Assembly (NCBI RefSeq): GCF_002210295.1
Contig: NZ_MWQH01000007.1
Span: forward strand, 1-64,000
DNA from: Fibrobacter sp. UWB5
Lineage (GTDB): Bacteria > Fibrobacterota > Fibrobacteria > Fibrobacterales > Fibrobacteraceae
DNA length: 64,000 nucleotides
Reading direction: 5' to 3'
Position 1 is the stretch's first letter. Every line of letters begins with the position of its first letter. Below the pieces are notes generated by a model, which was not told the origin of the DNA, ran no database searches, and saw nothing but the letters and a program-made list of their open reading frames with translations. Positions 1-64,000 of this stretch are shown here, in pieces. A program made the position numbers and the translations under genes.

Positions 1-49
1 CGCCGATGGTACCTGGCCCACGGGCCCGGGAGAGTAGGTCGCCGCTGGA
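1..49 (+). rRNA. rrf: 5S ribosomal RNA, 3' end (partial)
   Basis: The first ~48 bases contain the conserved 3' part of bacterial 5S rRNA: a GCCGATGGTA segment followed by GGGAGAGTAGGTCGCC. The 5' part lies outside the window, so this is the end of an rRNA operon read on the plus strand. The exact 3' end cannot be set because the 5' pairing partner is not visible. A strong terminator starts six bases later, which fits the end of the operon. Confidence 0.88.
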
Positions 50-54
50 TTCAC

Positions 55-92
55 GGGCCCCTTGAGCAAACGCTCGAGGGGCCCTTCTTTTT
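55..92 (+). terminator. rRNA operon intrinsic terminator
   Basis: A 13-bp stem (55-67 with 72-84, one G-U pair) closes a four-base loop and is followed by TTCTTTTT. It sits directly after the 5S end and most likely ends the rRNA transcript. Confidence 0.9.
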
Positions 93-183
93 ATATACCG
101 CTCGGCTCCATTATATTGTGCATGCGTGGCCCCGCCTCGCTCTCGCCGCCACGGCCTGTCAGTACAGGCCGCTTGCGGCTCAC

Positions 184-220
184 AGCCCCTTGCCGCAAAC
201 GCCCGAGGGGGCTTTTTTTT
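184..220 (+). terminator. second intrinsic terminator after the rRNA operon
   Basis: AGCCCCT (184-190) pairs with AGGGGGCT (206-213, one bulge) and is followed by eight T. It is preceded by a perfect hairpin GGCCTGT/ACAGGCC at 153-170. No ORF with coding character lies between the two terminators (93-183). Either it is a back-up terminator or it ends a very short RNA. Confidence 0.7.
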
Positions 221-241
221 ATACGCATTCCCCGCCGCGTC

Positions 242-262
242 ATGCTGAACTCGGTTCAGCAT
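242..262. repeat. short palindrome ATGCTGAAC-TCG-GTTCAGCAT
   Basis: Perfect 9-bp arms around a 3-base centre, in non-coding DNA between the rRNA terminators and the fibro-slime gene. Such small palindromes are often dispersed in genomes; only this copy was seen in the window. The rest of 263-440 is AT-rich promoter-like DNA without a gene. Confidence 0.6.
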
Positions 263-440
263 CGGCTTCTTGTAGATGCTTTTTACTCTCTGCAAACATT
301 TGCTTATTGAGTATTGTACAACATTTTTCCGCTAATAATCTGTTATTTATTCCGATTTGGAATAAAGAATATATTTTAAAGATTGGAGTTGTTTGTGCGA
401 AAGATTGGAAAAGTCTTTCGTGATTAAAGGAATTGTGTTT

Positions 441-3400
441 ATGAAGCATTGGGTTTGGGTAGTTTATGCCATCTTCTTCTTGTCTGTTGCCGCAAATGCG
501 GCGTTGACTGTGCATATTCAGTCTCCTTGGCGTGATGATGCCTCTAAGGCCGATTATTTCTTGCATGTTCTTGGGGGTGCTGGTGGCGGTTATAACCCTT
601 CTTTTGGTGCTGGTTCCACGACTATTATGACTGACGAAGGTGATGGCTGGTTCAGCTACACCTGGAACAAGAATGTGTCCGATTTTCAGGATTGGGAATC
701 CTTTACGGTAAGCATTTATCCGAATACGGCCGACAACAACTTCAATAACAATAATGGCGAGCAGTGGAAGGCCGGTGGCGAATTCAAGATGGGTACGCTG
801 TTCGGCACCGATGTAGAAGTCTGGCTTTATACTGATCTGTCCGACAAGAGCTATACCAAGTCTTTTGTGGCTCCGGGCTCCAAGATGGTGTGGTTCAAGA
901 GTCCGTGGGGTAATCATGCGCTTCCGCAGATGATTTTCGGGACCGATTCTGTGATGATGCGCTATGCAGTCGATGACAAGTCGAACTGCGGTTGGTTCTA
1001 TGGTGCGATTTCGCCGGCGATGATTGCTCGCAATCCCGTGCAGTCTGCGCACTTTATTCGTTTGAATACGCCTTACATGGCATACCCCGCGCAGGGTGTA
1101 GTTGAACTCGGCAATTACTTTGCCGTCATGGATACCGTTTTTGTGGATGGTACGGTTGCAAATTCTGAAGTAGGCGACAAGCTCGGTTCGCTTGGCGAAT
1201 GTTTTGATTCTACCCGCGTGCTGCACATTTACCATCCGTGGCGTACGAATTCCACGTTCAAGGACAGCACGATTTTTATTACGGTTGGCAACAATATTAT
1301 CAATAATCCTGTTGCAACCGAAAAGGATGCGTACCCGTACTGGTACCATTATGATTTTGCGCCTGCAACGGTGAATTCGGCGAACTGGAATTCTACGATG
1401 GCCCAGTTTAACATTTACCGCCGTCAGAATGAATGGCCTCAGGTCACTTATTTTGCCGAAGACAAGCGTCCGCTTGCATCTAAGCTGTTCCCGACGGGTG
1501 TCTACGAGACTTGGCTGTTTACCAATAGCAATGGAGAGCTCGATCTTTCGTTCAGCCCGCTGGAACCGAAGACGATTCGCTTGATGAGCCCGTGGGACAA
1601 TATGTCTCCTTCGATGATTGTGGCCGGCGAATTGGTGCGCATGGGCCCGATTTCGGCAAGTCCGTTTGATTCAACCCAGAGCGATACTTGCGGCTGGTAC
1701 CAGGGCACGTATTACAAGCATACCGATGATTGGAGTGTGCAGTTCAGGCAGTCCTTCGGTACGGATTTCTATAGCCTTGAGGGCCTGATGGGCGAAGGCA
1801 AGGAAGCCGGTACTCCGATTTCTCTCGATTCCATGGTCGCGCTTTATGACACGGTGTGGGTTTATCCCTACCCGCTTTCGAGCAGTACGCCCAAATTCAG
1901 CGAAACATTCCCAGGTCGCCTGGGTATTTGCCCGACCATGAAGATTTCGGCAATGATTCTCGACTGGGCTGGCGAATCGTATGACGATGCAATCGATATT
2001 GACTTCGGTAACATCTATAACGGTAACGAATACACGACCGTTGTCCGCGATGGTGCGGAATACAAGACCTGTGGCGGTCACGTGCTCGGCATGGTGCAAG
2101 ATACCTTGAGCGAACTTGGGCTCCCGTTGCGCGTAGATTCGCTCGCTTTCCCGTGGGAACAGTGCTCTGCTGGCCGTGAGGTAGACAAGTGGTTTATTCC
2201 CGAGGTCTTGGCGACAGACCCTGCGACGGGCCGCGAATACACGAATGCGACTTGCCGCGATATCGACCTGGTGCTCGATGCCGAAGGATTCTGGCTTGCC
2301 GATGTGACGGAATCTCCGAACGGCTGTAACGACCCCGTGAATCCGGGATTCTACCCGATTGATGACTTCCAGTATCTTGATTCGGCAAAGACTATCAAGA
2401 ACCCGAAATACGACTGGGATATTCAGGGTTGCAAGCACAACTACAGTTTCTCGATGAAGATCAATGCGCAGTTCAAGTACGTGAAGGGACAGTTCTTTGA
2501 ATTCCGCGGCGATGACGATGTGTGGGTGTTTATCAATAACCGACTGGTCGTCGACATTGGCGGTTGCCATAGCCCTGTCGAAGGCGCTGTGGACCTCGAT
2601 ACGCTTGGCCTTACCGAAGGCAAGGAATACCCGTTCCAGATTTTCTTCTCGGAACGTAATGCCACGGGTTCCAACTTCAAGATGCGTACTTCAATCAACT
2701 TGCAGACGCAAAAGACTTATTTCCCGGTCGAGAAGGCGAATTCCAAGGGAATTATCGAATACGAACTATTGCAGTTGCTTGTCGATGAATCCCTGAGCTG
2801 CGATGTGTCGAGCGTGTCCAAGATCGATACGACGTATGCGCAGTCCGTGTTCCGCCTGGTTGGTGGCGGACTCCCTGCCGACGGAGTGCTGCTTGAACCG
2901 GGCCTGAATTACGGCGGTATTTTCATTAGCGAAAACATGGCCGGATTCTCGATCGACACTTCGGCTTTCGTGAATTCGCGCACGCTTAGCCCGGGTCAGT
3001 ATGTGCTGATTTGCTACTTGGCCGCAGACGAAAGCCAGTATCAGATGATTCCGTTTACGGTGCCTGAATACCCGCTTCCGGATATTGCGTTTGTCGACGT
3101 TTTCCATGTGACCGATTCGCTGGTGTTCGACCCGAAGGGCTATACGCTCCGTGGCGATGTGCTTGGACTCGATGGCGGCAAGAACGATACGTTGCTTGCG
3201 CACGTGACCTACCCGGATACGGTGCCGTTAAAGGTGGTGCTGTTGTATGGCTCGACGCCGTGCGGCAACATGCTTGCAAGCTCGAATGTCAATTGCGTGG
3301 CTACATTGAATTTGAAGACGAAGTATCCGCTCAGTTTCCTGGATGCCGACAACCAGCGCGTAACCACGATTACGACTGATTCTTCGGGCTATGCAAGTTT

Positions 3401-4727
3401 CTATGTGGTGGGTGATTCTGCAACAGTCGATGCCTTCTTTACCATTGAAGGCGAAGGCGTTGCAAACAAGATTCACTGGACTGATATCCATTTCAAGGAA
3501 CCGCCTGTACCGTTTGCAGTAAAGGCTGCCATGTTCGATGTGAATGGCGACGGCATTCCGGATAGTCTTTCGGTTCCGTTCAGCAAGGCGTTTGACAAGG
3601 TCGTGCCCGATACGGTTTCGTGGGCGTTTGGCGGTACGCAGTTCCATACGATAGCGGGTCAAGAAAATATCTGGCCGCTGGTAGAACAGGAATCGATTAT
3701 CACCTTGTTCAATCCAGAAGGGCTTCGCGAAGATGTATTCACGGGTTTATCTGACCAAGTTTATTCGGGTTCGCTGCTGTACCACTACACTTATACCGAC
3801 GAAGATTCTTTCGAAGAAGTCAAGCTTTCGATGAACACCTTGGTCGAGGACCATGTGGCTCCGATTATTCTGAGTGCATCGGTCGAGCCGAAATCCGAAG
3901 ACGTGAGCGTGGTGACTATCAATTTGAGCGAAGGCTCGAACATCAAGGCGCTTGATGCGAAGAACGCCTTCGTGTTCTACCGCGATTCTGCAGTCTTTAT
4001 GGATTCGCTCAATATCGTGAGCTGCGACAAGAATGCACAGGGCAATGTGTTCAGATTGTACTTCCAGCGTACGGCGCAGGCAACGCTTCCGGAAGTTGGC
4101 GATTACGTAAGGCTGTTGCCGGGCGAACTCAAGGACCGCAGCGAAAATGCGGCCCACGTGAACAACCCGAAGGTGCGCATTGTAGGCGACCAGAGAACCG
4201 ATGTCAAGGCCCCTGGCGTGGTGACGATTTCGGGCGATGCCGAAGAATGGCCCTACAGTGAACCGATCGTTCCTGTGGTGGTGCCGATGAACAAGACGGT
4301 CAAGGAAATCATCGACAGCATCGGTAAGCCGGGCTTGTTGCTGAGCTTTAACCTGGGTGAACTCGCCACTTCGGCAATCATGAATTTACCCAGCGGAGCC
4401 AACAGGGATTCTGCCCTTGCGTTAATCAAGATCAACTGGGAAAACTACTATTTCTCGCACTTGGGTAGCTTTGTGAACAAGGCCGATGGAAGCATCGCCT
4501 GTAACGACGCGACTGTGTTCTACAATGCGGCCGATCCTGAAAAATCCAACTGCTACGACAATCCGGGCAACCTGTTCTTCGAATGGGGCGCTCGCAGCGA
4601 CAAGGGCCGCCTCGTAGGCACGGGTGCCTACATTTCCAAGATGAAGGTAAAAATCAAGAACGGAAAAGAACAGGCCGGCAGCAGCGACAACACCTTTACA
4701 ATCGGCATTCGCCGCAGCAAGAACTAA
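441..4727 (+). CDS. fibro-slime domain secreted protein
   Basis: A 1428-residue exported protein. The start at 441 is chosen because MKHWVWVVYAIFFLSVAANA is a clean signal peptide and AAAGGA lies about 10 bases before it; an upstream in-frame start at 393 would bury the signal. A fibro-slime domain is recognisable around residues 560-780, with the hallmark DDDVWVFINN and the IGGCH region near residue 690. This domain family is known from Fibrobacter and slime moulds and is tied to surface adhesion. The N-terminal 400 residues contain repeated SPW / GxWF modules, for example KSPWGN, YHPWRT and MSPWDN. The C-terminus (LVGTGAYISKMK) resembles FlgD-like Ig folds. It is probably a cell-surface adhesin. 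Its end overlaps the convergent ATPase gene by four bases. Confidence 0.9.
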   Translation: MKHWVWVVYAIFFLSVAANAALTVHIQSPWRDDASKADYFLHVLGGAGGGYNPSFGAGSTTIMTDEGDGWFSYTWNKNVSDFQDWESFTVSIYPNTADNNFNNNNGEQWKAGGEFKMGTLFGTDVEVWLYTDLSDKSYTKSFVAPGSKMVWFKSPWGNHALPQMIFGTDSVMMRYAVDDKSNCGWFYGAISPAMIARNPVQSAHFIRLNTPYMAYPAQGVVELGNYFAVMDTVFVDGTVANSEVGDKLGSLGECFDSTRVLHIYHPWRTNSTFKDSTIFITVGNNIINNPVATEKDAYPYWYHYDFAPATVNSANWNSTMAQFNIYRRQNEWPQVTYFAEDKRPLASKLFPTGVYETWLFTNSNGELDLSFSPLEPKTIRLMSPWDNMSPSMIVAGELVRMGPISASPFDSTQSDTCGWYQGTYYKHTDDWSVQFRQSFGTDFYSLEGLMGEGKEAGTPISLDSMVALYDTVWVYPYPLSSSTPKFSETFPGRLGICPTMKISAMILDWAGESYDDAIDIDFGNIYNGNEYTTVVRDGAEYKTCGGHVLGMVQDTLSELGLPLRVDSLAFPWEQCSAGREVDKWFIPEVLATDPATGREYTNATCRDIDLVLDAEGFWLADVTESPNGCNDPVNPGFYPIDDFQYLDSAKTIKNPKYDWDIQGCKHNYSFSMKINAQFKYVKGQFFEFRGDDDVWVFINNRLVVDIGGCHSPVEGAVDLDTLGLTEGKEYPFQIFFSERNATGSNFKMRTSINLQTQKTYFPVEKANSKGIIEYELLQLLVDESLSCDVSSVSKIDTTYAQSVFRLVGGGLPADGVLLEPGLNYGGIFISENMAGFSIDTSAFVNSRTLSPGQYVLICYLAADESQYQMIPFTVPEYPLPDIAFVDVFHVTDSLVFDPKGYTLRGDVLGLDGGKNDTLLAHVTYPDTVPLKVVLLYGSTPCGNMLASSNVNCVATLNLKTKYPLSFLDADNQRVTTITTDSSGYASFYVVGDSATVDAFFTIEGEGVANKIHWTDIHFKEPPVPFAVKAAMFDVNGDGIPDSLSVPFSKAFDKVVPDTVSWAFGGTQFHTIAGQENIWPLVEQESIITLFNPEGLREDVFTGLSDQVYSGSLLYHYTYTDEDSFEEVKLSMNTLVEDHVAPIILSASVEPKSEDVSVVTINLSEGSNIKALDAKNAFVFYRDSAVFMDSLNIVSCDKNAQGNVFRLYFQRTAQATLPEVGDYVRLLPGELKDRSENAAHVNNPKVRIVGDQRTDVKAPGVVTISGDAEEWPYSEPIVPVVVPMNKTVKEIIDSIGKPGLLLSFNLGELATSAIMNLPSGANRDSALALIKINWENYYFSHLGSFVNKADGSIACNDATVFYNAADPEKSNCYDNPGNLFFEWGARSDKGRLVGTGAYISKMKVKIKNGKEQAGSSDNTFTIGIRRSKN

Positions 4728-6190
4728 TTCTTGCTAGCGGTGTTGTACAGGTCAAGCGTTTCCTTGAGCTTGGTAGCAACGCCATTGATGGTGTTGAAAA
4801 TATCGCTCAAGTCAGTCTGGATCTTTTCGAAAATCTCGAGGTTGCAGAACAGGTCGTTTCGATAAGTCTTGTTCGACTGGTAAAGATCGCGTAGTGCGCG
4901 CAGGATCTTTGCCTGCTGTTCCATTTGAGCCTGGGCCTCTTTCTGGCAGGCTTCAAGTTCAATCCGTTTTTTCTTGGCGACTTCGGGATCGTTTTCGCGA
5001 AGAATGTACGTCGGAAGGGTTGCGAAATCTTCGAACTTGGCCGGAGCGGGATTTTCGTTTCGGGAATTGTTGTTGCGAAGACCCGTGCTCTTGACGGCTG
5101 AATTGATGGAGATGGTGCAGCTCGAAGTTCCGTGGAAATTGCAACGCACGTTCTTTTCGACTTTGCGGAGTTCGTTGTACGGGTTGAAATCTTCGTCGGT
5201 TTCTACGTAATGCAACGGAACGTAGAGCGGAGCCTGTTCGCCGGCCACCGTAATGCGGTAGCTGATGCAAGGTTCGCCGTTGAATTCCTTTGTTTCGTAC
5301 AAATTATTCGAACTGTTCAGCATGCCCTTGACTTTGCGGTAAAGGGTGTCTGCATCGTAGGTCGTGGCGATGACGTTTGCAAGGTCTTTGAGAATGACGC
5401 TCTTGACAATATCGATAAAGCTTTCTATGATGGAGTTGTTCGATGTAGAACGGCCCCAAATCGGAGTGCCGAGGAAGAGCGTGTCAGAGAATGTCGTTTG
5501 GTTGCGCCCGTTAAAGAAGGCGATGGTGCGTGCGATATTGGCAAGCGAGAGCCACTTGCTGATAGGCACGTAGATTGCGTTTTGAATGCAGAGGTCCGAA
5601 AGCTTTCCGATGATCGACATGGTTTCGGCGGAAAGGGCGACCTTCTGGATTTCGTCGGCCCACTGCGTTTTTTCTTCTTCAGAAATGGTGTATTCTTCGG
5701 GAGCCTTAAAATCTTCGCTCAAGCTGTAGTTTTGCAACAGCATGCACAAGGCGTCCGAAGAAAGATTGTCGGGCATGCAAATGGTCAGCGTGATCTCATC
5801 GACGATGTCGGCGCGGCCCATGGCGTTTTCGGGGCGCACGTCGCTGCTGAGAATGAGCGTGGTGTGCTTGCGCTTTTGCAAAGCGTTGCGCACGCATTCC
5901 TTGGTGGCGTCATCAATCGGGTTGAATCCTTTGAACAGGACTACATCGTAATCGTCGATAGAGCCTGGAATTTCGTGCGGATGGCTACCCATTTCGATAA
6001 AGCGGGGCTTCTTGAACGCTGCAAGCAAGCGGCCAATCATGAAACTCTTGCCCGAACCGGTGCGACCGTACAGGTAGAAAGGCTCGTCATTGATAGCGGC
6101 CAGGAATGCCAACTGGAGTCGGTCTTGCCTTTCAGGAAATTCCTGACAAAGAGCCTGCATCAAGTTCTGGATACGGTTTGTGAGCGTCAT
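4724..6190 (-). CDS. MoxR/RavA-type AAA ATPase
   Basis: A 488-residue cytoplasmic ATPase. Walker A is GRTGSGKS (about residues 41-48) and the Walker B/sensor region is DYDVVLFKGF followed by ILSSD. The layout of an N-terminal AAA core with a helical C-terminal half is that of RavA/MoxR proteins, which act as chaperone-like remodellers, usually with a VWA partner. No VWA gene is adjacent. The C-terminus (residues 410-488) is strongly charged and probably coiled coil. The start is supported by AAGGATG just upstream. It is the last gene of a minus-strand group after aroC and lpxK, with a 64-base gap, and its stop overlaps the convergent fibro-slime gene. The family call is firm and the substrate is unknown. 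Confidence 0.75.
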   Translation of the reverse strand: MTLTNRIQNLMQALCQEFPERQDRLQLAFLAAINDEPFYLYGRTGSGKSFMIGRLLAAFKKPRFIEMGSHPHEIPGSIDDYDVVLFKGFNPIDDATKECVRNALQKRKHTTLILSSDVRPENAMGRADIVDEITLTICMPDNLSSDALCMLLQNYSLSEDFKAPEEYTISEEEKTQWADEIQKVALSAETMSIIGKLSDLCIQNAIYVPISKWLSLANIARTIAFFNGRNQTTFSDTLFLGTPIWGRSTSNNSIIESFIDIVKSVILKDLANVIATTYDADTLYRKVKGMLNSSNNLYETKEFNGEPCISYRITVAGEQAPLYVPLHYVETDEDFNPYNELRKVEKNVRCNFHGTSSCTISINSAVKSTGLRNNNSRNENPAPAKFEDFATLPTYILRENDPEVAKKKRIELEACQKEAQAQMEQQAKILRALRDLYQSNKTYRNDLFCNLEIFEKIQTDLSDIFNTINGVATKLKETLDLYNTASKN

Positions 6191-6254
6191 GATTTCATCC
6201 TTCTTTTGCAGAAATATAAAAACTACAAATGAAGTTTGAAATGCGTGCCTGAAT

Positions 6255-7133
6255 TTAGGGGAGATTTTGGACTACATCGGGCGAGACGAGTGTTGCCTGG
6301 TATGCGATGTAAATTTGGCTTTTTACGTTTTTTTGAATAAATCCGGCAGGGAGCCTGGCCGCATCTTTTTCGGAAATCACGAAGACGTCTTGCGGGCGGC
6401 TTTGAATGATTTTTTCGAGCCGGGTGGCAAACGCTTTGCTGTGATCCTTGAAGAAGAGCTTGCGGTCGATTTTGATACCGAAATCCTGGAGGTCCCTGCA
6501 GAATCGCTCGGGGTTTCCGAGACCGCACACGACGTTCGCTTTTGCGCTATTTTTGACAAATTCTTCGCCCGAATAAAAATGCAATACTTTATCTATAACG
6601 AATCGTACTGCCGGATTTCCGCCTTCACACCTTAGTATGCGGACCATAGGAGAATCCAGGTCGTGGTCTTTCGCAAGGCTGCGCATGTTGCCGCAGGGCC
6701 AGAGTTCCGAAAGTTTCGAGGGTGCATTCTCCCACTGCAAGAGGATGGTGGTTGCGCCGACTAGGCGGGTGTCTTCGAATCCGTCGTCGCAAACGATGCA
6801 GTCGAACTTTTGCGAGCGGTCAAGTTCATGTGCCAAACGGTAGCGGTTGCATGTCGCAAAAATCTGGACGCGCGCGTTGTCTGCAAATTGCCGGCGGAGC
6901 ATGGCGACTTCGTCGAAGGCGTATTCGTGGGCGAGGAGTGCCACCGCCTTGCCTTGGGCGGCCAGGTGATTGCAAAGCCAGATGCAGAAAGGCGTCTTAC
7001 CTGCACCACCGGTGCGAAAGCTTCCGACGACAATCAATTGCGAATACTGAAGAGGCGCGCCCGGCTTAAGGCAGAGCGCATGATGCAACAGGTATGCGGC
7101 GCGGTAGCAGAATGCGGCGAGTAAACGAAACAT
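6255..7133 (-). CDS. lpxK: tetraacyldisaccharide 4'-kinase
   Basis: LpxK phosphorylates the 4' position of the lipid A disaccharide precursor at the inner membrane using ATP. The protein has 292 residues, slightly short for the family. Visible marks are the P-loop-like GSFRTGGAGKTPF (about residues 37-49), the CDDGFED motif near residue 115 and an N-terminal hydrophobic helix for membrane association. AGGA precedes the start. It lies 26 bases downstream of aroC in the same direction, so co-transcription is likely. The lipid A role agrees with lpxA elsewhere in the window and with a Gram-negative envelope. Confidence 0.9.
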   Translation of the reverse strand: MFRLLAAFCYRAAYLLHHALCLKPGAPLQYSQLIVVGSFRTGGAGKTPFCIWLCNHLAAQGKAVALLAHEYAFDEVAMLRRQFADNARVQIFATCNRYRLAHELDRSQKFDCIVCDDGFEDTRLVGATTILLQWENAPSKLSELWPCGNMRSLAKDHDLDSPMVRILRCEGGNPAVRFVIDKVLHFYSGEEFVKNSAKANVVCGLGNPERFCRDLQDFGIKIDRKLFFKDHSKAFATRLEKIIQSRPQDVFVISEKDAARLPAGFIQKNVKSQIYIAYQATLVSPDVVQNLP

Positions 7134-7159
7134 GAATCCTGCCGACTGCGACTAAACCG

Positions 7160-8242
7160 CTACAGACAATGACGTTTTTGCTGCAAGAACAAGTCTGCCA
7201 AAACGAGGGCTGCCATGCTTTCGACAATCACCGGTGCGCGGACTGCGACGCAGGGGTCGTGACGACCGCGGGCGGCCAGCGTTCCGTTTTCGCCACCGCG
7301 GCCCGCAGTCTTCTGTTCCTGCGAGATTGTGGCGGTCGGCTTGAATGCCATGCGGCAGTAAATGGGTTCGCCGTTGCTGATTCCGCCGAGGGAACCGCCC
7401 GCGTTGTTGGTGCGGGTGTGGTAGGCGTGGCCGTCAAAGTAAAGTTCGTCGTTGTGCTTGCTGCCGTGCATGCGGGCCGAGGCGAAACCGCTTCCGATTT
7501 CAAAGCCCTTGCAGGCGGGGATCGACAGCATTGCCTGGGCGAGTAACGCATCCAGGCGGTCGAACACCGGTTCGCCCAGCGCCACCGGCGGGTTCTTGAC
7601 CAAGAGGCATACGGTGCCGCCAATGCTGTCGCCGTTTGCGCGGGCATCGAGTACGGCTTGTTCCATCTTGGCGCTCGCGTCCAGGTCGGGGCAGCGTACG
7701 GGAGACTTTTCAATCTGTTCGAGCGTGAGGCTGTTCAGGTCCAAGGGGCCGCAATCCACTTCGCCGATGGAATTCACCCAGGCGATGATTTCGGTGCCGT
7801 TTACCTGCTTCAAGAGTTTCTTGGCCACGGCACCTGCGGCAACGCGTCCGATGGTTTCGCGGGCGGAGCTGCGTCCACCGCCGCGGTAGTCCCTGAACCC
7901 GTACTTGAGGTCGTAGCAGAGGTCGGCATGCCCAGGGCGGTACCATTTCTGGATTTCGGCGTAGTCGTGGCTGCGCTGGTCTTCGTTAAAGACGGCGAAA
8001 GAAATCGGGGTTCCGGTGGTTTTGCCTTCGAAAACGCCCGAAAGGATCTTGACCTGGTCCTTTTCGTCGCGGGCGGTGGTCATTTTGCCCTGCCCGGGGC
8101 GGCGGCGGTTGAGTTCCGCCTGGATTTCTTCTTCGGTGATTTCGAGGCCTGCAGGGCAGCCATCCAGGACTGAGCCGACGGCCGGACCATGGGATTCGCC
8201 CCAGGTAGTAACGCTAAAAATTTTGCCAAAAGTGCTTGCCAT
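7160..8242 (-). CDS. aroC: chorismate synthase
   Basis: Converts 5-enolpyruvylshikimate-3-phosphate to chorismate, the last common step of aromatic amino acid synthesis; needs reduced FMN. It has 360 residues, the usual length. The family signature GESHGPAVG is at residues 16-24, followed by RRRPGQGKMTT and later RGGGRSSARET and RGRHDPC. The ATG has no clear Shine-Dalgarno sequence; instead a TATATT hexamer lies 7 bases upstream (8250-8255), suggesting a leaderless mRNA. First gene of the aroC-lpxK-ATPase group. Confidence 0.96.
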   Translation of the reverse strand: MASTFGKIFSVTTWGESHGPAVGSVLDGCPAGLEITEEEIQAELNRRRPGQGKMTTARDEKDQVKILSGVFEGKTTGTPISFAVFNEDQRSHDYAEIQKWYRPGHADLCYDLKYGFRDYRGGGRSSARETIGRVAAGAVAKKLLKQVNGTEIIAWVNSIGEVDCGPLDLNSLTLEQIEKSPVRCPDLDASAKMEQAVLDARANGDSIGGTVCLLVKNPPVALGEPVFDRLDALLAQAMLSIPACKGFEIGSGFASARMHGSKHNDELYFDGHAYHTRTNNAGGSLGGISNGEPIYCRMAFKPTATISQEQKTAGRGGENGTLAARGRHDPCVAVRAPVIVESMAALVLADLFLQQKRHCL

Positions 8243-8249
8243 GAGTCAA

Positions 8250-8255
8250 AATATA
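8250..8255 (-). promoter_or_regulatory. -10-like TATATT close to the aroC start
   Basis: On the minus strand TATATT is followed by seven bases and then the aroC ATG. Transcription starting at the usual distance would begin at or next to the start codon. No good -35 was seen. Confidence 0.4.
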
Positions 8256-8347
8256 GATAATCGGCGTTTTTTCTAAGAAAATATCAGATAAGGACTTACC
8301 AACATGGCAAAGTTTACTATCTTTTACAAAGATTCTAGGAGAATCCT

Positions 8348-8935
8348 GTGAAACACTTTGGATTTATTATAACGATTTTGACCCTGCTGCTTTCTCTGGA
8401 AGCGGCCGCCCAGCGTTATAATGACTTTGCGGGTATTCCCTTCGGTGCCACCCGTGAGACCGTTATCGAAGAGGTGATGAAGCTCGGTTACGAGCCGTAT
8501 GGTCAAAGTGGCGAAGGCGAACGTGTCGTCATTCCCGTATTTATGTTCGGTGAACTGCCGGTCCAGGTTGACTTTATTTTTAACAAGAATGACAAGTTCT
8601 ATTCTTTTGAAATTCGCACCGGTCGTGTCGAACGCGCCCGTCTGAACAAGTCTTTTGAAGCTGTAGCCTACATGTCCGAACAGTTTACACTCAAGTACGG
8701 CAAGCCCTCGGGTAACCCGGCCATTGACGAAACTTCGGCCCTGAAGGAAAGCATTTTGAACCTGTACCAGCAGTGGTTCTCGCAAAAGGTTCTGAATATT
8801 TACACTGGACTGGTTCAGAAGGACGGCCGTTACTTTGCTGTCGGCGCCGTGACCCACCGCAAGCTTGCGACCGAAAAGAACGCCGGCTCGGGCCGCTCCG
8901 CAGAACGCGCCACGTCCAACAAGCCTGTATTCTAG
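8348..8935 (+). CDS. secreted protein of unknown function
   Basis: A 195-residue protein starting with GTG, supported by AGGAG six bases upstream. The N-terminus is a signal peptide (hydrophobic stretch ILTLLLSLEAAAQ with a likely cleavage after AAA). The mature part starts with DFAGIPFGATRETV, a pattern seen in small periplasmic proteins of unknown function that begin with a G(I/V)xFGxxxxEV motif; no catalytic motif is visible. It is divergent from aroC and convergent with trkA, with a shared bidirectional terminator downstream. I do not recognise a specific family. Confidence 0.7.
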   Translation: MKHFGFIITILTLLLSLEAAAQRYNDFAGIPFGATRETVIEEVMKLGYEPYGQSGEGERVVIPVFMFGELPVQVDFIFNKNDKFYSFEIRTGRVERARLNKSFEAVAYMSEQFTLKYGKPSGNPAIDETSALKESILNLYQQWFSQKVLNIYTGLVQKDGRYFAVGAVTHRKLATEKNAGSGRSAERATSNKPVF

Positions 8936-8968
8936 TTTATTCGTAATACTTTCAGATTTTGAAAAAAG

Positions 8969-8996
8969 AAGCCCGACTTTTCAAGCCGGGCTTTAA
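8969..8996. terminator. bidirectional terminator between the secreted protein and trkA
   Basis: AAGCCCGACTT (8969-8979) pairs with AAGCCGGGCTT (8983-8993) with one mismatch. An A-run lies before it and TTTAATTGTTTT after it, so it can serve both converging genes. Confidence 0.8.
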
Positions 8997-9018
8997 TTGT
9001 TTTGGTCGTGCGCCAAGG

Positions 9019-9675
9019 TTAGGTCTTGAGCTTGTCCAGGGCCTCGTTCGGGCCAATCACGAACAGCACGTCGTTTTCCTTGAGCACGTAGTCGGCGATG
9101 TTACCGATCTTGGGCTTGGGTTCCAGCGGGTCGCGGATAGCGATCACCTGGATGCCGTACTTGTGGGTAAGGGACAAGTCCTTGAGGGTCTTGCCGAGGA
9201 ATGCGTCGGGGCAGGCGATTTCGACGATCGAGAAGCCTTCCATGAACGGCAGGTAGTCGAGCATGTTCGGGCGGTTGAGCCTTTCAGCCAGCGAAATGGC
9301 CATGTCGCGTTCCGGGTGGAAGATGTCTGCCACGCCGAGTTTTTCCAGAATAATGGTGTGGGCTGGGCTGCTGGACTTGGCGATAATGTGCTTGACGCCC
9401 AGTTCCTTGAGGTTCAGGACCGTCAAAAGGGAGGCCTGAAGGTCTTCACCGATACAGCAGATGACGCTGTCCACCTTGGAAAGCGGGAGCGACTGGAGCT
9501 GCTTTTTACGGGTGCCGTCGGCAACGACTGCCTGGGCTACCTGGTTCGAAATATCCTGGATTTTTTCGGGACTCGGGTCTACGACCATCACGTCGTGTCC
9601 GAGTGCGGTCAAATGACGGGCCAAAAAGTAGCCCGTGTTACCCAGTCCTATCACTACAAATTGTTTAGAAGCCAT
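9019..9675 (-). CDS. trkA: TrkA/KtrA-type potassium uptake regulator (RCK protein)
   Basis: A 218-residue cytoplasmic protein with an RCK_N domain (residues 1-125; NAD-binding VIGLGNTGYFLARHL at 7-21) and an RCK_C (TrkA_C) domain (about 140-218). The single RCK pair matches KtrA rather than the double-length E. coli TrkA. It gates the membrane subunit encoded 17 bases upstream. No ribosome binding site is evident. TACATT lies six bases before the ATG (9682-9687), although the gene follows its partner closely and is probably also read from that promoter. Confidence 0.88.
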   Translation of the reverse strand: MASKQFVVIGLGNTGYFLARHLTALGHDVMVVDPSPEKIQDISNQVAQAVVADGTRKKQLQSLPLSKVDSVICCIGEDLQASLLTVLNLKELGVKHIIAKSSSPAHTIILEKLGVADIFHPERDMAISLAERLNRPNMLDYLPFMEGFSIVEIACPDAFLGKTLKDLSLTHKYGIQVIAIRDPLEPKPKIGNIADYVLKENDVLFVIGPNEALDKLKT

Positions 9676-9692
9676 GGCCTAAATGTAGTAAC

Positions 9693-11084
9693 TTAGCCGA
9701 CCATGATGTCTTCTTCGGCGTACCACATGCCCTGCTCCTGCTTTTTAGCCACTGCAGAAATCAGGAACAAGGGGCCCATTCGGCCGACAAACATCACCGT
9801 ACAGATCACAATTCGGCCTGGAATCGAAAGATCGGGGGTAAGCCCCATGGAAAGACCGCAGGTACTGTAGGCGCTTGCCACTTCGAAGAATACCTTGAGG
9901 AACGAAACTTGTTCGATGGAATTGCCGGCGGCCTCGGTTTCGAGCAACACGAGGGTTGCCACCACCACGACCACGATAGCCACCACGAAGATTCGCACGG
10001 CCTTATCCACCGTGGTTTCGGGAATGGTTCGACCCAGAATCTGGGTCTTGTTGCGGCCCAGCAGGCGGTTGAATCCGAGCAGGAAAATCACGGCGGTCGT
10101 TGTCGTCTTGATACCGCCACCGCAGCTACCCGGGTTTGCACCGATCAGCATGATAATCACAAAGAAGAACAGCGAACCCACGCTCAGGGCCGAGGTGTCG
10201 ATGTTGTTGAGGCCCGCGGTGCGGCTGGTGAATGCCATAAAGGCGCTGGATTCCAGCTTTTCTCCGAAGTTCAGGCCTGCAAAAGTATTGCTCCATTCGC
10301 TGAACATGAAGAAGGCGATACTCACGAGAACGATAATTAAGGTAAAGCCCGTGGCAATGTGGGTATGCAGCGACACCTTGCGGATAGCACGCTTTTTAAA
10401 GTCGAACAGGTAACGGATTTCGGTAATGGCCAAGAAGCCGAAACCGCCCGCCAGCGCAAGCACGCAGGTCGTAATGTTCATGAGCGGGTTCAGCTGGAAG
10501 CGCACCAGGGAATCGGGGAACAAGGTGAAGCCCACGTTACAGAAGGAGCTTACCGCCTGGAACAGACTGCAGAAAAGGCGGTCGTATAGTTCCATGTCGC
10601 TGAACTGCGTAAAGTAGATGACGGCGCCAATCGCTTCAAGCCCGAAGGTAAAGGGGAGCACGGCCTTGAGGATTCGGCCTGCGTCGACGTTACCTTCCTG
10701 GGTGTAGTTCGCAAGGAGGGCCGACTGGTGGTTGAATCCCGGGTGCATGCCGGCAAGGAGGATTATCACGGTAGAAATCGTCATGATTCCAAGACCGCCC
10801 GCCTGCATGAGAATGACTAGCACCCAGTTGCCGAAGGTGGTAAAACTGGCACTGATATCGATGGTAGAAAGACCGGTGACGCATACGGCAGACATGGCCG
10901 TGAAGAAGGCGTCGAGTACGCCGACCGGTTCACGCTGCGCAAACGGGAGCGACAACAGGAGTGCCCCTAAACACACCAGCGCGAGGTAGCCGGACACAAT
11001 CATCAAAATCGGGTTGCCCGACTTTTTCTTGACTTCGGCCTTCTTTTCCACGAAGTCAAACGCTTCGTACCTAGAACGTAACAT
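9693..11084 (-). CDS. trkH: TrkH/KtrB-type potassium transporter
   Basis: The membrane subunit of a Trk/Ktr potassium uptake system, 463 residues, with about 8-10 membrane segments and four pore-like loops. Recognisable pore motifs are CVTGLS (about residues 68-73), SSFCNVGF (about 180), TSRTAGLN and the NPGSCGGG region near residue 315, the last being typical of TrkH/KtrB selectivity loops. The first 20 residues are charged and cytoplasmic. It probably forms one transcript with the downstream RCK subunit. A TATATT lies seven bases before the ATG and no Shine-Dalgarno is seen. Confidence 0.92.
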   Translation of the reverse strand: MLRSRYEAFDFVEKKAEVKKKSGNPILMIVSGYLALVCLGALLLSLPFAQREPVGVLDAFFTAMSAVCVTGLSTIDISASFTTFGNWVLVILMQAGGLGIMTISTVIILLAGMHPGFNHQSALLANYTQEGNVDAGRILKAVLPFTFGLEAIGAVIYFTQFSDMELYDRLFCSLFQAVSSFCNVGFTLFPDSLVRFQLNPLMNITTCVLALAGGFGFLAITEIRYLFDFKKRAIRKVSLHTHIATGFTLIIVLVSIAFFMFSEWSNTFAGLNFGEKLESSAFMAFTSRTAGLNNIDTSALSVGSLFFFVIIMLIGANPGSCGGGIKTTTTAVIFLLGFNRLLGRNKTQILGRTIPETTVDKAVRIFVVAIVVVVVATLVLLETEAAGNSIEQVSFLKVFFEVASAYSTCGLSMGLTPDLSIPGRIVICTVMFVGRMGPLFLISAVAKKQEQGMWYAEEDIMVG

Positions 11085-11091
11085 GGGCGTA

Positions 11092-11097
11092 AATATA
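11092..11097 (-). promoter_or_regulatory. -10-like TATATT close to the trkH start
   Basis: Minus-strand TATATT, then seven bases (TACGCCC), then ATG. A weak -35 (TAGGCA) lies 17 bases further upstream. Candidate leaderless promoter for trkH-trkA. Confidence 0.45.
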
Positions 11098-11151
11098 GAA
11101 ATTAATCCCCATCTTGCCTAGGTTTTGGCGGTTTTCTACATTTGGGCCCGT

Positions 11152-12081
11152 ATGAAGAATTTACGTGCCATTTTGATGCCGATTGCGATTTTACTCGGGA
11201 TTTTGCTCCCGCAGGCACACGTGCTTTCGCCGTTAATGCCGTTTTTGATCGGTACCATGATGTTTTTGACGTTTGTGACTAAAATTCCGCCGCAAACCCA
11301 TGGCTACACGTTTAAAATTGAAATTCGAGCCCTGATTGTGAGCCTAATCCTGGTGGCAGCTATTGCGGGCATCGTAAAGCTGTTTGACCTTCCGCGCGAA
11401 GTCCTTTTGGGCGGTGCGATTATTGCGCTTTGCCCGCCTGCAAATGCAGCCCCTGCCATGGCCAAGATGCTTGGCGGTTCGGCCTCGCTTGCCTTGAAGA
11501 TTTTCTTGAGCGGAAACCTGATTGCGTGTTTTTCGATTCCGATTGTGTTCGGTTACCTGACCGGAACCGATGCGGGCCTCCGCGAAATCGCGATGAAGAT
11601 TTTCAATACGATTCAGCCCATCATCAGCATTCCGCTTGCGTTTGCGCTTGGCCTGCGAGCATTCTACCCGGAACTTGCCGATCGCGCCGCCAAATACCAG
11701 AAGTACACCATGTTCGTGTGGACGTTCTCGGTGTTCGTAATCTTGGCGAAAGCCAGCTACGACATCCGCGAAATGGGATTCACGGATTTGTGGAATAGCG
11801 GAAAGCTCCCGATGATGGCGGGAATTTCGCTCATTCTCTGCATTCTGCTTTACGCCCTCGGCTGGTATGTCGAAAAGAACCGCCGCCCCATCGAAAGTGC
11901 GCAGAGCATGGGCCAAAAGAACACCACGCTCGTCATCTGGATTGCCACGCTGTATGCGGGCCCTGTGGTGGCGCTTGCCCCGACTTGTTATGTGGTATGG
12001 CAGAATCTGGTGCTCAGCTATCTGAGCGCAAGGATTAAGCCGAAGGAACCTGCACAAACAGGAATCGCAAAATCGGAATAA
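11152..12081 (+). CDS. bile acid:sodium symporter (BASS) family transporter
   Basis: A 309-residue integral membrane protein with 9-10 hydrophobic segments. The CPPANAAPAM sequence near residue 100 and the later SIPLAFALG segment fit the crossover helices of the BASS/SBF fold. Members carry organic anions with sodium; the substrate here is unknown. I chose the ATG at 11152; an upstream TTG at 11125 is in frame but poor. TACATT lies nine bases before the ATG. The next gene starts 13 bases after the stop. Confidence 0.7.
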   Translation: MKNLRAILMPIAILLGILLPQAHVLSPLMPFLIGTMMFLTFVTKIPPQTHGYTFKIEIRALIVSLILVAAIAGIVKLFDLPREVLLGGAIIALCPPANAAPAMAKMLGGSASLALKIFLSGNLIACFSIPIVFGYLTGTDAGLREIAMKIFNTIQPIISIPLAFALGLRAFYPELADRAAKYQKYTMFVWTFSVFVILAKASYDIREMGFTDLWNSGKLPMMAGISLILCILLYALGWYVEKNRRPIESAQSMGQKNTTLVIWIATLYAGPVVALAPTCYVVWQNLVLSYLSARIKPKEPAQTGIAKSE

Positions 12082-12082
12082 T

Positions 12083-12088
12083 TATATT
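12083..12088 (+). promoter_or_regulatory. -10-like TATATT close to the AlkD-like start
   Basis: TATATT then six bases then ATG; no Shine-Dalgarno sequence. Part of the recurrent start arrangement described in the findings. Confidence 0.35.
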
Positions 12089-12094
12089 TATTCC

Positions 12095-12877
12095 ATGACC
12101 CACGCCGAACTTGTCAAGCGCCTGTTGGCCGAACAGGATTTAAAGTATCGCGATTTTCACGCGTCGCTGTTGCCGAACATCGACAAGAAAACGATTATCG
12201 GCGTGCGCGTGCCTACCATGAGGAAAATCGCGAAGGAGTTTGTGGATTCGGCGGTGAAGGGGGCAGCGAAGGGCTCAAAAATCATGCCGAAGGATGTCGC
12301 GAACTTTTTAGACAAGCTCCCGCACAAGTATTTCGAAGAAAACCAGGTGCACCTTTTTGCGGTGGAACGCATCAAGGACTTTGACGAATGCCTCGCCCGC
12401 ATCGAGCAGTTCTTGCCCTACATTGATAACTGGGCCGTATGCGACGGCAAATCGCCCAAAGCTTTGCTCAAGGATGAGGCTCGCTTTTTCGCCAAGATTT
12501 GCGAATGGATAAAGTCCACCAAGCCTTACACGGTGCGTTTCGGCGTGAACATGCTCATGAACTTTTTCTTGGATGAACGCTTCAGCAAAGAACACTTGAA
12601 GCTCGTTGCCGCCATCGATGAAAATCTTTTCGATGACGATTCGACTGGGGCTGCGCAGGCCTCGGTAAATGCCGCCCGTCCCACCGACCGTTACTACGTG
12701 CAAATGGTTATCGCCTGGTACATGGCGACCGCCCTCGCCAAGCAATGGGACGCAACTTTCCCCTACATCAAAGGCCGTAAACTTTCGCCCTGGATCCACG
12801 CAAAATCCATCCAAAAAGCCTGCGAAAGCTACCGCATCACCGACGAACAGAAGAAAACCCTGCGCGGGTTGAAATAG
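12095..12877 (+). CDS. AlkD-like DNA alkylation repair protein
   Basis: A 260-residue all-helical protein of the AlkD/DNA alkylation repair family (HEAT-like repeats; removes alkylated bases). Matching features are the VRVPTMRKIAKEF segment (residues 28-40), DNWAVCD near residue 112 and RFGVNMLMNFFL near residue 150. The WAVCD and VRVPxxR pieces are typical of the branch often annotated as DNA alkylation repair enzyme in gut bacteria. Many members of that branch lack proven activity. TATATT lies six bases before the ATG (12083-12088), immediately after the transporter stop. The island begins after this gene. Confidence 0.72.
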   Translation: MTHAELVKRLLAEQDLKYRDFHASLLPNIDKKTIIGVRVPTMRKIAKEFVDSAVKGAAKGSKIMPKDVANFLDKLPHKYFEENQVHLFAVERIKDFDECLARIEQFLPYIDNWAVCDGKSPKALLKDEARFFAKICEWIKSTKPYTVRFGVNMLMNFFLDERFSKEHLKLVAAIDENLFDDDSTGAAQASVNAARPTDRYYVQMVIAWYMATALAKQWDATFPYIKGRKLSPWIHAKSIQKACESYRITDEQKKTLRGLK

Positions 12878-12907
12878 AACATTTTGCTTGGCAAAGAACC
12901 CTGTTTC

Positions 12908-12936
12908 CCGTGAAGTCGCAATTTGCTACTTCACGG
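12908..12936. repeat. hairpin CCGTGAAGT/ACTTCACGG
   Basis: Perfect 9-bp arms with an 11-base loop, 30 bases after the AlkD-like stop. Only a weak T-rich tail follows, so it may be a terminator or the boundary of the accessory island. The remaining non-coding DNA to 13217 is AT-rich and shows no gene. Confidence 0.5.
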
Positions 12937-13217
12937 ATTTAAGGCGGCATGCTCTATATCTTTCATCGTCAGCTTCTTTGCGTTACAAGCAAAAATACTG
13001 CTCAAACACGCAGTGTTTTGGAGTGGAGTCAAGAGAAAAATGAGTTTTTTTTCAAAAAAATGGGAAAGCGGATATATTTGTCGCAAATTTAAGATATATT
13101 TTTTATCGACATAGCCCTTGGCCAACGCCTTGGGCGCCCGTTTTATTGAGTATTTGCTCTAGTCTCCGTTCCGAAATCGGCAAAATTTCAAAACATACGA
13201 GAATAGGGTAAACTGCT

Positions 13218-13318
13218 CACGTCCCGATTGGGGCGTGGGTCGTTTGCGTTTATTGGTATGTTAGGCTTTGCCGAGCCTCGGAATGCAGTAAGCGCTTCAG
13301 CGGCTCCACGCCTTTTTT
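13218..13318 (+). promoter_or_regulatory. structured leader with competing hairpins and terminator
   Basis: CACGTCCC (13218-13225) pairs with GGGGCGTG (13230-13237) around GATT. The second arm also contains GGCGTGG (13232-13238), which can instead pair with CCACGCC (13306-13312), and the latter is followed by six T. A further hairpin AGGCT/AGCCT (13263-13278) sits inside. The two states exclude each other, as in an attenuator, and the element lies 69 bases before the helicase start. It could also be a small RNA gene or an island-end element. Confidence 0.5.
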
Positions 13319-13386
13319 ATATGCCCAGCTGAAACTCTCGACTGTCTTTTGCTCCATATGCGGTGATTTTTAGATGGAGCGATACG

Positions 13387-16005
13387 GTGAAGACTGTATT
13401 TGGAAGAGATGCTGTTTCGTTAGATTCCCTTTTTGCCGAAAAGGGTTTTACTCCCAATTCTAACCAAAAACTGGCCATTGAAAATACCAGTGGACCACTT
13501 TTGCTGACAGCAGGGCCAGGTTCTGGCAAGACTCGCGTTTTGCTTTGGCGTTGCGTAAATCTCATTGTTTTTGAAAATATTCCTCCGGAAGAGATTTTTT
13601 TGGCAACCTTTACCGAAAAGGCAGCCTTGCAACTTAAACAGGGCCTACAGGGATTGCTTTCTATCGCGAGTACTTTCACTCACAAGCCTTATGACATTGC
13701 GGAGATGTATGTTGGCACACTACATTCGCTTTGCCAAAAACTTTTGACCGACCGTCGTTTTAGGGAACATGGCTTGCGTAGTCGTCGTCCACTCATTATG
13801 GACGATTTGGGGCAGTTCCTTTTTGTAAGAGAACATTTCAATAACCTTTTATCGGAATCTGGCTTTGACATCGAAAAGCCAACTGACGTATATAAAGAAA
13901 TTAATGGCTGGTTTGGAAAGGCATCGCCTTCTCGTACAGACGCAATCTCCAACTGCATATCGTTTTTCAACCGCATGAGCGAGGAAGACTTTGGCGAAGA
14001 AGAACTTTCCTTGAAGTTAAGAGATAGAACCATTTCAAAGCTTTTCAAGATGACGATTCTTTATAGGCAACTGCTTTCCGAAAAGGGCTTTGATAGGGTT
14101 GATTTTTCATCTTTGCAACAGCGTGCCTACGAATACATTTGTCAGAAGAAGGATGCCGGTTCGGTATTCAAGCACGTTATTGTTGACGAATATCAAGATA
14201 CTAACACGATTCAGCAAAAGATTTATCTAAAACTTGCGGAAGGAACGAAAAATATTTGTGTTGTGGGCGATGATGATCAGGCTCTCTATCGTTTTCGTGG
14301 TGCAACTGTAGAAAACCTAGTTGACTTTGAAAACATATGCAAAAAAGAGATTGGAGTAAGGCCCAAGCGAATAGATCTGAACATCAATTATCGATCTCGC
14401 AAGCAAATTGTTGACACCTATACGCAGTTTATTGATTTGGTCTCGTGGAAAAATCCATCCAAGCCTTCTGAATTTTTCAGAATACAGAACAAGGATATTC
14501 AAGCTAATAGCAAAGATGCAAACACATCGGTTGTGTTGGAAACGGGCGATAAGCAAACAGTAACTGAAAACATTGCTTCTTTAATAAAGAAACTCAAACG
14601 AACGGGCAAAATCAAAGATTACAACCAGTGCGCGATCTTATTTCCAACAATTCGCGGCAATGCCAGCGGTGAAATGTCGCCTAAAGTTCAAGCTTTTGCA
14701 GATGCCTTGGAGGAAGCAGGAATCAAGTATTATGCACCTCGTGCAAAAAATTTCTTGTATACTGAGGAATCCCTAATCACATTCGGTCTATTTGCAAAAA
14801 TATTCGGTTACTCACCATCTGGTATCACTTATGGAGGAATGGCGGATTTCTCTAATTGGGCTGAAATGGCGATTGATTCGGCCGATGAAATTATTGAACA
14901 AGATAAACCGCTCGCAAAATTCATAGAAGATACACAACAATCTATCAAGGCGAGCAGACAAAACTACAAGTATCTCAGCGACTATTGTGAAAAGAATGGA
15001 ATCGATCTGGATGATGATTTAACGATTCCTCTGCTCAAAAAATTCTCTCAAATACAAAGGATAGACGATTCTGTCCGAAGGACTTTGGTGAATAGGGGGA
15101 TGCTTGCATTTACTACTCGTCGAACAAATGAAGGTAAGCCTTTGCATGTTTCTTACGCACTTTCTCGTGCAACCGCAATGGACTGGACTCTTCTTGACCT
15201 GTTTTATAAACTCAATAGTTTTGAGTACTTTGCAGAAAAGTATAGGCAAGCGGAAGATGGCGGTGAAGACTCCGGGCTATATAATCTTGGAATGATAACA
15301 AAATACATTGCGCAGTATCATGAAACAGCAAATCCAATTCTTTCTGGAGCGACATTTGCCAAGGATTTAGTTCGTAAAATCTTCTTTGGCTCATATATGT
15401 ATTCGCTATTTCGCTTGAACGAAACGGAATATGAAGACTCTGAAGACCCGTTCCCAAAGGGGTGTGTGCCTTTTTTGACGGTTCACCAATCAAAGGGATT
15501 GGAATTTCCTGTGGTTATTTTGGGATCTGTTTCGCACAAAAGTAAGGATGCTAGAACCCTAGATGTTTTAGTCCGTAGCATGCAACAAAAAATGGGAATT
15601 ATGCCAACCATATGCGAACCTCTTGATTCTATGGATACATATGACACTATGCGAATGTTCTATGTGGCATTATCAAGGGCAAAAAATCTGCTGGTCTTAT
15701 CACAATTTAAAGGACAAGGTCAAACGACATATAATCCGTTTAAGGCGTTGATTGAACAAATTAATTTTGAATCAATAAAAAAACTAGATGTAAAAACACT
15801 CCCTGATTCTGAAGATAACTCGGACAAACTTCCGCATGTTTATACCTATACGGCCGATTATCTGCCTTACAACAACTGTCCACGAAATTACATGGTATTC
15901 CATAAGTACGGCTTTGTTCCTAGTCGTAGTCAAACGATGTTCTTTGGTTCTCTAGTTCATCAAACCGTGGAAGATTTACAAAACTTCGTGATGGAGGACC
16001 GATAA
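13387..16005 (+). CDS. UvrD/RecB-like ATP-dependent DNA helicase, with N-terminal piece of a nuclease domain
   Basis: An 872-residue superfamily 1A helicase. All motifs are intact: I GPGSGKT (about residue 43), Ia ATFTEKAA, II VDEYQDTN (about 265), III GDDDQALYRFRG, IV NYRSR, V VHQSKGLEFP (about 700) and VI FYVALSRAKN. I chose GTG 13387 because GGAG lies seven bases upstream; a GTG at 13363 lacks this. After the helicase core, the last 65 residues read as the beginning of a RecB/AddB-type PD-(D/E)XK nuclease: a Cys in NNCPRNY and the FGSLVHQ (GxxxH) motif. The frame then ends in TAA, directly followed by an in-frame ATG that continues the same domain. Probably defence- or repair-related, given the adjacent type III R-M genes. 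Confidence 0.88.
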   Translation: MKTVFGRDAVSLDSLFAEKGFTPNSNQKLAIENTSGPLLLTAGPGSGKTRVLLWRCVNLIVFENIPPEEIFLATFTEKAALQLKQGLQGLLSIASTFTHKPYDIAEMYVGTLHSLCQKLLTDRRFREHGLRSRRPLIMDDLGQFLFVREHFNNLLSESGFDIEKPTDVYKEINGWFGKASPSRTDAISNCISFFNRMSEEDFGEEELSLKLRDRTISKLFKMTILYRQLLSEKGFDRVDFSSLQQRAYEYICQKKDAGSVFKHVIVDEYQDTNTIQQKIYLKLAEGTKNICVVGDDDQALYRFRGATVENLVDFENICKKEIGVRPKRIDLNINYRSRKQIVDTYTQFIDLVSWKNPSKPSEFFRIQNKDIQANSKDANTSVVLETGDKQTVTENIASLIKKLKRTGKIKDYNQCAILFPTIRGNASGEMSPKVQAFADALEEAGIKYYAPRAKNFLYTEESLITFGLFAKIFGYSPSGITYGGMADFSNWAEMAIDSADEIIEQDKPLAKFIEDTQQSIKASRQNYKYLSDYCEKNGIDLDDDLTIPLLKKFSQIQRIDDSVRRTLVNRGMLAFTTRRTNEGKPLHVSYALSRATAMDWTLLDLFYKLNSFEYFAEKYRQAEDGGEDSGLYNLGMITKYIAQYHETANPILSGATFAKDLVRKIFFGSYMYSLFRLNETEYEDSEDPFPKGCVPFLTVHQSKGLEFPVVILGSVSHKSKDARTLDVLVRSMQQKMGIMPTICEPLDSMDTYDTMRMFYVALSRAKNLLVLSQFKGQGQTTYNPFKALIEQINFESIKKLDVKTLPDSEDNSDKLPHVYTYTADYLPYNNCPRNYMVFHKYGFVPSRSQTMFFGSLVHQTVEDLQNFVMEDR

Positions 16006-16812
16006 ATGAAACAATCTGAATTTGAAAGTCAACTCGGCGAAATGTTCGAGAATAATTTCCGCTTTTTATGCGAAGAAGCTGGGCACTCCATTAACGAATA
16101 CCTGAAAAAATTGGCGTTTGATCAGGTCCTTTATTATTATCGCAAGAATAAGAAAATTATTGAGCAGATAACCCGCGCCGAAGTCAAGTTGTCTCTTCCT
16201 GAACAGGAAACACCTAATGACAAGATTCCCTATACAATCGAAGGTGTTGTTGATATTGTGCGTGAAGGGGACGAAACCTGGCTTTACGACTTAAAGACAC
16301 ATGACCCTGATCGTATCAAGGCTGAACCGGGAAAATATAAAGAACAGCTAAATATTTACGCATACATTTGGAAAGGGCTGCAAAAGAATGAGTTGGACAA
16401 TACAGCAATTATCGCCACACCGTTGCCTAATGGTTTGAGAGCAGCAATTGAAAACGGTACTGAAGAGAAAATTCAGGCCGAATTTGACAAATGGGAACCG
16501 GTTATACCCTTCGGTTATGATGAAGACGAAGTTGCTGATATGATTGAAAACTTTGGCGAGACTGTTGAACGAATTGAGAATTCAGAATTCGCACCGCCAG
16601 ACGTAAAAAGACTTGAAAGTAAGATGCCGGGAATGAAAACAAATTTTGCAACTCATGTTTGTCGTAACTGTGATGTTCGATATTCTTGCTCGTCTTATCG
16701 AGAGTATATGAAAAAAACTCGAAATGCAAGAAAAGATAACATAATGAAATTTATGGCCCCTACAGCAAGTGAGCAAGACGAGTTTGTTGAAGGCTGCCTT
16801 CAGTCAATTTAA
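16006..16812 (+). CDS. PD-(D/E)XK nuclease, RecB/Cas4-like (C-terminal part of a split domain)
   Basis: 268 residues. The catalytic core is visible: GVVDIV (Asp) followed by WLYDLKTHD (D-x-K) near residue 95, then a helix with QLNIYAY as in RecB-family motif III. Three cysteines (HVCRNCDVRYSC, about residues 215-226) match the C-x2-C-x5-C part of the 4Fe-4S site of AddB/Cas4-type nucleases, whose first cysteine would be in the preceding protein. GGAGG eight bases before the ATG supports independent initiation. It starts on the base after the helicase stop and in the same frame, so a single substitution at the TAA would fuse both into a protein of about 1141 residues. Either a natural split or a recent nonsense mutation. 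Confidence 0.82.
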   Translation: MKQSEFESQLGEMFENNFRFLCEEAGHSINEYLKKLAFDQVLYYYRKNKKIIEQITRAEVKLSLPEQETPNDKIPYTIEGVVDIVREGDETWLYDLKTHDPDRIKAEPGKYKEQLNIYAYIWKGLQKNELDNTAIIATPLPNGLRAAIENGTEEKIQAEFDKWEPVIPFGYDEDEVADMIENFGETVERIENSEFAPPDVKRLESKMPGMKTNFATHVCRNCDVRYSCSSYREYMKKTRNARKDNIMKFMAPTASEQDEFVEGCLQSI

Positions 16813-16830
16813 TTAAAAAAAGGAATCGCT

Positions 16831-18759
16831 ATGTTAAGGAACTCTTTTATTCAAGCAACAGCTCCCAAAGATGAAAAAATGGAACTACTGAAGCAGGCGT
16901 TCCCAGACTTTTTTAAGGACGGGAAGATTGATATTAATGCAGTAAAAGATTTTGTTGGAGAGGAAAACTTCAATGAATCTGATTTAGGTTATGGTTTGTA
17001 TTGGCCTGGAAAACGCGAGGCTAAAATTTTGGCAAGAAAACCGGCTGAAGGTACATTGAAACCGGTTGTTGGAGATGGTGTTGACGAAGAAAATACAAAG
17101 AATATTTATATCGAGGGCGATAATTTAGAGGTTTTGCGTTGCTTGAAAAATAGCTATAAGGGCCGAGTAAAAATGATTTACATTGACCCCCCGTATAATA
17201 CCGGCAAGGATTTTATTTATCGAGATAAATTTGAAGAACCTGTGGAAGATTTTCTTAAGGCTACAGGCCAAATGGATGAAACAGGCGTTGTACTTGTGTC
17301 GAATCCTAAGAGTAATGGAGCCTATCATCGCAGATGGCTAAATATGATGTATTCTCGGTTGCAATTGGCGCGAGAGTTATTAACAAAGGATGGTGTGATA
17401 TTCATTAGTATTGACGATAATGAATTGGCAAATTTAAAGTTGTTGTGTGATGAAATTTTTGGAGAAGCAAATTTGTGCGGGCAATGGAATTGGTTTAAGT
17501 CTGCTACGCCACCAAATTTGTCAAAAAAAATTAAAAAGAATGTAGAATATATTCTTGCATACCATGCTGGCGAAAATGACGAGGTTTTTTCAGGTGTAAA
17601 AAAGACTAGTTCAAGCAATGATCCTATAACAAAGCCTCAAAATACAATTAAACAACTGTCCTTTAAATCAGGAGTTCTTCACACAAAATTACCTGACGGC
17701 ATTTATAAAAAAGGTACTTATGGAACTGACAAATTCCCTAACACTTTGCTTAACGATTTAATTGTGAAAAATGGTGTTAACCAAAACGACGTAACATTCT
17801 CAAACAAATTCATCTGGGTGCAAGAAAAACTTGATGAGGAAATTGAAAATGGAACATACATTGAATTGTCAAAATCGCTAGTAATTTCATATAAAAAAGC
17901 TGATTATCGACCAGAGGTCCCTCCAAACTTTATCGATGATACAGTGTCTGTAGATACAACAGAAAATGCAGGAACAATGTTGACAAATTTATTTGGTGGG
18001 TCAAAAGTTTTTGACTATCCAAAACCGATTTCATTGATTGCATATTTGACAAATTTCTTTATCAAATCAAATGAAAACGCTATAATCGTTGATTTCTTTT
18101 CTGGATCTGCAACGGCGGCTCATGCTATCATGCAATTGAATGCAGATGATTTGGGCAATCGAAAGTTTATAATGGTGCAATTGCCAGTAGAACTTAGTAA
18201 TCTGGATGACACAGAGAATGAAGCCATTAAATTCCTTAACACCATTAAGAAACCACCTACAATCTGTGAAATAGGTAAGGAACGCATCCGTCGCGCAGGC
18301 AAGAAAATTCTAGAAGAACATCCTGAACTTAAAGGGAAAATAGATGTAGGCTTTAAGGTTTATCGAGAAGCTAAATCAAATCTAGAACCATATAAACCTG
18401 TAAAAAACGATTCTAAAAACTCTTTAAATGATTTGTTTCAGGAATTAGAAAAACAAGTAACACCTCTCCGCAAAGGCTGGACGAAGGAAGGCCTTCTTAC
18501 AGAAATAATGCTACGTCAAGGTTTTGCTCTAGATTCTATAAAAGAATCTTTGAAATCGCTCAAAAAAAATGATGTCATATGCATAAAAGATGATCGTTTT
18601 GAAGGACGATTAATCGTCTGCCTTGATGATAAGATTCATAAAGACACCATTCTCTCGTTGCAATTAGGAGATGATGATCTTTTTGTTTGCCTAGATTCTG
18701 CAATAGATGATGAAAATTACTGTCAACTGTCTGATAAGGGAAGGATTGCGACGATATGA
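16831..18759 (+). CDS. mod: type III restriction-modification methyltransferase (Mod)
   Basis: A 642-residue adenine-specific DNA methyltransferase of the beta class. The catalytic motif IV IDPPYNTGKDF (DPPY near residue 119) comes before the AdoMet motif I DFFSGSATAAHA (near residue 420), the order found in type III Mod proteins. The middle part (about 210-400), which is AT-rich and poorly conserved, should be the target recognition domain. It would both protect host DNA and give sequence recognition to the Res partner. AGGA lies upstream of the start. It follows the nuclease ORF by 18 bases and overlaps res by ATGA. No simple-sequence repeat typical of phase-variable mod genes was seen. Confidence 0.95.
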   Translation: MLRNSFIQATAPKDEKMELLKQAFPDFFKDGKIDINAVKDFVGEENFNESDLGYGLYWPGKREAKILARKPAEGTLKPVVGDGVDEENTKNIYIEGDNLEVLRCLKNSYKGRVKMIYIDPPYNTGKDFIYRDKFEEPVEDFLKATGQMDETGVVLVSNPKSNGAYHRRWLNMMYSRLQLARELLTKDGVIFISIDDNELANLKLLCDEIFGEANLCGQWNWFKSATPPNLSKKIKKNVEYILAYHAGENDEVFSGVKKTSSSNDPITKPQNTIKQLSFKSGVLHTKLPDGIYKKGTYGTDKFPNTLLNDLIVKNGVNQNDVTFSNKFIWVQEKLDEEIENGTYIELSKSLVISYKKADYRPEVPPNFIDDTVSVDTTENAGTMLTNLFGGSKVFDYPKPISLIAYLTNFFIKSNENAIIVDFFSGSATAAHAIMQLNADDLGNRKFIMVQLPVELSNLDDTENEAIKFLNTIKKPPTICEIGKERIRRAGKKILEEHPELKGKIDVGFKVYREAKSNLEPYKPVKNDSKNSLNDLFQELEKQVTPLRKGWTKEGLLTEIMLRQGFALDSIKESLKSLKKNDVICIKDDRFEGRLIVCLDDKIHKDTILSLQLGDDDLFVCLDSAIDDENYCQLSDKGRIATI

Positions 18760-21700
18760 AATCGGTAAAGCTAAAGTTTGATTCTAATCAGCAATATCAG
18801 ATAGATGCTGTAAACGCAGTTGTCGATTTGTTTGATGGCTTGTCAAAACAAGAAGACCGTGAATTTACGCTAACAAATGAAGGCGATGCTGAACTGCGCC
18901 AAAGCATGTCAGAAACGATAGCCAATACAGACGAAATTTTCGATGAATTGTGGTTACTCGAAAATATGGTTCAAATACAGCAACGGAACAATATTCAACC
19001 GCAAGCCGACTTATCAGAACCAAACTCGGGCGAAACGCTCTTGCTAGAAGATTATTCATATCCTGAATTTACCGTAAATATGGAAACGGGTACAGGAAAG
19101 ACCTACGTGTATCTTAGGACAATCTATGAATTGCGCGCTAGATATGGATTTAAAAAATTTATTATAGTCGTTCCGTCAGTAGCAATTTATGAAGGTGTAG
19201 TTTCTTCGTTCGAAGCAACGAAGGAGCATTTTCGAACGTTGTTTAAAGAATACCCGGGAACAGTCCCCTTAGATATAATTCAATATGATGGTGATGTGGC
19301 GTGCTGTAGCGATTTCGCTCGTGCAGACTGTACTGAAATCATGCTGTTGACAATTGCATCATTCAATAAAATAAAAAATGTCATATTTAAAGAAACAGAT
19401 CAATTAATGGGAGGGAAGCTTCCTATTGAATATATTCAGGAAACCCGACCAATATTGATTCTTGATGAAGTTCAAAATTATCAAACAGACACCGCTCGGC
19501 GTGCTTTGCGAACCTTGCATCCTCTATTCAGCATTGGATATTCCGCAACTCCAGGCAAAACACCGCCAAATCTAATTTATAATTTGACGCCTTTTGCTGC
19601 TATGCAAATGAACTTGGTCAAGAAGATTGAAATTTGTGGCAAGCAAGAAGAAGAGGCCATGTCTGAAGATCCTGGATTCTTTAAGGTTCAAAATGTTTCT
19701 AAAGGTAAACCCATTACGGTAACGCTTGAAGTTCTTGTCAAAGAAGCTGGTGTTCTTAAACGAGATTTCAAAACATTTAAAACAGGCGAATCGTTGAAAC
19801 AAAAAACAAAAAACGATGCCTATGGCGACTTGACTATTGAAAATATTGTCGCAAAGAAAGGCGACGAGTCCGTTGAAATTAACGGAATGAGGTTCCTTCT
19901 CAATGAATATAGCTGCGCAAATTTGTCAAGAGAAGCCGTATTCCGTGAAATGATACGTGAAACTATTAAGGCGCACATTGAAAAAGAAAATATTTTACAG
20001 CAATATGGATATAAAGCAAAAGTACTAAGCCTTTTCTTTGTAGATAAGGTTGCTAATTATATTGGAAAAGACGCTCTTATCAAAAAAATATTCAATGAAG
20101 AGTTTGAACAACTGAAAGCAGATTCAGAATGTTTAAAGAAAATCAGTGCAGAAGATGTTCAAGCTGCATATTTTGCCAAAAAACAAACATCCAAAAAAGG
20201 CGAAAGTGAGTTTTTTGATTTAGGAGAAGACGGCGGCAGCAATGATGCTGAACGTCAGGCCGAGAAAGAAGCGTATCAGCTAATTATGCGGAATAAGGAG
20301 AAACTTCTTTCTTCTGATAATCCGGTTCATTTTATATTTGCTCATTCCGCTCTTAGAGAAGGTTGGGACAACCCAAATGTTTTCCAAATCTGTTCGCTTA
20401 GAGAGATTACTAGCGAAAATAGTCGAAGACAATCTATTGGACGAGGCCTACGTCTTCCCGTCCAAGAAGGAACTAAGGATAAGCCAGAACTTGCTGGGAC
20501 TCGTATTCAAGACCCGTATGTTAATAAACTGACTTTGATAGCGCATGAAGATTTTAATCGTTATGTGGCCGAATTGTATAAGGAATATCAACAAGATGGT
20601 TGTGAAGACGACCTTCGCGAAAGTTTTGCTAACGCTCGAAAGAAGAAAATTGTTAAACGAACGAAAATGTTCCAGAGTTCTGAATTTAACGAACTATGGA
20701 ATAAAATGAACCGTAAGACAGAGTATCAAATCCATATAAATAAAGATGCTTTAGTTAAAACAGCCATTAGGGAAATTGATAAAATTGAATTTAAGCCACC
20801 TCAAATTATTACAACGCGAGGTATTTACAAAGCTACTCGCTACAGGTTTACTCTTTTAGAGATTACTCAGTCGAAAATGGCGAAGTTTTCTGTAGAAATT
20901 AGCGATACAGATGGCCGCTCTTATGAAAAGAACAAGATTGAGTTTTGCGTAAGAGAAAAGGATTCGTTCCCATCGGGATTTGATTCACTGTTAGAATCTA
21001 TTCAGGTGCTAAAGATTAATGCGCAAAAGGGTTTTGTTGAATTATCCAAAAGAGCGGAACCTCTAGAAATAGACATACCTGTAGAAATTGAAGCCCTAAC
21101 GGTTGTGAAGCCTGATTCTGCTGATGATACGCAGGAATCTGCTGAGGCAGAAGTGAAAAATTTACCCATTCCGAATATTTTGAGTCGGGTTGCAAAGGAA
21201 GTTCCTTTAACGCGTAGGACTATACTTGAAATTTTTAAGGGAATTAAAGTAGAAAAGCAGGATGCGTTCCTCTTGAATCCAGAGGCTTTTATCGGGAAGT
21301 TTATTGAATCCTTGAAAGAAGTTCTTGCAAATCATATTGCAGAGAATATAGAGTATACTCCCAGCGACACGCCCACAGGATTGAATTCTGAAGAAATGTT
21401 CCCCAAAACAGTTCTTTATCCTATGGGAGAACTAGTTCCGGCGAATGAAAAGAGATCAATCTATAATCAAATACAAGTGGATTCTGATGTAGAAAAGAAC
21501 TTTGTCCATAAACTTAATACATGTACCCTTGGATCTGGAAATGTGTCTCTTTATTTTAAGTTTCCGGGAAATTACAAAATTTATGCCCCTAAAATTATAC
21601 AGAATTACAATCCAGATTGGGCTATAGCTCGTATAGATGATTTGGAACATAAACTTATTCTTGTTCGAGAAACGAAGGGAACGTCTATTATCAAGAATTT

Positions 21701-21938
21701 GCCTCATACAAGTGAAGCTCGAAAAATTGTTTGTGGAGCGAAACATTTTGAAGCTATCGGCGTAGACTACGATTTTGTCGATGACAAGGAAGAACGATGG
21801 TATGAAACAATCCATCATAATTTGGCTCAATATTTGTTAAACGAGCCGGATACGAATATTATTCCAGTCAAAACATACCAGATGGCTCAACAAGAATATT
21901 CTAATGTTGCAGAAAAGCCTAAACCCTATAAGGCTTAA
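18756..21938 (+). CDS. res: type III restriction endonuclease (Res)
   Basis: A 1060-residue ATP-dependent restriction subunit. Superfamily 2 helicase motifs are present: I METGTGKTYV (about residues 109-118), II LDEVQN (about 236), III GYSATPG (about 260) and VI RQSIGRGLRL (about 560). The C-terminal nuclease has PDWAIA followed by VRETKGT (PD...ExK, about residues 955-975). It works as a Mod2Res complex, cleaving DNA after ATP-driven communication between two unmethylated sites. The start overlaps the mod stop (ATGA), so translation is coupled. A clear terminator follows, closing the helicase-nuclease-mod-res transcript. Confidence 0.95.
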   Translation: MKSVKLKFDSNQQYQIDAVNAVVDLFDGLSKQEDREFTLTNEGDAELRQSMSETIANTDEIFDELWLLENMVQIQQRNNIQPQADLSEPNSGETLLLEDYSYPEFTVNMETGTGKTYVYLRTIYELRARYGFKKFIIVVPSVAIYEGVVSSFEATKEHFRTLFKEYPGTVPLDIIQYDGDVACCSDFARADCTEIMLLTIASFNKIKNVIFKETDQLMGGKLPIEYIQETRPILILDEVQNYQTDTARRALRTLHPLFSIGYSATPGKTPPNLIYNLTPFAAMQMNLVKKIEICGKQEEEAMSEDPGFFKVQNVSKGKPITVTLEVLVKEAGVLKRDFKTFKTGESLKQKTKNDAYGDLTIENIVAKKGDESVEINGMRFLLNEYSCANLSREAVFREMIRETIKAHIEKENILQQYGYKAKVLSLFFVDKVANYIGKDALIKKIFNEEFEQLKADSECLKKISAEDVQAAYFAKKQTSKKGESEFFDLGEDGGSNDAERQAEKEAYQLIMRNKEKLLSSDNPVHFIFAHSALREGWDNPNVFQICSLREITSENSRRQSIGRGLRLPVQEGTKDKPELAGTRIQDPYVNKLTLIAHEDFNRYVAELYKEYQQDGCEDDLRESFANARKKKIVKRTKMFQSSEFNELWNKMNRKTEYQIHINKDALVKTAIREIDKIEFKPPQIITTRGIYKATRYRFTLLEITQSKMAKFSVEISDTDGRSYEKNKIEFCVREKDSFPSGFDSLLESIQVLKINAQKGFVELSKRAEPLEIDIPVEIEALTVVKPDSADDTQESAEAEVKNLPIPNILSRVAKEVPLTRRTILEIFKGIKVEKQDAFLLNPEAFIGKFIESLKEVLANHIAENIEYTPSDTPTGLNSEEMFPKTVLYPMGELVPANEKRSIYNQIQVDSDVEKNFVHKLNTCTLGSGNVSLYFKFPGNYKIYAPKIIQNYNPDWAIARIDDLEHKLILVRETKGTSIIKNLPHTSEARKIVCGAKHFEAIGVDYDFVDDKEERWYETIHHNLAQYLLNEPDTNIIPVKTYQMAQQEYSNVAEKPKPYKA

Positions 21939-21960
21939 CATAATCAGGGTGAATACATTT

Positions 21961-21991
21961 AAAAGGCTGGATGATTTGTCCAGCCTTTTTA
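21961..21991 (+). terminator. terminator of the restriction operon
   Basis: AAAAGGCTGGA (21961-21971) pairs perfectly with TCCAGCCTTTT (21979-21989) over a seven-base loop, with a T tail. Confidence 0.9.
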
Positions 21992-22150
21992 ACAAAGATT
22001 CTATAATTACATTGGCTATGTAGAACTTTCGTGTTGAAAGGACGCCTTTCGTTTAAAATTTTAAACACAGTCCTGTTTTAATGGTCAGTTCGCCATTCCT
22101 TATCGGGCGACTTATCCACAACAATAAAGTGCTACATTGCCGACGAAAAT

Positions 22151-23123
22151 ATGCTCAAGTCGCGGATATATACTATTCGCGGGCTCAAGGTTATGCTTTG
22201 ACGCTGATTTGGCGGAAATTTATGGGTATAGCACCAAAGTTTTTAATCAGCAGGTTAAAAACAACATCGAAAAATTCGATGAAGATTTTCGCTTTCAGTT
22301 GAATTCGGAGGAAATTGAAGAACTTTCAAGGTGCAAAATTTGCACCTTGAACATGGAATCTGAAAATATCGAATCTTCAAGGTCAAAATTTTTGACCTTG
22401 AACAAGGGTTCTCGCGGTTCAAACATAAAGTATGCTCCATATGCATTTACCGAACAGGGCGTTTATATGCTCATGACGGTTCTTAAGGGCGAACGGGCGA
22501 CGGCGCAAAGTAAGGCTCTTATCCGCCTTTTTAAGCAAATGAAGGACTACATCATTGCGGAAAATCGGAATTTATTGGGTTATGACGGCATTGCCCAAAT
22601 TGCCGTGCAAACGGAACGGAATACCAAGGATATTGCGGCCATTCAGTCCGACCTTCAGAAGGTTATGGAAAATTTCGTCGATCCTTCGACTTTCAAGCAT
22701 TTCTTGATTCTGAACGGGCAGAAGCTGGATGCCGATGTCGCCTATACGCAGATTTACGGTATGGCGAAGAAGTCCATCACGATTATCGATGACTATGTCG
22801 GTGTAAAGACGCTTGACCTGCTGCGCGGAATCGCCAAGGGCGTTTCCGTAATGATTTATAGCGATGAAAATGGCTATGAATCGCTGACTGAACAGATTAA
22901 GAAAGATTTTTTGAAGGCTCGTCCTGATGTTAAATTCGACAACAAAAAGACGAAGGAAAAATTTCACGACCGCTATATCTTTCTGGACTACGGATTAAGA
23001 GGAGAAAAACTTTTCCACTGCGGCGCTTCAAGTAAAGATGCTGGCAACAAAATCACTACCATTATGCAGATTGAAAATACTGAAATTTATCATGTACTGA
23101 TGGAAAAACGTGATGCTACTTAA
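22151..23123 (+). pseudogene. ORF6N domain protein with an N-terminal frameshift
   Basis: ORF6N/KilA-N-like proteins are DNA-binding-type accessory or phage proteins. An N-terminal frame from ATG 22151 reads IYTIRGLKVML, then hits TGA. Skipping one T within CTTTGAC (about 22196-22199) restores DADLAEIYGYSTKVFNQ and the rest of the domain up to YAPYAFTEQGVYML (about 22440). A frame to 23123 then encodes a C-terminal part with IDDYVGVKTLDLLRG and FHDRYIFLDY, resembling the phospholipase-D-like/RhuM-type tail of longer family members. A TTG-started product from 22137 would lack the conserved N-terminus. Disabled gene, one-base sequencing error, or rarely a programmed shift. Confidence 0.75.
22325..22402 (+). 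repeat. two tandem perfect palindromes, 51-bp period, inside the ORF6N gene
   Basis: Arms TTCAAGGTGCAAA/TTTGCACCTTGAA (22325-22351) and TTCAAGGTCAAAA/TTTTGACCTTGAA (22376-22402), each with a one-base centre. The two start exactly 51 bp (17 codons) apart and encode the related pieces RCKICTLN and RSKFLTLN. Confidence 0.85.
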
Positions 23124-23541
23124 TTTTTAGAAACCATTTCCCCCGATAGGTTCTGCCATCGGGCTTTTCTTTTTCTCGATATTCTATTGGTAATTCTTTT
23201 TGAGGGTCGTATATTTTCAAAGTTGTTTTATTTCGTTTTGCCACTACCCAATGCCAATTTCCTGTTTTGGGGCTGTATCGGACCGCTACTAAATTCAGTC
23301 CTTCAATATTATCCCACGAGGAAAAATTTTTAAAAGTATTCCTTTGGGAAAACCCATATTTTGCAAGTAATCTGAGAATATCGTTCCTGCTGGTTCTGGA
23401 ATTTGTCTTCACTGTTTTGGGATCCCATTTAAATAAATCTATTGCTTTTTGGATTACAACAGTAAGTGATTTTTCTGCAATCATTGCAACACAGGCAATG
23501 CCACATAAAGTTGAGTTTTGTGGCTGGCGGATTAAACGCAT
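23116..23541 (-). CDS. C39-like peptidase-fold protein
   Basis: 141 residues. The sequence begins RLIRQPQNSTLCGIACVAMI, the Gln...Cys motif of C39/papain-like peptidases, followed by WHWVVAKR (His) and a downstream IYDPQ (Asp-containing strand), so a complete Gln-Cys-His-Asp set is plausible. No signal peptide and no ABC transporter domain are present, so it is not a full bacteriocin exporter. I chose the ATG at 23541 because AGGA lies upstream at good spacing; a longer in-frame start at 23646 is possible. Its 3' end overlaps the convergent ORF6N gene by eight bases. Role unknown. Confidence 0.65.
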   Translation of the reverse strand: MRLIRQPQNSTLCGIACVAMIAEKSLTVVIQKAIDLFKWDPKTVKTNSRTSRNDILRLLAKYGFSQRNTFKNFSSWDNIEGLNLVAVRYSPKTGNWHWVVAKRNKTTLKIYDPQKELPIEYREKEKPDGRTYRGKWFLKIK

Positions 23542-23849
23542 TTTGATTTTTCCTGAATAATTACTAGTGTCCACTATAAATTTAAAATAATTTCTTGAAT
23601 ACACCCTAATATCACACATATCCCTTGGGTTGTGCTTTGATTTCAAAAGCGATTATCTATGGTGCAGTCCGTGCTGTTTAATGCATCGCTGGTTGTCATT
23701 TCTTGATCCATTGGGGGGGGGGCTTTGAAGATTTTCAGTCGATCTGACAAAATTTCTAGACAACTGATTGCAAAGAACCCCGCTTGAAGCGGAGTGGGCT
23801 ACACACAATACGCGATAACCTATGTCAACCATGAAATTATTGCGTTGCT
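23542..23849. other. non-coding stretch with a 10-G tract
   Basis: No convincing gene. A minus-strand open frame of 68 codons (23653-23859) has no ribosome site and overlaps the next gene's end. The stretch has a run of ten G (23713-23722) and a small stem CCGCT/AGCGG near 23780, and it is compositionally mixed, as if assembled from remnants. Confidence 0.5.
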
Positions 23850-24101
23850 TCAGCGGCAAATTTTTGGAGTGATATAGTCGCCCTCGCTTAAACGATGACC
23901 ATTTGAGAGTAAAATCGTTTTTGTTTCAATACCCACTACATTTAGATTTCCGAAATCGGGATGAATCTCGGAAAGAGAGACTCCGAGTTTCAAATTTTTC
24001 CCATGTCGTTTTCCCAAGGAATCTTCCCAAGAAAATTTTACCTCGTTGTTATTTTTATCAATTTCCCTGATTTTTATTTTAATGTCTGATGTGTTTGGCA
24101 T
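23850..24101 (-). CDS. small protein of unknown function (83 aa)
   Basis: An 83-residue soluble protein. It alternates charged and hydrophobic residues (IKIKIREI, NEVKFSWED, KTILLSNG), suggesting a small all-beta fold; no known domain recognised. The start is supported by TGAGGTT upstream. It has its own -10-like TATAAT (minus strand, 24132-24137) in the 76-base gap after the SLOG-like gene, so it may be transcribed separately from the others. Confidence 0.65.
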   Translation of the reverse strand: MPNTSDIKIKIREIDKNNNEVKFSWEDSLGKRHGKNLKLGVSLSEIHPDFGNLNVVGIETKTILLSNGHRLSEGDYITPKICR

Positions 24102-24177
24102 AGTTGAACCTCATTTTTGATATACTGTAAAATTATATTTTTTTTACGATAAATGATGTCGTGAACAAAATTATTAG

Positions 24178-24588
24178 TCAATCCTCGTTTATAATTCTGT
24201 ACGGTTTCCCCATTTCCTTTACGCGGTGAATGTTTTCGCCGGTGCCATTGCTTTTCCCATCCCAAATCATGAGAGCCGTATCGCAGTCTTGCGCCATTTG
24301 GATGTCTTTCACATACTGAAAAGCTCTTCCTGTAAGGCCTTTGGCGGCTTTTGCGCAAGAGTGGACTTTTGCTCCCGTAACAAAATTGTTCCTTGGCGTT
24401 TCTCCGCTGCAATAGATGGTTACGTTGCGGTACCCTTTGGATTCCAGGTATTTTTGTACCGCAGCATCAACGCCGTAACAATCTCCTACAAGAAATTCTG
24501 TACCCAGGGCAATATGCTCGTCAAGTAAAGATTTCACTTCTTCGGACAATGCCGAAATTGACTTTGAACCGGAGATGAAAACTTTCAT
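24178..24588 (-). CDS. SLOG-like Rossmann protein (nucleotide-derived ligand binding?)
   Basis: 136 residues. VFISGSKSIS at the N-terminus, GDCYGVDAAVQ near residue 40 and MIWDGKSNGTGENI near residue 110 match the pattern of SLOG/DprA-LOG-like Rossmann folds, in which a glycine-rich loop binds nucleotides or nucleotide-like ligands. Some SLOG families act in signalling and antiviral conflict systems, but others are metabolic. GGAGGGGTG precedes ATG 24588; a GTG directly before it is an alternative start. The ATG overlaps the upstream gene's TGA (TGATG), so the two are translationally coupled. Confidence 0.65.
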   Translation of the reverse strand: MKVFISGSKSISALSEEVKSLLDEHIALGTEFLVGDCYGVDAAVQKYLESKGYRNVTIYCSGETPRNNFVTGAKVHSCAKAAKGLTGRAFQYVKDIQMAQDCDTALMIWDGKSNGTGENIHRVKEMGKPYRIINED

Positions 24589-24965
24589 CACCCCTCCTTT
24601 TTTATATAGAAGAACCGGTTAAGTTCGTGGTCGGTTCCGATGGTTTTGCCATAGCAAATAAGAACCCACGGGTTGGGCCACGCCTTGCCAATGGAGTCTA
24701 AGAAGGCTTTTTCCATTTCTGCGGCTCTTTTGTCAAGATCCGTGGCATCGACAATGATGTCGATATGAGCAAGGCGCCCTTTATGTTCGGTAAGCCGCGA
24801 AAACGCCTCTAAATTATTTTCCTGAATCTCGTTCCCATTGTTCGCAAGAATGTAGCCTGCGATATATTCCCACATCTCGTTCCGTTCTTTTTCGTCTGCA
24901 TACGAACGCTTTACTAGCGATTTCAAGTCGTTGTATTTTTGTGTCGGTGTCATGATAATGTTCAT
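24588..24965 (-). CDS. protein of unknown function (125 aa)
   Basis: A 125-residue soluble protein. The N-terminal half is helical and charged (YADEKERNEMWEYI). The C-terminal half reads IDIIVDATDLDKRA and later PWVLICYGKTIG, which looks like an alpha/beta fold. No family recognised. A strong AAGGAG lies before the ATG, in a context nearly identical to that of the 58-residue gene upstream (AAATAAGGAG). Coupled to the SLOG-like gene through TGATG, which suggests linked functions. Confidence 0.65.
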   Translation of the reverse strand: MNIIMTPTQKYNDLKSLVKRSYADEKERNEMWEYIAGYILANNGNEIQENNLEAFSRLTEHKGRLAHIDIIVDATDLDKRAAEMEKAFLDSIGKAWPNPWVLICYGKTIGTDHELNRFFYIKKEG

Positions 24966-24976
24966 ATTCGCACTCC

Positions 24977-25597
24977 TTATTTTAATTTATCTTCATAATT
25001 TAGCAGCTTCATCAACTCTATTAGTCGAAATTCATTTCTTGAAAAATGATGGTCTTGCTCGGGAACAATGACAACGCGCATATTCTCGCGTTCCTGTAGC
25101 TTGAGAAGGCCTGCTAAATGTGTCGAAGGATCAAGACTTCCGAAAACGAATATCATCATGTCGCCATCAAACGCCTTGGCACTACGGCATATCCTAGTTG
25201 TGTTTATCATGAGCGGAGGGTTCACCAATAGAAAACGGCTGATTTCTGGGAACAGCGCTCGGCCTATGCACCCGATGGATGCGCCCATCGACATTCCCAT
25301 AAAATAGATTTGTGTCTGCCCGCTAATCTCAAATTCAGATTTTACCACTTCGGCAAATTGAATCATTTGGATTATGTCCGATGATGGAGTAGATGCGCAA
25401 ACTACCGAAAACCCGTACAGGTCCCGCATTTCGCAAGCGAGTTTTAGGTACTTGTTATGATAACCATAAACGGAACCGCCTTGTCCCGCTTTTATCAGCA
25501 GAATTTTCTGCCGGTTGCCGCCGAGGACGAATCCGTAATCAACCTGATTTTCTCCGTTGCCGATAGATTTAATTAAATCGAATTTTTCTAAACCCAT
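24977..25597 (-). CDS. alpha/beta hydrolase-fold protein
   Basis: 206 residues, no signal peptide, so cytoplasmic. The nucleophile elbow GMSMGAS (Ser about residue 100), the strand-turn VFGSLDPSTH (Asp about 150) and PEQDHHFSR (His about 180) form a plausible Ser-Asp-His triad. The KAGQGGSVYGYHNKY segment replaces the usual HG oxyanion motif. The substrate is unknown. It lies 11 bases before the 125-residue gene and 22 bases after the 58-residue gene, so it belongs to one minus-strand operon. GGGGA lies upstream of the start. Confidence 0.7.
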   Translation of the reverse strand: MGLEKFDLIKSIGNGENQVDYGFVLGGNRQKILLIKAGQGGSVYGYHNKYLKLACEMRDLYGFSVVCASTPSSDIIQMIQFAEVVKSEFEISGQTQIYFMGMSMGASIGCIGRALFPEISRFLLVNPPLMINTTRICRSAKAFDGDMMIFVFGSLDPSTHLAGLLKLQERENMRVVIVPEQDHHFSRNEFRLIELMKLLNYEDKLK

Positions 25598-25619
25598 TAA
25601 ATCCCCAAATCGTTTGCTG

Positions 25620-25796
25620 TTAACCTTTCCCAGGTTCGTGATAGACCGGATTCAGCATGCGCCTTAATAATTCGGCCTTGTGCTGGTCGGGATAAGCATC
25701 AAGTTTCTTCATGAACGCTTCGTACTCCTCCGGCGTCCATATGCGTCGGGTCCTATTTGGCCCCTGAGTCTCTACGTAGCCCCTCTCCTTATCCAT
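25620..25796 (-). CDS. small protein (58 aa), first gene of the minus-strand operon
   Basis: A 58-residue protein starting MDKERGYVETQG and ending NPVYHEPGKG, with a basic, helix-forming middle (WTPEEYEAFMKKLDA). AAGGAG six bases before the ATG makes expression credible. It is preceded by a -35 TTGTCA / 17 bp / -10 CATAGT arrangement on the minus strand. No family recognised; the TPEEY...F helix looks like a small binding or regulatory protein. Confidence 0.6.
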   Translation of the reverse strand: MDKERGYVETQGPNRTRRIWTPEEYEAFMKKLDAYPDQHKAELLRRMLNPVYHEPGKG

Positions 25797-25818
25797 TTTC
25801 TGCTCCTTATTTTGACAT

Positions 25819-25847
25819 ACTATGAAAATAGATTTTTATTGTGACAA
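25819..25847 (-). promoter_or_regulatory. candidate promoter of the minus-strand small-gene operon
   Basis: Minus strand: TTGTCA (25842-25847), 17-base spacer, CATAGT (25819-25824). A small inverted repeat TGACA-AATAG-TGTCA (25842-25856) overlaps the -35 and might be an operator. Confidence 0.4.
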
Positions 25848-25871
25848 ATAGTGTCATTTACAAATCCACAT

Positions 25872-25900
25872 TTGACATTTAGTCATTTTGGGGGTATATT
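25872..25900 (+). promoter_or_regulatory. near-consensus sigma-70-type promoter of the GH30 gene
   Basis: TTGACA (25872-25877), exactly 17 bases, TATATT (25895-25900). The expected transcription start is at about 25907, next to the ATG at 25908, so the message would be leaderless. Confidence 0.7.
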
Positions 25901-25907
25901 TAGGGGT

Positions 25908-27827
25908 ATGATGGGTATTGGTAAAGATTTTAAAGTTTCGGGCGTGGCCCTTGCCGCGTTCTGTTTAGCAGGTTTATTTGCCCCTGCGCATGCACAGACT
26001 AAGGTGGTCGTGGACCCTGGCAAAAAGTATCAGGTTTTCGAGGGCTGGGGCACGAGTCTCTGCTGGTGGGCCGTGAAGGCGGGCGCCTGGAGCGAGGCGA
26101 ACCGCAGCAAGCTTCTGGGTGCGATTGCCGACCCCGACACGGGTCTGGGCTACACGATTTTCCGCTACAACATCGGCGGCGGTGACCAGCCGGGCCATAA
26201 CCATTTGGACAAGGGTGACGGCGGCGCGAACGTTCCCGGCTACAAGCCTACCGAAAAGGGCGATTTCGACTGGACGGCCGATCCGTACCAGCGCACAATC
26301 GCGATTGAACTTTCTAAACGCGTGAAGAGCCCGATTTTCGAGGCGTTCAGCAATTCGCCCCCGTGGTGGATGACCAAGAGCGGCTGCGTTTCGGGCAGTA
26401 GCGACGGTAGCGACAACCTCAAGGAAGACTATTTCGACGACTTCGCGGACTACCTCTCCGAAGTGGCGCTGCATTTCAAGAAGGAATGGGGAATCACGTT
26501 CCGCACGGTGGAACCGTTCAACGAGCCGAGTGCTGGCTGGTGGAAGTCCAATGGCGGGCAGGAAGGTTGCGGCTTCAAGAACAACCAGACGAAGATGATT
26601 GTGGAACTCGGCAAGGCGCTTCAGAAGAAGGGCCTGTTCCCCGAGACTTCGGTGAGTGCTGCCGACGAGACGAACATCGGCGATGCCCTGAACCAGTTCA
26701 ACAAGTACAGTTCCGAAGCGCTCTCTTACATGTTCCAGGTGAACACGCACAGCTATTCCGGCGGCGACAACCGCGCAAAGCTTTTCAATGCGGCGTTCGC
26801 GAAAGACAAGAAGGTTTGGCAGTCCGAAACGGGCCCGCTTCACAAGAGCGGCGACGAGAACATTGCGCTCTGGATGGCGGGCGTGATTCTTGCAGACCTG
26901 CGCGACATGAAGGCGAGTGCCTGGGTGGATTGGCAGATTGGCGATCCGGCCGAGAACTGGCGTAGTCTCGCGCTGAACCACAGCAAGCAGACTTTCAGCC
27001 CGAATGCGCGTTACTATATGCATGCCGCATTCAGCCGCTACATCCGTCCGGGCTCCCGCATTATCGATAGCGACAACGGCAACACGCTCGCGGCACTCAC
27101 GCCCGAGGGAGCGCTGGTGCTTATCGTGCGCAATAGCGGTTCTAGCGACGTGAAGTATGAATTCGACCTGGGTGAATTCGTGAAGATTGGCACGAGCGCG
27201 AAGGTGGCGCGGTTCGAACTGCCGGGCAGCCTCACCAAGCAATCCGATATCGTGGTTTCGGGCAAGGCGCTTTCGATGACCGCGAAGTCCAACACGATTA
27301 CCACGATGGTGATCGAAGGCGCCGAAGGTGGCGTCTGCAAGCCGGATACAATTATCCCGTATGTGAAGGTGCATAACGGCGGCTGGAACGAGACTACCGA
27401 TGTTCAGGTAAATAAGGGCGACTCGCTGGTGATTGGCCCGCATCCGTGGGAAGGTGGCCGCTGGGTTTGGAGTGGTCCGAACAATTTCACCTCGACCGAT
27501 CGCGAAATCCGCTTCAAGAATCTTGACGGAAAATCGAGCGGTTACTATAAGGCGGTGCACACAAATGCCTCGGGCTGCGATGCTTCTGTAACCATCAAGG
27601 TGGTGGTGGACGACCCGGAAAATCCGTTCGTGGAGCCGGACACGACTCAGGAAGATTCGACGACGGCGATAAGGAATCGCAACCTTGCGGGCTTCGAAAT
27701 TGGGCCGAACGAGCCAATTCAGGTCTTTGATATGCAGGGCCGATTCTTGGGGCATTCTTTAAAGCAGGCTCCGGGAACTTACCTTGTCCGACAGGGTAAA
27801 AACTTGCGTCAGGTGCGAATCAAGTAG
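25908..27827 (+). CDS. secreted GH30 family glycoside hydrolase
   Basis: A 639-residue exported glycanase. It has a signal peptide (residues 1-30, ending APAHAQ) and a GH30 (beta/alpha)8 barrel beginning VFEGWGTSLCWW. The acid/base Glu is in EPFNEPSAGWW (about residue 205) and the nucleophile Glu in WQSETGP (about residue 307). The GWGTSLCWWA start is like endo-beta-1,6-galactanase/GH30 enzymes that act on side chains of plant or microbial glycans; the exact substrate is not determinable. A GH30 beta-sandwich follows, then an Ig-like region (about 490-590) and a short basic C-terminal tail ending VRQGKNLRQVRIK, the type common on secreted Fibrobacter enzymes. The gene has higher GC than the island before it. 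Confidence 0.88.
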   Translation: MMGIGKDFKVSGVALAAFCLAGLFAPAHAQTKVVVDPGKKYQVFEGWGTSLCWWAVKAGAWSEANRSKLLGAIADPDTGLGYTIFRYNIGGGDQPGHNHLDKGDGGANVPGYKPTEKGDFDWTADPYQRTIAIELSKRVKSPIFEAFSNSPPWWMTKSGCVSGSSDGSDNLKEDYFDDFADYLSEVALHFKKEWGITFRTVEPFNEPSAGWWKSNGGQEGCGFKNNQTKMIVELGKALQKKGLFPETSVSAADETNIGDALNQFNKYSSEALSYMFQVNTHSYSGGDNRAKLFNAAFAKDKKVWQSETGPLHKSGDENIALWMAGVILADLRDMKASAWVDWQIGDPAENWRSLALNHSKQTFSPNARYYMHAAFSRYIRPGSRIIDSDNGNTLAALTPEGALVLIVRNSGSSDVKYEFDLGEFVKIGTSAKVARFELPGSLTKQSDIVVSGKALSMTAKSNTITTMVIEGAEGGVCKPDTIIPYVKVHNGGWNETTDVQVNKGDSLVIGPHPWEGGRWVWSGPNNFTSTDREIRFKNLDGKSSGYYKAVHTNASGCDASVTIKVVVDDPENPFVEPDTTQEDSTTAIRNRNLAGFEIGPNEPIQVFDMQGRFLGHSLKQAPGTYLVRQGKNLRQVRIK

Positions 27828-27899
27828 GTTTGACCGATTATTTTGTAAAATATTACAAAAAACTTACCAAACAAGCGTGAATTTTGCTATCCTTTATTC

Positions 27900-28664
27900 A
27901 TGCTTTTACAAACAACTGCTCAAAAAATCGTTTTTTCTGTCCTTGCTGTGTTCCTCCTCATTACGGCCGGCAAGGATTGGTTTGACTTCTATTCCTGCGG
28001 CGCGGTAAGCCAATGCCTGTCGGATTCTGGCACCTTGCAGCTTTACACCAAGTCGGTTATGACAACCATGCTGACGATTCTTGCTTTCATTACCGCTTCG
28101 AAGGCGTTCTCCGGCCGCGATGGCAAGTTGCTGCGTGCGGCGTTCGTGTTCTCGCTGTTGGCGGACTACAGTTTCAGCCTGCTCAAGGCGACCGTTGCCG
28201 ATGCGGGAACCCTCAGCACCATTCTCGGTATTACCTTCTTCATGGTGTTCCAGAGCATCTTGATTTATAGGCATTCCCGCAAATCCGAAGACGACAAGAG
28301 CGTTCCTAAAATCTATGCGCTTTTGGCCGTAGCCGTTCTTGCTGGCATTGCCTTGATTGCTACCGGCACGTTGGGCCTCACCGTGGCTGTTGTCGTGGTT
28401 TACGGCGTATTCGTCATTACTTCGGTGGTCGTCGGTATTCTTGCTCCGCGCAAGGGATATTTCCCGGCCGCCAATGCAAAGCTGATCCGTTGGGGCATGG
28501 TTGCCTTCTTCTTTGGCGACGTGTGTGTTGGCCTTTCGATGGTCACGGGTGACGACCACAGCGCACTGCAGTCGGTTGCCGAAATTGCAAATAATATTAT
28601 ATGGTGGCTGTATGTGCCGGCGCAGCTCATGCTGATTCGTGCCTGCGTCAAGCCGAAAGCATAA
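27900..28664 (+). CDS. YhhN/TMEM86-like multi-pass membrane protein
   Basis: 254 residues with about eight membrane helices. The arrangement of KSVMTTML (helix with Lys), FSLLADYSFSL (acidic residue in helix), GITFFMVFQSILIYRH and FFFGDVCVGLSM resembles the YhhN family, which includes lysoplasmalogenases and keeps two Asp residues inside membrane helices. Two such Asp (LLAD and FGD) are present. Function in bacteria of this phylum is unknown. A bidirectional terminator follows. Confidence 0.55.
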   Translation: MLLQTTAQKIVFSVLAVFLLITAGKDWFDFYSCGAVSQCLSDSGTLQLYTKSVMTTMLTILAFITASKAFSGRDGKLLRAAFVFSLLADYSFSLLKATVADAGTLSTILGITFFMVFQSILIYRHSRKSEDDKSVPKIYALLAVAVLAGIALIATGTLGLTVAVVVVYGVFVITSVVVGILAPRKGYFPAANAKLIRWGMVAFFFGDVCVGLSMVTGDDHSALQSVAEIANNIIWWLYVPAQLMLIRACVKPKA

Positions 28665-28686
28665 ATTGCAAGTCAGGCGATATTAA

Positions 28687-28713
28687 AAAAACACCCTTTT
28701 AGGGTGTTTTTTT
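28687..28713. terminator. intrinsic terminator after the YhhN-like gene
   Basis: AAAAACACCCT/AGGGTGTTTTT, a perfect 11-bp stem around TTT, with A-runs and T-runs on both sides, so it can act in either direction. Confidence 0.9.
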
Positions 28714-28736
28714 ATTTGGAAATTTTGTCAGGGTAC

Positions 28737-28900
28737 AAAAAAGGCATCCCTCACGGTGGAACACTCGAAGCTACTCACTTAAAAATGATAGCAGTGCCTC
28801 GGGGCTTTGTTTTTCGCGTCGATGCGCGCCTAAACTGAACACCAAGAGCGACGAGCTTTAAAAATACTGTTAGATCGGGCGTTAATCCGTGGGATGCCTT
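28737..28900 (-). ncRNA. ssrS: structured RNA resembling 6S RNA
   Basis: About 164 nt on the minus strand. The ends pair strongly (AAGGCATCCC with GGGATGCCTT, extended by CCGT/ACGG). A second helix (TAGCAGT with ACTGTTA) and a terminal hairpin around GCGCATCGACGCG leave an asymmetric open middle, the overall shape of 6S RNA, which binds RNA polymerase holoenzyme. Strand is set by a good promoter just upstream on the minus strand and by a run of six U straight after the closing helix. No tmRNA, RNase P or SRP signature is present. It lies downstream of uvrC, within about 3 kb of zapA, a gene also near ssrS in some proteobacteria. Structure seen; identity inferred. Confidence 0.6.
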
Positions 28901-28906
28901 ACCTGT

Positions 28907-28935
28907 AATATAGACAACTTGAAGGGCAAAAGCAA
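28907..28935 (-). promoter_or_regulatory. promoter of the 6S-like RNA
   Basis: Minus strand: TTGCTT (28930-28935), 17-base spacer, TATATT (28907-28912), with the paired RNA end beginning seven bases later. From here to uvrC (28936-29066) there is only AT-rich DNA with an imperfect stem near 29020-29051 that may end uvrC transcription. Confidence 0.65.
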
Positions 28936-29066
28936 GCGAAAAAACGAAAAATATTTTTTTGTCCTTTTAAAATAAATGATAAGTAAAGAATTCTTATCGT
29001 TGCTTGGCGAAATTAGTTCATAAAGGTCGTTTTTATACAAACGAGCCTTAGTCCACTTTGGAATAT

Positions 29067-30947
29067 TCAGCCTTCTGAGTCTTTGTTGTCATCTAAACCG
29101 GATGGTCTGATAAAATCTGCACAATATTTTGCGACTTGGTCGCGTAGGTTGTTTCCGCGGACCTTGCCGAGCAGGATTTCGATGTCTTCGATGGGGGCCG
29201 CCATGAACGCTTCGGCGCTTCTGTACTTGCTCAAAATCTTGACGCGGGTCTCGTGACCCACACCTGGCATCTTGAGCCATTCGACTTCCAAGTCCTTTTT
29301 GCGCTTGCTGCGTTGGTAGGTGATGGCGAATCGGTGCGCCTCGTCGCGGGCATTCTGCAAAAGCTTTAGTGCAGGGCTGGTGCGGTGCAGCACGATGCTC
29401 TTGCGGTCGTCGGGGAACACGATTTCTTCGAGACGCTTGGCGAGGCCGATGAGCGGTAAATCTTGGTCGTGGCCGAGCTCCTTCAGAATCTGCATGGTGG
29501 CGTCTACCTGGCCTTTACCGCCGTCGCATACCCACAAGTCGGGCATGGGTACGCCCTCGTTTTCGAGCCTGCGAATACGGCGGGTCATCACTTCGCGCAT
29601 GCTGGCGAAGTCGTCGACTCCTTCCACTGTCTTGATGATAAACTTGCGGTAGTTGGCTTTGTCGGGGCGCCCGTTCTTGAAGGCCACAAGGCTAGCTACG
29701 GTGTTCGTGCCCGAAAGGTGAGAAATATCCACGCACTCGATGCGGAACGGCGTCTTTTTGAGTCCGAGAACTTTTTGCAGTTCGAATACGCTCTGGTCGA
29801 TTTCGCTGTACTTTTGCACTTCGGCGCGCATTTCCACGAGAATCATGTCGGCATTGGCGCCAGCTAGTTTCAAGAATCCGAGCTTTTCGCCGCGCTGGGG
29901 GCTTGAAAAACGCACCTTTCTTCCGGCTTTTTCCGAAAGTGCCTGTTCCAGAATCTCGCGGTCTTCCGGGAGCACGATGTCGGTTGCGATTTCGGCAGGA
30001 ATCAGGGGCGCCTCCATATACCAAGGAAGCACCATCTGCCTGAATATTTCGGTCTCGTCGTCTTCGAGTTTGCATTCCAGCCGGTAATGCCTGCGCCCCA
30101 TGAGCACGCCCTTGCGGTATTCCAAAATCACGGCCGCGGCCATGTCGCCATTACGGCGGAGCGTTACCACGTCCAGTGACAAGTTCGGGTCGCTGGTATC
30201 GGTCTTCTGGTGCGTGCCGGAAGCCTGCAATGCCTGGATTGCATCGCGCTTTTTCATGGCGGTTTCAAAATCCAGGTTGGCACTCGCTTCTTCCATCTCG
30301 CGCTGCCATTTGTCAATCAAGTCGTCGCGTTTGCCTTCGAGCATCAGGCGCGTACTTTCTACATCCTTGGCGTACTCTTCTTGCGTAATGAGCCCGGCAC
30401 AGGGGGCGCTGCAACGCCCGATATGGTAGTTGAGGCAGGGGCGCACGGGGTGCTTGGCCGGCAGTTCCATGGAACATTCGCGAATTTTGAACAGCCTTGC
30501 CGATATGTCGATGAGCTTGTCGATGTATCGCGAACCCATGTACGGGCCGTAATACTGGCGACCGTCCTTCTTGACCGAGCGCGAAAGCGATAGCCTCGGG
30601 AACGGTTCCTTGACCGAGAACGCCAGGTACGGAAAGTGCTTGTCGTCCTTCAGGAGCACGTTGTACTTGGGCGTGTGCTTTCGGATCAGGTTTGCTTCTA
30701 GAATCAGCGCCTCTTCTTCGCTTTCGGTAATAATCCACTCGATGTCGCGAATGTGGGGGAGCATCAGCGTGGCCGCACGGTGGCCGTTGTGCTCGGAGCC
30801 GTCGAAGTAACTGCGGACGCGGTTCTTTAGAACTTTAGCCTTTCCGATGTAAATGATTTTCCCTTGGGCGTTCTTCATGATGTAAACGCCCGGCCGGTCC
30901 GGCAATTCCGTCAGTCGCCGCTGTATATGTTCATTTACAGAAATCAT
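29067..30947 (-). CDS. uvrC: excinuclease ABC subunit C
   Basis: The 626-residue nuclease of nucleotide excision repair, which makes both incisions around a UvrAB-marked lesion. In order: GIY-YIG domain (PGVYIMKN ... IIYIGKAK, residues 19-37), the cysteine region CLNYHIGRCSAPC (about 170), a UVR motif binding UvrB (about 205-240), the RNase H-like C-terminal nuclease (ECVDISHLSG and WVCDGGKGQ) and helix-hairpin-helix repeats (about 560-610). The length is normal. It is divergent from the coiled-coil gene at 31018. Confidence 0.96.
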   Translation of the reverse strand: MISVNEHIQRRLTELPDRPGVYIMKNAQGKIIYIGKAKVLKNRVRSYFDGSEHNGHRAATLMLPHIRDIEWIITESEEEALILEANLIRKHTPKYNVLLKDDKHFPYLAFSVKEPFPRLSLSRSVKKDGRQYYGPYMGSRYIDKLIDISARLFKIRECSMELPAKHPVRPCLNYHIGRCSAPCAGLITQEEYAKDVESTRLMLEGKRDDLIDKWQREMEEASANLDFETAMKKRDAIQALQASGTHQKTDTSDPNLSLDVVTLRRNGDMAAAVILEYRKGVLMGRRHYRLECKLEDDETEIFRQMVLPWYMEAPLIPAEIATDIVLPEDREILEQALSEKAGRKVRFSSPQRGEKLGFLKLAGANADMILVEMRAEVQKYSEIDQSVFELQKVLGLKKTPFRIECVDISHLSGTNTVASLVAFKNGRPDKANYRKFIIKTVEGVDDFASMREVMTRRIRRLENEGVPMPDLWVCDGGKGQVDATMQILKELGHDQDLPLIGLAKRLEEIVFPDDRKSIVLHRTSPALKLLQNARDEAHRFAITYQRSKRKKDLEVEWLKMPGVGHETRVKILSKYRSAEAFMAAPIEDIEILLGKVRGNNLRDQVAKYCADFIRPSGLDDNKDSEG

Positions 30948-31017
30948 TTGTTTTTTGTGAAAAAATTTAGTTATCTTAATAATGTTAAAGTTCTAAAACT
31001 CATTAGACGGAGCAAAA

Positions 31018-31887
31018 ATGAATTTAGAAAAAATGAGTGTTTTATCTCAAAAAATCGAGGGTGTGCTGGGCACGGTCCGTACCCTCAAAGAAGAAAATGC
31101 AAAAATCAAACGCGAATTGTCGCAGGCTGTGGCCATGGCGCAGGACAAGACCCTGTTGCTTGAATCGGCCAAGCACGACCTGGCAGACTGCAAGGCCGCC
31201 CTTGACGCCCGCGCCAACCAGGCAAACGCGCAGCAGGAAATGCTGAATCAGAAAGATGCCGAAATCGCAAAGTTTGTCGACCGTGTCACGGTCTTTGGAC
31301 AGCAGCTTGTCGAAAAGGACGGCTGTATTGAAAGCCTGAACGACAAGATCCGCGAACTGACCGAAAAGTCCGACTTGCTGACCGGCCAGGTGAACGAAAA
31401 GGCGGAACTCCTGGGCGCCCTCAATACCCAGGTGGCCGAAAAGGATGCGACTATCGCAAGCCTCATGGAACAGCTTTCCGAAAAGAACGCCCTTGTAGAC
31501 AGCCTGAACGAACAGCTGCAGGCCCAGAACGAAGAAATTGCCGAAGCCCAGGAAAAGTTCAACCAGTTGGTGGCAACCATCGAAAACGAACTGGGTACAG
31601 ACATTGCTATCGACCAGGATGAATCTGCCGAACAGCCCGCAGAAGAATCTGTCGAAGAAACTGCAGAAGAAGCCCCGGAAGAACCTGCTGAAGAATCCGC
31701 AGAACAGGCCGACGCTGCAGATGATCTGGTGCTTGAAGAAGTGCCTACCGAAGAATCTGCGGAAGAAGAAGTGGCTCAGGAACCCGAAGACGATGTTCCG
31801 ACTATCGAAGTTCATGGGGCCGACGAGAACGACAACGATCTGTTCGCGAGCAAGCAGGAGGGCTCGCAGACAAATTTTTTCGGATAA
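31018..31887 (+). CDS. coiled-coil protein with acidic tail, ZapB-like position
   Basis: 289 residues. Residues 1-195 are a long coiled coil of near-regular heptads with repeated EKDxxIxSLxEQL units. Residues 200-270 are a low-complexity acidic tail rich in EESAEE/EEPAEE. The end is DLFASKQEGSQTNFFG. It is followed 43 bases later by zapA, so a role in division-ring organisation (ZapB-like, or a membrane-free scaffold) is a reasonable guess; sequence alone does not prove it. GGAG precedes the ATG. The acidic repeats look like those in the barrel protein at 54174. Confidence 0.65.
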   Translation: MNLEKMSVLSQKIEGVLGTVRTLKEENAKIKRELSQAVAMAQDKTLLLESAKHDLADCKAALDARANQANAQQEMLNQKDAEIAKFVDRVTVFGQQLVEKDGCIESLNDKIRELTEKSDLLTGQVNEKAELLGALNTQVAEKDATIASLMEQLSEKNALVDSLNEQLQAQNEEIAEAQEKFNQLVATIENELGTDIAIDQDESAEQPAEESVEETAEEAPEEPAEESAEQADAADDLVLEEVPTEESAEEEVAQEPEDDVPTIEVHGADENDNDLFASKQEGSQTNFFG

Positions 31888-31930
31888 GGATGCTGATGGA
31901 CGATGATCCATTCGGCGTAGGGATTAAATA

Positions 31931-32245
31931 ATGGCTAGCATCGAACCTTTGAAATCGGTAACTATTACCGTTGCCCAGGAATCCATTCAGATTCGCACCG
32001 ACTTGCCCGATGCGGAATTGAATGACATCGTGGAAAATATCAACCAGCGTTTTGAACGCTCGGCAAAGTTCCAGATGGACAACCGTAAGCGCATGGCATT
32101 GCTTACCGTGGAGCTTATGTCCGAAATCATGGAACTCCGCAAGCAACTGGGTCGCGCTAAAAACTATTATGACCAGATGGAAAAGGAAGTCCAGAACCTG
32201 ACGCTCCTCTTGGACGAAGGCGTGGACAATATCGAACAGCTTTAA
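31931..32245 (+). CDS. zapA: cell division protein ZapA
   Basis: 104 residues, the usual length. The N-terminal part KSVTITVAQESIQIRTDLPD is the ZapA beta-strand head, and the rest is a helix plus coiled coil (LLTVELMSEIMELRKQL), as in ZapA, which bundles FtsZ filaments at the septum. Second gene of a two-gene operon with the coiled-coil gene, followed by a terminator. Confidence 0.85.
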   Translation: MASIEPLKSVTITVAQESIQIRTDLPDAELNDIVENINQRFERSAKFQMDNRKRMALLTVELMSEIMELRKQLGRAKNYYDQMEKEVQNLTLLLDEGVDNIEQL

Positions 32246-32266
32246 CAAGTCTTACAAATTAAAAGA

Positions 32267-32292
32267 AAACCCGAGCGCTCGCCCGGGTTTTT
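32267..32292. terminator. terminator after zapA
   Basis: AAACCCG (32267-32273) pairs with CGGGTTT (32284-32290), with inner pairing around GCGCTCGC; the T-run continues. It can also serve the converging lipoprotein gene. Confidence 0.8.
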
Positions 32293-32312
32293 CGTTTGTT
32301 AAAGGTTTAGGT

Positions 32313-33248
32313 TTATTCGACGTCGGCGCCTTCGACGCAGCGCACGTTGTAGGCACGGGGACCTTCGCTGGACTGGAATGCCTTTTCGACATCTTCGCCG
32401 GAATAGGCCTTGATTCTCCAAGAGGTGTTGCTACCGTTTTGGATAATCCAGATGTAGCCTTGTCCGTCGTTCAGGCCGAATTCCGAGACCTTGCCCTCTT
32501 CGTCGAGCTTGAATCTTCCGCCAATGACCCACCAGCTATCGGGCTGGGCTGCGGCTGCGGCGGTGACTTCGTCTGCGGTCGGGAGACGCCAGCCCATGGG
32601 GCAGACTCTCTGTGCAACGCCGTAAGTGTAGTACACGCTCTTGTTCTTGGCGCATACGTCGTTGCCTTCCTTGTCTTCGCAGAAACTTCCGTTTTCGGTC
32701 TTGTACCTCAGGTTTTCAGCCATCCAGCGGACGCCAGCGACCGTTTCCAGTTTATAGGATTGGTTGTCGCGCATATCCGTCATGGTGTTGCCGCTGATGG
32801 TCGGCGGAACCTTTGCTTCTTCGGACATGCCGATGTCGATGCTGAGAGCAGACGACGAGGACTGGAGATCCGGGTTGGAAGTCATTCCGGCATACTTGGT
32901 TTCGCACTCCTGGCTCCAGCAGAAAACGCCACTGCTGTAGTTCGGGGTTTCGATCTTGCTCAAGTCAATGTCTTGCTTGACGATGGAATCACGGGTAATT
33001 GTTACCGTGCCGGGTTTTCCATCGCTGGACGACGGCGTCGGGTCCGAATTGCCATTAATAGAGGAAGAGCTTGTTGCAGGAGCTTCCGTTAATGATGAAG
33101 AAGATGACGCGACCGGAGATTCTTTTGCAGAAGAAATAGCAGGCTCTTCAGCAATAGGTCCGTTCGGGGTCAAGATATCATTGTCGGAACACCCCCAGAA
33201 TAAGCACACCACACCCACACATCCCAAAAATGTAGTGATCTTTTTCAT
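32313..33248 (-). CDS. FISUMP-domain lipoprotein
   Basis: 311 residues. Lipoprotein signal with lipobox LFWGC (Cys about residue 20), then a Ser-rich linker with SSSSS blocks (residues 40-85). The C-terminal 160 residues carry the Fibrobacter succinogenes major paralogous domain (TIGR02145 type): MTDMRDNQSYKL, GVRWMAENLRY, CPMGWRLPTADEV and a final YNVRCV. The domain is repeated many times in Fibrobacter genomes and its function is unknown; it is surface-exposed. TATATT lies seven bases before the ATG (33256-33261) and no Shine-Dalgarno is present. Confidence 0.92.
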   Translation of the reverse strand: MKKITTFLGCVGVVCLFWGCSDNDILTPNGPIAEEPAISSAKESPVASSSSSLTEAPATSSSSINGNSDPTPSSSDGKPGTVTITRDSIVKQDIDLSKIETPNYSSGVFCWSQECETKYAGMTSNPDLQSSSSALSIDIGMSEEAKVPPTISGNTMTDMRDNQSYKLETVAGVRWMAENLRYKTENGSFCEDKEGNDVCAKNKSVYYTYGVAQRVCPMGWRLPTADEVTAAAAAQPDSWWVIGGRFKLDEEGKVSEFGLNDGQGYIWIIQNGSNTSWRIKAYSGEDVEKAFQSSEGPRAYNVRCVEGADVE

Positions 33249-33255
33249 GCCTGTA

Positions 33256-33261
33256 AATATA
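33256..33261 (-). promoter_or_regulatory. -10-like TATATT close to the FISUMP lipoprotein start
   Basis: Minus-strand TATATT, seven bases, ATG; candidate leaderless promoter. Confidence 0.4.
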
Positions 33262-33316
33262 GTTTACATTTTGGGACTTAACGAGAAAAAAGAAATTTAC
33301 TATGTTTTAACTCACT

Positions 33317-33709
33317 ATGTCGAACGTTGAAATCTTTGATACTACTTTTGCAATGACCATCCTTGTGGTCCTTGCACTCGTTGTTCCCACGGCCCTTTTG
33401 GTGGCAAACTGGTTCCTGCACCCCGGGAAAATCAAGGGGACCTCGATCAAAGGTACGTCCTACGAATGCGGTGTCGCGCATGTTTCCGGTACTTCGGGTG
33501 AACGATATCCCGTAAAGTATTACATGGTCGCCATGTTGTTCCTGGTCTTTGACCTCGAAGTGGCGTTCCTCTACCCCTGGACCGTTCAGTTCCTCAAGGG
33601 CGGCTGGGACTTGCTGTTCGTGTTGCTCGGATTCCTCGTGATTCTTGAAGCAGGCTATATCTACCTGGTCAAGAAGGGTATCCTCAACTGGACTCGAATC
33701 CAAGACTAA
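33317..33709 (+). CDS. nuoA: NADH-quinone oxidoreductase subunit A
   Basis: 130 residues with three membrane helices. Characteristic complex I subunit A pieces are SYECGVAHVSG (about residues 48-58) and MLFLVFDLEVAFLYPW (about 73-88, with the conserved acidic residues). It belongs to the membrane arm near the quinone site. Unusually it stands alone: the next gene is N-acetylglutamate synthase and no other nuo gene is near, so the rest of the complex must be elsewhere. A strong terminator follows. Confidence 0.93.
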   Translation: MSNVEIFDTTFAMTILVVLALVVPTALLVANWFLHPGKIKGTSIKGTSYECGVAHVSGTSGERYPVKYYMVAMLFLVFDLEVAFLYPWTVQFLKGGWDLLFVLLGFLVILEAGYIYLVKKGILNWTRIQD

Positions 33710-33740
33710 GATTCGGGAAAGAGTATTCTATCTCAACTAA

Positions 33741-33773
33741 ACGAGCGCGGTCCCATGGGGCCGCGCTTGTTTT
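33741..33773 (+). terminator. terminator after nuoA
   Basis: ACGAGCGCGGTCCC (33741-33754) pairs with GGGGCCGCGCTTGT (33757-33770) with G-U pairs, followed by TTT. Confidence 0.8.
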
Positions 33774-33804
33774 ATGAACAAAACATTTTTCTACTTTATT
33801 GACT

Positions 33805-35163
33805 ATGAATAACGCAACGCCTGACTTTAATTCGCAACATTTTGAAGTTGCCGGTTTTATTCGCGAAGTGTTCGGCTATATGGAACGCTTCAAGGGCCAG
33901 CTGTTTGTGCTGAAAATCGAGGATGACCTGATGAGTCACCCCCTTTTCCCGGTGCTTATGCGCGACATTGCGCTTTTGCACAAGGCGGGTATCCGCATTA
34001 TTATCGTGCCGGGTACGCGTAACAGCATCGATGCCCAGCTCAAGGCGTGGGAACTGGAATCCACGTTCCATGCCGGCGTGCGTCTTACCAGCGAAGAGGC
34101 CTTGCCCCACATCGAGCAGGCTTCTCTCGGCGTTGCACAGCATATCATGAGCCATCTTACGGCAAGCGGCCTGAGGGGCATTCAGGGTAACTGGGTGCTG
34201 GCTCGTAGCATGGGCGTTATCGACGGTGTCGACTACATGCGCACCGGCCGTATCGAACGTATCCAGCGCGATATCCTGGAACAGCTTTTGGAAGAAAAGT
34301 TCGTGCCGATTATTCCGCCGATTGGCTGGAACAAGCTCGGACACGCCTACAATATCAGTTCTACTGAATTGGCGACCGAACTTTGCAAATATATGAAGGT
34401 GGGTAAGCTCTTCTTCATCGGTAACCAGAACGGTATCAAGCTCGAAGGCCTTGTGACCGGCCGGAACACCAAGTACCTGGAACCCACGGATTCGGGCGTT
34501 ATTTCGGCTATGGACGTGGACCAGGCCAAGGAACTGTTGGAACTCAATTCCGACCAGCTTGACTTTGCGCAGATGGATTACCTGATGAATGCCATTCGGG
34601 CGTGCGAAGCGGGAGCGAACCGTGTTCACTTGCTGAGCGGTGAATTCCAGGGCAGCGTGCTGCAAGAAGTATTCAGCGCCCGCGGTGACGGTACCATGGT
34701 GTACGCCAACCAGTACTCCAGTATCAGGCCCGCGAACATCGAAGATATTCCCGATATCCTGCGCATTATGCAGGACTACATCGACAAGGGATTCTTGGTG
34801 CCGCGTACCCAGGAAAGCATTTCCGAAAAGCTCAAGGATTACGTTGTCTACAGCATTGACAACAGCATTCACGGCTGTGGCGCCTTGCACGAATTCGAAG
34901 ACGGTATGGCCGAAGTCGCCGGCATTGCAGTGGGCGCGAATTACCGCAAGTCGGGCATTGGCGACGCCATCGTGCGCCACTTGATTTCTGTCGGCCGCAT
35001 GAAGGGCTACAAGAAGTTGTTCTTGCTGACGACGCAGGCGCTCGATTGGTTCTACCACTTCGGATTCGAAGATGGTACGGTCAGCGATTTGCCCAAGAGC
35101 AAGCGCGAACATTACAACCAGAAACGGAAATCCCGTATCTTGATTCTTCCGCTGGAGAAATAA
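33805..35163 (+). CDS. argA: N-acetylglutamate synthase (ArgA-type, kinase-like plus GNAT)
   Basis: 452 residues. The N-terminal amino acid kinase-like domain (about 1-290) contains IIIVPGTRNSID and VIDGVDYMRTGRIERI, where arginine feedback normally acts. The C-terminal GNAT domain (about 310-450) contains the acetyl-CoA loop NYRKSGIGDAIVRHL and FYHFGFEDG. It makes N-acetylglutamate, the first step of arginine synthesis. The ATG at 33805 is chosen over an upstream TTG; a TACTTT lies seven bases before it. The stop overlaps the nitroreductase start by one base (TAATG). Confidence 0.9.
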   Translation: MNNATPDFNSQHFEVAGFIREVFGYMERFKGQLFVLKIEDDLMSHPLFPVLMRDIALLHKAGIRIIIVPGTRNSIDAQLKAWELESTFHAGVRLTSEEALPHIEQASLGVAQHIMSHLTASGLRGIQGNWVLARSMGVIDGVDYMRTGRIERIQRDILEQLLEEKFVPIIPPIGWNKLGHAYNISSTELATELCKYMKVGKLFFIGNQNGIKLEGLVTGRNTKYLEPTDSGVISAMDVDQAKELLELNSDQLDFAQMDYLMNAIRACEAGANRVHLLSGEFQGSVLQEVFSARGDGTMVYANQYSSIRPANIEDIPDILRIMQDYIDKGFLVPRTQESISEKLKDYVVYSIDNSIHGCGALHEFEDGMAEVAGIAVGANYRKSGIGDAIVRHLISVGRMKGYKKLFLLTTQALDWFYHFGFEDGTVSDLPKSKREHYNQKRKSRILILPLEK

Positions 35164-35753
35164 TGAATACTCTTGAAGCTATCAAGACTCGTCGTAGTAC
35201 CCGCAAGTTCAAGGCGCAGCCAGTGGAACTTGAAAAGTTGCAGACCATCGTGGATGCGGGCCGTTTCGGCCCCACCGGCGGTAATGCGCAGACTAACCAT
35301 TTCTTCGTGATTTCGGATGCGGCGGTGATTGCAAAGCTCAAGGAACTCGTACAGTCCGCCTTTGCCGCGATGGAACTCCGCGAAGACCTTTACAAGAGTC
35401 TCAAGAATTCCATTACGCTTGCCCGTAAGGGCAACTATTCCTTCTGCTATACCGCACCCGTGCTTATCGTGGTCGCAAACAAGAAGGAATACGGCAACAA
35501 TATGGCCGATGTCGCCTGCGCCGTCGAAAACATGATGCTTGCGGCGAACGAACTCGATCTCGGCAGTTGCTACATCAATCAGCTCAAGTGGCTGAATGAA
35601 GACCCGACTTTGCTCGAATACCTGCGCTCCCTCGGCCTTAAGGAAGACGAACGCGTGTACGCTTCCGTCGCCATTGGCTATGCCGATACCGAAAGCGGCC
35701 TCCCGAACCGTACGGAATCCCCGCGCATCGGAAACGAAGTCGTATTTGTGTAA
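35163..35753 (+). CDS. nitroreductase family protein
   Basis: A 196-residue FMN-dependent oxidoreductase. Family marks are IKTRRSTRKFK (FMN phosphate binding, residues 7-17), GPTGGNAQTNHF (about 38-49) and the late GYADTESG. It likely reduces quinone- or nitro-like electron acceptors; the substrate is unknown. Translationally coupled to argA (TAATG), followed by a terminator. Confidence 0.88.
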   Translation: MNTLEAIKTRRSTRKFKAQPVELEKLQTIVDAGRFGPTGGNAQTNHFFVISDAAVIAKLKELVQSAFAAMELREDLYKSLKNSITLARKGNYSFCYTAPVLIVVANKKEYGNNMADVACAVENMMLAANELDLGSCYINQLKWLNEDPTLLEYLRSLGLKEDERVYASVAIGYADTESGLPNRTESPRIGNEVVFV

Positions 35754-35806
35754 ACATCCTTTTGGTTAGGACATTTTCTAGTTAGGATATTTTGTCCATA
35801 CGGAAT

Positions 35807-35835
35807 GCGTCTTGAATGATTCAAGGCGCTTTTTT
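35807..35835 (+). terminator. terminator after the nitroreductase
   Basis: GCGTCTTGAA (35807-35816) pairs with TTCAAGGCGC (35820-35829) over TGA, then six T. Confidence 0.9.
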
Positions 35836-35899
35836 GTGATGTATATTTTAGCTGGGTTGTTTAAATAAGGGTTGCATGCGCTTCCCTAAAGGGTTGTTT

Positions 35900-37363
35900 A
35901 TGCTTAAAAGCATTCTCAGGACTGCGGCAGTGGCCGCTTCCATTTCCGGGGTTTCGTTCTCGTTCGCCGAGACGCTCCCTACTGCAAATCAAATTTTCGA
36001 GAAGATGGGTTTCGGCATCAACATCGGTAATACGATGGAAGTGCCGGGGAATCCGACCGGTTGGGGCAACAAGTTCCCGACCGAAGCCTATATCGATTCG
36101 GTCAAGGCGGCGGGCTTTAGCACTATTCGCATTCCGTGCGCTTGGGATAGTCATGCGACAAACGGCGTAATTAACGAAAGTTGGATGGATTCGGTGCAGA
36201 CGGTCGTGGACATGTGCATGCGCGCAGGACTAGTGACCGTCTTGAATATTCACTGGGATGGCGGCTGGCTCGAGGGCAACTTGAGCGACGACAAGAAAGA
36301 CGAAGTGAATGCAAAGCAGAAGGCTTACTGGACGCAGATTGCAAACCGCTTCAAGAACTATAACGAGCGCCTGCTTTTCGCGAGTGCGAACGAGCCTGCG
36401 ACTACCGATGACAATTACAAGCACGAAACCGAAATTCTCATGACATACCACCAGACCTTTGTGGATGCCGTGCGCGCCACCGGTGGCAACAATGCAAGCC
36501 GTACGCTCGTGATTCAAGGACCGTCGACAAGCGTGGACCGCACTTGCGAAGTCATGCCTGTTTCTAAACTGCCGAAGGACGTGATTGCGGACCGCCTGAT
36601 GGTCGAGGTGCATTACTACGATCCGTACACTTACACGCTCATGAACGAGCCTGCCGATTGGGGCGCAATCGTGCAACCGCAGTATTACTGGGGTACAGAA
36701 GACTTGGCGACTGGCGATGACATCGTACACAACTGCGGCTATAATGCTTGGGCAAATGCCATGGGCGATCCCTGTACAGGCGACCGCATGGACGACCAGT
36801 TCGGCAAAATGAAGACGAACTTTGTCGACAAGGGAGTTCCTGTCTTAATCGGCGAATTCGGCGCGAACGACCGCGTGGGAGTTCTGACGGGCGACAAGTA
36901 TGCCAAGCATCGCAAGGGGCGCCTTGCGTATTATGACTACTTGATGAAATCTGCCTTCAAGCACAAGGTGGTGCCTGTCGCCTGGGATACGGGCCACGAG
37001 GGCGAAAACAATATGACGATTATCCGCAGGCAATCGGAACCCGACGGCTCCGTGTTCGATCTGGAAGTTCTGAACATCATGCGTCACGCTTATGGGCTTG
37101 CCGATTACGTGAATAACGGAATCACGCATGTCGAAGACTTTGCCAGTCCGACAAAGATTGCTGCGGCGAAGTCGCAGGCCGCAAATTTGGGCCAAATTGT
37201 CCGTGTGGGTAATCGTCTCGAAGCGAACGGTAGTATTACTTTGTTTGACATGAACGGTGCGTTGGTGCGCCGCGCTGCCAATAACCTCTCGCTTGAAGGC
37301 CTTCCGCTTGGCATCTATTTTGCTAAGTGCAAGGGTAACTTGACTAAGGTAAATCTTAGATAA
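35900..37363 (+). CDS. secreted GH5 endoglucanase-type glycoside hydrolase
   Basis: 487 residues. Signal peptide MLKSILRTAAVAASISG... ending SFAE. GH5 barrel from GFGINIGNTMEVPG; NIHWDGGW; acid/base Glu in SANEPAT (about residue 165); HYYDPY; nucleophile Glu in LIGEFGAN (about residue 319); VAWDTGHEG near the end of the barrel. This order is that of GH5 cellulases. A short C-terminal domain (about 420-487: ITLFDMNGALVRRA ... CKGNLTKVNLR) is the basic-tail type shared with the GH30 protein at 25908. I chose ATG 35900 (AAAGGG six bases upstream) over an in-frame ATG at 35876. Likely acts on cellulose or other beta-glucan outside the cell. Confidence 0.92.
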   Translation: MLKSILRTAAVAASISGVSFSFAETLPTANQIFEKMGFGINIGNTMEVPGNPTGWGNKFPTEAYIDSVKAAGFSTIRIPCAWDSHATNGVINESWMDSVQTVVDMCMRAGLVTVLNIHWDGGWLEGNLSDDKKDEVNAKQKAYWTQIANRFKNYNERLLFASANEPATTDDNYKHETEILMTYHQTFVDAVRATGGNNASRTLVIQGPSTSVDRTCEVMPVSKLPKDVIADRLMVEVHYYDPYTYTLMNEPADWGAIVQPQYYWGTEDLATGDDIVHNCGYNAWANAMGDPCTGDRMDDQFGKMKTNFVDKGVPVLIGEFGANDRVGVLTGDKYAKHRKGRLAYYDYLMKSAFKHKVVPVAWDTGHEGENNMTIIRRQSEPDGSVFDLEVLNIMRHAYGLADYVNNGITHVEDFASPTKIAAAKSQAANLGQIVRVGNRLEANGSITLFDMNGALVRRAANNLSLEGLPLGIYFAKCKGNLTKVNLR

Positions 37364-37398
37364 CATTATTTTGTAAAATTACGTTTAATGTCCAAGGA

Positions 37399-37431
37399 AA
37401 ATCCAGGTTCCATGAGAATCTGGATTTTTTT
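37399..37431 (+). terminator. terminator after the GH5 gene
   Basis: AAATCCAGGTTC (37399-37410) pairs with GAATCTGGATTT (37416-37427), one G-U pair, then a T-run. Confidence 0.85.
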
Positions 37432-37473
37432 GATATATATTCACTCTGTCACATTGAGTGATGAAGAGAAAAA

Positions 37474-39618
37474 ATGTTTCGTTCTGTTTACGCAGTGTTA
37501 GGGTCCTTAATGCTGTTAGCCGCAGTGTCGGCTAACGCCTACACGATTAATTATAATCTGAACGGCGGCGTGAACAATCCTGAAAATCCCGAAAGCTATG
37601 ACGAAGTCGCAGGCCGCTTCGACTTGAAAGATCCTTCTCGCGAAGGCTATTCTTTTTTGGGTTGGTATATTGAATTTTCCGAAGGCGTAGATGTTCCGCC
37701 CAACATGTACTACGGGGAATATCAAGATTATTCCATGTATGTACTGGCAAACTACCTCGGCAGCTTTAGCGTGTATGCCAGATGGGGACTCATTCCGCAG
37801 ACTCCGCAACAAGATGAACGCGGCTGCTACCTGATCTATACGGCCGAAGAACTTTACGGCATTGCAACCGTTTCGATTGCCGATTCAACGGCGTTCTCCA
37901 AAAAAGACGATTATAAATTCGAAGGTTGCGTTTCTCTCCAGAACGATATCGTGGTGAACGAGAATCTTCTAGATTCCACCGGCAATTTGTCCAGGGAAGA
38001 TTATGTGTGGTGGATTCCTTTGAAGTTCAAGGGAACCTTTGAAGGCAATGGCTACAAGATTTCTGGCTTGCGCGGCGGTGACGGATTCTTTGTAACTCTC
38101 GGCGACGAAAACGATGTGTGGGGCAAGAATGTCACGGTCGTAAGGAACCTGGGCGTTACGGATTCTTATTTCTCGGGCAGCGATGCTAGCGGAATTGTAG
38201 GCAAAGTCGTTGGCCTTGTCCAGATGACGAATGTCTATGCCGATGTCTCTATTCAAGGCTTGCGTTCTACGGTCGCAAGCAGCACTCCCGCAGCCGACAG
38301 CGTCCAGTTTGAAATTCACTACGTCTTGAACGGAGGCGAAAACAGCGAACTGAATCCGGCCAGCTATGTCAAGGGCGATTCTGCCATCGTTCTTGCCGAC
38401 CCGCAAAAAGAAAACGACGAATTCGAAGGCTGGTTCTTGGACGAAGACTTTACGCAGAGAATCGATACCATCAAGACGGAACATTACGGCGATTGGACTC
38501 TCTATGCGAAATGGAAGAGCTACTTTGTCGTCGACATCGAAATGAACGGCGGCCAGTTCTATAACGGCACCGAATTCTACAAGCCCCATGTAGTCAAGTG
38601 GTCGGCGGATTCTGCGGCCTATGTGCTGGGGAAGGCTTACTGGTCCGGCTTTGAATTTGCGGGTTGGTATGCGGACTCGCTTTTGGAAGAAGAGATTACG
38701 GAAATCCCCGCCGGCAATACTGAAGACCTTACGGTTTATGCCAAGTGGAATACGACGGAATATACCATCACGTACCACATGAACGGTGGCGAAAATAACT
38801 TGGAAAACTTGACCGCGTTTAACGCAGCCGATGTCGGTTTTGAATACAAGACTCCTACTCGCGAAGGAGCGAAATTTTATCGCTGGACACCGGAAAAACT
38901 CAGCTACTATTCGGCGGTTCAGTTGACAGAGAAGAAAAGCGTCGATCTGTTTGCGGAATGGACTCCGGCTCCGCAGATGCCCGCACAAGATACAACGGGT
39001 TGCTACCATTTAAAGAACAAGGAAGAACTTTATTGGTTCGCGGGCCTTGTCAACGGCACCTTGGATAGCATCGAGCGCAATCCCAAGGCATGCGCCTCGC
39101 TCGACTCCGACATTGTCATCAACGAAAATATATGGCAGGATTCCGCGTTGAATCTCGACGACTCGCTGACCTATTTCGTGTGGGACGCCATCTGGGATTA
39201 CGAAGGCGTGTTCTCGGGCAATGGCCATTCCATTACGGGCTTACTGGCGAACAGCAGCTGCGGTGACGAACACCTGTTCGCGGGAATGTTCTGCAACGTG
39301 AGCAATCACAAGAATGTCGTGAACGTCAAGGTCAATGGTTCCTATGTCCAGGAATTTGGCTACATTGACAACTTCGTCATTACCGGCGGTACCATGCCTG
39401 TGCAGCCGACGCACCAAGGCGAATGGCGCGCCGTGGTGGGTGGCAAGAGCGTGAGCCTGTTCGGACTTGCTCCGGGCAAGATGCTTTTCGTGTACGACTT
39501 GCAGGGCCGCCTGCTTCGCCGCGAAAGAACGGAACCCATGATGCTCATGGACTTTATGGATGCCGGCAAGTTCCTGATCCGCTACGGAAACGAAACTCGC
39601 GCTGTCACGATCCGCTAA
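37474..39618 (+). CDS. secreted protein with InlB-type (Listeria-Bacteroides) repeats
   Basis: 714 residues with a signal peptide ending VSANA. At least four InlB/List_Bact-type repeats are seen, each of the form YxxNGGxN ... F ... P(T/S)REGYxFxGWY ... [15 protein letters not shown] (about residue 27), [10 protein letters not shown] (about 285), a related MNGGQFYNG, and YHMNGGENN (about 435). Between them lie two GLUG-like segments ([14 protein letters not shown] and [13 protein letters not shown]). The C-terminus ([16 protein letters not shown] ... RAVTIR) is a basic tail. Probably a surface adhesin or binding protein; no catalytic motif. Confidence 0.85.
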
Positions 39619-39624
39619 TTTTGC

Positions 39625-39630
39625 TATCTT
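39625..39630 (+). promoter_or_regulatory. -10-like TATCTT close to the folE start
   Basis: TATCTT, seven bases, ATG at 39638; no ribosome binding site. Same layout as the other candidate leaderless starts. Confidence 0.3.
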
Positions 39631-39637
39631 TGGCCCC

Positions 39638-40207
39638 ATGATGGATTTTAAGAAAATGGAAGACGGCTTCCGGATGATTCTGGAAGGCATGGGCGAAAAC
39701 CCGAATCGCGAAGGTCTTATCGATACGCCCAAGCGTGTCGCCAAGATGTACGCCGAACTCATGACGGGCCTTTCGGGCGAGACACGTGCCGAAGACATTC
39801 TCAAGACTCGCTTTCACGAAAAGTACGATGAAATGATTATCGTGCCGGATATCGAGTTTGCAAGCATGTGCGAACACCATTTTCTTCCGTTCACGGGCAA
39901 GGCGCATGTGGCCTACATTCCGGGCGATTGCGTCGTTGGCCTTTCCAAGATTCCGCGCGTGGTAGAATTCTATGCTCGCTTCCCGCAGATTCAGGAACGC
40001 ATGACGCGCCAGATTGCAGAACTCATCCAGAAGGAATTGAATCCGAAGGGCGTCGCGGTTGTTTTGGAAGCGTCTCACATGTGCATGACCATGCGCGGCG
40101 TCAAGAAGCCGGGTGCAACCATGGTGACCACACAGCTTTTGGGCCGATTCAAGACTGACGAAAAGACTCGCGCCGAATTCATGTCCAGGATTTACGCTCC
40201 TAGGTAA
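39638..40207 (+). CDS. folE: GTP cyclohydrolase I
   Basis: 189 residues, normal length. Converts GTP to 7,8-dihydroneopterin triphosphate, the first step of folate or queuosine precursor synthesis. Zinc ligands are visible in [11 protein letters not shown] (Cys, His) and [14 protein letters not shown] (Cys), and VGLSKIPR is the family signature. Single gene followed by a terminator. Confidence 0.96.
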
Positions 40208-40249
40208 ACGTTCTTTCAAAAAACGTGTTAATATTTTTCTGGTTTTAGT

Positions 40250-40273
40250 CCCCCGCTCTGGTCGGGGGCTTTT
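40250..40273 (+). terminator. terminator after folE
   Basis: CCCCCG (40250-40255) pairs with CGGGGG (40263-40268), then CTTTTAATTTTT. Confidence 0.85.
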
Positions 40274-40517
40274 AATTTTTTTCAAAATAAGCTAAATGGG
40301 GTCGCCCGGCATGTGTAAGAATAACCTTATCCATTATGGATAAATTACATATAAATTAGAACGCGAAAATCTTGCTTTTTGAGCTAATTTCGCCATTTTT
40401 GGCTCCTTTTGACTATGGACTTATTGTCCATGGAAACTCGTTTCGGACTGTTTTTTTCGCTTGTTTTTCAAGGTATCTTTAGAATGGTGCTAAGGGAAAG
40501 GTATAAAAGGAGTCACA
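40274..40517. promoter_or_regulatory. upstream region of the hydrolase lipoprotein with two palindromes
   Basis: No gene. TTATCCA-TTA-TGGATAA (40327-40343) and ATGGAC-TTATT-GTCCAT (40415-40431) are perfect palindromes that could bind a dimeric regulator. AAAGGAG before 40518 is the ribosome site. Confidence 0.4.
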
Positions 40518-41882
40518 ATGAAATCGAAATATTTCAAGAATTTGGCAAAGGGCCTGGTGGTTGCAGGCGCTGCCTTTGCTTTGGTCAACTGCGGCGATGC
40601 TGCGGATCAAGTCAATAACGCCGTTGCTGAAGCCCAGCAACAGTACCAGGATCAGCAACAGGGCGGTGGCTTGGCCACTGATCCGGCTACAAATCCCTCA
40701 CAGACGGTGACTGACCCTGCACAACAGGGGACCGTTACTCCTGTGGATCCGGCAGACCCGAATGCGACTCCGACAGATCCGAATCAGGGTGTGACTGACC
40801 CCACTCTGCCTGCAGATTCTACGCAGACTGCTCAGCCCGCAGACACGACTGCCCAGGTGATTCCCCCCGAAGAACTTTGTTTGTCATCTAGCTTGCCCGA
40901 TGCTTGTGGACCAGGAACGAATCCGCTTCCGACCAGCAGCGCAACAGTTGATCCCGTTGCAAGCAGTGCATCTGCAGAACCTGCTCAGTCCAGCTCCAGC
41001 GAAGCCGTAAAGCCGGCCTCCAGCTCTAGCGAAGCAGTCAAGCCCGCCTCCAGCTCTTCTAGCGAACAGGTTGTGTCTTCTTCTAGTGCAGCTCCCAAGG
41101 GCGTGTTCCTTGCCAGCGGTAAGGAAGAAGAAAAGGACCAATTGCAGGTCGAATACAAGACGGATACCGGTTGGGATCGCGGTGGCATTCTCGCTTACCC
41201 GAAACAGCTTTCTAACGACCAGAAGCACGCCGTCGTGGTGTGGGGCCCGGGTGGTGGTACTAAACCGGGTGCCTACGAAGGCATGATTCGCCGCCTCGCT
41301 TCTCACGGCTTTGTGGTGATTGCCCTAAAGGAATCTCCGGGTGATGCTTCTCAGGCTATCAAGGCGATTGACTGGATGGATCGGCAGAACAAGGATTCCA
41401 ACAGCCCGCTTTACAACAAGCTTGATTTGAACACTGTCGGATGCTCCGGCCACTCCATGGGCGGCCTCGAATCCGAACAGGCCGTCATTAAGGACAAGCG
41501 CGTTCTTACCGCATTCCTGAACAACAGTGGCGACTGGAATGGCAACGGTGCGAACAAGGTTCCGACCGATCGCTCCATCGCAATCCTTTACGGCGAAGTT
41601 GGTATGGAAAAGGACAACGCCAAGAATGACTATAACAACCAGGGCGTTCGCGCTCCTGCCTGCCTTATCGAAATGAATGGCGGTCCGAGAAACAGTGAAG
41701 GTGGCTATGGCCACGGTTCCGGTTCTTGGGATGGCATGGCTGCAACGGTTGCTTGGATGCGCTGGCATCTCGGTGGCGAAACCGAACGCAAGGCCGACTT
41801 CGTTGGTTCCACTGGCAAGTATATTGATGGCAGCATCATCGGTAAGCAGGGCCATTGGAAAACCCAGTGCAAGAATTTCTAA
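40518..41882 (+). CDS. lipoprotein alpha/beta hydrolase (polyesterase/dienelactone hydrolase-like)
   Basis: 454 residues. Lipobox LVNC (Cys about residue 25), then Gln-rich and Pro/Thr/Asp-rich linkers (residues 30-140) and Ser-rich blocks with SSSSE repeats (145-195), as in many Fibrobacter surface lipoproteins. The catalytic domain (about 200-454) has WGPGGGTKPG (oxyanion region), the nucleophile elbow GCSGHSMGGLES (Ser about residue 314) and a late GGYGHGSG His; this layout matches the cutinase-like polyesterase/dienelactone hydrolase group. The position of the catalytic Asp is unclear (ILYGEVGMEKDN). An esterase acting on acetylated or feruloylated plant polymer is a guess. Confidence 0.75.
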   Translation: MKSKYFKNLAKGLVVAGAAFALVNCGDAADQVNNAVAEAQQQYQDQQQGGGLATDPATNPSQTVTDPAQQGTVTPVDPADPNATPTDPNQGVTDPTLPADSTQTAQPADTTAQVIPPEELCLSSSLPDACGPGTNPLPTSSATVDPVASSASAEPAQSSSSEAVKPASSSSEAVKPASSSSSEQVVSSSSAAPKGVFLASGKEEEKDQLQVEYKTDTGWDRGGILAYPKQLSNDQKHAVVVWGPGGGTKPGAYEGMIRRLASHGFVVIALKESPGDASQAIKAIDWMDRQNKDSNSPLYNKLDLNTVGCSGHSMGGLESEQAVIKDKRVLTAFLNNSGDWNGNGANKVPTDRSIAILYGEVGMEKDNAKNDYNNQGVRAPACLIEMNGGPRNSEGGYGHGSGSWDGMAATVAWMRWHLGGETERKADFVGSTGKYIDGSIIGKQGHWKTQCKNF

Positions 41883-41903
41883 GAAACTCCACACTCACTC
41901 CTT

Positions 41904-41934
41904 ACACTCCGTCCGAATGGGCGGGGTGTTTTTT
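41904..41934 (+). terminator. terminator after the hydrolase lipoprotein
   Basis: ACACTCCGTCC (41904-41914) pairs with GGGCGGGGTGT (41919-41929) through G-U pairs over GAAT, then TTTTT. Confidence 0.85.
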
Positions 41935-41972
41935 ATTGACGAAGTCAATTCAAAACGCGGCGCCTCGGTCAT

Positions 41973-41990
41973 GGGCAAGCGCGCTTGCCC
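41973..41990. repeat. 18-bp perfect palindrome GGGCAAGCG/CGCTTGCCC
   Basis: Self-complementary sequence about 40 bases after the hydrolase terminator; a T7 run follows at about 42010. A second terminator or a protein-binding site. Confidence 0.5.
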
Positions 41991-42134
41991 GCGACTCTCG
42001 GCTTGGGTGTTTTTTTGTGGATTTCATCTTCGTTTATGCCGCAGAAATTAAAAGAATACACCTACATTTTTATTACGGGTTTGTCCGGTGGGCAAAACAA
42101 AGCTATCTTAATGCAGTAAACGGAGTTTAGTTCC

Positions 42135-43364
42135 ATGAACGCAGCAATTTTGACGAATGAGTTCCCGCCGGAAATTTATGGCGGTGCAGGTATTCACGTA
42201 AAGTTCCTTACGCAGGAACTTGCAAAGCTTTGTCATGTGGAAGCACGTTGCTTTGGCGTGCAAGACGAAGACAAGGACAATATTCGCGCCATCGGTTTTT
42301 CTCGCAAGTTGGGTTTGAACCCGCACGATGATCGTTTCCAGAAGATTTTCAAGCCGCTCGACATTAACCTCCAGTGGGCGGCCGCTCTCAAGGATATCGA
42401 CGTCATTCACTGTCATACATGGTACAGCCATTTTGGCGGCGTGCTCGCTAGCCGTCTTTTGCAGTGCCCGTTGATTCTCACGACGCATTCGCTTGAACCG
42501 CACCGTCCGTGGAAGGCCGAGCAGTTGGGCGATGGTGGCTACGCCATGAGCTGCTGGATTGAACGCACCGCTTACGAAGCGGCCGACGGCGTGATTGCCG
42601 TGAGCCAGGGCATGAAGCGTGACGTGATGAAACTCTACGGCGTTCCCGAAGACCGCGTGAAGGTGATTTACAACGGTATCGATCCGGACTTTTACGCTCC
42701 GACATTCAATGAAAGCATCCTCACCAAGTGGGGTGTCGATCCGAAGCGTCCGTATGTGTTGTTCGTGGGTCGCATTACGCGCCAGAAGGGCATTAGCCAG
42801 CTGATCCAGGCGATTCCGCAAATCGACAAGGGCGCCCAGGTGGTGCTCTGCGCCGGTGCTCCGGATACCATTGAACTTGCCGACGAATGCAAGGCTCTCA
42901 TCGAAGAAGTCCAGAAGACTCGCGATGGCGTGGTCTGGATTCAGGAAGCCGTTCCGCACGAAGAACTCCGCGTGCTTTACAGCCATGCGACCGTGTTTGC
43001 AACACCTTCCCTCTACGAACCGTTCGGCATCATCAACCTCGAAGCTATGAGCTGCGGTACGCCGGTGGTGGGCTCTGCAGTGGGTGGAATTCCCGAAATC
43101 ATCGTGGACGGAGAAACCGGATTCCTGGTTCCGCTCAAGGCCAAGTCTGAAACGGATTTCGAACCGGCTGACCCGAAGGCTTTCCAGACGGACTTCGCGA
43201 ACAAGCTCAACAAGATTCTCGAAAACCCGGAACTGGCGAAGAAAATGGGCGAAGTCAGCCGCAAGCGTGCGATTGACGTGTTCAGCTGGAAGTCGATTGC
43301 CAAGCAGACCTTTGACTTCTACCAGGAATGCATCGACCGCTACAAGCGCGAAGGCAAGCGGTAG
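42135..43364 (+). CDS. glgA: glycogen synthase, GT4 (GlgA/GlgM-type)
   Basis: A 409-residue retaining GT-B glycosyltransferase. LTNEFPPEIYGGAGIHVKFL at the start matches actinobacterial-type glycogen synthases (TIGR02149 group) rather than the longer E. coli GT5 enzyme. FVGRITRQKGI (about residue 212) begins the nucleotide-binding domain, and PSLYEPFGIINLEAMSCGTPVV (the E-x7-E motif) is near residue 295. It uses an NDP-glucose to extend glycogen or maltose-1-phosphate. Glycogen storage is known to be strong in Fibrobacter. GGAG is upstream of the start. Confidence 0.87.
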   Translation: MNAAILTNEFPPEIYGGAGIHVKFLTQELAKLCHVEARCFGVQDEDKDNIRAIGFSRKLGLNPHDDRFQKIFKPLDINLQWAAALKDIDVIHCHTWYSHFGGVLASRLLQCPLILTTHSLEPHRPWKAEQLGDGGYAMSCWIERTAYEAADGVIAVSQGMKRDVMKLYGVPEDRVKVIYNGIDPDFYAPTFNESILTKWGVDPKRPYVLFVGRITRQKGISQLIQAIPQIDKGAQVVLCAGAPDTIELADECKALIEEVQKTRDGVVWIQEAVPHEELRVLYSHATVFATPSLYEPFGIINLEAMSCGTPVVGSAVGGIPEIIVDGETGFLVPLKAKSETDFEPADPKAFQTDFANKLNKILENPELAKKMGEVSRKRAIDVFSWKSIAKQTFDFYQECIDRYKREGKR

Positions 43365-43371
43365 AAAAAAA

Positions 43372-43389
43372 GGAAACCGTTAGGTTTCC
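43372..43389 (-). terminator. hairpin in the glgA-dsbD convergent gap
   Basis: GGAAACC-GTTA-GGTTTCC. The U-run is on the minus-strand side (seven A before it on plus), so it best ends dsbD transcription. Confidence 0.65.
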
Positions 43390-43417
43390 CAAATCCGTGT
43401 GGCAAAAAAAATCTTGG

Positions 43418-43437
43418 GCCTCTCTTCTCGGAGAGGC
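43418..43437. terminator. terminator between glgA and dsbD
   Basis: GCCTCTC-TTCTCG-GAGAGGC, followed on plus by TTCTTTTATTTTT and preceded by an A8 run a few bases away; works for both converging genes. Confidence 0.8.
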
Positions 43438-43442
43438 TTCTT

Positions 43443-45359
43443 TTATTTTTGCGAAGTAATCTTCTCGACGATTGCGCTCGTTGTCAGTAACTCGGGCAGA
43501 ACAATCTGTCTAGATACATCGCCAGCCGGATAAATCGCATAAGCGGGCACGCCCGACTTGTGCATGCTCTTTAAGAGTGCGTTCACTTCGGGAGTTTCGC
43601 GAGTCCAGTCGGCTTTTACCAGCGCCACATTCAAGCTATCCATGGCGCGGCGGAATTCGTCGCGGTTGAGAACGGCGGCTTCGTTCGTCTTGCAAGTGAG
43701 GCACCAGTCGGCGGTGGCGTCGATGAAGACGGTGCGATTTGCTTTCGCAAATTCTTCGATGAGCGCGGGGCTATAACGGTACCAGCCGTCAGCCGTCATC
43801 TGCTCTTGCATGCGGGTGTTGAACTTTTCGCTGGCAGCACGTTCGTATTCAGGAGCGATTGCGGCAAACCAAATTGATACAAGAACTGCGACGCTCAAGC
43901 CGATTCCGGCGACTTCGCGCCCGAAGGCAACTCCCGGCGGCGCGAATTTGCCGAGCAGAACGCTGCAGGCGATACTTGCTACTACGACAATGGCAAACAT
44001 CCCGACGCCCGCGGTGCCGGCTTGTTCATTCACAATCCACAAGAGCCATACGACGCTTGCAAGGAGCAATACGCCCATCACCTTCTGGAGCTTCACCATC
44101 CACGGACCCGGTTTCGGGAATACCTTGAGGACTTTCGGGAAAGCGCTTACGAGCATGTAGGGGAGCGCAAGGCCGAGCCCTGCCGCGGTAAAGAACAAGA
44201 AGAGCACGGGTGTCGTCTGCGCAAAGGCAAATCCCATGGCTGTGCCGAGGAAGGGGGCCGAGCACGGCGTGCTTAAAAGTACAAGAAGCGCGCCGGTAAA
44301 GAAGGCGCCTGCGAAGCCCGCCTTATGGCCGGCTTCGTCCATTTTGGTGGTAGCACCCCACGGGAGCCACACTTCGAACACGCCGAAAAAGCTCATGGCG
44401 AATGCGGTCAGAATCACGACCATGAAGGCGATGAATCCAGCACTCTGGAATTGCATGCCCCAGCCCGCGGACCCGCCGCCGGCCTTGACGGCGGCGACAA
44501 CGGCGGCCAGCGCCCAGAAACTTGCCAGAATGCCCGCCGTTGTGGCTCCTCCCAAAGCGAGGAGCCGTCCGCGACTTTCGCCGGCCTGCTTGATCAGGCT
44601 AAAGAGCTTGAGCGAAAGCACCGGCAGTACGCACGGCATCAAGTTCAGAATGATTCCGCCGAGGAAAGCGAAAAACAGAAGGGCGATAATTCCTGCCGAA
44701 GCGGTGGCGCCTGCATCGCTCACGGCACCCATATCCGTGTTCTCGTTGTCGCCTGTGCTGGCGGCTACTTCTGTTTCAGAGTCGTTTTTTTTTGCGCTGC
44801 TATTCACATTGCTGGATTTTGTACCAGCCGCATTTTTGCTGAGCGAAATCGTCTTGCTTGCAGGCGCGAGGCAAATGGAATTGTCGCAGGCCTGGTAATG
44901 GAAAGTCGCTTCGGTTCCAAGGCTATCGTACTTGTCGGCAACACTCTTCACCGGAATTTCAATCTTGAATTCCCCGCGGAAGGTGAGGATTTCAAGTTCC
45001 AATGCTTCGTTGTATTCCTTGATCGGCTTGGGCCATACCACATCGCCGAACTCGATTCCTTCGGCCTTCACCACAATTGAAGAGGGCTTCAAGAATTCGT
45101 CGGTAACTTCGTTGGCGTTCACGTGCCACTTTTCGGGAATGGTCACCCATACGGTCAGCTTTCCACCGTCTTTCAATGCGCCCGCGCTGTACTGCATCTG
45201 CATTTCCGGGGGCGGCATGGAGTTCATATTGAACTCTTGCGCGTTCACAGATTGTGGATAAATTACCAAAAATAAAGCCAAACTAAAAAAAGCTGTTGAT
45301 AGCTGCAAACAATAGTTTGCAAAATTTCCAAAAATTCGTTTTTTCGCTTTTATTTTCAT
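43443..45359 (-). CDS. dsbD: thiol:disulfide interchange protein DsbD
   Basis: 638 residues. Signal peptide (to about 40), an N-terminal periplasmic domain with a Cys pair (ACDNSICLAPAS, about 150-160), eight membrane helices (about 220-520) with PCVLPVLSLK and TPCSAPFLG carrying the paired cysteines, and a C-terminal thioredoxin domain with ADWCLTCK. It passes electrons from cytoplasmic thioredoxin to periplasmic thiol proteins. The three-domain layout is complete. Divergent from the sigma-factor gene. Confidence 0.93.
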   Translation of the reverse strand: MKIKAKKRIFGNFANYCLQLSTAFFSLALFLVIYPQSVNAQEFNMNSMPPPEMQMQYSAGALKDGGKLTVWVTIPEKWHVNANEVTDEFLKPSSIVVKAEGIEFGDVVWPKPIKEYNEALELEILTFRGEFKIEIPVKSVADKYDSLGTEATFHYQACDNSICLAPASKTISLSKNAAGTKSSNVNSSAKKNDSETEVAASTGDNENTDMGAVSDAGATASAGIIALLFFAFLGGIILNLMPCVLPVLSLKLFSLIKQAGESRGRLLALGGATTAGILASFWALAAVVAAVKAGGGSAGWGMQFQSAGFIAFMVVILTAFAMSFFGVFEVWLPWGATTKMDEAGHKAGFAGAFFTGALLVLLSTPCSAPFLGTAMGFAFAQTTPVLFLFFTAAGLGLALPYMLVSAFPKVLKVFPKPGPWMVKLQKVMGVLLLASVVWLLWIVNEQAGTAGVGMFAIVVVASIACSVLLGKFAPPGVAFGREVAGIGLSVAVLVSIWFAAIAPEYERAASEKFNTRMQEQMTADGWYRYSPALIEEFAKANRTVFIDATADWCLTCKTNEAAVLNRDEFRRAMDSLNVALVKADWTRETPEVNALLKSMHKSGVPAYAIYPAGDVSRQIVLPELLTTSAIVEKITSQK

Positions 45360-45406
45360 AAATTTTATCGCAACTGAAAGTTCGCTGTCAAAATTCCGAT
45401 AGGCTT

Positions 45407-46027
45407 ATGGCTAAATCCAGAATTTTAACAGAAGAACCTCCCAAATGGGTTGAAAAGGTGTGGCGTAAGAACGCTTCACAAATTTACAAACTATGTCAGT
45501 TTCAGAGTAGCGACCCCGATGGCGCAAAAGACCTTTTTCAAGAGGTTGCGCTCCGTTTATGCCGGTCAGCGTATACTTTGGACTTGAATAAGCCGATGAC
45601 TCCGTGGTTTCGGGCTGTCATCCATAACGCTTTTCATGACATGAACAGGAGATTGCTCCCGGTAACCCCGTTTTCGCAGCTGTCTGACAATTTTATTGCC
45701 TACGATGCTTCGGGAACGGGCGCTATTGCCCGCGAAGTTTATGAACAACGCCGCAGGCGCGTCATCCGTCGGGAATTAGACCGCTTGATGGAAGACCTTA
45801 CCTCTGCCGAGAAAATGGCTGTGGAATATTCCTATATCGGCGAAATCCGGGCTTCCGAGGCGTGCCTGTATTGTGGCGTGAACCGCAGTACGTTCCAAAA
45901 AAGAAAAACCGATGCAATCAAGAAGATGCGAAGAAAGAAGAATGGATATATGTCCAAGTATAAAAATAATGAAAGTTCTTGCATGAATTTGGACGATTTG
46001 CTAACGCGGGCGAGTGAATTTTCGTAA
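45407..46027 (+). CDS. RNA polymerase sigma factor, ECF type
   Basis: 206 residues. Region 2 is seen in DLFQEVALRLCRS ... PMTPWFRAVIHNAFHDMNRR, and region 4 in LTSAEKMAVEYSYI and the helix-turn-helix RASEACLYCGVNRSTFQKRK. The C-terminus (GYMSKYKNNESSCMNLDDLL) extends beyond region 4. No anti-sigma factor gene is adjacent; the next gene encodes an exported propeller-like protein. It may direct transcription of envelope genes. ATAGG lies upstream. Confidence 0.85.
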   Translation: MAKSRILTEEPPKWVEKVWRKNASQIYKLCQFQSSDPDGAKDLFQEVALRLCRSAYTLDLNKPMTPWFRAVIHNAFHDMNRRLLPVTPFSQLSDNFIAYDASGTGAIAREVYEQRRRRVIRRELDRLMEDLTSAEKMAVEYSYIGEIRASEACLYCGVNRSTFQKRKTDAIKKMRRKKNGYMSKYKNNESSCMNLDDLLTRASEFS

Positions 46028-46036
46028 TTTTAGGGA

Positions 46037-48175
46037 GTGAAGTTCAAATCTCTAGTTTTTTGTTTGCTGCTTTGGTCAGCTTATGTGGGCGCCTACGATA
46101 AATGGGGGGCGTTCTCGGATCCGTTCCCGATACATGATGTGACACCTTTTGCTAACGGTGTTCTTTTGGCGACCGATGGCGGCCTGCGTTTCCGTTCCAT
46201 TTACGAAAATGTCGTGTATCATTCGGAACATGGCCTAGAAACATCCAGGTTCTATTCTGTTGTTTCTTCGAACAATGCGGTCTATGCGGTTTCGGAATAC
46301 GGCCTTATAGCTGTGTTTGCCGATGGTAGTATTCCTTGGCGCGTCATCAACCGCTCCTATGTCAAGAACAATGTCCGTGCGGTGCCCCATGGCGCAGTCA
46401 TGAGCGGCCAAATCATGACAATCGCTTTCGAAGACCGTCTTGCGTTCTTCGATGCCTTGCAAGGCCGTTCTTTGTTGACTATCGAGCGTATTGGCTCAAG
46501 GTCCCTCTCCATCACTCCGGTTCGCGAGCTTTTGATTCGCGGCGATTCCTTGTACGCCAAAATGGACAAGGAAACCTATGTCCGCAAAATGGATTGGGCG
46601 AACTTGGCTACTGACAAGCGCCTGAGCGATCCGAATTCGTGGTCCCTTATTCCGGCAGGCACTACTGTAGAAGGCTTTGACGAACCAGTTAAGCAGGTGA
46701 AGGTGGACTCAGAAGTTTTGACCGATGAGCAACTTTATCATGACGATGGCTCTAGCAAGGTCAAGTGGCAGGTTAAAACGGCAGACGGAACATATCTCGT
46801 CGGTTCCGAATATGTCTTCTTTAACAAGATTGGCGAAAAGACAGTAACGGATCTTACCGGATTCAATGGATATACCCCTGGCGAAGTGTACGAAATAAAG
46901 GCGACTCCCGAAGGTGGCGTCTTGGCGATGTCTGTCGATGGCAAGTTGAGCTATGGTAGCATCGGTGGCTGGGGCGAGCCTCATTACGCTTATTCGACTT
47001 TGGCAAACGGTGCAAATGGTTATTCTGCTAGAATGAAGACTTTGTCTTATTTGCCCGATGGCCACATGTTCTACCATATTTGGGGATTTGTGTATTTGAT
47101 GTATTCAAAGTGGGGCGCCCATCTTGAATATGATTTCAAAGCCGAAGACAACCATTGCTTTGACAAGTACCTTCCCAATTACGCCATCTCTGTTGCAACC
47201 ATTGCGGCTCCCGACAATTCGGGCTTCTTGTCTTCAACGGGTAACAATCCCAATTACGGTGTTGTCTACTTTACCAAAGACGGCGAAGTCCATTGTGCAA
47301 ACGGAATTGGCTCTAACCCGATACCTGGTGTGATGCATTCTAAAATCAACGAGGACGGCAAATGGGTTGTGTATGTCGCTAACAAGAATGGTACGGCCCT
47401 TGCAAGCGAAGGCGGCCTCGACGTAATCACGTTCCCCTCGCCGAAAGCCAATGGTGGCGAACTTGTTAATGGCCAAGTCAAATATTATGGCGGCATGAAC
47501 CCCGCCCCGGTCGACATGGTGTACGACCCCGTGGGTGACAGACTGTGGCTGGTCTCGATGTCGTCGCTTGCCTATCTGGACGAAGAAGCGGATACGCTCA
47601 TGACGCCGGCTTCGACAAATGGTATGCTCGGTGCTGAATTCACATCGATCGATGTCGATAGTCACGGCAACCTGTGGGTCGGAACAACGAACCAGGGCGT
47701 GTATCGTCTGTCGCCCAAGAACGGCTCTCCCGATACGTTGAAGATTTTGCACTTTACCACGAAAGACGGCTTGCTTGACAACAACGTCGCTGACCTCGCC
47801 ATTGACCCGGTTGTGGGTGCAGTCTGGTTTGCACACGAAAAGGGCGTGAGCTACTACCGTCGTAACGATCTTAAGGATGCCCACAAGAATATGACCGATT
47901 CCGCCGAGGTAAAGGTCCATGCTTATCCGGTTCCGTTTAGGCCCAAGACTCAAGCCTTCCTCACAATCGATGGCATTGCCGAAAAGTCTACGGTAAGTAT
48001 CTATAACCGTGGTGGCGCCTTGATCAAGTATTTCCGCAACGAAGATGTTTTGGGCGGCAAGGTGGAATGGAACGGCCGTGAAGATTCTGGCAAGTTGGTG
48101 GTACCGGGTGTCTACTACTATGTCGTAAAGAAGGGCTCCAAGGTCAAGAAGGGCAAGTTTATTATTGCCCATTAA
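46037..48175 (+). CDS. exported beta-propeller-like protein with FlgD-type C-terminus
   Basis: 712 residues. It begins at GTG 46037, with AGGGA touching the start codon, nine bases after the sigma stop, so coupling is likely. Signal peptide to about residue 19 (YVGA). Repeated blade-like motifs (GDRLWLVSMSSLAYL, GNLWVGTTNQGVYRL, GAVWFAHEKGVSYY) resemble two-component regulator propeller repeats. The last 90 residues (YPVPFRPKTQAFLTIDGI ... GVYYYVVKKGSKVKKGKFII) are a FlgD/T9SS-like Ig domain ending in basic residues. Surface protein of unknown role, probably linked to the sigma factor. Confidence 0.8.
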   Translation: MKFKSLVFCLLLWSAYVGAYDKWGAFSDPFPIHDVTPFANGVLLATDGGLRFRSIYENVVYHSEHGLETSRFYSVVSSNNAVYAVSEYGLIAVFADGSIPWRVINRSYVKNNVRAVPHGAVMSGQIMTIAFEDRLAFFDALQGRSLLTIERIGSRSLSITPVRELLIRGDSLYAKMDKETYVRKMDWANLATDKRLSDPNSWSLIPAGTTVEGFDEPVKQVKVDSEVLTDEQLYHDDGSSKVKWQVKTADGTYLVGSEYVFFNKIGEKTVTDLTGFNGYTPGEVYEIKATPEGGVLAMSVDGKLSYGSIGGWGEPHYAYSTLANGANGYSARMKTLSYLPDGHMFYHIWGFVYLMYSKWGAHLEYDFKAEDNHCFDKYLPNYAISVATIAAPDNSGFLSSTGNNPNYGVVYFTKDGEVHCANGIGSNPIPGVMHSKINEDGKWVVYVANKNGTALASEGGLDVITFPSPKANGGELVNGQVKYYGGMNPAPVDMVYDPVGDRLWLVSMSSLAYLDEEADTLMTPASTNGMLGAEFTSIDVDSHGNLWVGTTNQGVYRLSPKNGSPDTLKILHFTTKDGLLDNNVADLAIDPVVGAVWFAHEKGVSYYRRNDLKDAHKNMTDSAEVKVHAYPVPFRPKTQAFLTIDGIAEKSTVSIYNRGGALIKYFRNEDVLGGKVEWNGREDSGKLVVPGVYYYVVKKGSKVKKGKFIIAH

Positions 48176-48192
48176 TGGGTGCAGAGGTTTTT

Positions 48193-48624
48193 ATGAATCG
48201 TATTGCTGTATGGTTGTTTTTGGGCTTTGCCATGCTGCTGGTGAGTTGCGCGGGTGAGCGCCAGGGACTGGTGTGCGAAGAAATGGAATACCGCTTAAAC
48301 ACCATGACCTATTCGCCTGACCAGCGCGCTTATGCCGAAGAAGAATTGCGCGTGTGCCGCGAAGAAGAAGCGCTAAAGAAGGCCGAAGGGGCTGCCACCC
48401 GCAAGAGCATTTATGATCGCTTTGCCGCATCGGATACGACAAAGTCCAAGTTGGTTGATTCGACGAAGGCCGGTAACGATGGCGAGGTGTCTGTGACCAA
48501 GGCGCTTCATGATTCGTCGGAGGTAAAGACCTCCAGTATTTATGACCGCTACAAGTCTGCCGAAGGGGCTGCTGAAAATCCGGAACCGGACACTTCTGCT
48601 GCAGATGCCGGCCGTTTCCAATAA
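48193..48624 (+). CDS. small lipoprotein of unknown function
   Basis: 143 residues from ATG 48193 (AGAGG upstream). An in-frame ATG at 48175, overlapping the previous stop, is possible but would extend the signal. Lipobox LLVSC (Cys about 18). The mature part is helical and charged (YAEEELRVCREEEALKKAE) with two copies of SIYDR(F/Y)(A/K) about 45 residues apart. No family recognised. Third gene of the sigma operon. Confidence 0.75.
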   Translation: MNRIAVWLFLGFAMLLVSCAGERQGLVCEEMEYRLNTMTYSPDQRAYAEEELRVCREEEALKKAEGAATRKSIYDRFAASDTTKSKLVDSTKAGNDGEVSVTKALHDSSEVKTSSIYDRYKSAEGAAENPEPDTSAADAGRFQ

Positions 48625-48638
48625 GGCGGTCTTTCTAG

Positions 48639-49928
48639 ATGGCAAAGTTGCAGACACTTGCAGGCGAGTGGTTTGAACCGGATTTGCCCGGACGCTTGCT
48701 CAAGATTGCTGGTGATATCCGTGAAGCGGGTGGGCGCGCCTTCTTGGTGGGCGGCTGGGTCCGCGATGCGCTTTTAGGCAAGTCTTGCCGCGACTACGAT
48801 GTCGAAGTCTACGACATGGCGCAAGACGCCCTTGTTCCAATTCTTTCAAAGTATGGCCGCACCAATTTGGTAGGCAAGGCTTTCGGCGTGATTCACCTCG
48901 CCATGAAAGGCCTGTCGCTTGATTTTTCGTTCCCGCGTACCGAAAGCAAAGTGGGCTATGGCCATCGCGGTTTCGTGGTGCATACCGATGAAAAACTGAG
49001 CTTCAAGGAGGCCGCCCTCCGTCGCGACTTTACCATCAATGCCATGGGCATGGAACTGCCGGAACTCACGCTCTGCGACCCCTATGGCGGTATTGACGAC
49101 TTGAAATCGCATACCTTGCGTCATGTGGGCCCCGCTTTTGCCGAAGATTCCCTGCGCATTCTGCGCGGGGTGCAGTTCGCTAGCCGTTTCGGTTGCACGC
49201 TCGCTCCCTCTACGGTAGAATTATGCCGCACGCTTTCGCTCGATGACTTGAGCGTGGAACGTCTGTTCGAAGAATTCAAGAAGTGGCTTTTAAAACCGGG
49301 CAAGCCTTCGCTCGGTCTCAAGGCTTTTTTAGACATCAAGCTCAACGAATATTTTCCTGAGATTCATCCGTTCAAGAATTCCTGGGAAACTCTCGGAACG
49401 ATTCTCGACAACATGGTTCCCTTGCGCGATACCTTGCCCGAAGCTCAGGCGATGGAATTTGCCTTTGCGGCCTTTTTGAGTGACAGCGCAGAAACCTCGC
49501 TCAAGTTCCTGGAACGCATTACGAATGAAACACACTTGCTCAAGATTGTGCCTCCGCTTTTGAAGGCATACCAAGAGCTGGATGCGGCTATTGTAAACGA
49601 TGCTCCGGCACTTCGCCGCCTCGCGGTAAAACTGGGTGGCTTAAAATTGCTCGGCTTGCTCGTAAAATGTACTCCCTGCGAATTCTATGCGGGCTCTACG
49701 GCCGATGGCGAATGCTTTGCCGACAAGCTTTGGAATGCGGCAAGCGAACTGGACTTGATCGAAGAAGCCCCGCAGCCTTACCTTACGGGCAAGATGCTGA
49801 TGGACTTGGGCGTAAAACCCGGCAAGCAGATGGGCGAAGTCATCAAGGCGAGTTTCGAACTCCAGCTCGATGGCGAAATCAAGAATGCTGACGAAGCCGT
49901 GGCTTGGGCGAAATCCCGCCTGTCGTAA
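48639..49928 (+). CDS. tRNA nucleotidyltransferase / poly(A) polymerase family
   Basis: 429 residues. The nucleotidyltransferase core is FLVGGWVRDALLGKSCRDYDVEVY (GG...RD...DxD, residues 34-58), followed by RRDFTINAMGMELP (about 128) and the RNA-binding helix DSLRILRGVQFASRFG (about 170). It adds or repairs the CCA end of tRNAs, or polyadenylates RNA; which one cannot be told by eye. Unusually it sits as the last gene of the sigma-propeller-lipoprotein group (gap 14 bases). It abuts the convergent GT2 gene with no space. Confidence 0.88.
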   Translation: MAKLQTLAGEWFEPDLPGRLLKIAGDIREAGGRAFLVGGWVRDALLGKSCRDYDVEVYDMAQDALVPILSKYGRTNLVGKAFGVIHLAMKGLSLDFSFPRTESKVGYGHRGFVVHTDEKLSFKEAALRRDFTINAMGMELPELTLCDPYGGIDDLKSHTLRHVGPAFAEDSLRILRGVQFASRFGCTLAPSTVELCRTLSLDDLSVERLFEEFKKWLLKPGKPSLGLKAFLDIKLNEYFPEIHPFKNSWETLGTILDNMVPLRDTLPEAQAMEFAFAAFLSDSAETSLKFLERITNETHLLKIVPPLLKAYQELDAAIVNDAPALRRLAVKLGGLKLLGLLVKCTPCEFYAGSTADGECFADKLWNAASELDLIEEAPQPYLTGKMLMDLGVKPGKQMGEVIKASFELQLDGEIKNADEAVAWAKSRLS

Positions 49929-51032
49929 TTATTTCCAGCGGAACATTCCGGTGATGCCTGCGGGCACGGCAAATACGATCATCGGAACTTGAATGATTTC
50001 GGTGGGCAAGAATGCAAGCATCTTGCGCTTGGCATGCAATTTCCAGGAAGCGATCATCAGGAATACGAAATCCACGAGAATTTTCGGAGCGATGCTGAAT
50101 ACGCACCATTGCCACGGACAATCCAAAAAGAGGACGCACCACGGGCTAATGAACATCCAGATGTAGTAGGTGTAAATCAGCGTGAGCATCAGGATGTATG
50201 CCTTGCTTTCGTAGTTGGTGCCGTTGCTGCTCCAGCGGGCGCGCTGGTTAAAGAGCTGTTTCCAGGTATGCACCGGAGCGGTTTCAATCACGGCGTCCTT
50301 GTCCAGATTGTAGCAGACCTTGGTGCCCGGGATTTTCATCATCTTGTGGATGAGCATGTCGTCATCGCCACTCGAAAGGTTCACCAGGTCGCCAAAACCG
50401 CCCACGGCAAAGAACAGGTCTTTTTTGTAGGCGAGGCATGCGGCAGATGCTACAATCGGGTGTCCCCAGCTAAAGCCGGCGGCTTCCATGGCGGTGTAGC
50501 CCAGGGTTTCCAGTTTCTGGTACAGGTGCGGCATCGTGCGGCTACCGTTATTCTGCTTAGGGCCTTGCACAATGCAAATGCCGTCGTTAAAGCGGCCCGC
50601 CATGGCGGTAATCCAGCTTTTGCGCGGAATGCAGTCGGCATCCATGGTCAAAAGGACTTCGTACTTTGCGATCTTGAAGGCGCTTTCGAGGGCGCGCTTC
50701 TTGGGGCTTGCGATAACCGGCAAGTCCTGCGGCAGCGAAAGTACCCTGAATTTCGGGTGGGTGGCCGCAAACTTTTCCAGGATTTCCTTGGTAGAGTCGG
50801 TCGAACGGTCATCGACACAAATCACTTCCCATTCGCCGATGTAGTCTTGCTCTGCGAGGGCTTCGAGCGTGCGTTGCGCGAATTCTTCTTCGTTGCGCAT
50901 GGGTACGACTACGGTAACGCTCGGGGTGGCCTTGGGACCTCTATAACGGTGCGTGCGAATCACTCCTATTATAAAAAACAGGAACAGGATTACGTACAGT
51001 GCTGTCAAGCATGCAATGATGATACCACCCAT
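49929..51032 (-). CDS. membrane-anchored family 2 glycosyltransferase
   Basis: 367 residues. An N-terminal membrane helix (residues 3-25), a GT2 catalytic domain (VTVVVPMRNEEEFA; ICVDDRSTDSTKEIL; TMDADC as DxD near residue 130; a distal QRARWSSNG matching the Q/RxxRW motif) and C-terminal membrane helices (about 275-365). The QxxRW motif is typical of processive enzymes and hyaluronan/cellulose-synthase relatives. It makes or extends an envelope glycan; acceptor unknown. TACATT lies seven bases before the ATG (51040-51045). Confidence 0.85.
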   Translation of the reverse strand: MGGIIIACLTALYVILFLFFIIGVIRTHRYRGPKATPSVTVVVPMRNEEEFAQRTLEALAEQDYIGEWEVICVDDRSTDSTKEILEKFAATHPKFRVLSLPQDLPVIASPKKRALESAFKIAKYEVLLTMDADCIPRKSWITAMAGRFNDGICIVQGPKQNNGSRTMPHLYQKLETLGYTAMEAAGFSWGHPIVASAACLAYKKDLFFAVGGFGDLVNLSSGDDDMLIHKMMKIPGTKVCYNLDKDAVIETAPVHTWKQLFNQRARWSSNGTNYESKAYILMLTLIYTYYIWMFISPWCVLFLDCPWQWCVFSIAPKILVDFVFLMIASWKLHAKRKMLAFLPTEIIQVPMIVFAVPAGITGMFRWK

Positions 51033-51052
51033 GCGGGAAAATGTAGAAAAAA

Positions 51053-51124
51053 CAGAACTTAGAACTTAGAGCTTAGAGCTTAGTTGAATTAAAAATTTCT
51101 AAGTTCTGCCTACTAAGTTCTGCC
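51053..51124. repeat. tandem CTTAGA-type repeats with inverted copies
   Basis: Units of 7-8 bp (AGAACTTAG, AACTTAG, AGCTTAG, AGCTTAG) at 51054-51083, and the reverse complement CTAAGTTCTGCC and ACTAAGTTCTGCC at 51099-51124. The arms could fold into a hairpin. Located between the divergent GT2 and lpxA genes. Confidence 0.7.
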
Positions 51125-51152
51125 AATTGTGGCGAAGCCACGAAAAATGCCT

Positions 51153-51920
51153 ATGATCCATCCTTCTGCATTTGTAAGCCCGCAAGCAAAAGTCCATGAA
51201 TCGGCCGTTATTGGCCCCTGGTGCTTGGTCGATGCCGGCGCCGAAATTGCCGAAGGTGTCATTTTGGAATCCCGCGTACATGTTTACGGCGGGGTCTCGG
51301 TCGGAAAAAACACGCATGTGTACGACGGCGCCATTTTGGGTGGCCCTCCGCAAGATTTAAAATACGCGGGCGAGCCGACCCGACTCGAAATTGGCGAAAA
51401 TTGCACCATTCGCGAATATTGCACGCTCAACCGCGGCACGGTCCAGGGCGGCGGTTGCACGCGCGTCGCAGACCATGTCTTGGTTATGGCCTACTCGCAT
51501 ATCGCCCATGACTGCGATATCCGAACAGGGGTCGTCATCGCAAACAGCTGCCAGTTGGGTGGCCACGTGCGCATCGGCGAATATGCGACCATCGGTGGCG
51601 TTACCGCCATCCAGCAACGCAATCAGGTCGGCGCCTACGCTTTCGTGGGGGGCACCCACAAGGTGGACCGCGACGTTCCCCCATGCACCAAGGCATCGGG
51701 CAACCCCATCCGCTACGGCGCCCTGAACCTGCATGCCCTGCGCCTGCATCCCGAAGATTTTTCCGAAGAACGCGTTCAGAACTTGCAGCGTGCCTACCGC
51801 GAACTTTACCGTAGCGGGCGCCCCGTGGTCGAGGTAATCGAGGAATTGAAAAAAGGCCCGGAACCTTTGTTCCAAGCCTTTTTCGACGAACATTGGGGCG
51901 GCACGCTGGTGCGCCCGTAG
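51153..51920 (+). CDS. lpxA: UDP-N-acetylglucosamine acyltransferase
   Basis: 255 residues from MIHPSAFVSP, the usual LpxA start (an ATG two codons upstream, 51147, is equally possible). It transfers a 3-hydroxyacyl chain from ACP to UDP-GlcNAc, the first step of lipid A synthesis. A left-handed beta-helix of hexapeptide repeats covers residues 5-190; family marks are the HVYGGVSVG region, GGPPQDLKYAGE, NRGTVQGGG and the catalytic-His segment AYSHIAHDC. The C-terminal helices are present. It stands alone here. Confidence 0.93.
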   Translation: MIHPSAFVSPQAKVHESAVIGPWCLVDAGAEIAEGVILESRVHVYGGVSVGKNTHVYDGAILGGPPQDLKYAGEPTRLEIGENCTIREYCTLNRGTVQGGGCTRVADHVLVMAYSHIAHDCDIRTGVVIANSCQLGGHVRIGEYATIGGVTAIQQRNQVGAYAFVGGTHKVDRDVPPCTKASGNPIRYGALNLHALRLHPEDFSEERVQNLQRAYRELYRSGRPVVEVIEELKKGPEPLFQAFFDEHWGGTLVRP

Positions 51921-51930
51921 AATATAAGAC

Positions 51931-52013
51931 CGGACTGGCTAAATTCTACAGAGTCCTTATTCTGGAGCCAGTCCTCTCGCCGACACGACTCATTAAGATG
52001 AGTCGCTTTCGGC
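51931..52013. other. structured intergenic element after lpxA
   Basis: GGACTGGCT pairs with AGCCAGTCC across a 25-base loop. Directly after it, GCCGA...TCGGC encloses GACTCA-TTAAGA-TGAGTC. No U-run is close on either strand, so this is more than a simple terminator; function unknown. Confidence 0.5.
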
Positions 52014-52030
52014 TCACATAAATTAGCCTC

Positions 52031-53182
52031 TTACAGTCCGAATGCAGCGGGGAAGCCTTCGTACCAGGTGGCTTCATTTCGGTCGTAGGCTTCGAATCCG
52101 CCGACCTTTGTAAAGCCCCAGTAGTGCCAAGAGATGTCAAGGCTTTCGGCAACCTGAATCGACGTTTCTGCCCACTGGGCCTTCATTCTTGCAGACGGGA
52201 GAACGCCGTCGGCGTCGCATTCCCTGGAGTTTGCAAAGTCGCCACCGCCCGAGATTCCGAACTCACCCATGTTCATCGGGATGTGTCCGCCATTTACGTC
52301 CGGATAAAGTGTTGTAGCCTGCTTGACATAAGCCTGAAGGTCGTACATGGCGCTGTTGGCGTAGGCGGCGTCGCCCTTGCAAGCGTAGCTGTGTCCCTGG
52401 TGGCTGTAGCCGAAGGGTTCGTAGTAATGGCCGGAATAAATGATGTTTCCGTCTTGCGGCAAGTGAAGAATGTTCAAGTCGGCGAATTTGGCGGCGTGGT
52501 AAGATTCGAACATAATCGTCTTGCCGGGTGCCGTTGCGCGAATTACTTTGTATGCATCGTTCAGGAGCTCGTCCACCAATTGCGGGTTTGCGATGGTGGG
52601 TTCGTTCAGGATTTCAAAAACGAGCATTGAGTCCGGAGCGATGGCGTCCAATTCGGCAGCGACCTGTGCCCACAAATGCAAGAAATGTTCCTTTTCGGCG
52701 TTGTAGGTTTCCGGATCGGTGCTGAACTTGTTGCCGGCATTGTTCAATTCCACATAGTGGTGGAAGTTCACGACGACGGCGAGGCCCTGCGCCAAGGCGA
52801 GCTGGATATCTTCCTTTACGCCGGCGAGACGTTCGGGGTCGACCGTATGGGTGCTATAGTCGGAATTCTGCTGCCAACGAACCGGGAGACGGATGGAGTT
52901 GAAGCCCGTCGCCTTGATTACGGCGAAATCGGAATCTTCGATGCAGTTGCCCCAGCTGCAATCCAGGGAGTTGCCCTGAGAATCCCAAGAGTTCCCCAGG
53001 TTCATGCCCTTGCCTAGACGCTTGTTCATGGCGCGGCCTTTGGAATAGTCAACGGCGATTACCTGGGTTTCTTCCTCTGGAGTTGGCTCCACGGCTTTGT
53101 GGCTACTTTCGCTAGAACAGGCGGAAAATAGGATGCTGCCTGCGAGCGCAAGAGCTAACGAATAGGAGTACGGAAATTTCAT
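52031..53182 (-). CDS. GH5 cellulase-type lipoprotein
   Basis: 383 residues. Lipobox LFSAC (Cys 22) puts it on the cell envelope. The GH5 barrel starts KGMNLGNSWD; then NFHHYVELN, acid/base Glu in EILNEPT (Glu 194), YSGHYYEPFGY, and nucleophile Glu in MNMGEFGISGG (Glu 307). This resembles GH5 endoglucanases such as those of subfamily 2/25 type; precise specificity is not visible. There is no carbohydrate-binding module or basic tail. It is divergent from the outer-membrane operon at 53421. Confidence 0.9.
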   Translation of the reverse strand: MKFPYSYSLALALAGSILFSACSSESSHKAVEPTPEEETQVIAVDYSKGRAMNKRLGKGMNLGNSWDSQGNSLDCSWGNCIEDSDFAVIKATGFNSIRLPVRWQQNSDYSTHTVDPERLAGVKEDIQLALAQGLAVVVNFHHYVELNNAGNKFSTDPETYNAEKEHFLHLWAQVAAELDAIAPDSMLVFEILNEPTIANPQLVDELLNDAYKVIRATAPGKTIMFESYHAAKFADLNILHLPQDGNIIYSGHYYEPFGYSHQGHSYACKGDAAYANSAMYDLQAYVKQATTLYPDVNGGHIPMNMGEFGISGGGDFANSRECDADGVLPSARMKAQWAETSIQVAESLDISWHYWGFTKVGGFEAYDRNEATWYEGFPAAFGL

Positions 53183-53420
53183 AAAAACCTCTATAGTAGG
53201 TAATGTCTAGCTTGTAAAAGAAAATTACACTTTTTTTACAGAATGGACAATCTATACAAAAAATAATGTGTTTACTTACGAAAACGCGAAAAATAGCGAA
53301 AAATAAGAAATTTGGGGAGAAATTGTCCCAGTTCAACCTTTTTTTTGCAAAAGCGCGTCACTGAACCCCTCAAAAACAAGTTATATTGTACCCGTCCGTA
53401 TCTGGAGAATTTTAGATATT
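53183..53420. promoter_or_regulatory. divergent promoter region of the GH5 lipoprotein and the outer-membrane operon
   Basis: 238 AT-rich bases without a gene. On plus, TATATT at 53382-53387 lies 33 bases before the operon's ATG; the -35 is weak. GGAG at about 53404 is the likely ribosome site. Confidence 0.45.
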
Positions 53421-54164
53421 ATGAAAGCAAATCCGCATAAAGCAAGCTGGGTGTGCGCCTTGGGCGTACTCCTTTTAGCGTCTTTCTCTTTTGCTGGTTA
53501 TGGTTTTAGCGACTATCGCGACCGCGACCAGTCCCGTTTTGTCACTAAACAGGCTAAGCCGTTCCGACCCGACAAAGATGTCGTGTCCGTCGTGATGCGT
53601 GAAGCTATTCCGCGTGGAGGTGGTTATACCTACCAGTACCCGCGTGAAAACCCCGAACCGGTACTTACGGACAAGTATGCCATGGAAGGCGCCCTTTCCA
53701 TGGAAATTGAACTTATCGCAAGCGACTATTCCGGTGTGGCTATTTGTATTGCCGGTTCTGTCGACTTGACCCCGTATTTCGAAGAAGGTGTCCTTGAATT
53801 CTGGATTAAGGGTGCCCAGGGTGGCGAAAACGCCTTGTTCGTGTTGGTGGACGATGGCGTGAAGAGCGGTGGCGAATCCCTGCAGGTGAAGCTCCGTTCC
53901 AAGAGCCTTGGCGAAATCACTACGGAATGGAAGCACTTCAGCATTCCCCTCAAGTTGTTCGGTACGACTGGTGTGTACTGGGATGCCAAGAATACCCGCG
54001 AAGTCATGTTGCCGTTTAGCTGGAGCAACTTCAAGGGATTCCGTCTCGAAGTCCGTAAAGACGAAAACGAGTCCTTCAAGGTCTGGATTGACGATATCGT
54101 GATCAAGAAGCACGGTAAGGCTTACGAAGGTCCGATGAACTATCCGTTCCGCAACGAGATTTAA
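53421..54164 (+). CDS. secreted jelly-roll-like protein (galactose-binding/CBM-like fold)
   Basis: 247 residues with a signal peptide ending FSFAG. From residue 95 the sequence alternates strands (GVLEFWIKGAQGG, ALFVLVDDGVKSGG, WKHFSIPLKLFG, KGFRLEVRKDEN, FKVWIDDIVI), the pattern of galactose-binding-like/CBM11- or CIA30-type beta-sandwiches. The final VWIDDIVI strand is typical of such folds. No catalytic residues seen. It is the first gene of a six-gene operon encoding outer-membrane and surface proteins (gap to the next gene 9 bases). Possibly binds polysaccharide. Confidence 0.7.
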   Translation: MKANPHKASWVCALGVLLLASFSFAGYGFSDYRDRDQSRFVTKQAKPFRPDKDVVSVVMREAIPRGGGYTYQYPRENPEPVLTDKYAMEGALSMEIELIASDYSGVAICIAGSVDLTPYFEEGVLEFWIKGAQGGENALFVLVDDGVKSGGESLQVKLRSKSLGEITTEWKHFSIPLKLFGTTGVYWDAKNTREVMLPFSWSNFKGFRLEVRKDENESFKVWIDDIVIKKHGKAYEGPMNYPFRNEI

Positions 54165-54173
54165 GAGGATTTT

Positions 54174-56741
54174 ATGCGCAAATTACCTACACTATTTACG
54201 ACTCTGCTTTGCTGCTCGTCTTTGGCCTTGGCCCAGATGGACGACGAAGTGTCTTCTACCGAAGAATTCGAAGATTCTGCTCCGGCCGTAGAAGAAGCCG
54301 CACCCGCTGCTGAAGAAAGCTCCGAAGAATCTGTTGCAGAAGCATCCGAATCTGAACCGGCCGCAGACGAATCTGCTGTCGAAGAAGCTCCGGCAGAAGA
54401 ACCTGTCGAAGAAGCCGCTGCCGAACCTGAACCGGCAGCTGAACCCGAACCGGTGGCCGAAGAACCTGCCGCTCCCGCTCGCGACCTTGCTACTCCGGCC
54501 GAAAAGGCTCCCTACCAGCCGCTCGTCGTGAACGCCTCCTCGCATCTTGATCCCAAGACGCAGATGGCTAACGTGGAAGAAGGTCTTGATACCCTTGCCA
54601 ACAACATGGAATCGACCATTATGGGTAAGGACGATCTTCCGATGGCGGTTTCCGGTTACCTGGCCTTCCGCTTGAAGAACTTCCACTATTCCGATGTTAG
54701 CCCGTGGGCCAAGAACGACATGGCCCGTACCTCGGTGGACGCCGTGCTCAACATGAACATTGTGGCCATGCCGAACTCTTACATGACCCTCTGGACGAAC
54801 ATGAGCTTCCCGTTCGACCTTTCCGGTCTCTATGGCAACAACCTTGCCAAGCACCCGACTCAGGTCCCCGGCAACAAGGACGAACATGTTCTGTATGACC
54901 ACTCTACGGACTTCTACTCCACGACCGTGAACGAAGAAATGAACTTCGGCGTGGACATCCGCGCAGGCGTCTTTGGCGCTTACGTGACCGCCGGCGGTGT
55001 TATCTGGGCAAACGCTTCTCCGCTCACCATGTGGGAACGTGAAACCAACCCGCGCTTCGCTTGGCAGTACGAACTGTTCGAAGACGAAAAGACTGTTTCT
55101 ACCTACTATAAGGAAAAGGTGTTCAAGCCTGTTAAGGAAGGTGGCCGCGCATTCTGGACCAACCGCAGCTTCGGTGGTGTGTTTGCCAACGTCTACCAGC
55201 TCCCGTTCAACATGAAGGCCCAGTTCCTCGTGTCCCAGCCGGCCGATGCCGATATCGGTACTCGTGACGGTCTGCGCATGTACGGTGGCCAGCCTGGCGA
55301 ACTTGAAATGTCCGGTACTTACGATTTCCGCGGTTCCATCTACCACGGCCGTATCGCCAAGGAAAAGATCGCGGACAACCTGACTCTCGGTGTGAACTAC
55401 ATGGGCGTCATCTTTGACGACGACATCATTTACGAAGACGAATTCCGTAACCAGTGGATTAAGTTCTCCGATGTCGGCCCCACGATCCTCAATACGCATG
55501 TCGCTTCTATCGACGTCAAGGGTAACGTTACTCCGAAACTCTACTTGATGGCCGATGTGGCCCTCAGCATGACGGACTCTGTCCGCTTCTACCAGACTGC
55601 CGATGCCGCTAACTACAGCGAAGCAAACGTCAGTAGTGGTTACCTCCCGGATGCTAACGAATCCAAGATGAATACCCCGCAGGTGGGTGTTTACGTGAAG
55701 GCCCAGTCCAAGTATGTCGAAGGCTGGCCCATGACGGTCGAAGCAATCTTCCTCCCGAAGGATTTCTACTCTCCGTATTCTTTGAGCAACCCGTCCCGCT
55801 TCAACAGCTGGCGTAAGGACGAAGCCTACCTGAACGGTGGTTCTCTCCGTTACACCCCGAACATGGCCGGCCTTAACTTCAAGTTGGAACCGACCTTCAA
55901 CCGTGGCTACTTCGACTTGCAGTACGGTTTGCATCGCCAGATCGAAGACGGTCAGGATGTCATTTTCTTCAACTACCGCTTGAACGGTCGTAACATGTGG
56001 GAATCCACGAACTCCTGGACCAAGCACAAGCCTCTGTTCGTGGCTGACTCCGGTAACGCCGATGGCGCTGCTTACGTGGCCCGTACCGGTACCATGGTTG
56101 GTTCCGACAGGGGTATCAAGCAGTATCGCCAGCAGGGCGGTCTCTATGGTGGAACCTGGGAACTCTGGGAATCCTTCGTTGCCTACGAAAGCACCGAACA
56201 GATCGAAAAGGGTGAAGTTCCGTCTCACACCAAGTGGTCTTCTTACCTCTCCTTCATGGGTGGCTACGATATCGGTGGCTGGTTCGGTACCGACCGCACG
56301 ATCATGATGACGGGCTACGCCGCAATCTCCGGTCTCTCTACGACGATCGCCCCGATTGCTTACAGCGAATCCCAGAAGGACATGCTCATGTGGAGCTTCT
56401 ATGGTCAGTTTGAACCGTCTGTCGCTGTGACCCCGACCTTCCACATGGTGGGTGTTCTCGGTCTTGAAACCTTCCGCGCCGAAAACGCTTATACGGCCAA
56501 GGAAGTATCCCCGAACATTCCCAAGACCTCTAGTCTGATCAACAGCTTTACTTCTCTGTACTACGAAAAGGCCCCGATCAACTACCTCGAAACCGCAATC
56601 GGTATCGGCTTTGACTGGGACTTCGCCGATCGCGCTGGTCTGCACGTTCGCTATAAGTGGATGACTCATTCCGACGAAGCGATTTCGGTTAATGACTGGC
56701 ATTCCCACTACATTTCTGCCGAAGCTAAGGCTTGGTTCTAA
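54174..56741 (+). CDS. large outer-membrane beta-barrel protein with acidic EPA-rich N-terminal linker
   Basis: 855 residues. Signal peptide ending LALAQ, then residues 25-115 of low complexity rich in Glu, Pro and Ala (units such as EEAPAEEPVEEAAAEPEP), then about 700 residues of alternating aromatic/polar strands (AFRLKNFHYS, YMTLWTNMSF, LTLGVNYMGVIF, AGLHVRYKWM) ending in SAEAKAWF. A C-terminal Phe preceded by alternating hydrophobics is the usual BAM signal of outer-membrane barrels. GAGG precedes the ATG. Known families cannot be named; it may be the main porin-like member of the operon. Confidence 0.72.
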   Translation: MRKLPTLFTTLLCCSSLALAQMDDEVSSTEEFEDSAPAVEEAAPAAEESSEESVAEASESEPAADESAVEEAPAEEPVEEAAAEPEPAAEPEPVAEEPAAPARDLATPAEKAPYQPLVVNASSHLDPKTQMANVEEGLDTLANNMESTIMGKDDLPMAVSGYLAFRLKNFHYSDVSPWAKNDMARTSVDAVLNMNIVAMPNSYMTLWTNMSFPFDLSGLYGNNLAKHPTQVPGNKDEHVLYDHSTDFYSTTVNEEMNFGVDIRAGVFGAYVTAGGVIWANASPLTMWERETNPRFAWQYELFEDEKTVSTYYKEKVFKPVKEGGRAFWTNRSFGGVFANVYQLPFNMKAQFLVSQPADADIGTRDGLRMYGGQPGELEMSGTYDFRGSIYHGRIAKEKIADNLTLGVNYMGVIFDDDIIYEDEFRNQWIKFSDVGPTILNTHVASIDVKGNVTPKLYLMADVALSMTDSVRFYQTADAANYSEANVSSGYLPDANESKMNTPQVGVYVKAQSKYVEGWPMTVEAIFLPKDFYSPYSLSNPSRFNSWRKDEAYLNGGSLRYTPNMAGLNFKLEPTFNRGYFDLQYGLHRQIEDGQDVIFFNYRLNGRNMWESTNSWTKHKPLFVADSGNADGAAYVARTGTMVGSDRGIKQYRQQGGLYGGTWELWESFVAYESTEQIEKGEVPSHTKWSSYLSFMGGYDIGGWFGTDRTIMMTGYAAISGLSTTIAPIAYSESQKDMLMWSFYGQFEPSVAVTPTFHMVGVLGLETFRAENAYTAKEVSPNIPKTSSLINSFTSLYYEKAPINYLETAIGIGFDWDFADRAGLHVRYKWMTHSDEAISVNDWHSHYISAEAKAWF

Positions 56742-56756
56742 TAGGGGGTGCAGAAC

Positions 56757-59018
56757 ATGAAAAAGATTATGAATATGAAAAAGACTTTTGCCGCCATTCT
56801 TGCCGCCTCCATGGCCGCTTCTGCAGCTACGGCTGTAGAAAATCAGGAATTGCTCGAGAGCAAGGTAGATTCCATCAACGCCAAGCGCGGTCTTGAAATC
56901 ACCGGTGCCATTCGCGCGGTTGCCCAGTCGTCCAGGTTCGAAACCGACAACGACTATTCGGGCCTTAACCACATGCCGAATGTCGAAAAAGACGAATTCG
57001 TGACTGCTGACATCAACTTCGGTTTCCGCCCCTGGGAAAACGTGCGTGCAAACGCAATGGTCCGCCTGGGCGCCGGCATGCAGGAATACTTCGCTTCTGC
57101 CGCAAAGACCGTCTCGGTCGCATGGCTCAATGTCGAAGGCAATCTGGATGATTCCTTCTACTGGGTCGTCGGTGATTTCCGCCAGCAGTACTCTCCGCTG
57201 ACGTTGTTCTTGCCGAGCCTCGATATCATGTACGAACCGCAGATCTTTGCCCGCAAGCGTTACATGGCCGAACACGAACAGATGATCGAAGGCAACCAGC
57301 GTAACCTGCAGGGTGTCAACCTCCAGTTCCGTAAGGATCTCGGTTCTGCCCTTGGTCAGGTCCGTGCCGAAGGTTTGTTCGCCCGTATCAACCGTACCGC
57401 GGTCTTGGACCTCGGCGGTGCCGAAGGCAACATCATGCCTAACGAACAAGTTTGGGGCGCCTCTCAGGCTGCCAACATGGACAAGTTCCTCTTGGCCGGT
57501 AATTTCGAACTCCTGCCTGTCGATCGCAATGTCTACGTGGGTGTGACTCCCATGTACATCTTCGATAACGAAGACAGCTATTCCTACACTTACCGTCATC
57601 CGAAAAATAACTACACGAACCCGTATGAACGCGAACCGATCAACCCCTACGAACTCAACCCGCAGAAGACTTTGGTCGTGAGCGGTCGCTTGGGTGCCGA
57701 CGTGGCATCGCTTATCGGGAACAACAACCTGATTCTCGATGTGACTGGCGAATTCGCGATGTCCAACGACAAGGTCTATACGGCCGACTCTTCTTACGCT
57801 CTCCAGTATGACGAAATGGGTAACCTGGTCGGTCTCGCCTTGGACGAAGACGAACAGCCTTATGTCGCTCTCGACAGCTTCCATACCGAAGACCTGAGCG
57901 GTACGGCTCTCTTGGTCAATGCGAACGTGGGCTACAAGAACGAAACCTTCGGTGCCCGCCTTGGTGTCGACTTCGTGATGAACGACAGCAACTGGTTCAA
58001 CAACCTCGCTCAGTCTCCGCGATTCTTTGCCCAGCGCATCCAGAACTCCGATAAGGACGGTCAGACGGTCAAGTTCGGCGTGAACTCTCCGCTGTATTCT
58101 TCCTTTGACGCTCTCTACAATTTCGACCCGAAGTTCAGCCCGGTGGCAACGACTCTCGGTACCGACGATAACGCATTTGCCGGTTCCGATGTCGAAAGCT
58201 ACAGCATTGCTAACTACAACAAGAATTCCTGGACGACCAACGTCTTCACGCGTAACCAGCTCGCTCTGATGGAAACGCTCTATGACCCGGCTCTCCAGCT
58301 TGCCTTGCCCAACGGCCTTGCTACTCCGAACCGCATGGGTGCCCGTGCTACCTTGACCGGCAATTTCAAGGACTTTGCCGAAGTCCAGGGTATGTTCAGC
58401 ATGTTCAACCAGGTCAAGGGAAATACGATTGTAAATGACGACCACATGGGTAACGTTATGACGTTCAGCTACAAGGCTGCAAGCTACATGGAATTCGGTG
58501 GTGGCGCCAAGGTCGACATCTTCAAGATGATCGGTTTCACGAAGCCGCTTGAAATCTCCGGTTCTTACAAGCATTCCGAACGTTCCTTGGAAACCGATTT
58601 CATGGCAGCGGTTGGCGCAGCTGAGCTGAAGTCCGAAGTAAAGTCCGACTTCATCAACGGCGGCCTCTACGTGCAGTACCTGCCGCGCCTCGGCGTGAAT
58701 CTCGGCGTGCAGATGATCAATACGGAATTCACGAATACGTCTAATGCGATTACGCAGAACGCTCCCTTGCTGAAGGGTACGCAGATGCAGTGGATGGTCG
58801 GCCTCGACTACAACATTGCTCCTAGCGCATGGCTCGCCGTGAACTTCGGCATGATCAATGTCGAAAACGAATACAATACCGGCCTCCTTGTCGCTGGCGC
58901 CGATGGCGGCTCCCCGAACCTGCCGGATTATTACGATGTAAAGAAGGATGCGACTGGAAAGTTCAAGCATGAATTCTCGCAGATGCTCCTTGAAGCCTCC
59001 ATTAACGTGGAATTTTAA
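56757..59018 (+). CDS. outer-membrane beta-barrel protein, paralogue A
   Basis: 753 residues from ATG 56757, chosen because AGGGGG lies eight bases upstream; an in-frame GTG at 56748 is less likely. Signal peptide ending AATAV. The body is made of barrel-like strands and ends EASINVEF (terminal Phe). It shares an ordered set of segments with the next gene: a YSPLTLFLPSLDIMYEPQIFA piece corresponds to that gene's TPYTLYTPQQKLLQEPEIFA, and PNGLATPNRMG to PMGVATPNRKG. The two therefore arose by tandem duplication. Probable polysaccharide-binding or porin role; unproven. Confidence 0.75.
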   Translation: MKKIMNMKKTFAAILAASMAASAATAVENQELLESKVDSINAKRGLEITGAIRAVAQSSRFETDNDYSGLNHMPNVEKDEFVTADINFGFRPWENVRANAMVRLGAGMQEYFASAAKTVSVAWLNVEGNLDDSFYWVVGDFRQQYSPLTLFLPSLDIMYEPQIFARKRYMAEHEQMIEGNQRNLQGVNLQFRKDLGSALGQVRAEGLFARINRTAVLDLGGAEGNIMPNEQVWGASQAANMDKFLLAGNFELLPVDRNVYVGVTPMYIFDNEDSYSYTYRHPKNNYTNPYEREPINPYELNPQKTLVVSGRLGADVASLIGNNNLILDVTGEFAMSNDKVYTADSSYALQYDEMGNLVGLALDEDEQPYVALDSFHTEDLSGTALLVNANVGYKNETFGARLGVDFVMNDSNWFNNLAQSPRFFAQRIQNSDKDGQTVKFGVNSPLYSSFDALYNFDPKFSPVATTLGTDDNAFAGSDVESYSIANYNKNSWTTNVFTRNQLALMETLYDPALQLALPNGLATPNRMGARATLTGNFKDFAEVQGMFSMFNQVKGNTIVNDDHMGNVMTFSYKAASYMEFGGGAKVDIFKMIGFTKPLEISGSYKHSERSLETDFMAAVGAAELKSEVKSDFINGGLYVQYLPRLGVNLGVQMINTEFTNTSNAITQNAPLLKGTQMQWMVGLDYNIAPSAWLAVNFGMINVENEYNTGLLVAGADGGSPNLPDYYDVKKDATGKFKHEFSQMLLEASINVEF

Positions 59019-59033
59019 TGGGAGGGTGTAAGT

Positions 59034-61184
59034 ATGATGTTCAATAAGAAAATTTCCGCTTTCGGTCTTACTTCCGCAATCCTCTTCTCTGCCGCGACGG
59101 CTTTTGCCGAAGGCGAGAGCGTGGAAGCCCAGCAGACTTCTTTGCTGCAGAAGCTTGACTCTCTGAACGCCGCAGTTTTGGGACTTAAACTCAACGGAAA
59201 CATCAAGGCTGGTGGCCTTACCTCGATGGCCAAGTCCGACCAGTTCAGCGATGATTCTCCGACTCAGGAAAACCAGGCTTATACAGACGCTAACCTGGTG
59301 CTCACGGCACGTCCGAGCTCTGAAACCCAGATCCACTTGGAACTCCGCCTGCACAAGGATTGGCAGAACGCTTTTGACGAAAACAACAATCCGGTGATTG
59401 GCCACTGGTTCAGTTACGATGGCTCTATCTTGAACAAGCACCTGGATTTCAACCTGGGTTACATGCGCGTAGGCTTTACTCCCTATACCTTGTACACTCC
59501 GCAGCAGAAACTGCTCCAGGAACCCGAAATCTTTGCCCAGAAGCGTGTCGAAGCTTTGGCCATGCGTAACCTCGATACCACGAGCAATCGCCTGATGCAG
59601 GGCTTGAACGCCGACTTCCATAGCGGCAATGTCGGCCCCTTCAGCGACATTCATGCTCAGGCAACGGGCGCCCGTATGCGCAACACTGCCAAGAAATATG
59701 ACCAGGTGTTCTTCGACTTCGATTTCTCTGACCGTTACTTCTATGGTCTGCGTCTCGGTGCCGATGCCTTTGGCGCTCACTTGGGCGTGAACTACACCGA
59801 CGTGTTCGACCGCGAAAAGAGCCGTCGCTCTCGCGCCATCGACAAGTCCGATACCGTGTACTACGAAGACAACGCAGTGGTTTCTGCTGAAATCGGTTTC
59901 GATTCCAAGGAACTGCTCTCGAATCTTCCGGTTTCCTTCGGCTTGAACGGCGAACTTGCCATGAGCTGGTGGAGTGTTGACCGCGACTACGTCAGGGACT
60001 ACAAGCAACAGGAATACGCTCTTACTGAATACAACAGCAAGACGGACCCGGCTATCACGAACCCGATGGATACGTCCTTCATCTACATCAAGGTTTCCGA
60101 AAGCACCAGGCAGGAAGAAGTCCATGAAGAAGAAATTGTCAAGGACGACGGAATGGCCTTCTATGTGGAACCGTTCGTGAACTTGGATGTTGCAGGTATC
60201 GAAGGTACTATCAAGGTGATGTACTTGCAGAACGATGAAAAGTTCTGGAGCGAAATGGCTTCTAGCCCGGTGTACCGTGGCGGTACGACAGTGCTGAACG
60301 CTAACGCCCTGTTCAAGGATGCCAACTACACTAGCTTGGTTGACGAATTCGGCATGGCCAGCCTTGAAAACATGTACTTGGCCGTGTACAATTCCAATCC
60401 GCTCAACGCAACGAACCTCATGACGTCTTATTCCAAGAACGCCTTGACCGACGATGCGGAATCCAACAACATGTACTCTCGCCTGTATAACAACTACAAG
60501 AACGCTCACTTCTATCGCAACGGCTACAATGCCGATGTCCTGAAGCGTCTCGAACTTTCCGAACAGAACAAGGCCTTGTTCCTGATGGATCCGGCAAACG
60601 ACATGTCCCTGCCCATGGGTGTTGCTACTCCCAACCGCAAGGGCCTGAATGTCAATGTCGACCTCAACTGGAACAGTGCTGTTGAACTGAATGCAATCTT
60701 CGGCATGATTTCGACGGTTGCTTCCGATGTTGAAGAAGTCAAGTACACGCGCTATGGCGCAGGCCTCGGCGTGGACGTCGGCCGCATTGCCGGTCTCGAT
60801 CGCAAGATCAAGGTCCAGGGCTCCTACGACCACAGCGAAGAAGACAAGGCCTTCCAGCGTAAGAGCGACCGCATCATGGCCGGCTTGAACGTGGATGTCG
60901 TCGGTCCTCTCGCTCTCTTGGCTGGCTACCAGATGTCTACCCGCGAATTCGGCATCGCTTATCCGGTGTCCGGCTCCGCCTTGATCAACAAGGCCGAAGA
61001 ATCCTTGCTCCTGGCTGGTCCTCGAGTCAAGATCGCTCCGAACTCCTACCTTTCTGTCCAGTACGGCTTGCTGACGGACAAGGTGACGTTCCAGACTATC
61101 GACCTTGCTACTGGCGCTCCTGCTAATCAAGAACTTTCTATCGACAAGAACGTTATCATCGCCGACGTGACGGTGAACTTCTAA
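59034..61184 (+). CDS. outer-membrane beta-barrel protein, paralogue B
   Basis: 716 residues; GGAGGG upstream. Signal peptide ending TAFAE, then a short coiled piece (SLLQKLDSLNAAVLGL) like the LESKVDSINAKRG of paralogue A, which may be a periplasmic trimer or anchor helix. Barrel strands follow to VIIADVTVNF (terminal Phe). About residues 345-370 a charged insertion (RQEEVHEEEIVKDDG) looks like an outer loop. It lies 15 bases after paralogue A. Confidence 0.75.
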   Translation: MMFNKKISAFGLTSAILFSAATAFAEGESVEAQQTSLLQKLDSLNAAVLGLKLNGNIKAGGLTSMAKSDQFSDDSPTQENQAYTDANLVLTARPSSETQIHLELRLHKDWQNAFDENNNPVIGHWFSYDGSILNKHLDFNLGYMRVGFTPYTLYTPQQKLLQEPEIFAQKRVEALAMRNLDTTSNRLMQGLNADFHSGNVGPFSDIHAQATGARMRNTAKKYDQVFFDFDFSDRYFYGLRLGADAFGAHLGVNYTDVFDREKSRRSRAIDKSDTVYYEDNAVVSAEIGFDSKELLSNLPVSFGLNGELAMSWWSVDRDYVRDYKQQEYALTEYNSKTDPAITNPMDTSFIYIKVSESTRQEEVHEEEIVKDDGMAFYVEPFVNLDVAGIEGTIKVMYLQNDEKFWSEMASSPVYRGGTTVLNANALFKDANYTSLVDEFGMASLENMYLAVYNSNPLNATNLMTSYSKNALTDDAESNNMYSRLYNNYKNAHFYRNGYNADVLKRLELSEQNKALFLMDPANDMSLPMGVATPNRKGLNVNVDLNWNSAVELNAIFGMISTVASDVEEVKYTRYGAGLGVDVGRIAGLDRKIKVQGSYDHSEEDKAFQRKSDRIMAGLNVDVVGPLALLAGYQMSTREFGIAYPVSGSALINKAEESLLLAGPRVKIAPNSYLSVQYGLLTDKVTFQTIDLATGAPANQELSIDKNVIIADVTVNF

Positions 61185-61194
61185 GAGGTGTGCA

Positions 61195-62130
61195 ATGAAA
61201 AATTTTAAGCTTTTATTCTCTGCTGCGGTTGCCTCTGCTCTTATCGGCTGCTCCTCTATGGATGTGGACGACGAAGAGGCCTTGGCTGGAAACTTCCCCG
61301 CAGATTTCAGCGATGCTGCTTACATTCAGCTGCACCCTGAATTGGTCCGTGTCCAGATCAAGGATTTTGTGGCCAGCTACAATGCGAAGCTGAGCGATGC
61401 CGCCAAGGCAAATGGCACTCAGGCTGTTTTCGATTCTACGAAGGAAGCTGACATTGCCAAGTATGCCGCAAATACGGAAATGCTCCACACTATCATGACC
61501 ACAACCCAGCTTGCCGGCTTTACCGAAGCTGACTGGGAAAAGGACTGGGCCGGTGGCACGAAGGATTCCATTTTCGCAAGCGAAACGAGAAGGGATACCT
61601 TGGCTCTTGCCATTGACGACTCTACCGACGCCGATGCGCCTACTACGACTATTGTCAACTTTGGTGCAAAGAAAGGCGCTGTGACGGGTAAGATCGATTA
61701 TGCGGAAGACGGCGTGACCATTACGGCTGTTCATGGTTACAAGAAATGCGACAAGACCGCATGTTCCGACACTGTGGATATCGTAATCACCGAAAAGATG
61801 TCTTTCAATAAGAAGGGTACCAAGGCTGAAACGGACACCCTGAAGATGGACACCATTCCGGTGCCGACTGAAGGTGCAATCTCTGCTGCACACATGAAGG
61901 TTTTGAACCAGTTGAACTTCTATGGTGTTGACGACGACTTGACGATGCTGCAGAGCGTTGCCATCGATACGTTCGCCATTTCTTACCAGTACGTCATGTT
62001 CGGTAAGGCTCATGGCTGGGCTTATCGCCCCTGTACCGAGGCTGAAAAGGCAAATCCGGTGAAGACCGAGGTTTATCCGGCAACCAAGCTTTACTGCGAC
62101 GACAACGGTCAGATCCGTGAAATTAACTAG
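61195..62130 (+). CDS. lipoprotein of unknown function
   Basis: 311 residues. Lipobox ALIGC (Cys about residue 19). The mature part begins with an acidic stretch DVDDEE, then HPELVRVQIKDFVASYN and a helical region; from residue 150 it has strands. Four Cys beyond the lipobox (KKCDKTACSD; RPCTEAE; LYCDDNG) could form two disulfides. No family recognised. It is the fifth gene of the operon, 10 bases after paralogue B. It may cap the barrel complex or hold glycan, as SusE/SusF-like lipoproteins do in other phyla; that comparison is only by position. Confidence 0.75.
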   Translation: MKNFKLLFSAAVASALIGCSSMDVDDEEALAGNFPADFSDAAYIQLHPELVRVQIKDFVASYNAKLSDAAKANGTQAVFDSTKEADIAKYAANTEMLHTIMTTTQLAGFTEADWEKDWAGGTKDSIFASETRRDTLALAIDDSTDADAPTTTIVNFGAKKGAVTGKIDYAEDGVTITAVHGYKKCDKTACSDTVDIVITEKMSFNKKGTKAETDTLKMDTIPVPTEGAISAAHMKVLNQLNFYGVDDDLTMLQSVAIDTFAISYQYVMFGKAHGWAYRPCTEAEKANPVKTEVYPATKLYCDDNGQIREIN

Positions 62131-62144
62131 GGCGAGGTGAAATT

Positions 62145-63200
62145 ATGAACATTAAATCGATTCTTTTGACTTTTGCTCTTGGAGCTGCGGTTACTGCCCA
62201 GGCTGCCGCCGACAAGGTGGTTGGATTCTATCCTTACTGGAGCCAGTATTCTCAGTTCTATCCGAAGGATATCCGCTATAACTTTGTGACCGACATTCAT
62301 TATGTCGGCCTCGCTGCCGGTGAAGACGGCTCGGTCGCCTTTGCGGACGAAAACGATGCCGAAAACTTCAAGACGCTCGTGCAGATGTCCAAGGACAATA
62401 ACGTGAAGTTGATCGTCTCCGTGGGCGGTATCGAAAACGAAGGCAACCTGAAGGCAATCGCTTCTTCCGAAGAACTCCTGCCGACTTTCGTTTCGAATGT
62501 CTCTAGCTGGCTTTCTGCAAATGGCGGCGACGGCGTCGAAGTCGACTGGCAGAACCTCACGGCTGAAGATGCCGAAGATTATGCCAAGTTGCTGAACGCC
62601 TTGGTCGATGGCCTTTCGGGCGCTCCGGTGACCGCCGTGATTTATCCGGCTGCCGGCATGGATGCCTACAAGGCTGACGCTCTGAACCGCCTCGCTTACG
62701 TGGACGTGTTCATGGCCGACCAGATGACCGAAGACAATTCTTCCGTGGTTCCGAACCAGAGTGCCACCTCTGTCGAAGAAACCCTGAACGCAGTGAAGGG
62801 CGCCGGCGTGAACGGTGACTTGCTCGTGCCGGTGATCTTCCTTTACGGCAAGACCTGGAGCGGTGCCAAGGGCCTCGGAACTTCTCACCAGGGTACGGGT
62901 AGCGGTAACGAAGGTTACGTGTCCTACGCCGAACTCATGGGCAAGTTTGATTCTCCGGAATACAAGGTGACCTTCGATGCCTCTTCCAAGTCCGAAGTGG
63001 CTGTGAGCGACGCAGAAACCATCGTGTTCATGGGCATTCCTTCTGTGAAGGCTGTTGCCGAACAGGTTAAGAGCGAAGGCATGGCCGGCGTTGCGGTTTA
63101 CGACCTCTCGCAAGACCATCACGAACCGATTGTCTCGCTCCTCGTGACCATCGGCTTGCAGCTTCGCCCCGAAGTCAACTACAAGCCCAAGAAGAAGTAA
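62145..63200 (+). CDS. GH18-like secreted protein lacking the catalytic glutamate
   Basis: 351 residues with a signal peptide ending AQAAA. The GH18 fold is clear: KVVGFYPYWSQY, the strand IVSVGG (SxGG motif, residues 90-95), the DxxDxDxE position reading DGVEVDWQ (residues 129-136), then FMADQMTED and a late GVAVYDLSQDH. In active chitinases the motif is DGxDxDWE; here the third Asp is Glu132 and the proton-donor Glu is Gln136. Loss of that Glu is known to abolish GH18 hydrolysis, so binding rather than cleavage is expected. It has AT least a normal barrel length. Last gene of the outer-membrane operon, followed by a terminator. Confidence 0.82.
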   Translation: MNIKSILLTFALGAAVTAQAAADKVVGFYPYWSQYSQFYPKDIRYNFVTDIHYVGLAAGEDGSVAFADENDAENFKTLVQMSKDNNVKLIVSVGGIENEGNLKAIASSEELLPTFVSNVSSWLSANGGDGVEVDWQNLTAEDAEDYAKLLNALVDGLSGAPVTAVIYPAAGMDAYKADALNRLAYVDVFMADQMTEDNSSVVPNQSATSVEETLNAVKGAGVNGDLLVPVIFLYGKTWSGAKGLGTSHQGTGSGNEGYVSYAELMGKFDSPEYKVTFDASSKSEVAVSDAETIVFMGIPSVKAVAEQVKSEGMAGVAVYDLSQDHHEPIVSLLVTIGLQLRPEVNYKPKKK

Positions 63201-63222
63201 TCTTTAACTTGAGTTAATTAAT

Positions 63223-63248
63223 GGCCCCGCAGTAATGCGGGGTCTTTT
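63223..63248 (+). terminator. terminator of the outer-membrane operon
   Basis: GGCCCCGC (63223-63230) pairs with GCGGGGTC (63237-63244), then TTTTATTT. Confidence 0.9.
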
Positions 63249-63522
63249 ATTTATGTAATCGCAGGTCTGCGTCCTTCTTGTCAACATGCGGTTCTTGCCC
63301 TATATGGCCCATGCTACGCCGCTTTCCCGGCGCGTCGCTTCCATCCCACCCCTTGCGCAAACCGCCTGCATTCGCCTGCAATAATCGCTGGCTGACGTGG
63401 GCCGTAATAGGGTTGTCGGCAATATACGCTTGGACAACGCACGCTGGGGGGGGGGGGCGCTGGGACGGTGTACATGCATTGTATTACGTTGCAATAGGGT
63501 GCGCACAAACGAATGCGTAAAA
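63249..63522. other. non-coding stretch with a large imperfect inverted repeat and a 12-G tract
   Basis: No credible gene. CCCTATATGGCCCA (63298-63311) is nearly complementary to TGGGCCGTAATAGGG (63398-63412). A run of twelve G lies at 63446-63457. The base composition is unlike both flanks (GC-rich, many stops in most frames). Confidence 0.55.
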
Positions 63523-63552
63523 AAACACAGGCTAATTGTTTAGCCTGTGTTT
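63523..63552 (-). terminator. terminator of the minus-strand gene at the window end
   Basis: AAACACAGGCTAA (63523-63535) pairs perfectly with TTAGCCTGTGTTT (63540-63552). The minus-strand side runs into seven T. Confidence 0.85.
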
Positions 63553-63586
63553 AAAATGGATTGCGCTTTAGTTCGCGGGAACCGGA

Positions 63587-64000
63587 TTATTCAGCCTTGT
63601 TCCACTTGACGTTCAGCTGCTTGATGTCCTGGGTAATCACGATCAGATAGGAACCGGTCGGGATATTGGCGAGAGACATCGTTGCGTTGTTGCGCATGGT
63701 CTTGGAGAGAACCTTCTGGCCCGTCACCGAGAACACGTCCACGTTGATGTCGCCAGCATCGCGAGAGCCTACGCTCAGCATGGATTTGGCGATAGTGGCG
63801 TGCAGAGGCAGAGTCATCTTCGTCTTGATGATGCCAACGCCCGTATCCGGCGGAACGACGACCGGTTCAGAAGCGTAGTATTCATCCTTGTTGACGGCCT
63901 GAGTGCTGTCGCCCACGATCACCGTAATGCTCTGGTGGAGTTCCAGGTAGTTGTCTGCTTCCGGAGAGTTGGCGGTAATGCGCACGATCGCGTTCTGGTT
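63587..64000 (-). CDS. C-terminal part of a secreted protein with basic-tail domain (partial)
   Basis: The frame is open across the window edge, so the 5' part is missing; 138 codons are visible. The first part reads TANSPEADNYLELHQSITVIVGD (split here as a carbohydrate-module-like strand region), then PPDTGVGI as a linker. The last 70 residues (INVDVFSVTGQKVLSKTM ... GSYLIVITQDIKQLNVKW) form the short C-terminal domain with the VFSVTGQ(K/R) signature found on many secreted proteins of Fibrobacter and of T9SS users. Probably a large extracellular enzyme or adhesin; the catalytic part is outside the window. Confidence 0.75.
   Translation of the reverse strand, partial: NQNAIVRITANSPEADNYLELHQSITVIVGDSTQAVNKDEYYASEPVVVPPDTGVGIIKTKMTLPLHATIAKSMLSVGSRDAGDINVDVFSVTGQKVLSKTMRNNATMSLANIPTGSYLIVITQDIKQLNVKWNKAE

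Follow-up and report, generated by a model that had tools for sequence, protein, structure and literature searches.

A Helicase-Nuclease Gene Pair Heads a Type III Restriction-Modification Operon

The window, the whole 64,000-nt stretch of Fibrobacter sp. UWB5 DNA analyzed here, carries four genes on its forward strand in the order helicase, nuclease, Mod, Res. The first (13387–16005, +) encodes an 872-aa UvrD/PcrA-type SF1 helicase (PF00580, PF13361) and begins with a GTG at 13387, an upstream GTG at 13363 being a possible alternative start. The second (16006–16812, +; PF12705), an ORF that is also present in 13 other loci, encodes a nuclease subunit of 268 aa, the remainder of a PD-(D/E)XK domain. 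As originally predicted, the two genes share one frame and are parted, with no gap, by the TAA stop of the helicase gene alone (16003–16005, +), which adjoins the ATG at 16006. The predicted initiation signal is also in place: a GGAGG ribosome-binding site, recognized from the sequence, lies within the 3′ end of the helicase gene (15993–15997, +), 8 nt before the ATG.

The pair heads a type III restriction-modification (R-M) operon, in which the genes for the methyltransferase Mod (16831–18759, +; PF01555; PADLOC MTase_III, 546.7 bits) and the restriction subunit Res (18756–21938, +; PF04851, PF19778; PADLOC REase_III, 589.5 bits) lie side by side, both complete, and overlap by 4 nt. Just 3′ of Res lies a gene for an ORF6N-domain protein (22137–23123; PADLOC candidate defense family PDC-S05, 309 bits). 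An ORF of ∼82 aa on the reverse strand (23850–24101, −) weakly resembles an internal section of a type III Res profile (E 6.6e-5) and is possibly a remnant.

The nuclease motifs are distributed over both proteins, those named in the original prediction lying where it had placed them. The helicase tail (residues 813–868; 15823–15990, +) contains, near the C terminus of the protein, the first Fe-S cysteine, C831, within NNCPRNY (codon 15877–15879), and the GxxxH motif, G854 to H858, within FGSLVHQ (H858 codon 15958–15960). The nuclease subunit contains D83 (16252–16254), D95-L-K97 (16288–16296), Q114xxxY118 and the cysteines C219-x2-C222-x5-C228 (16660–16689).

One Nuclease Domain Extends Across the Stop Codon

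A single PF12705 match passes through the TAA (59.6 bits, model positions 10–246, one internal TAA), compared with 37.7 bits (model 83–246) for the nuclease ORF by itself and a weak match (model 10–50) for the helicase tail by itself. We also used a nuclease profile built from 11 fused homologues only, with the window row excluded. This profile matched the nuclease with an E value of 5.5e-25, at positions adjoining those matched by the helicase tail (positions 19–78, E 3.4e-18). Because a fused-only profile matches both window halves at adjoining positions, chance resemblance is excluded. The tail, which might have proved unrelated to the homologues, is thus identified over the last ∼60 helicase residues as the N-terminal part of the nuclease domain, and the predicted continuity of the domain across the stop is borne out by both profiles. 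The read-through window protein is collinear with the fused homologues, and its alignment with them crosses the stop with just two extra residues.

The composite domain was modeled with AF2 as one joined chain, with the TAA read as Gln, from a shallow alignment of 12 rows (pLDDT 78.5, pTM 0.74). The stop (residue 873) falls in a loop between helices 848–870 and 876–898, both in this model and in that of the joined whole chain. The best PDB match of the composite model was AddB (Z 16.5 over 279 residues, model 4–305, covering both halves), followed by AdnA, ACE1 (a Cas4-family protein), RecE and Dna2. The one-chain composite is predicted to adopt the fold of a RecB/AddB/Cas4-type Fe-S PD-(D/E)XK nuclease.

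The Same Split Is Found at 13 Further Loci

The same split is present at 13 loci besides the window, giving 14 in total and reaching down to ∼40% identity. With taxa stated by the center record of each search, four of them, found with the read-through protein, belong to the window's family (79, 72, 54 and 45% identity, the last in another genus), while searches with nuclease alignments returned three in the class reached via the Bacteroidales record L099 and six in one family of Clostridia (that of G342, in the class of L043). In all 14, the fused-homologue profile covers the helicase at positions 7–83 (E about 1e-17 to 1e-24) and the partner from 81–86 to at most 271; when helicase and partner are joined, E improves to 1e-32 to 1e-45.

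Mod-Res adjoins the pair in the window and in L033–L036, L165 and L175, and L174 has Mod, after which its short contig ends. No Mod-Res was found near the pair in any of the six clostridial split loci. In L165 (10005–14080), Mod and Res are separated by genes for an SMC-like ATPase of 938 aa and for a Schlafen AlbA_2 protein.

A helicase-alignment profile scan of genome contigs, which rests on generic motifs and whose listed matches were mostly ordinary UvrD/PcrA, returned among those matches only fused, boundary-split or incomplete forms. The nuclease alignment gave no match in viral contigs, and no match was found in 246 genomes of the order of L039. The plasmid and phage protein records examined held fused forms and one broken plasmid copy, with no intra-domain split. 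In a locus on the Enterococcus plasmid pXD5 (L154:4962–7860), a fused-type gene is annotated as two CDS with the break at a different point, inside the helicase; this is probably a frameshift, since other plasmids carry relatives annotated as single genes.

Cluster and Active-Site Residues Are Divided Between Two Chains

The four Fe-S cysteines (C...C-x2-C-x5-C), of which the helicase has one and the partner three, are conserved at all 14 loci. At every locus the partner is without the fourth cluster Cys and the motif-I His, and across the set its ORF has no further conserved Cys. GxxxH, D, (D/E)xK and QxxxY are present across the two chains, with all four intact in 11 loci. The His (window H858) is lost only in L156, L169 and L170, the same three that are without D83 of the partner; L169 and L170 additionally are without D95. 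Because the intact L166–L168 group with L169/L170, apart from L156, the tree is most simply read as showing about two events of His/Asp co-loss, a reading that rests on three sequences. The cluster cysteines remain in these three loci, which suggests a continuing need for the assembled fold there.

We compared the window with its closest relative, L033, a pair in which synonymous changes (pS/dS) are saturated. The helicase tail (residues 813–868) showed a pN of 0.015, compared with 0.107 and 0.143 for the two main helicase parts and 0.247 for the linker just before the tail. No other segment of the helicase gene is as constrained as this half-domain, and purifying selection is strong on both sides of the stop. 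Comparison across the loci shows that both halves are strongly constrained and that they cover one fold in a complementary way.

These patterns bear on whether the two products might be independent proteins, with a partner that acts alone or with another partner and a tail that is no more than a degenerate or regulatory remnant. The partner itself holds D83, D95, K97 and QxxxY, and unfused clostridial pairs were taken in a 2017 survey as an independent helicase-Cas4 link (PMC5704561). Such a partner would, however, be short of one cluster Cys and the motif-I His at every locus, with no conserved Cys to substitute, and neither a tail more conserved than any other part of the helicase nor the joint disappearance of His and Asp fits a remnant; we consider this reading improbable.

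The Junction Between the Halves Varies

The gaps between the halves at the 14 loci measure 0, 0, −1, −1, −4, −8, −11, −14, −14, +29, +30, +676, +749 and +813 nt. The in-frame TAA-ATG is limited to the window and its closest relative (G062; L033). The halves overlap by 1 nt in L034 and L035, 4 nt in L174, 8 nt in L036, 11 nt in L165 and 14 nt in L156 and L175, and at these overlapping junctions they lie in different frames. They are separated by 29–30 nt in L169 and L170, and by 676–813 nt in L166–L168, where the interval holds an AHSA1-family gene, a family assigned from the L168 copy. This unrelated AHSA1/SRPBCC gene encodes ∼142–192 aa.

Such variety across loci shows that the halves are separate proteins and that the in-frame stop of the window is incidental. 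Readthrough, one of the options in the original prediction, therefore cannot be how the family in general works; frameshifting as a family mechanism was rejected on the same variety of junctions. For the window itself, programmed stop-codon readthrough would yield a full-length protein of 1141 aa that combines helicase and nuclease, and the separate nuclease would be a by-product. The in-frame genes of the window and L033, with the TAA alone between them, and the collinearity of the read-through protein with fused homologues speak for it. However, no in-frame arrangement is conserved across the homologues, among which only G062 has the direct in-frame stop; elsewhere the halves overlap, differ in frame or lie 676–813 bp apart with a gene between them. 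Moreover, no extra constraint on synonymous sites was seen around the junction, and the GGAGG stands at initiation distance. We regard programmed readthrough as very unlikely, and a readthrough product in the window or G062 as unlikely.

The Split Forms Arose Within a Fused Lineage

In a helicase tree of 40 rows and 706 columns that included UvrD/PcrA controls, all 14 split helicases fall into a single clade (100/100), which groups with fused forms, apart from the controls. Its sister (99/98) consists of L040 and L126, two loci whose separate nuclease gene encodes the entire domain: the cut falls at the domain boundary, and the nuclease retains its own first Cys and motif-I segment. Since the fused forms, deeper lineages included, fall outside both clades, the intra-domain split is derived and has a single origin within this sample. 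The comparison shows one split point, shared by 14 loci and reached once from fused ancestors. In L040 (5248–10073) and L126 (4953–9421), the helicase and whole nuclease genes lie beside a TGT-like (DpdA-like?) gene, which suggests a link to 7-deazaguanine DNA modification.

Homologues had been expected to be either single chains or split at the same point, and both forms exist: alongside the 13 further split loci there are fused single chains of ∼970 aa, one of them a 973-aa paralogue in the window's own genome (L157). Such fused homologues might have suggested that a gene normally in one piece was recently interrupted here by a nonsense mutation, is a pseudogene or contains a sequencing error. 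This is refuted by the identical split point in 13 further assemblies, at identities as low as ∼40%, by their grouping in one clade and by the purifying selection on either side of the stop. Nonsense mutation and assembly error, as causes confined to a single genome, were rejected on the split relatives. The fused paralogue (L157:5153–12566, in G000:C2) is followed by an N4/N6 methylase and then by a ResIII helicase with a TnsA-like endonuclease end. This three-gene set also occurs in L037 and on plasmid L155, and phage L153 carries a set of the same type in which one small additional gene follows the helicase.

A Probable Heterodimeric Iron-Staple Nuclease and Its Relation to Known Systems

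Based on these results, we put at about 0.85 the probability that both genes encode halves of one AddB/Cas4-type [4Fe-4S] iron-staple nuclease domain in a heterodimeric helicase-nuclease. Among the options originally proposed, this corresponds to a nuclease whose chains assemble in trans and share an Fe-S cluster, which is favored by the 14 split loci and the one-plus-three cysteines kept in each; we infer the physical assembly, the shared cluster, the nuclease activity and the link to restriction. The pair is most likely an obligate heterodimeric AddB-like nuclease, in which helicase and partner probably must join, with the cluster bridging them, to form a working enzyme. The helicase would supply the first cluster Cys and GxxxH, and the partner the other three motifs and three Cys. 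Side-by-side translation, with a coupled stop/start in the window, would be followed by co-folding of the halves, and the cluster would pin one chain onto the other. It seems likely that the cluster acts as an inter-protein staple, one helicase Cys and three partner Cys closing a single active site with His and Asp from different proteins, so that the nuclease would depend strictly on assembly with its motor and be safe unassembled. The window pair probably acts on DNA that the Mod-Res enzyme has cut or bound, unwinding and degrading it; neighborhood and homology suggest this restriction role beside type III R-M, which is not general because the clostridial copies are without Mod-Res.

AddB resembles the pair as its best fold match, in its RecB-family motifs and in its last three Cys, spaced x2 and x5. 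It has the whole domain in one chain, as do RecB/AddB/Cas4-type Fe-S nucleases in general, and works with AddA, whereas the domain is here divided between two proteins at 14 loci. Bad, Dna2 and Cas4 share the four-Cys Fe-S PD-(D/E)XK fold, and in Bad and Dna2 the nuclease is likewise joined to an SF1 helicase; unlike the pair, all three are single chains, and in Dna2 the nuclease precedes an SF1B helicase (PMC7430649). The type III R-M system itself is typical in its complete, adjacent Mod and Res, and differs in the extra helicase-nuclease pair ahead of them.

A close precedent is the UvrD-Cas4 fusions, often next to type III Mod-Res, described by Hudaiberdiev et al. in 2017 (PMC5704561). They show the same kinds of helicase and nuclease, the same order and the same type III R-M neighbors. 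Those authors also described unfused Clostridiales pairs, read as an independent link outside defense (PMC5704561), and the split clostridial loci found here may be these pairs. That survey presents the pair either as a fusion or as two separate enzymes of independent origin (PMC5704561), whereas here the ORFs are separate, the cut falls within the nuclease domain, the split forms make up a single clade that lies among the fused ones, and some split operons are linked to R-M. Relative to that survey, what is new is that the sequence evidence shows the Cas4-like partner to be a portion of a domain that the helicase completes, and that type III R-M operons contain split pairs as well. A literature search of limited reach returned no report of an intra-domain split or a split Fe-S nuclease.

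Annotations are likely to present the small partner as a PD-(D/E)XK or Cas4-like protein that stands alone, when it supplies just a portion of a domain. In the iron staple, the four Cys span the whole domain, and the cluster is required for integrity in AddAB, as known from work on AddB (PMC7430649); in the split form, the staple would connect two proteins. If this is correct, the family would represent a split nuclease that occurs in nature and has been stable in evolution, with two proteins sharing its active site and jointly ligating its cluster, in the context of phage defense, and would provide a ready scaffold for split nucleases. It would also reveal a built-in means of holding a helicase-nuclease inactive before assembly and, if the unfused clostridial UvrD/Cas4 pairs are the same pairs, would correct their interpretation as two complete enzymes that came together independently.
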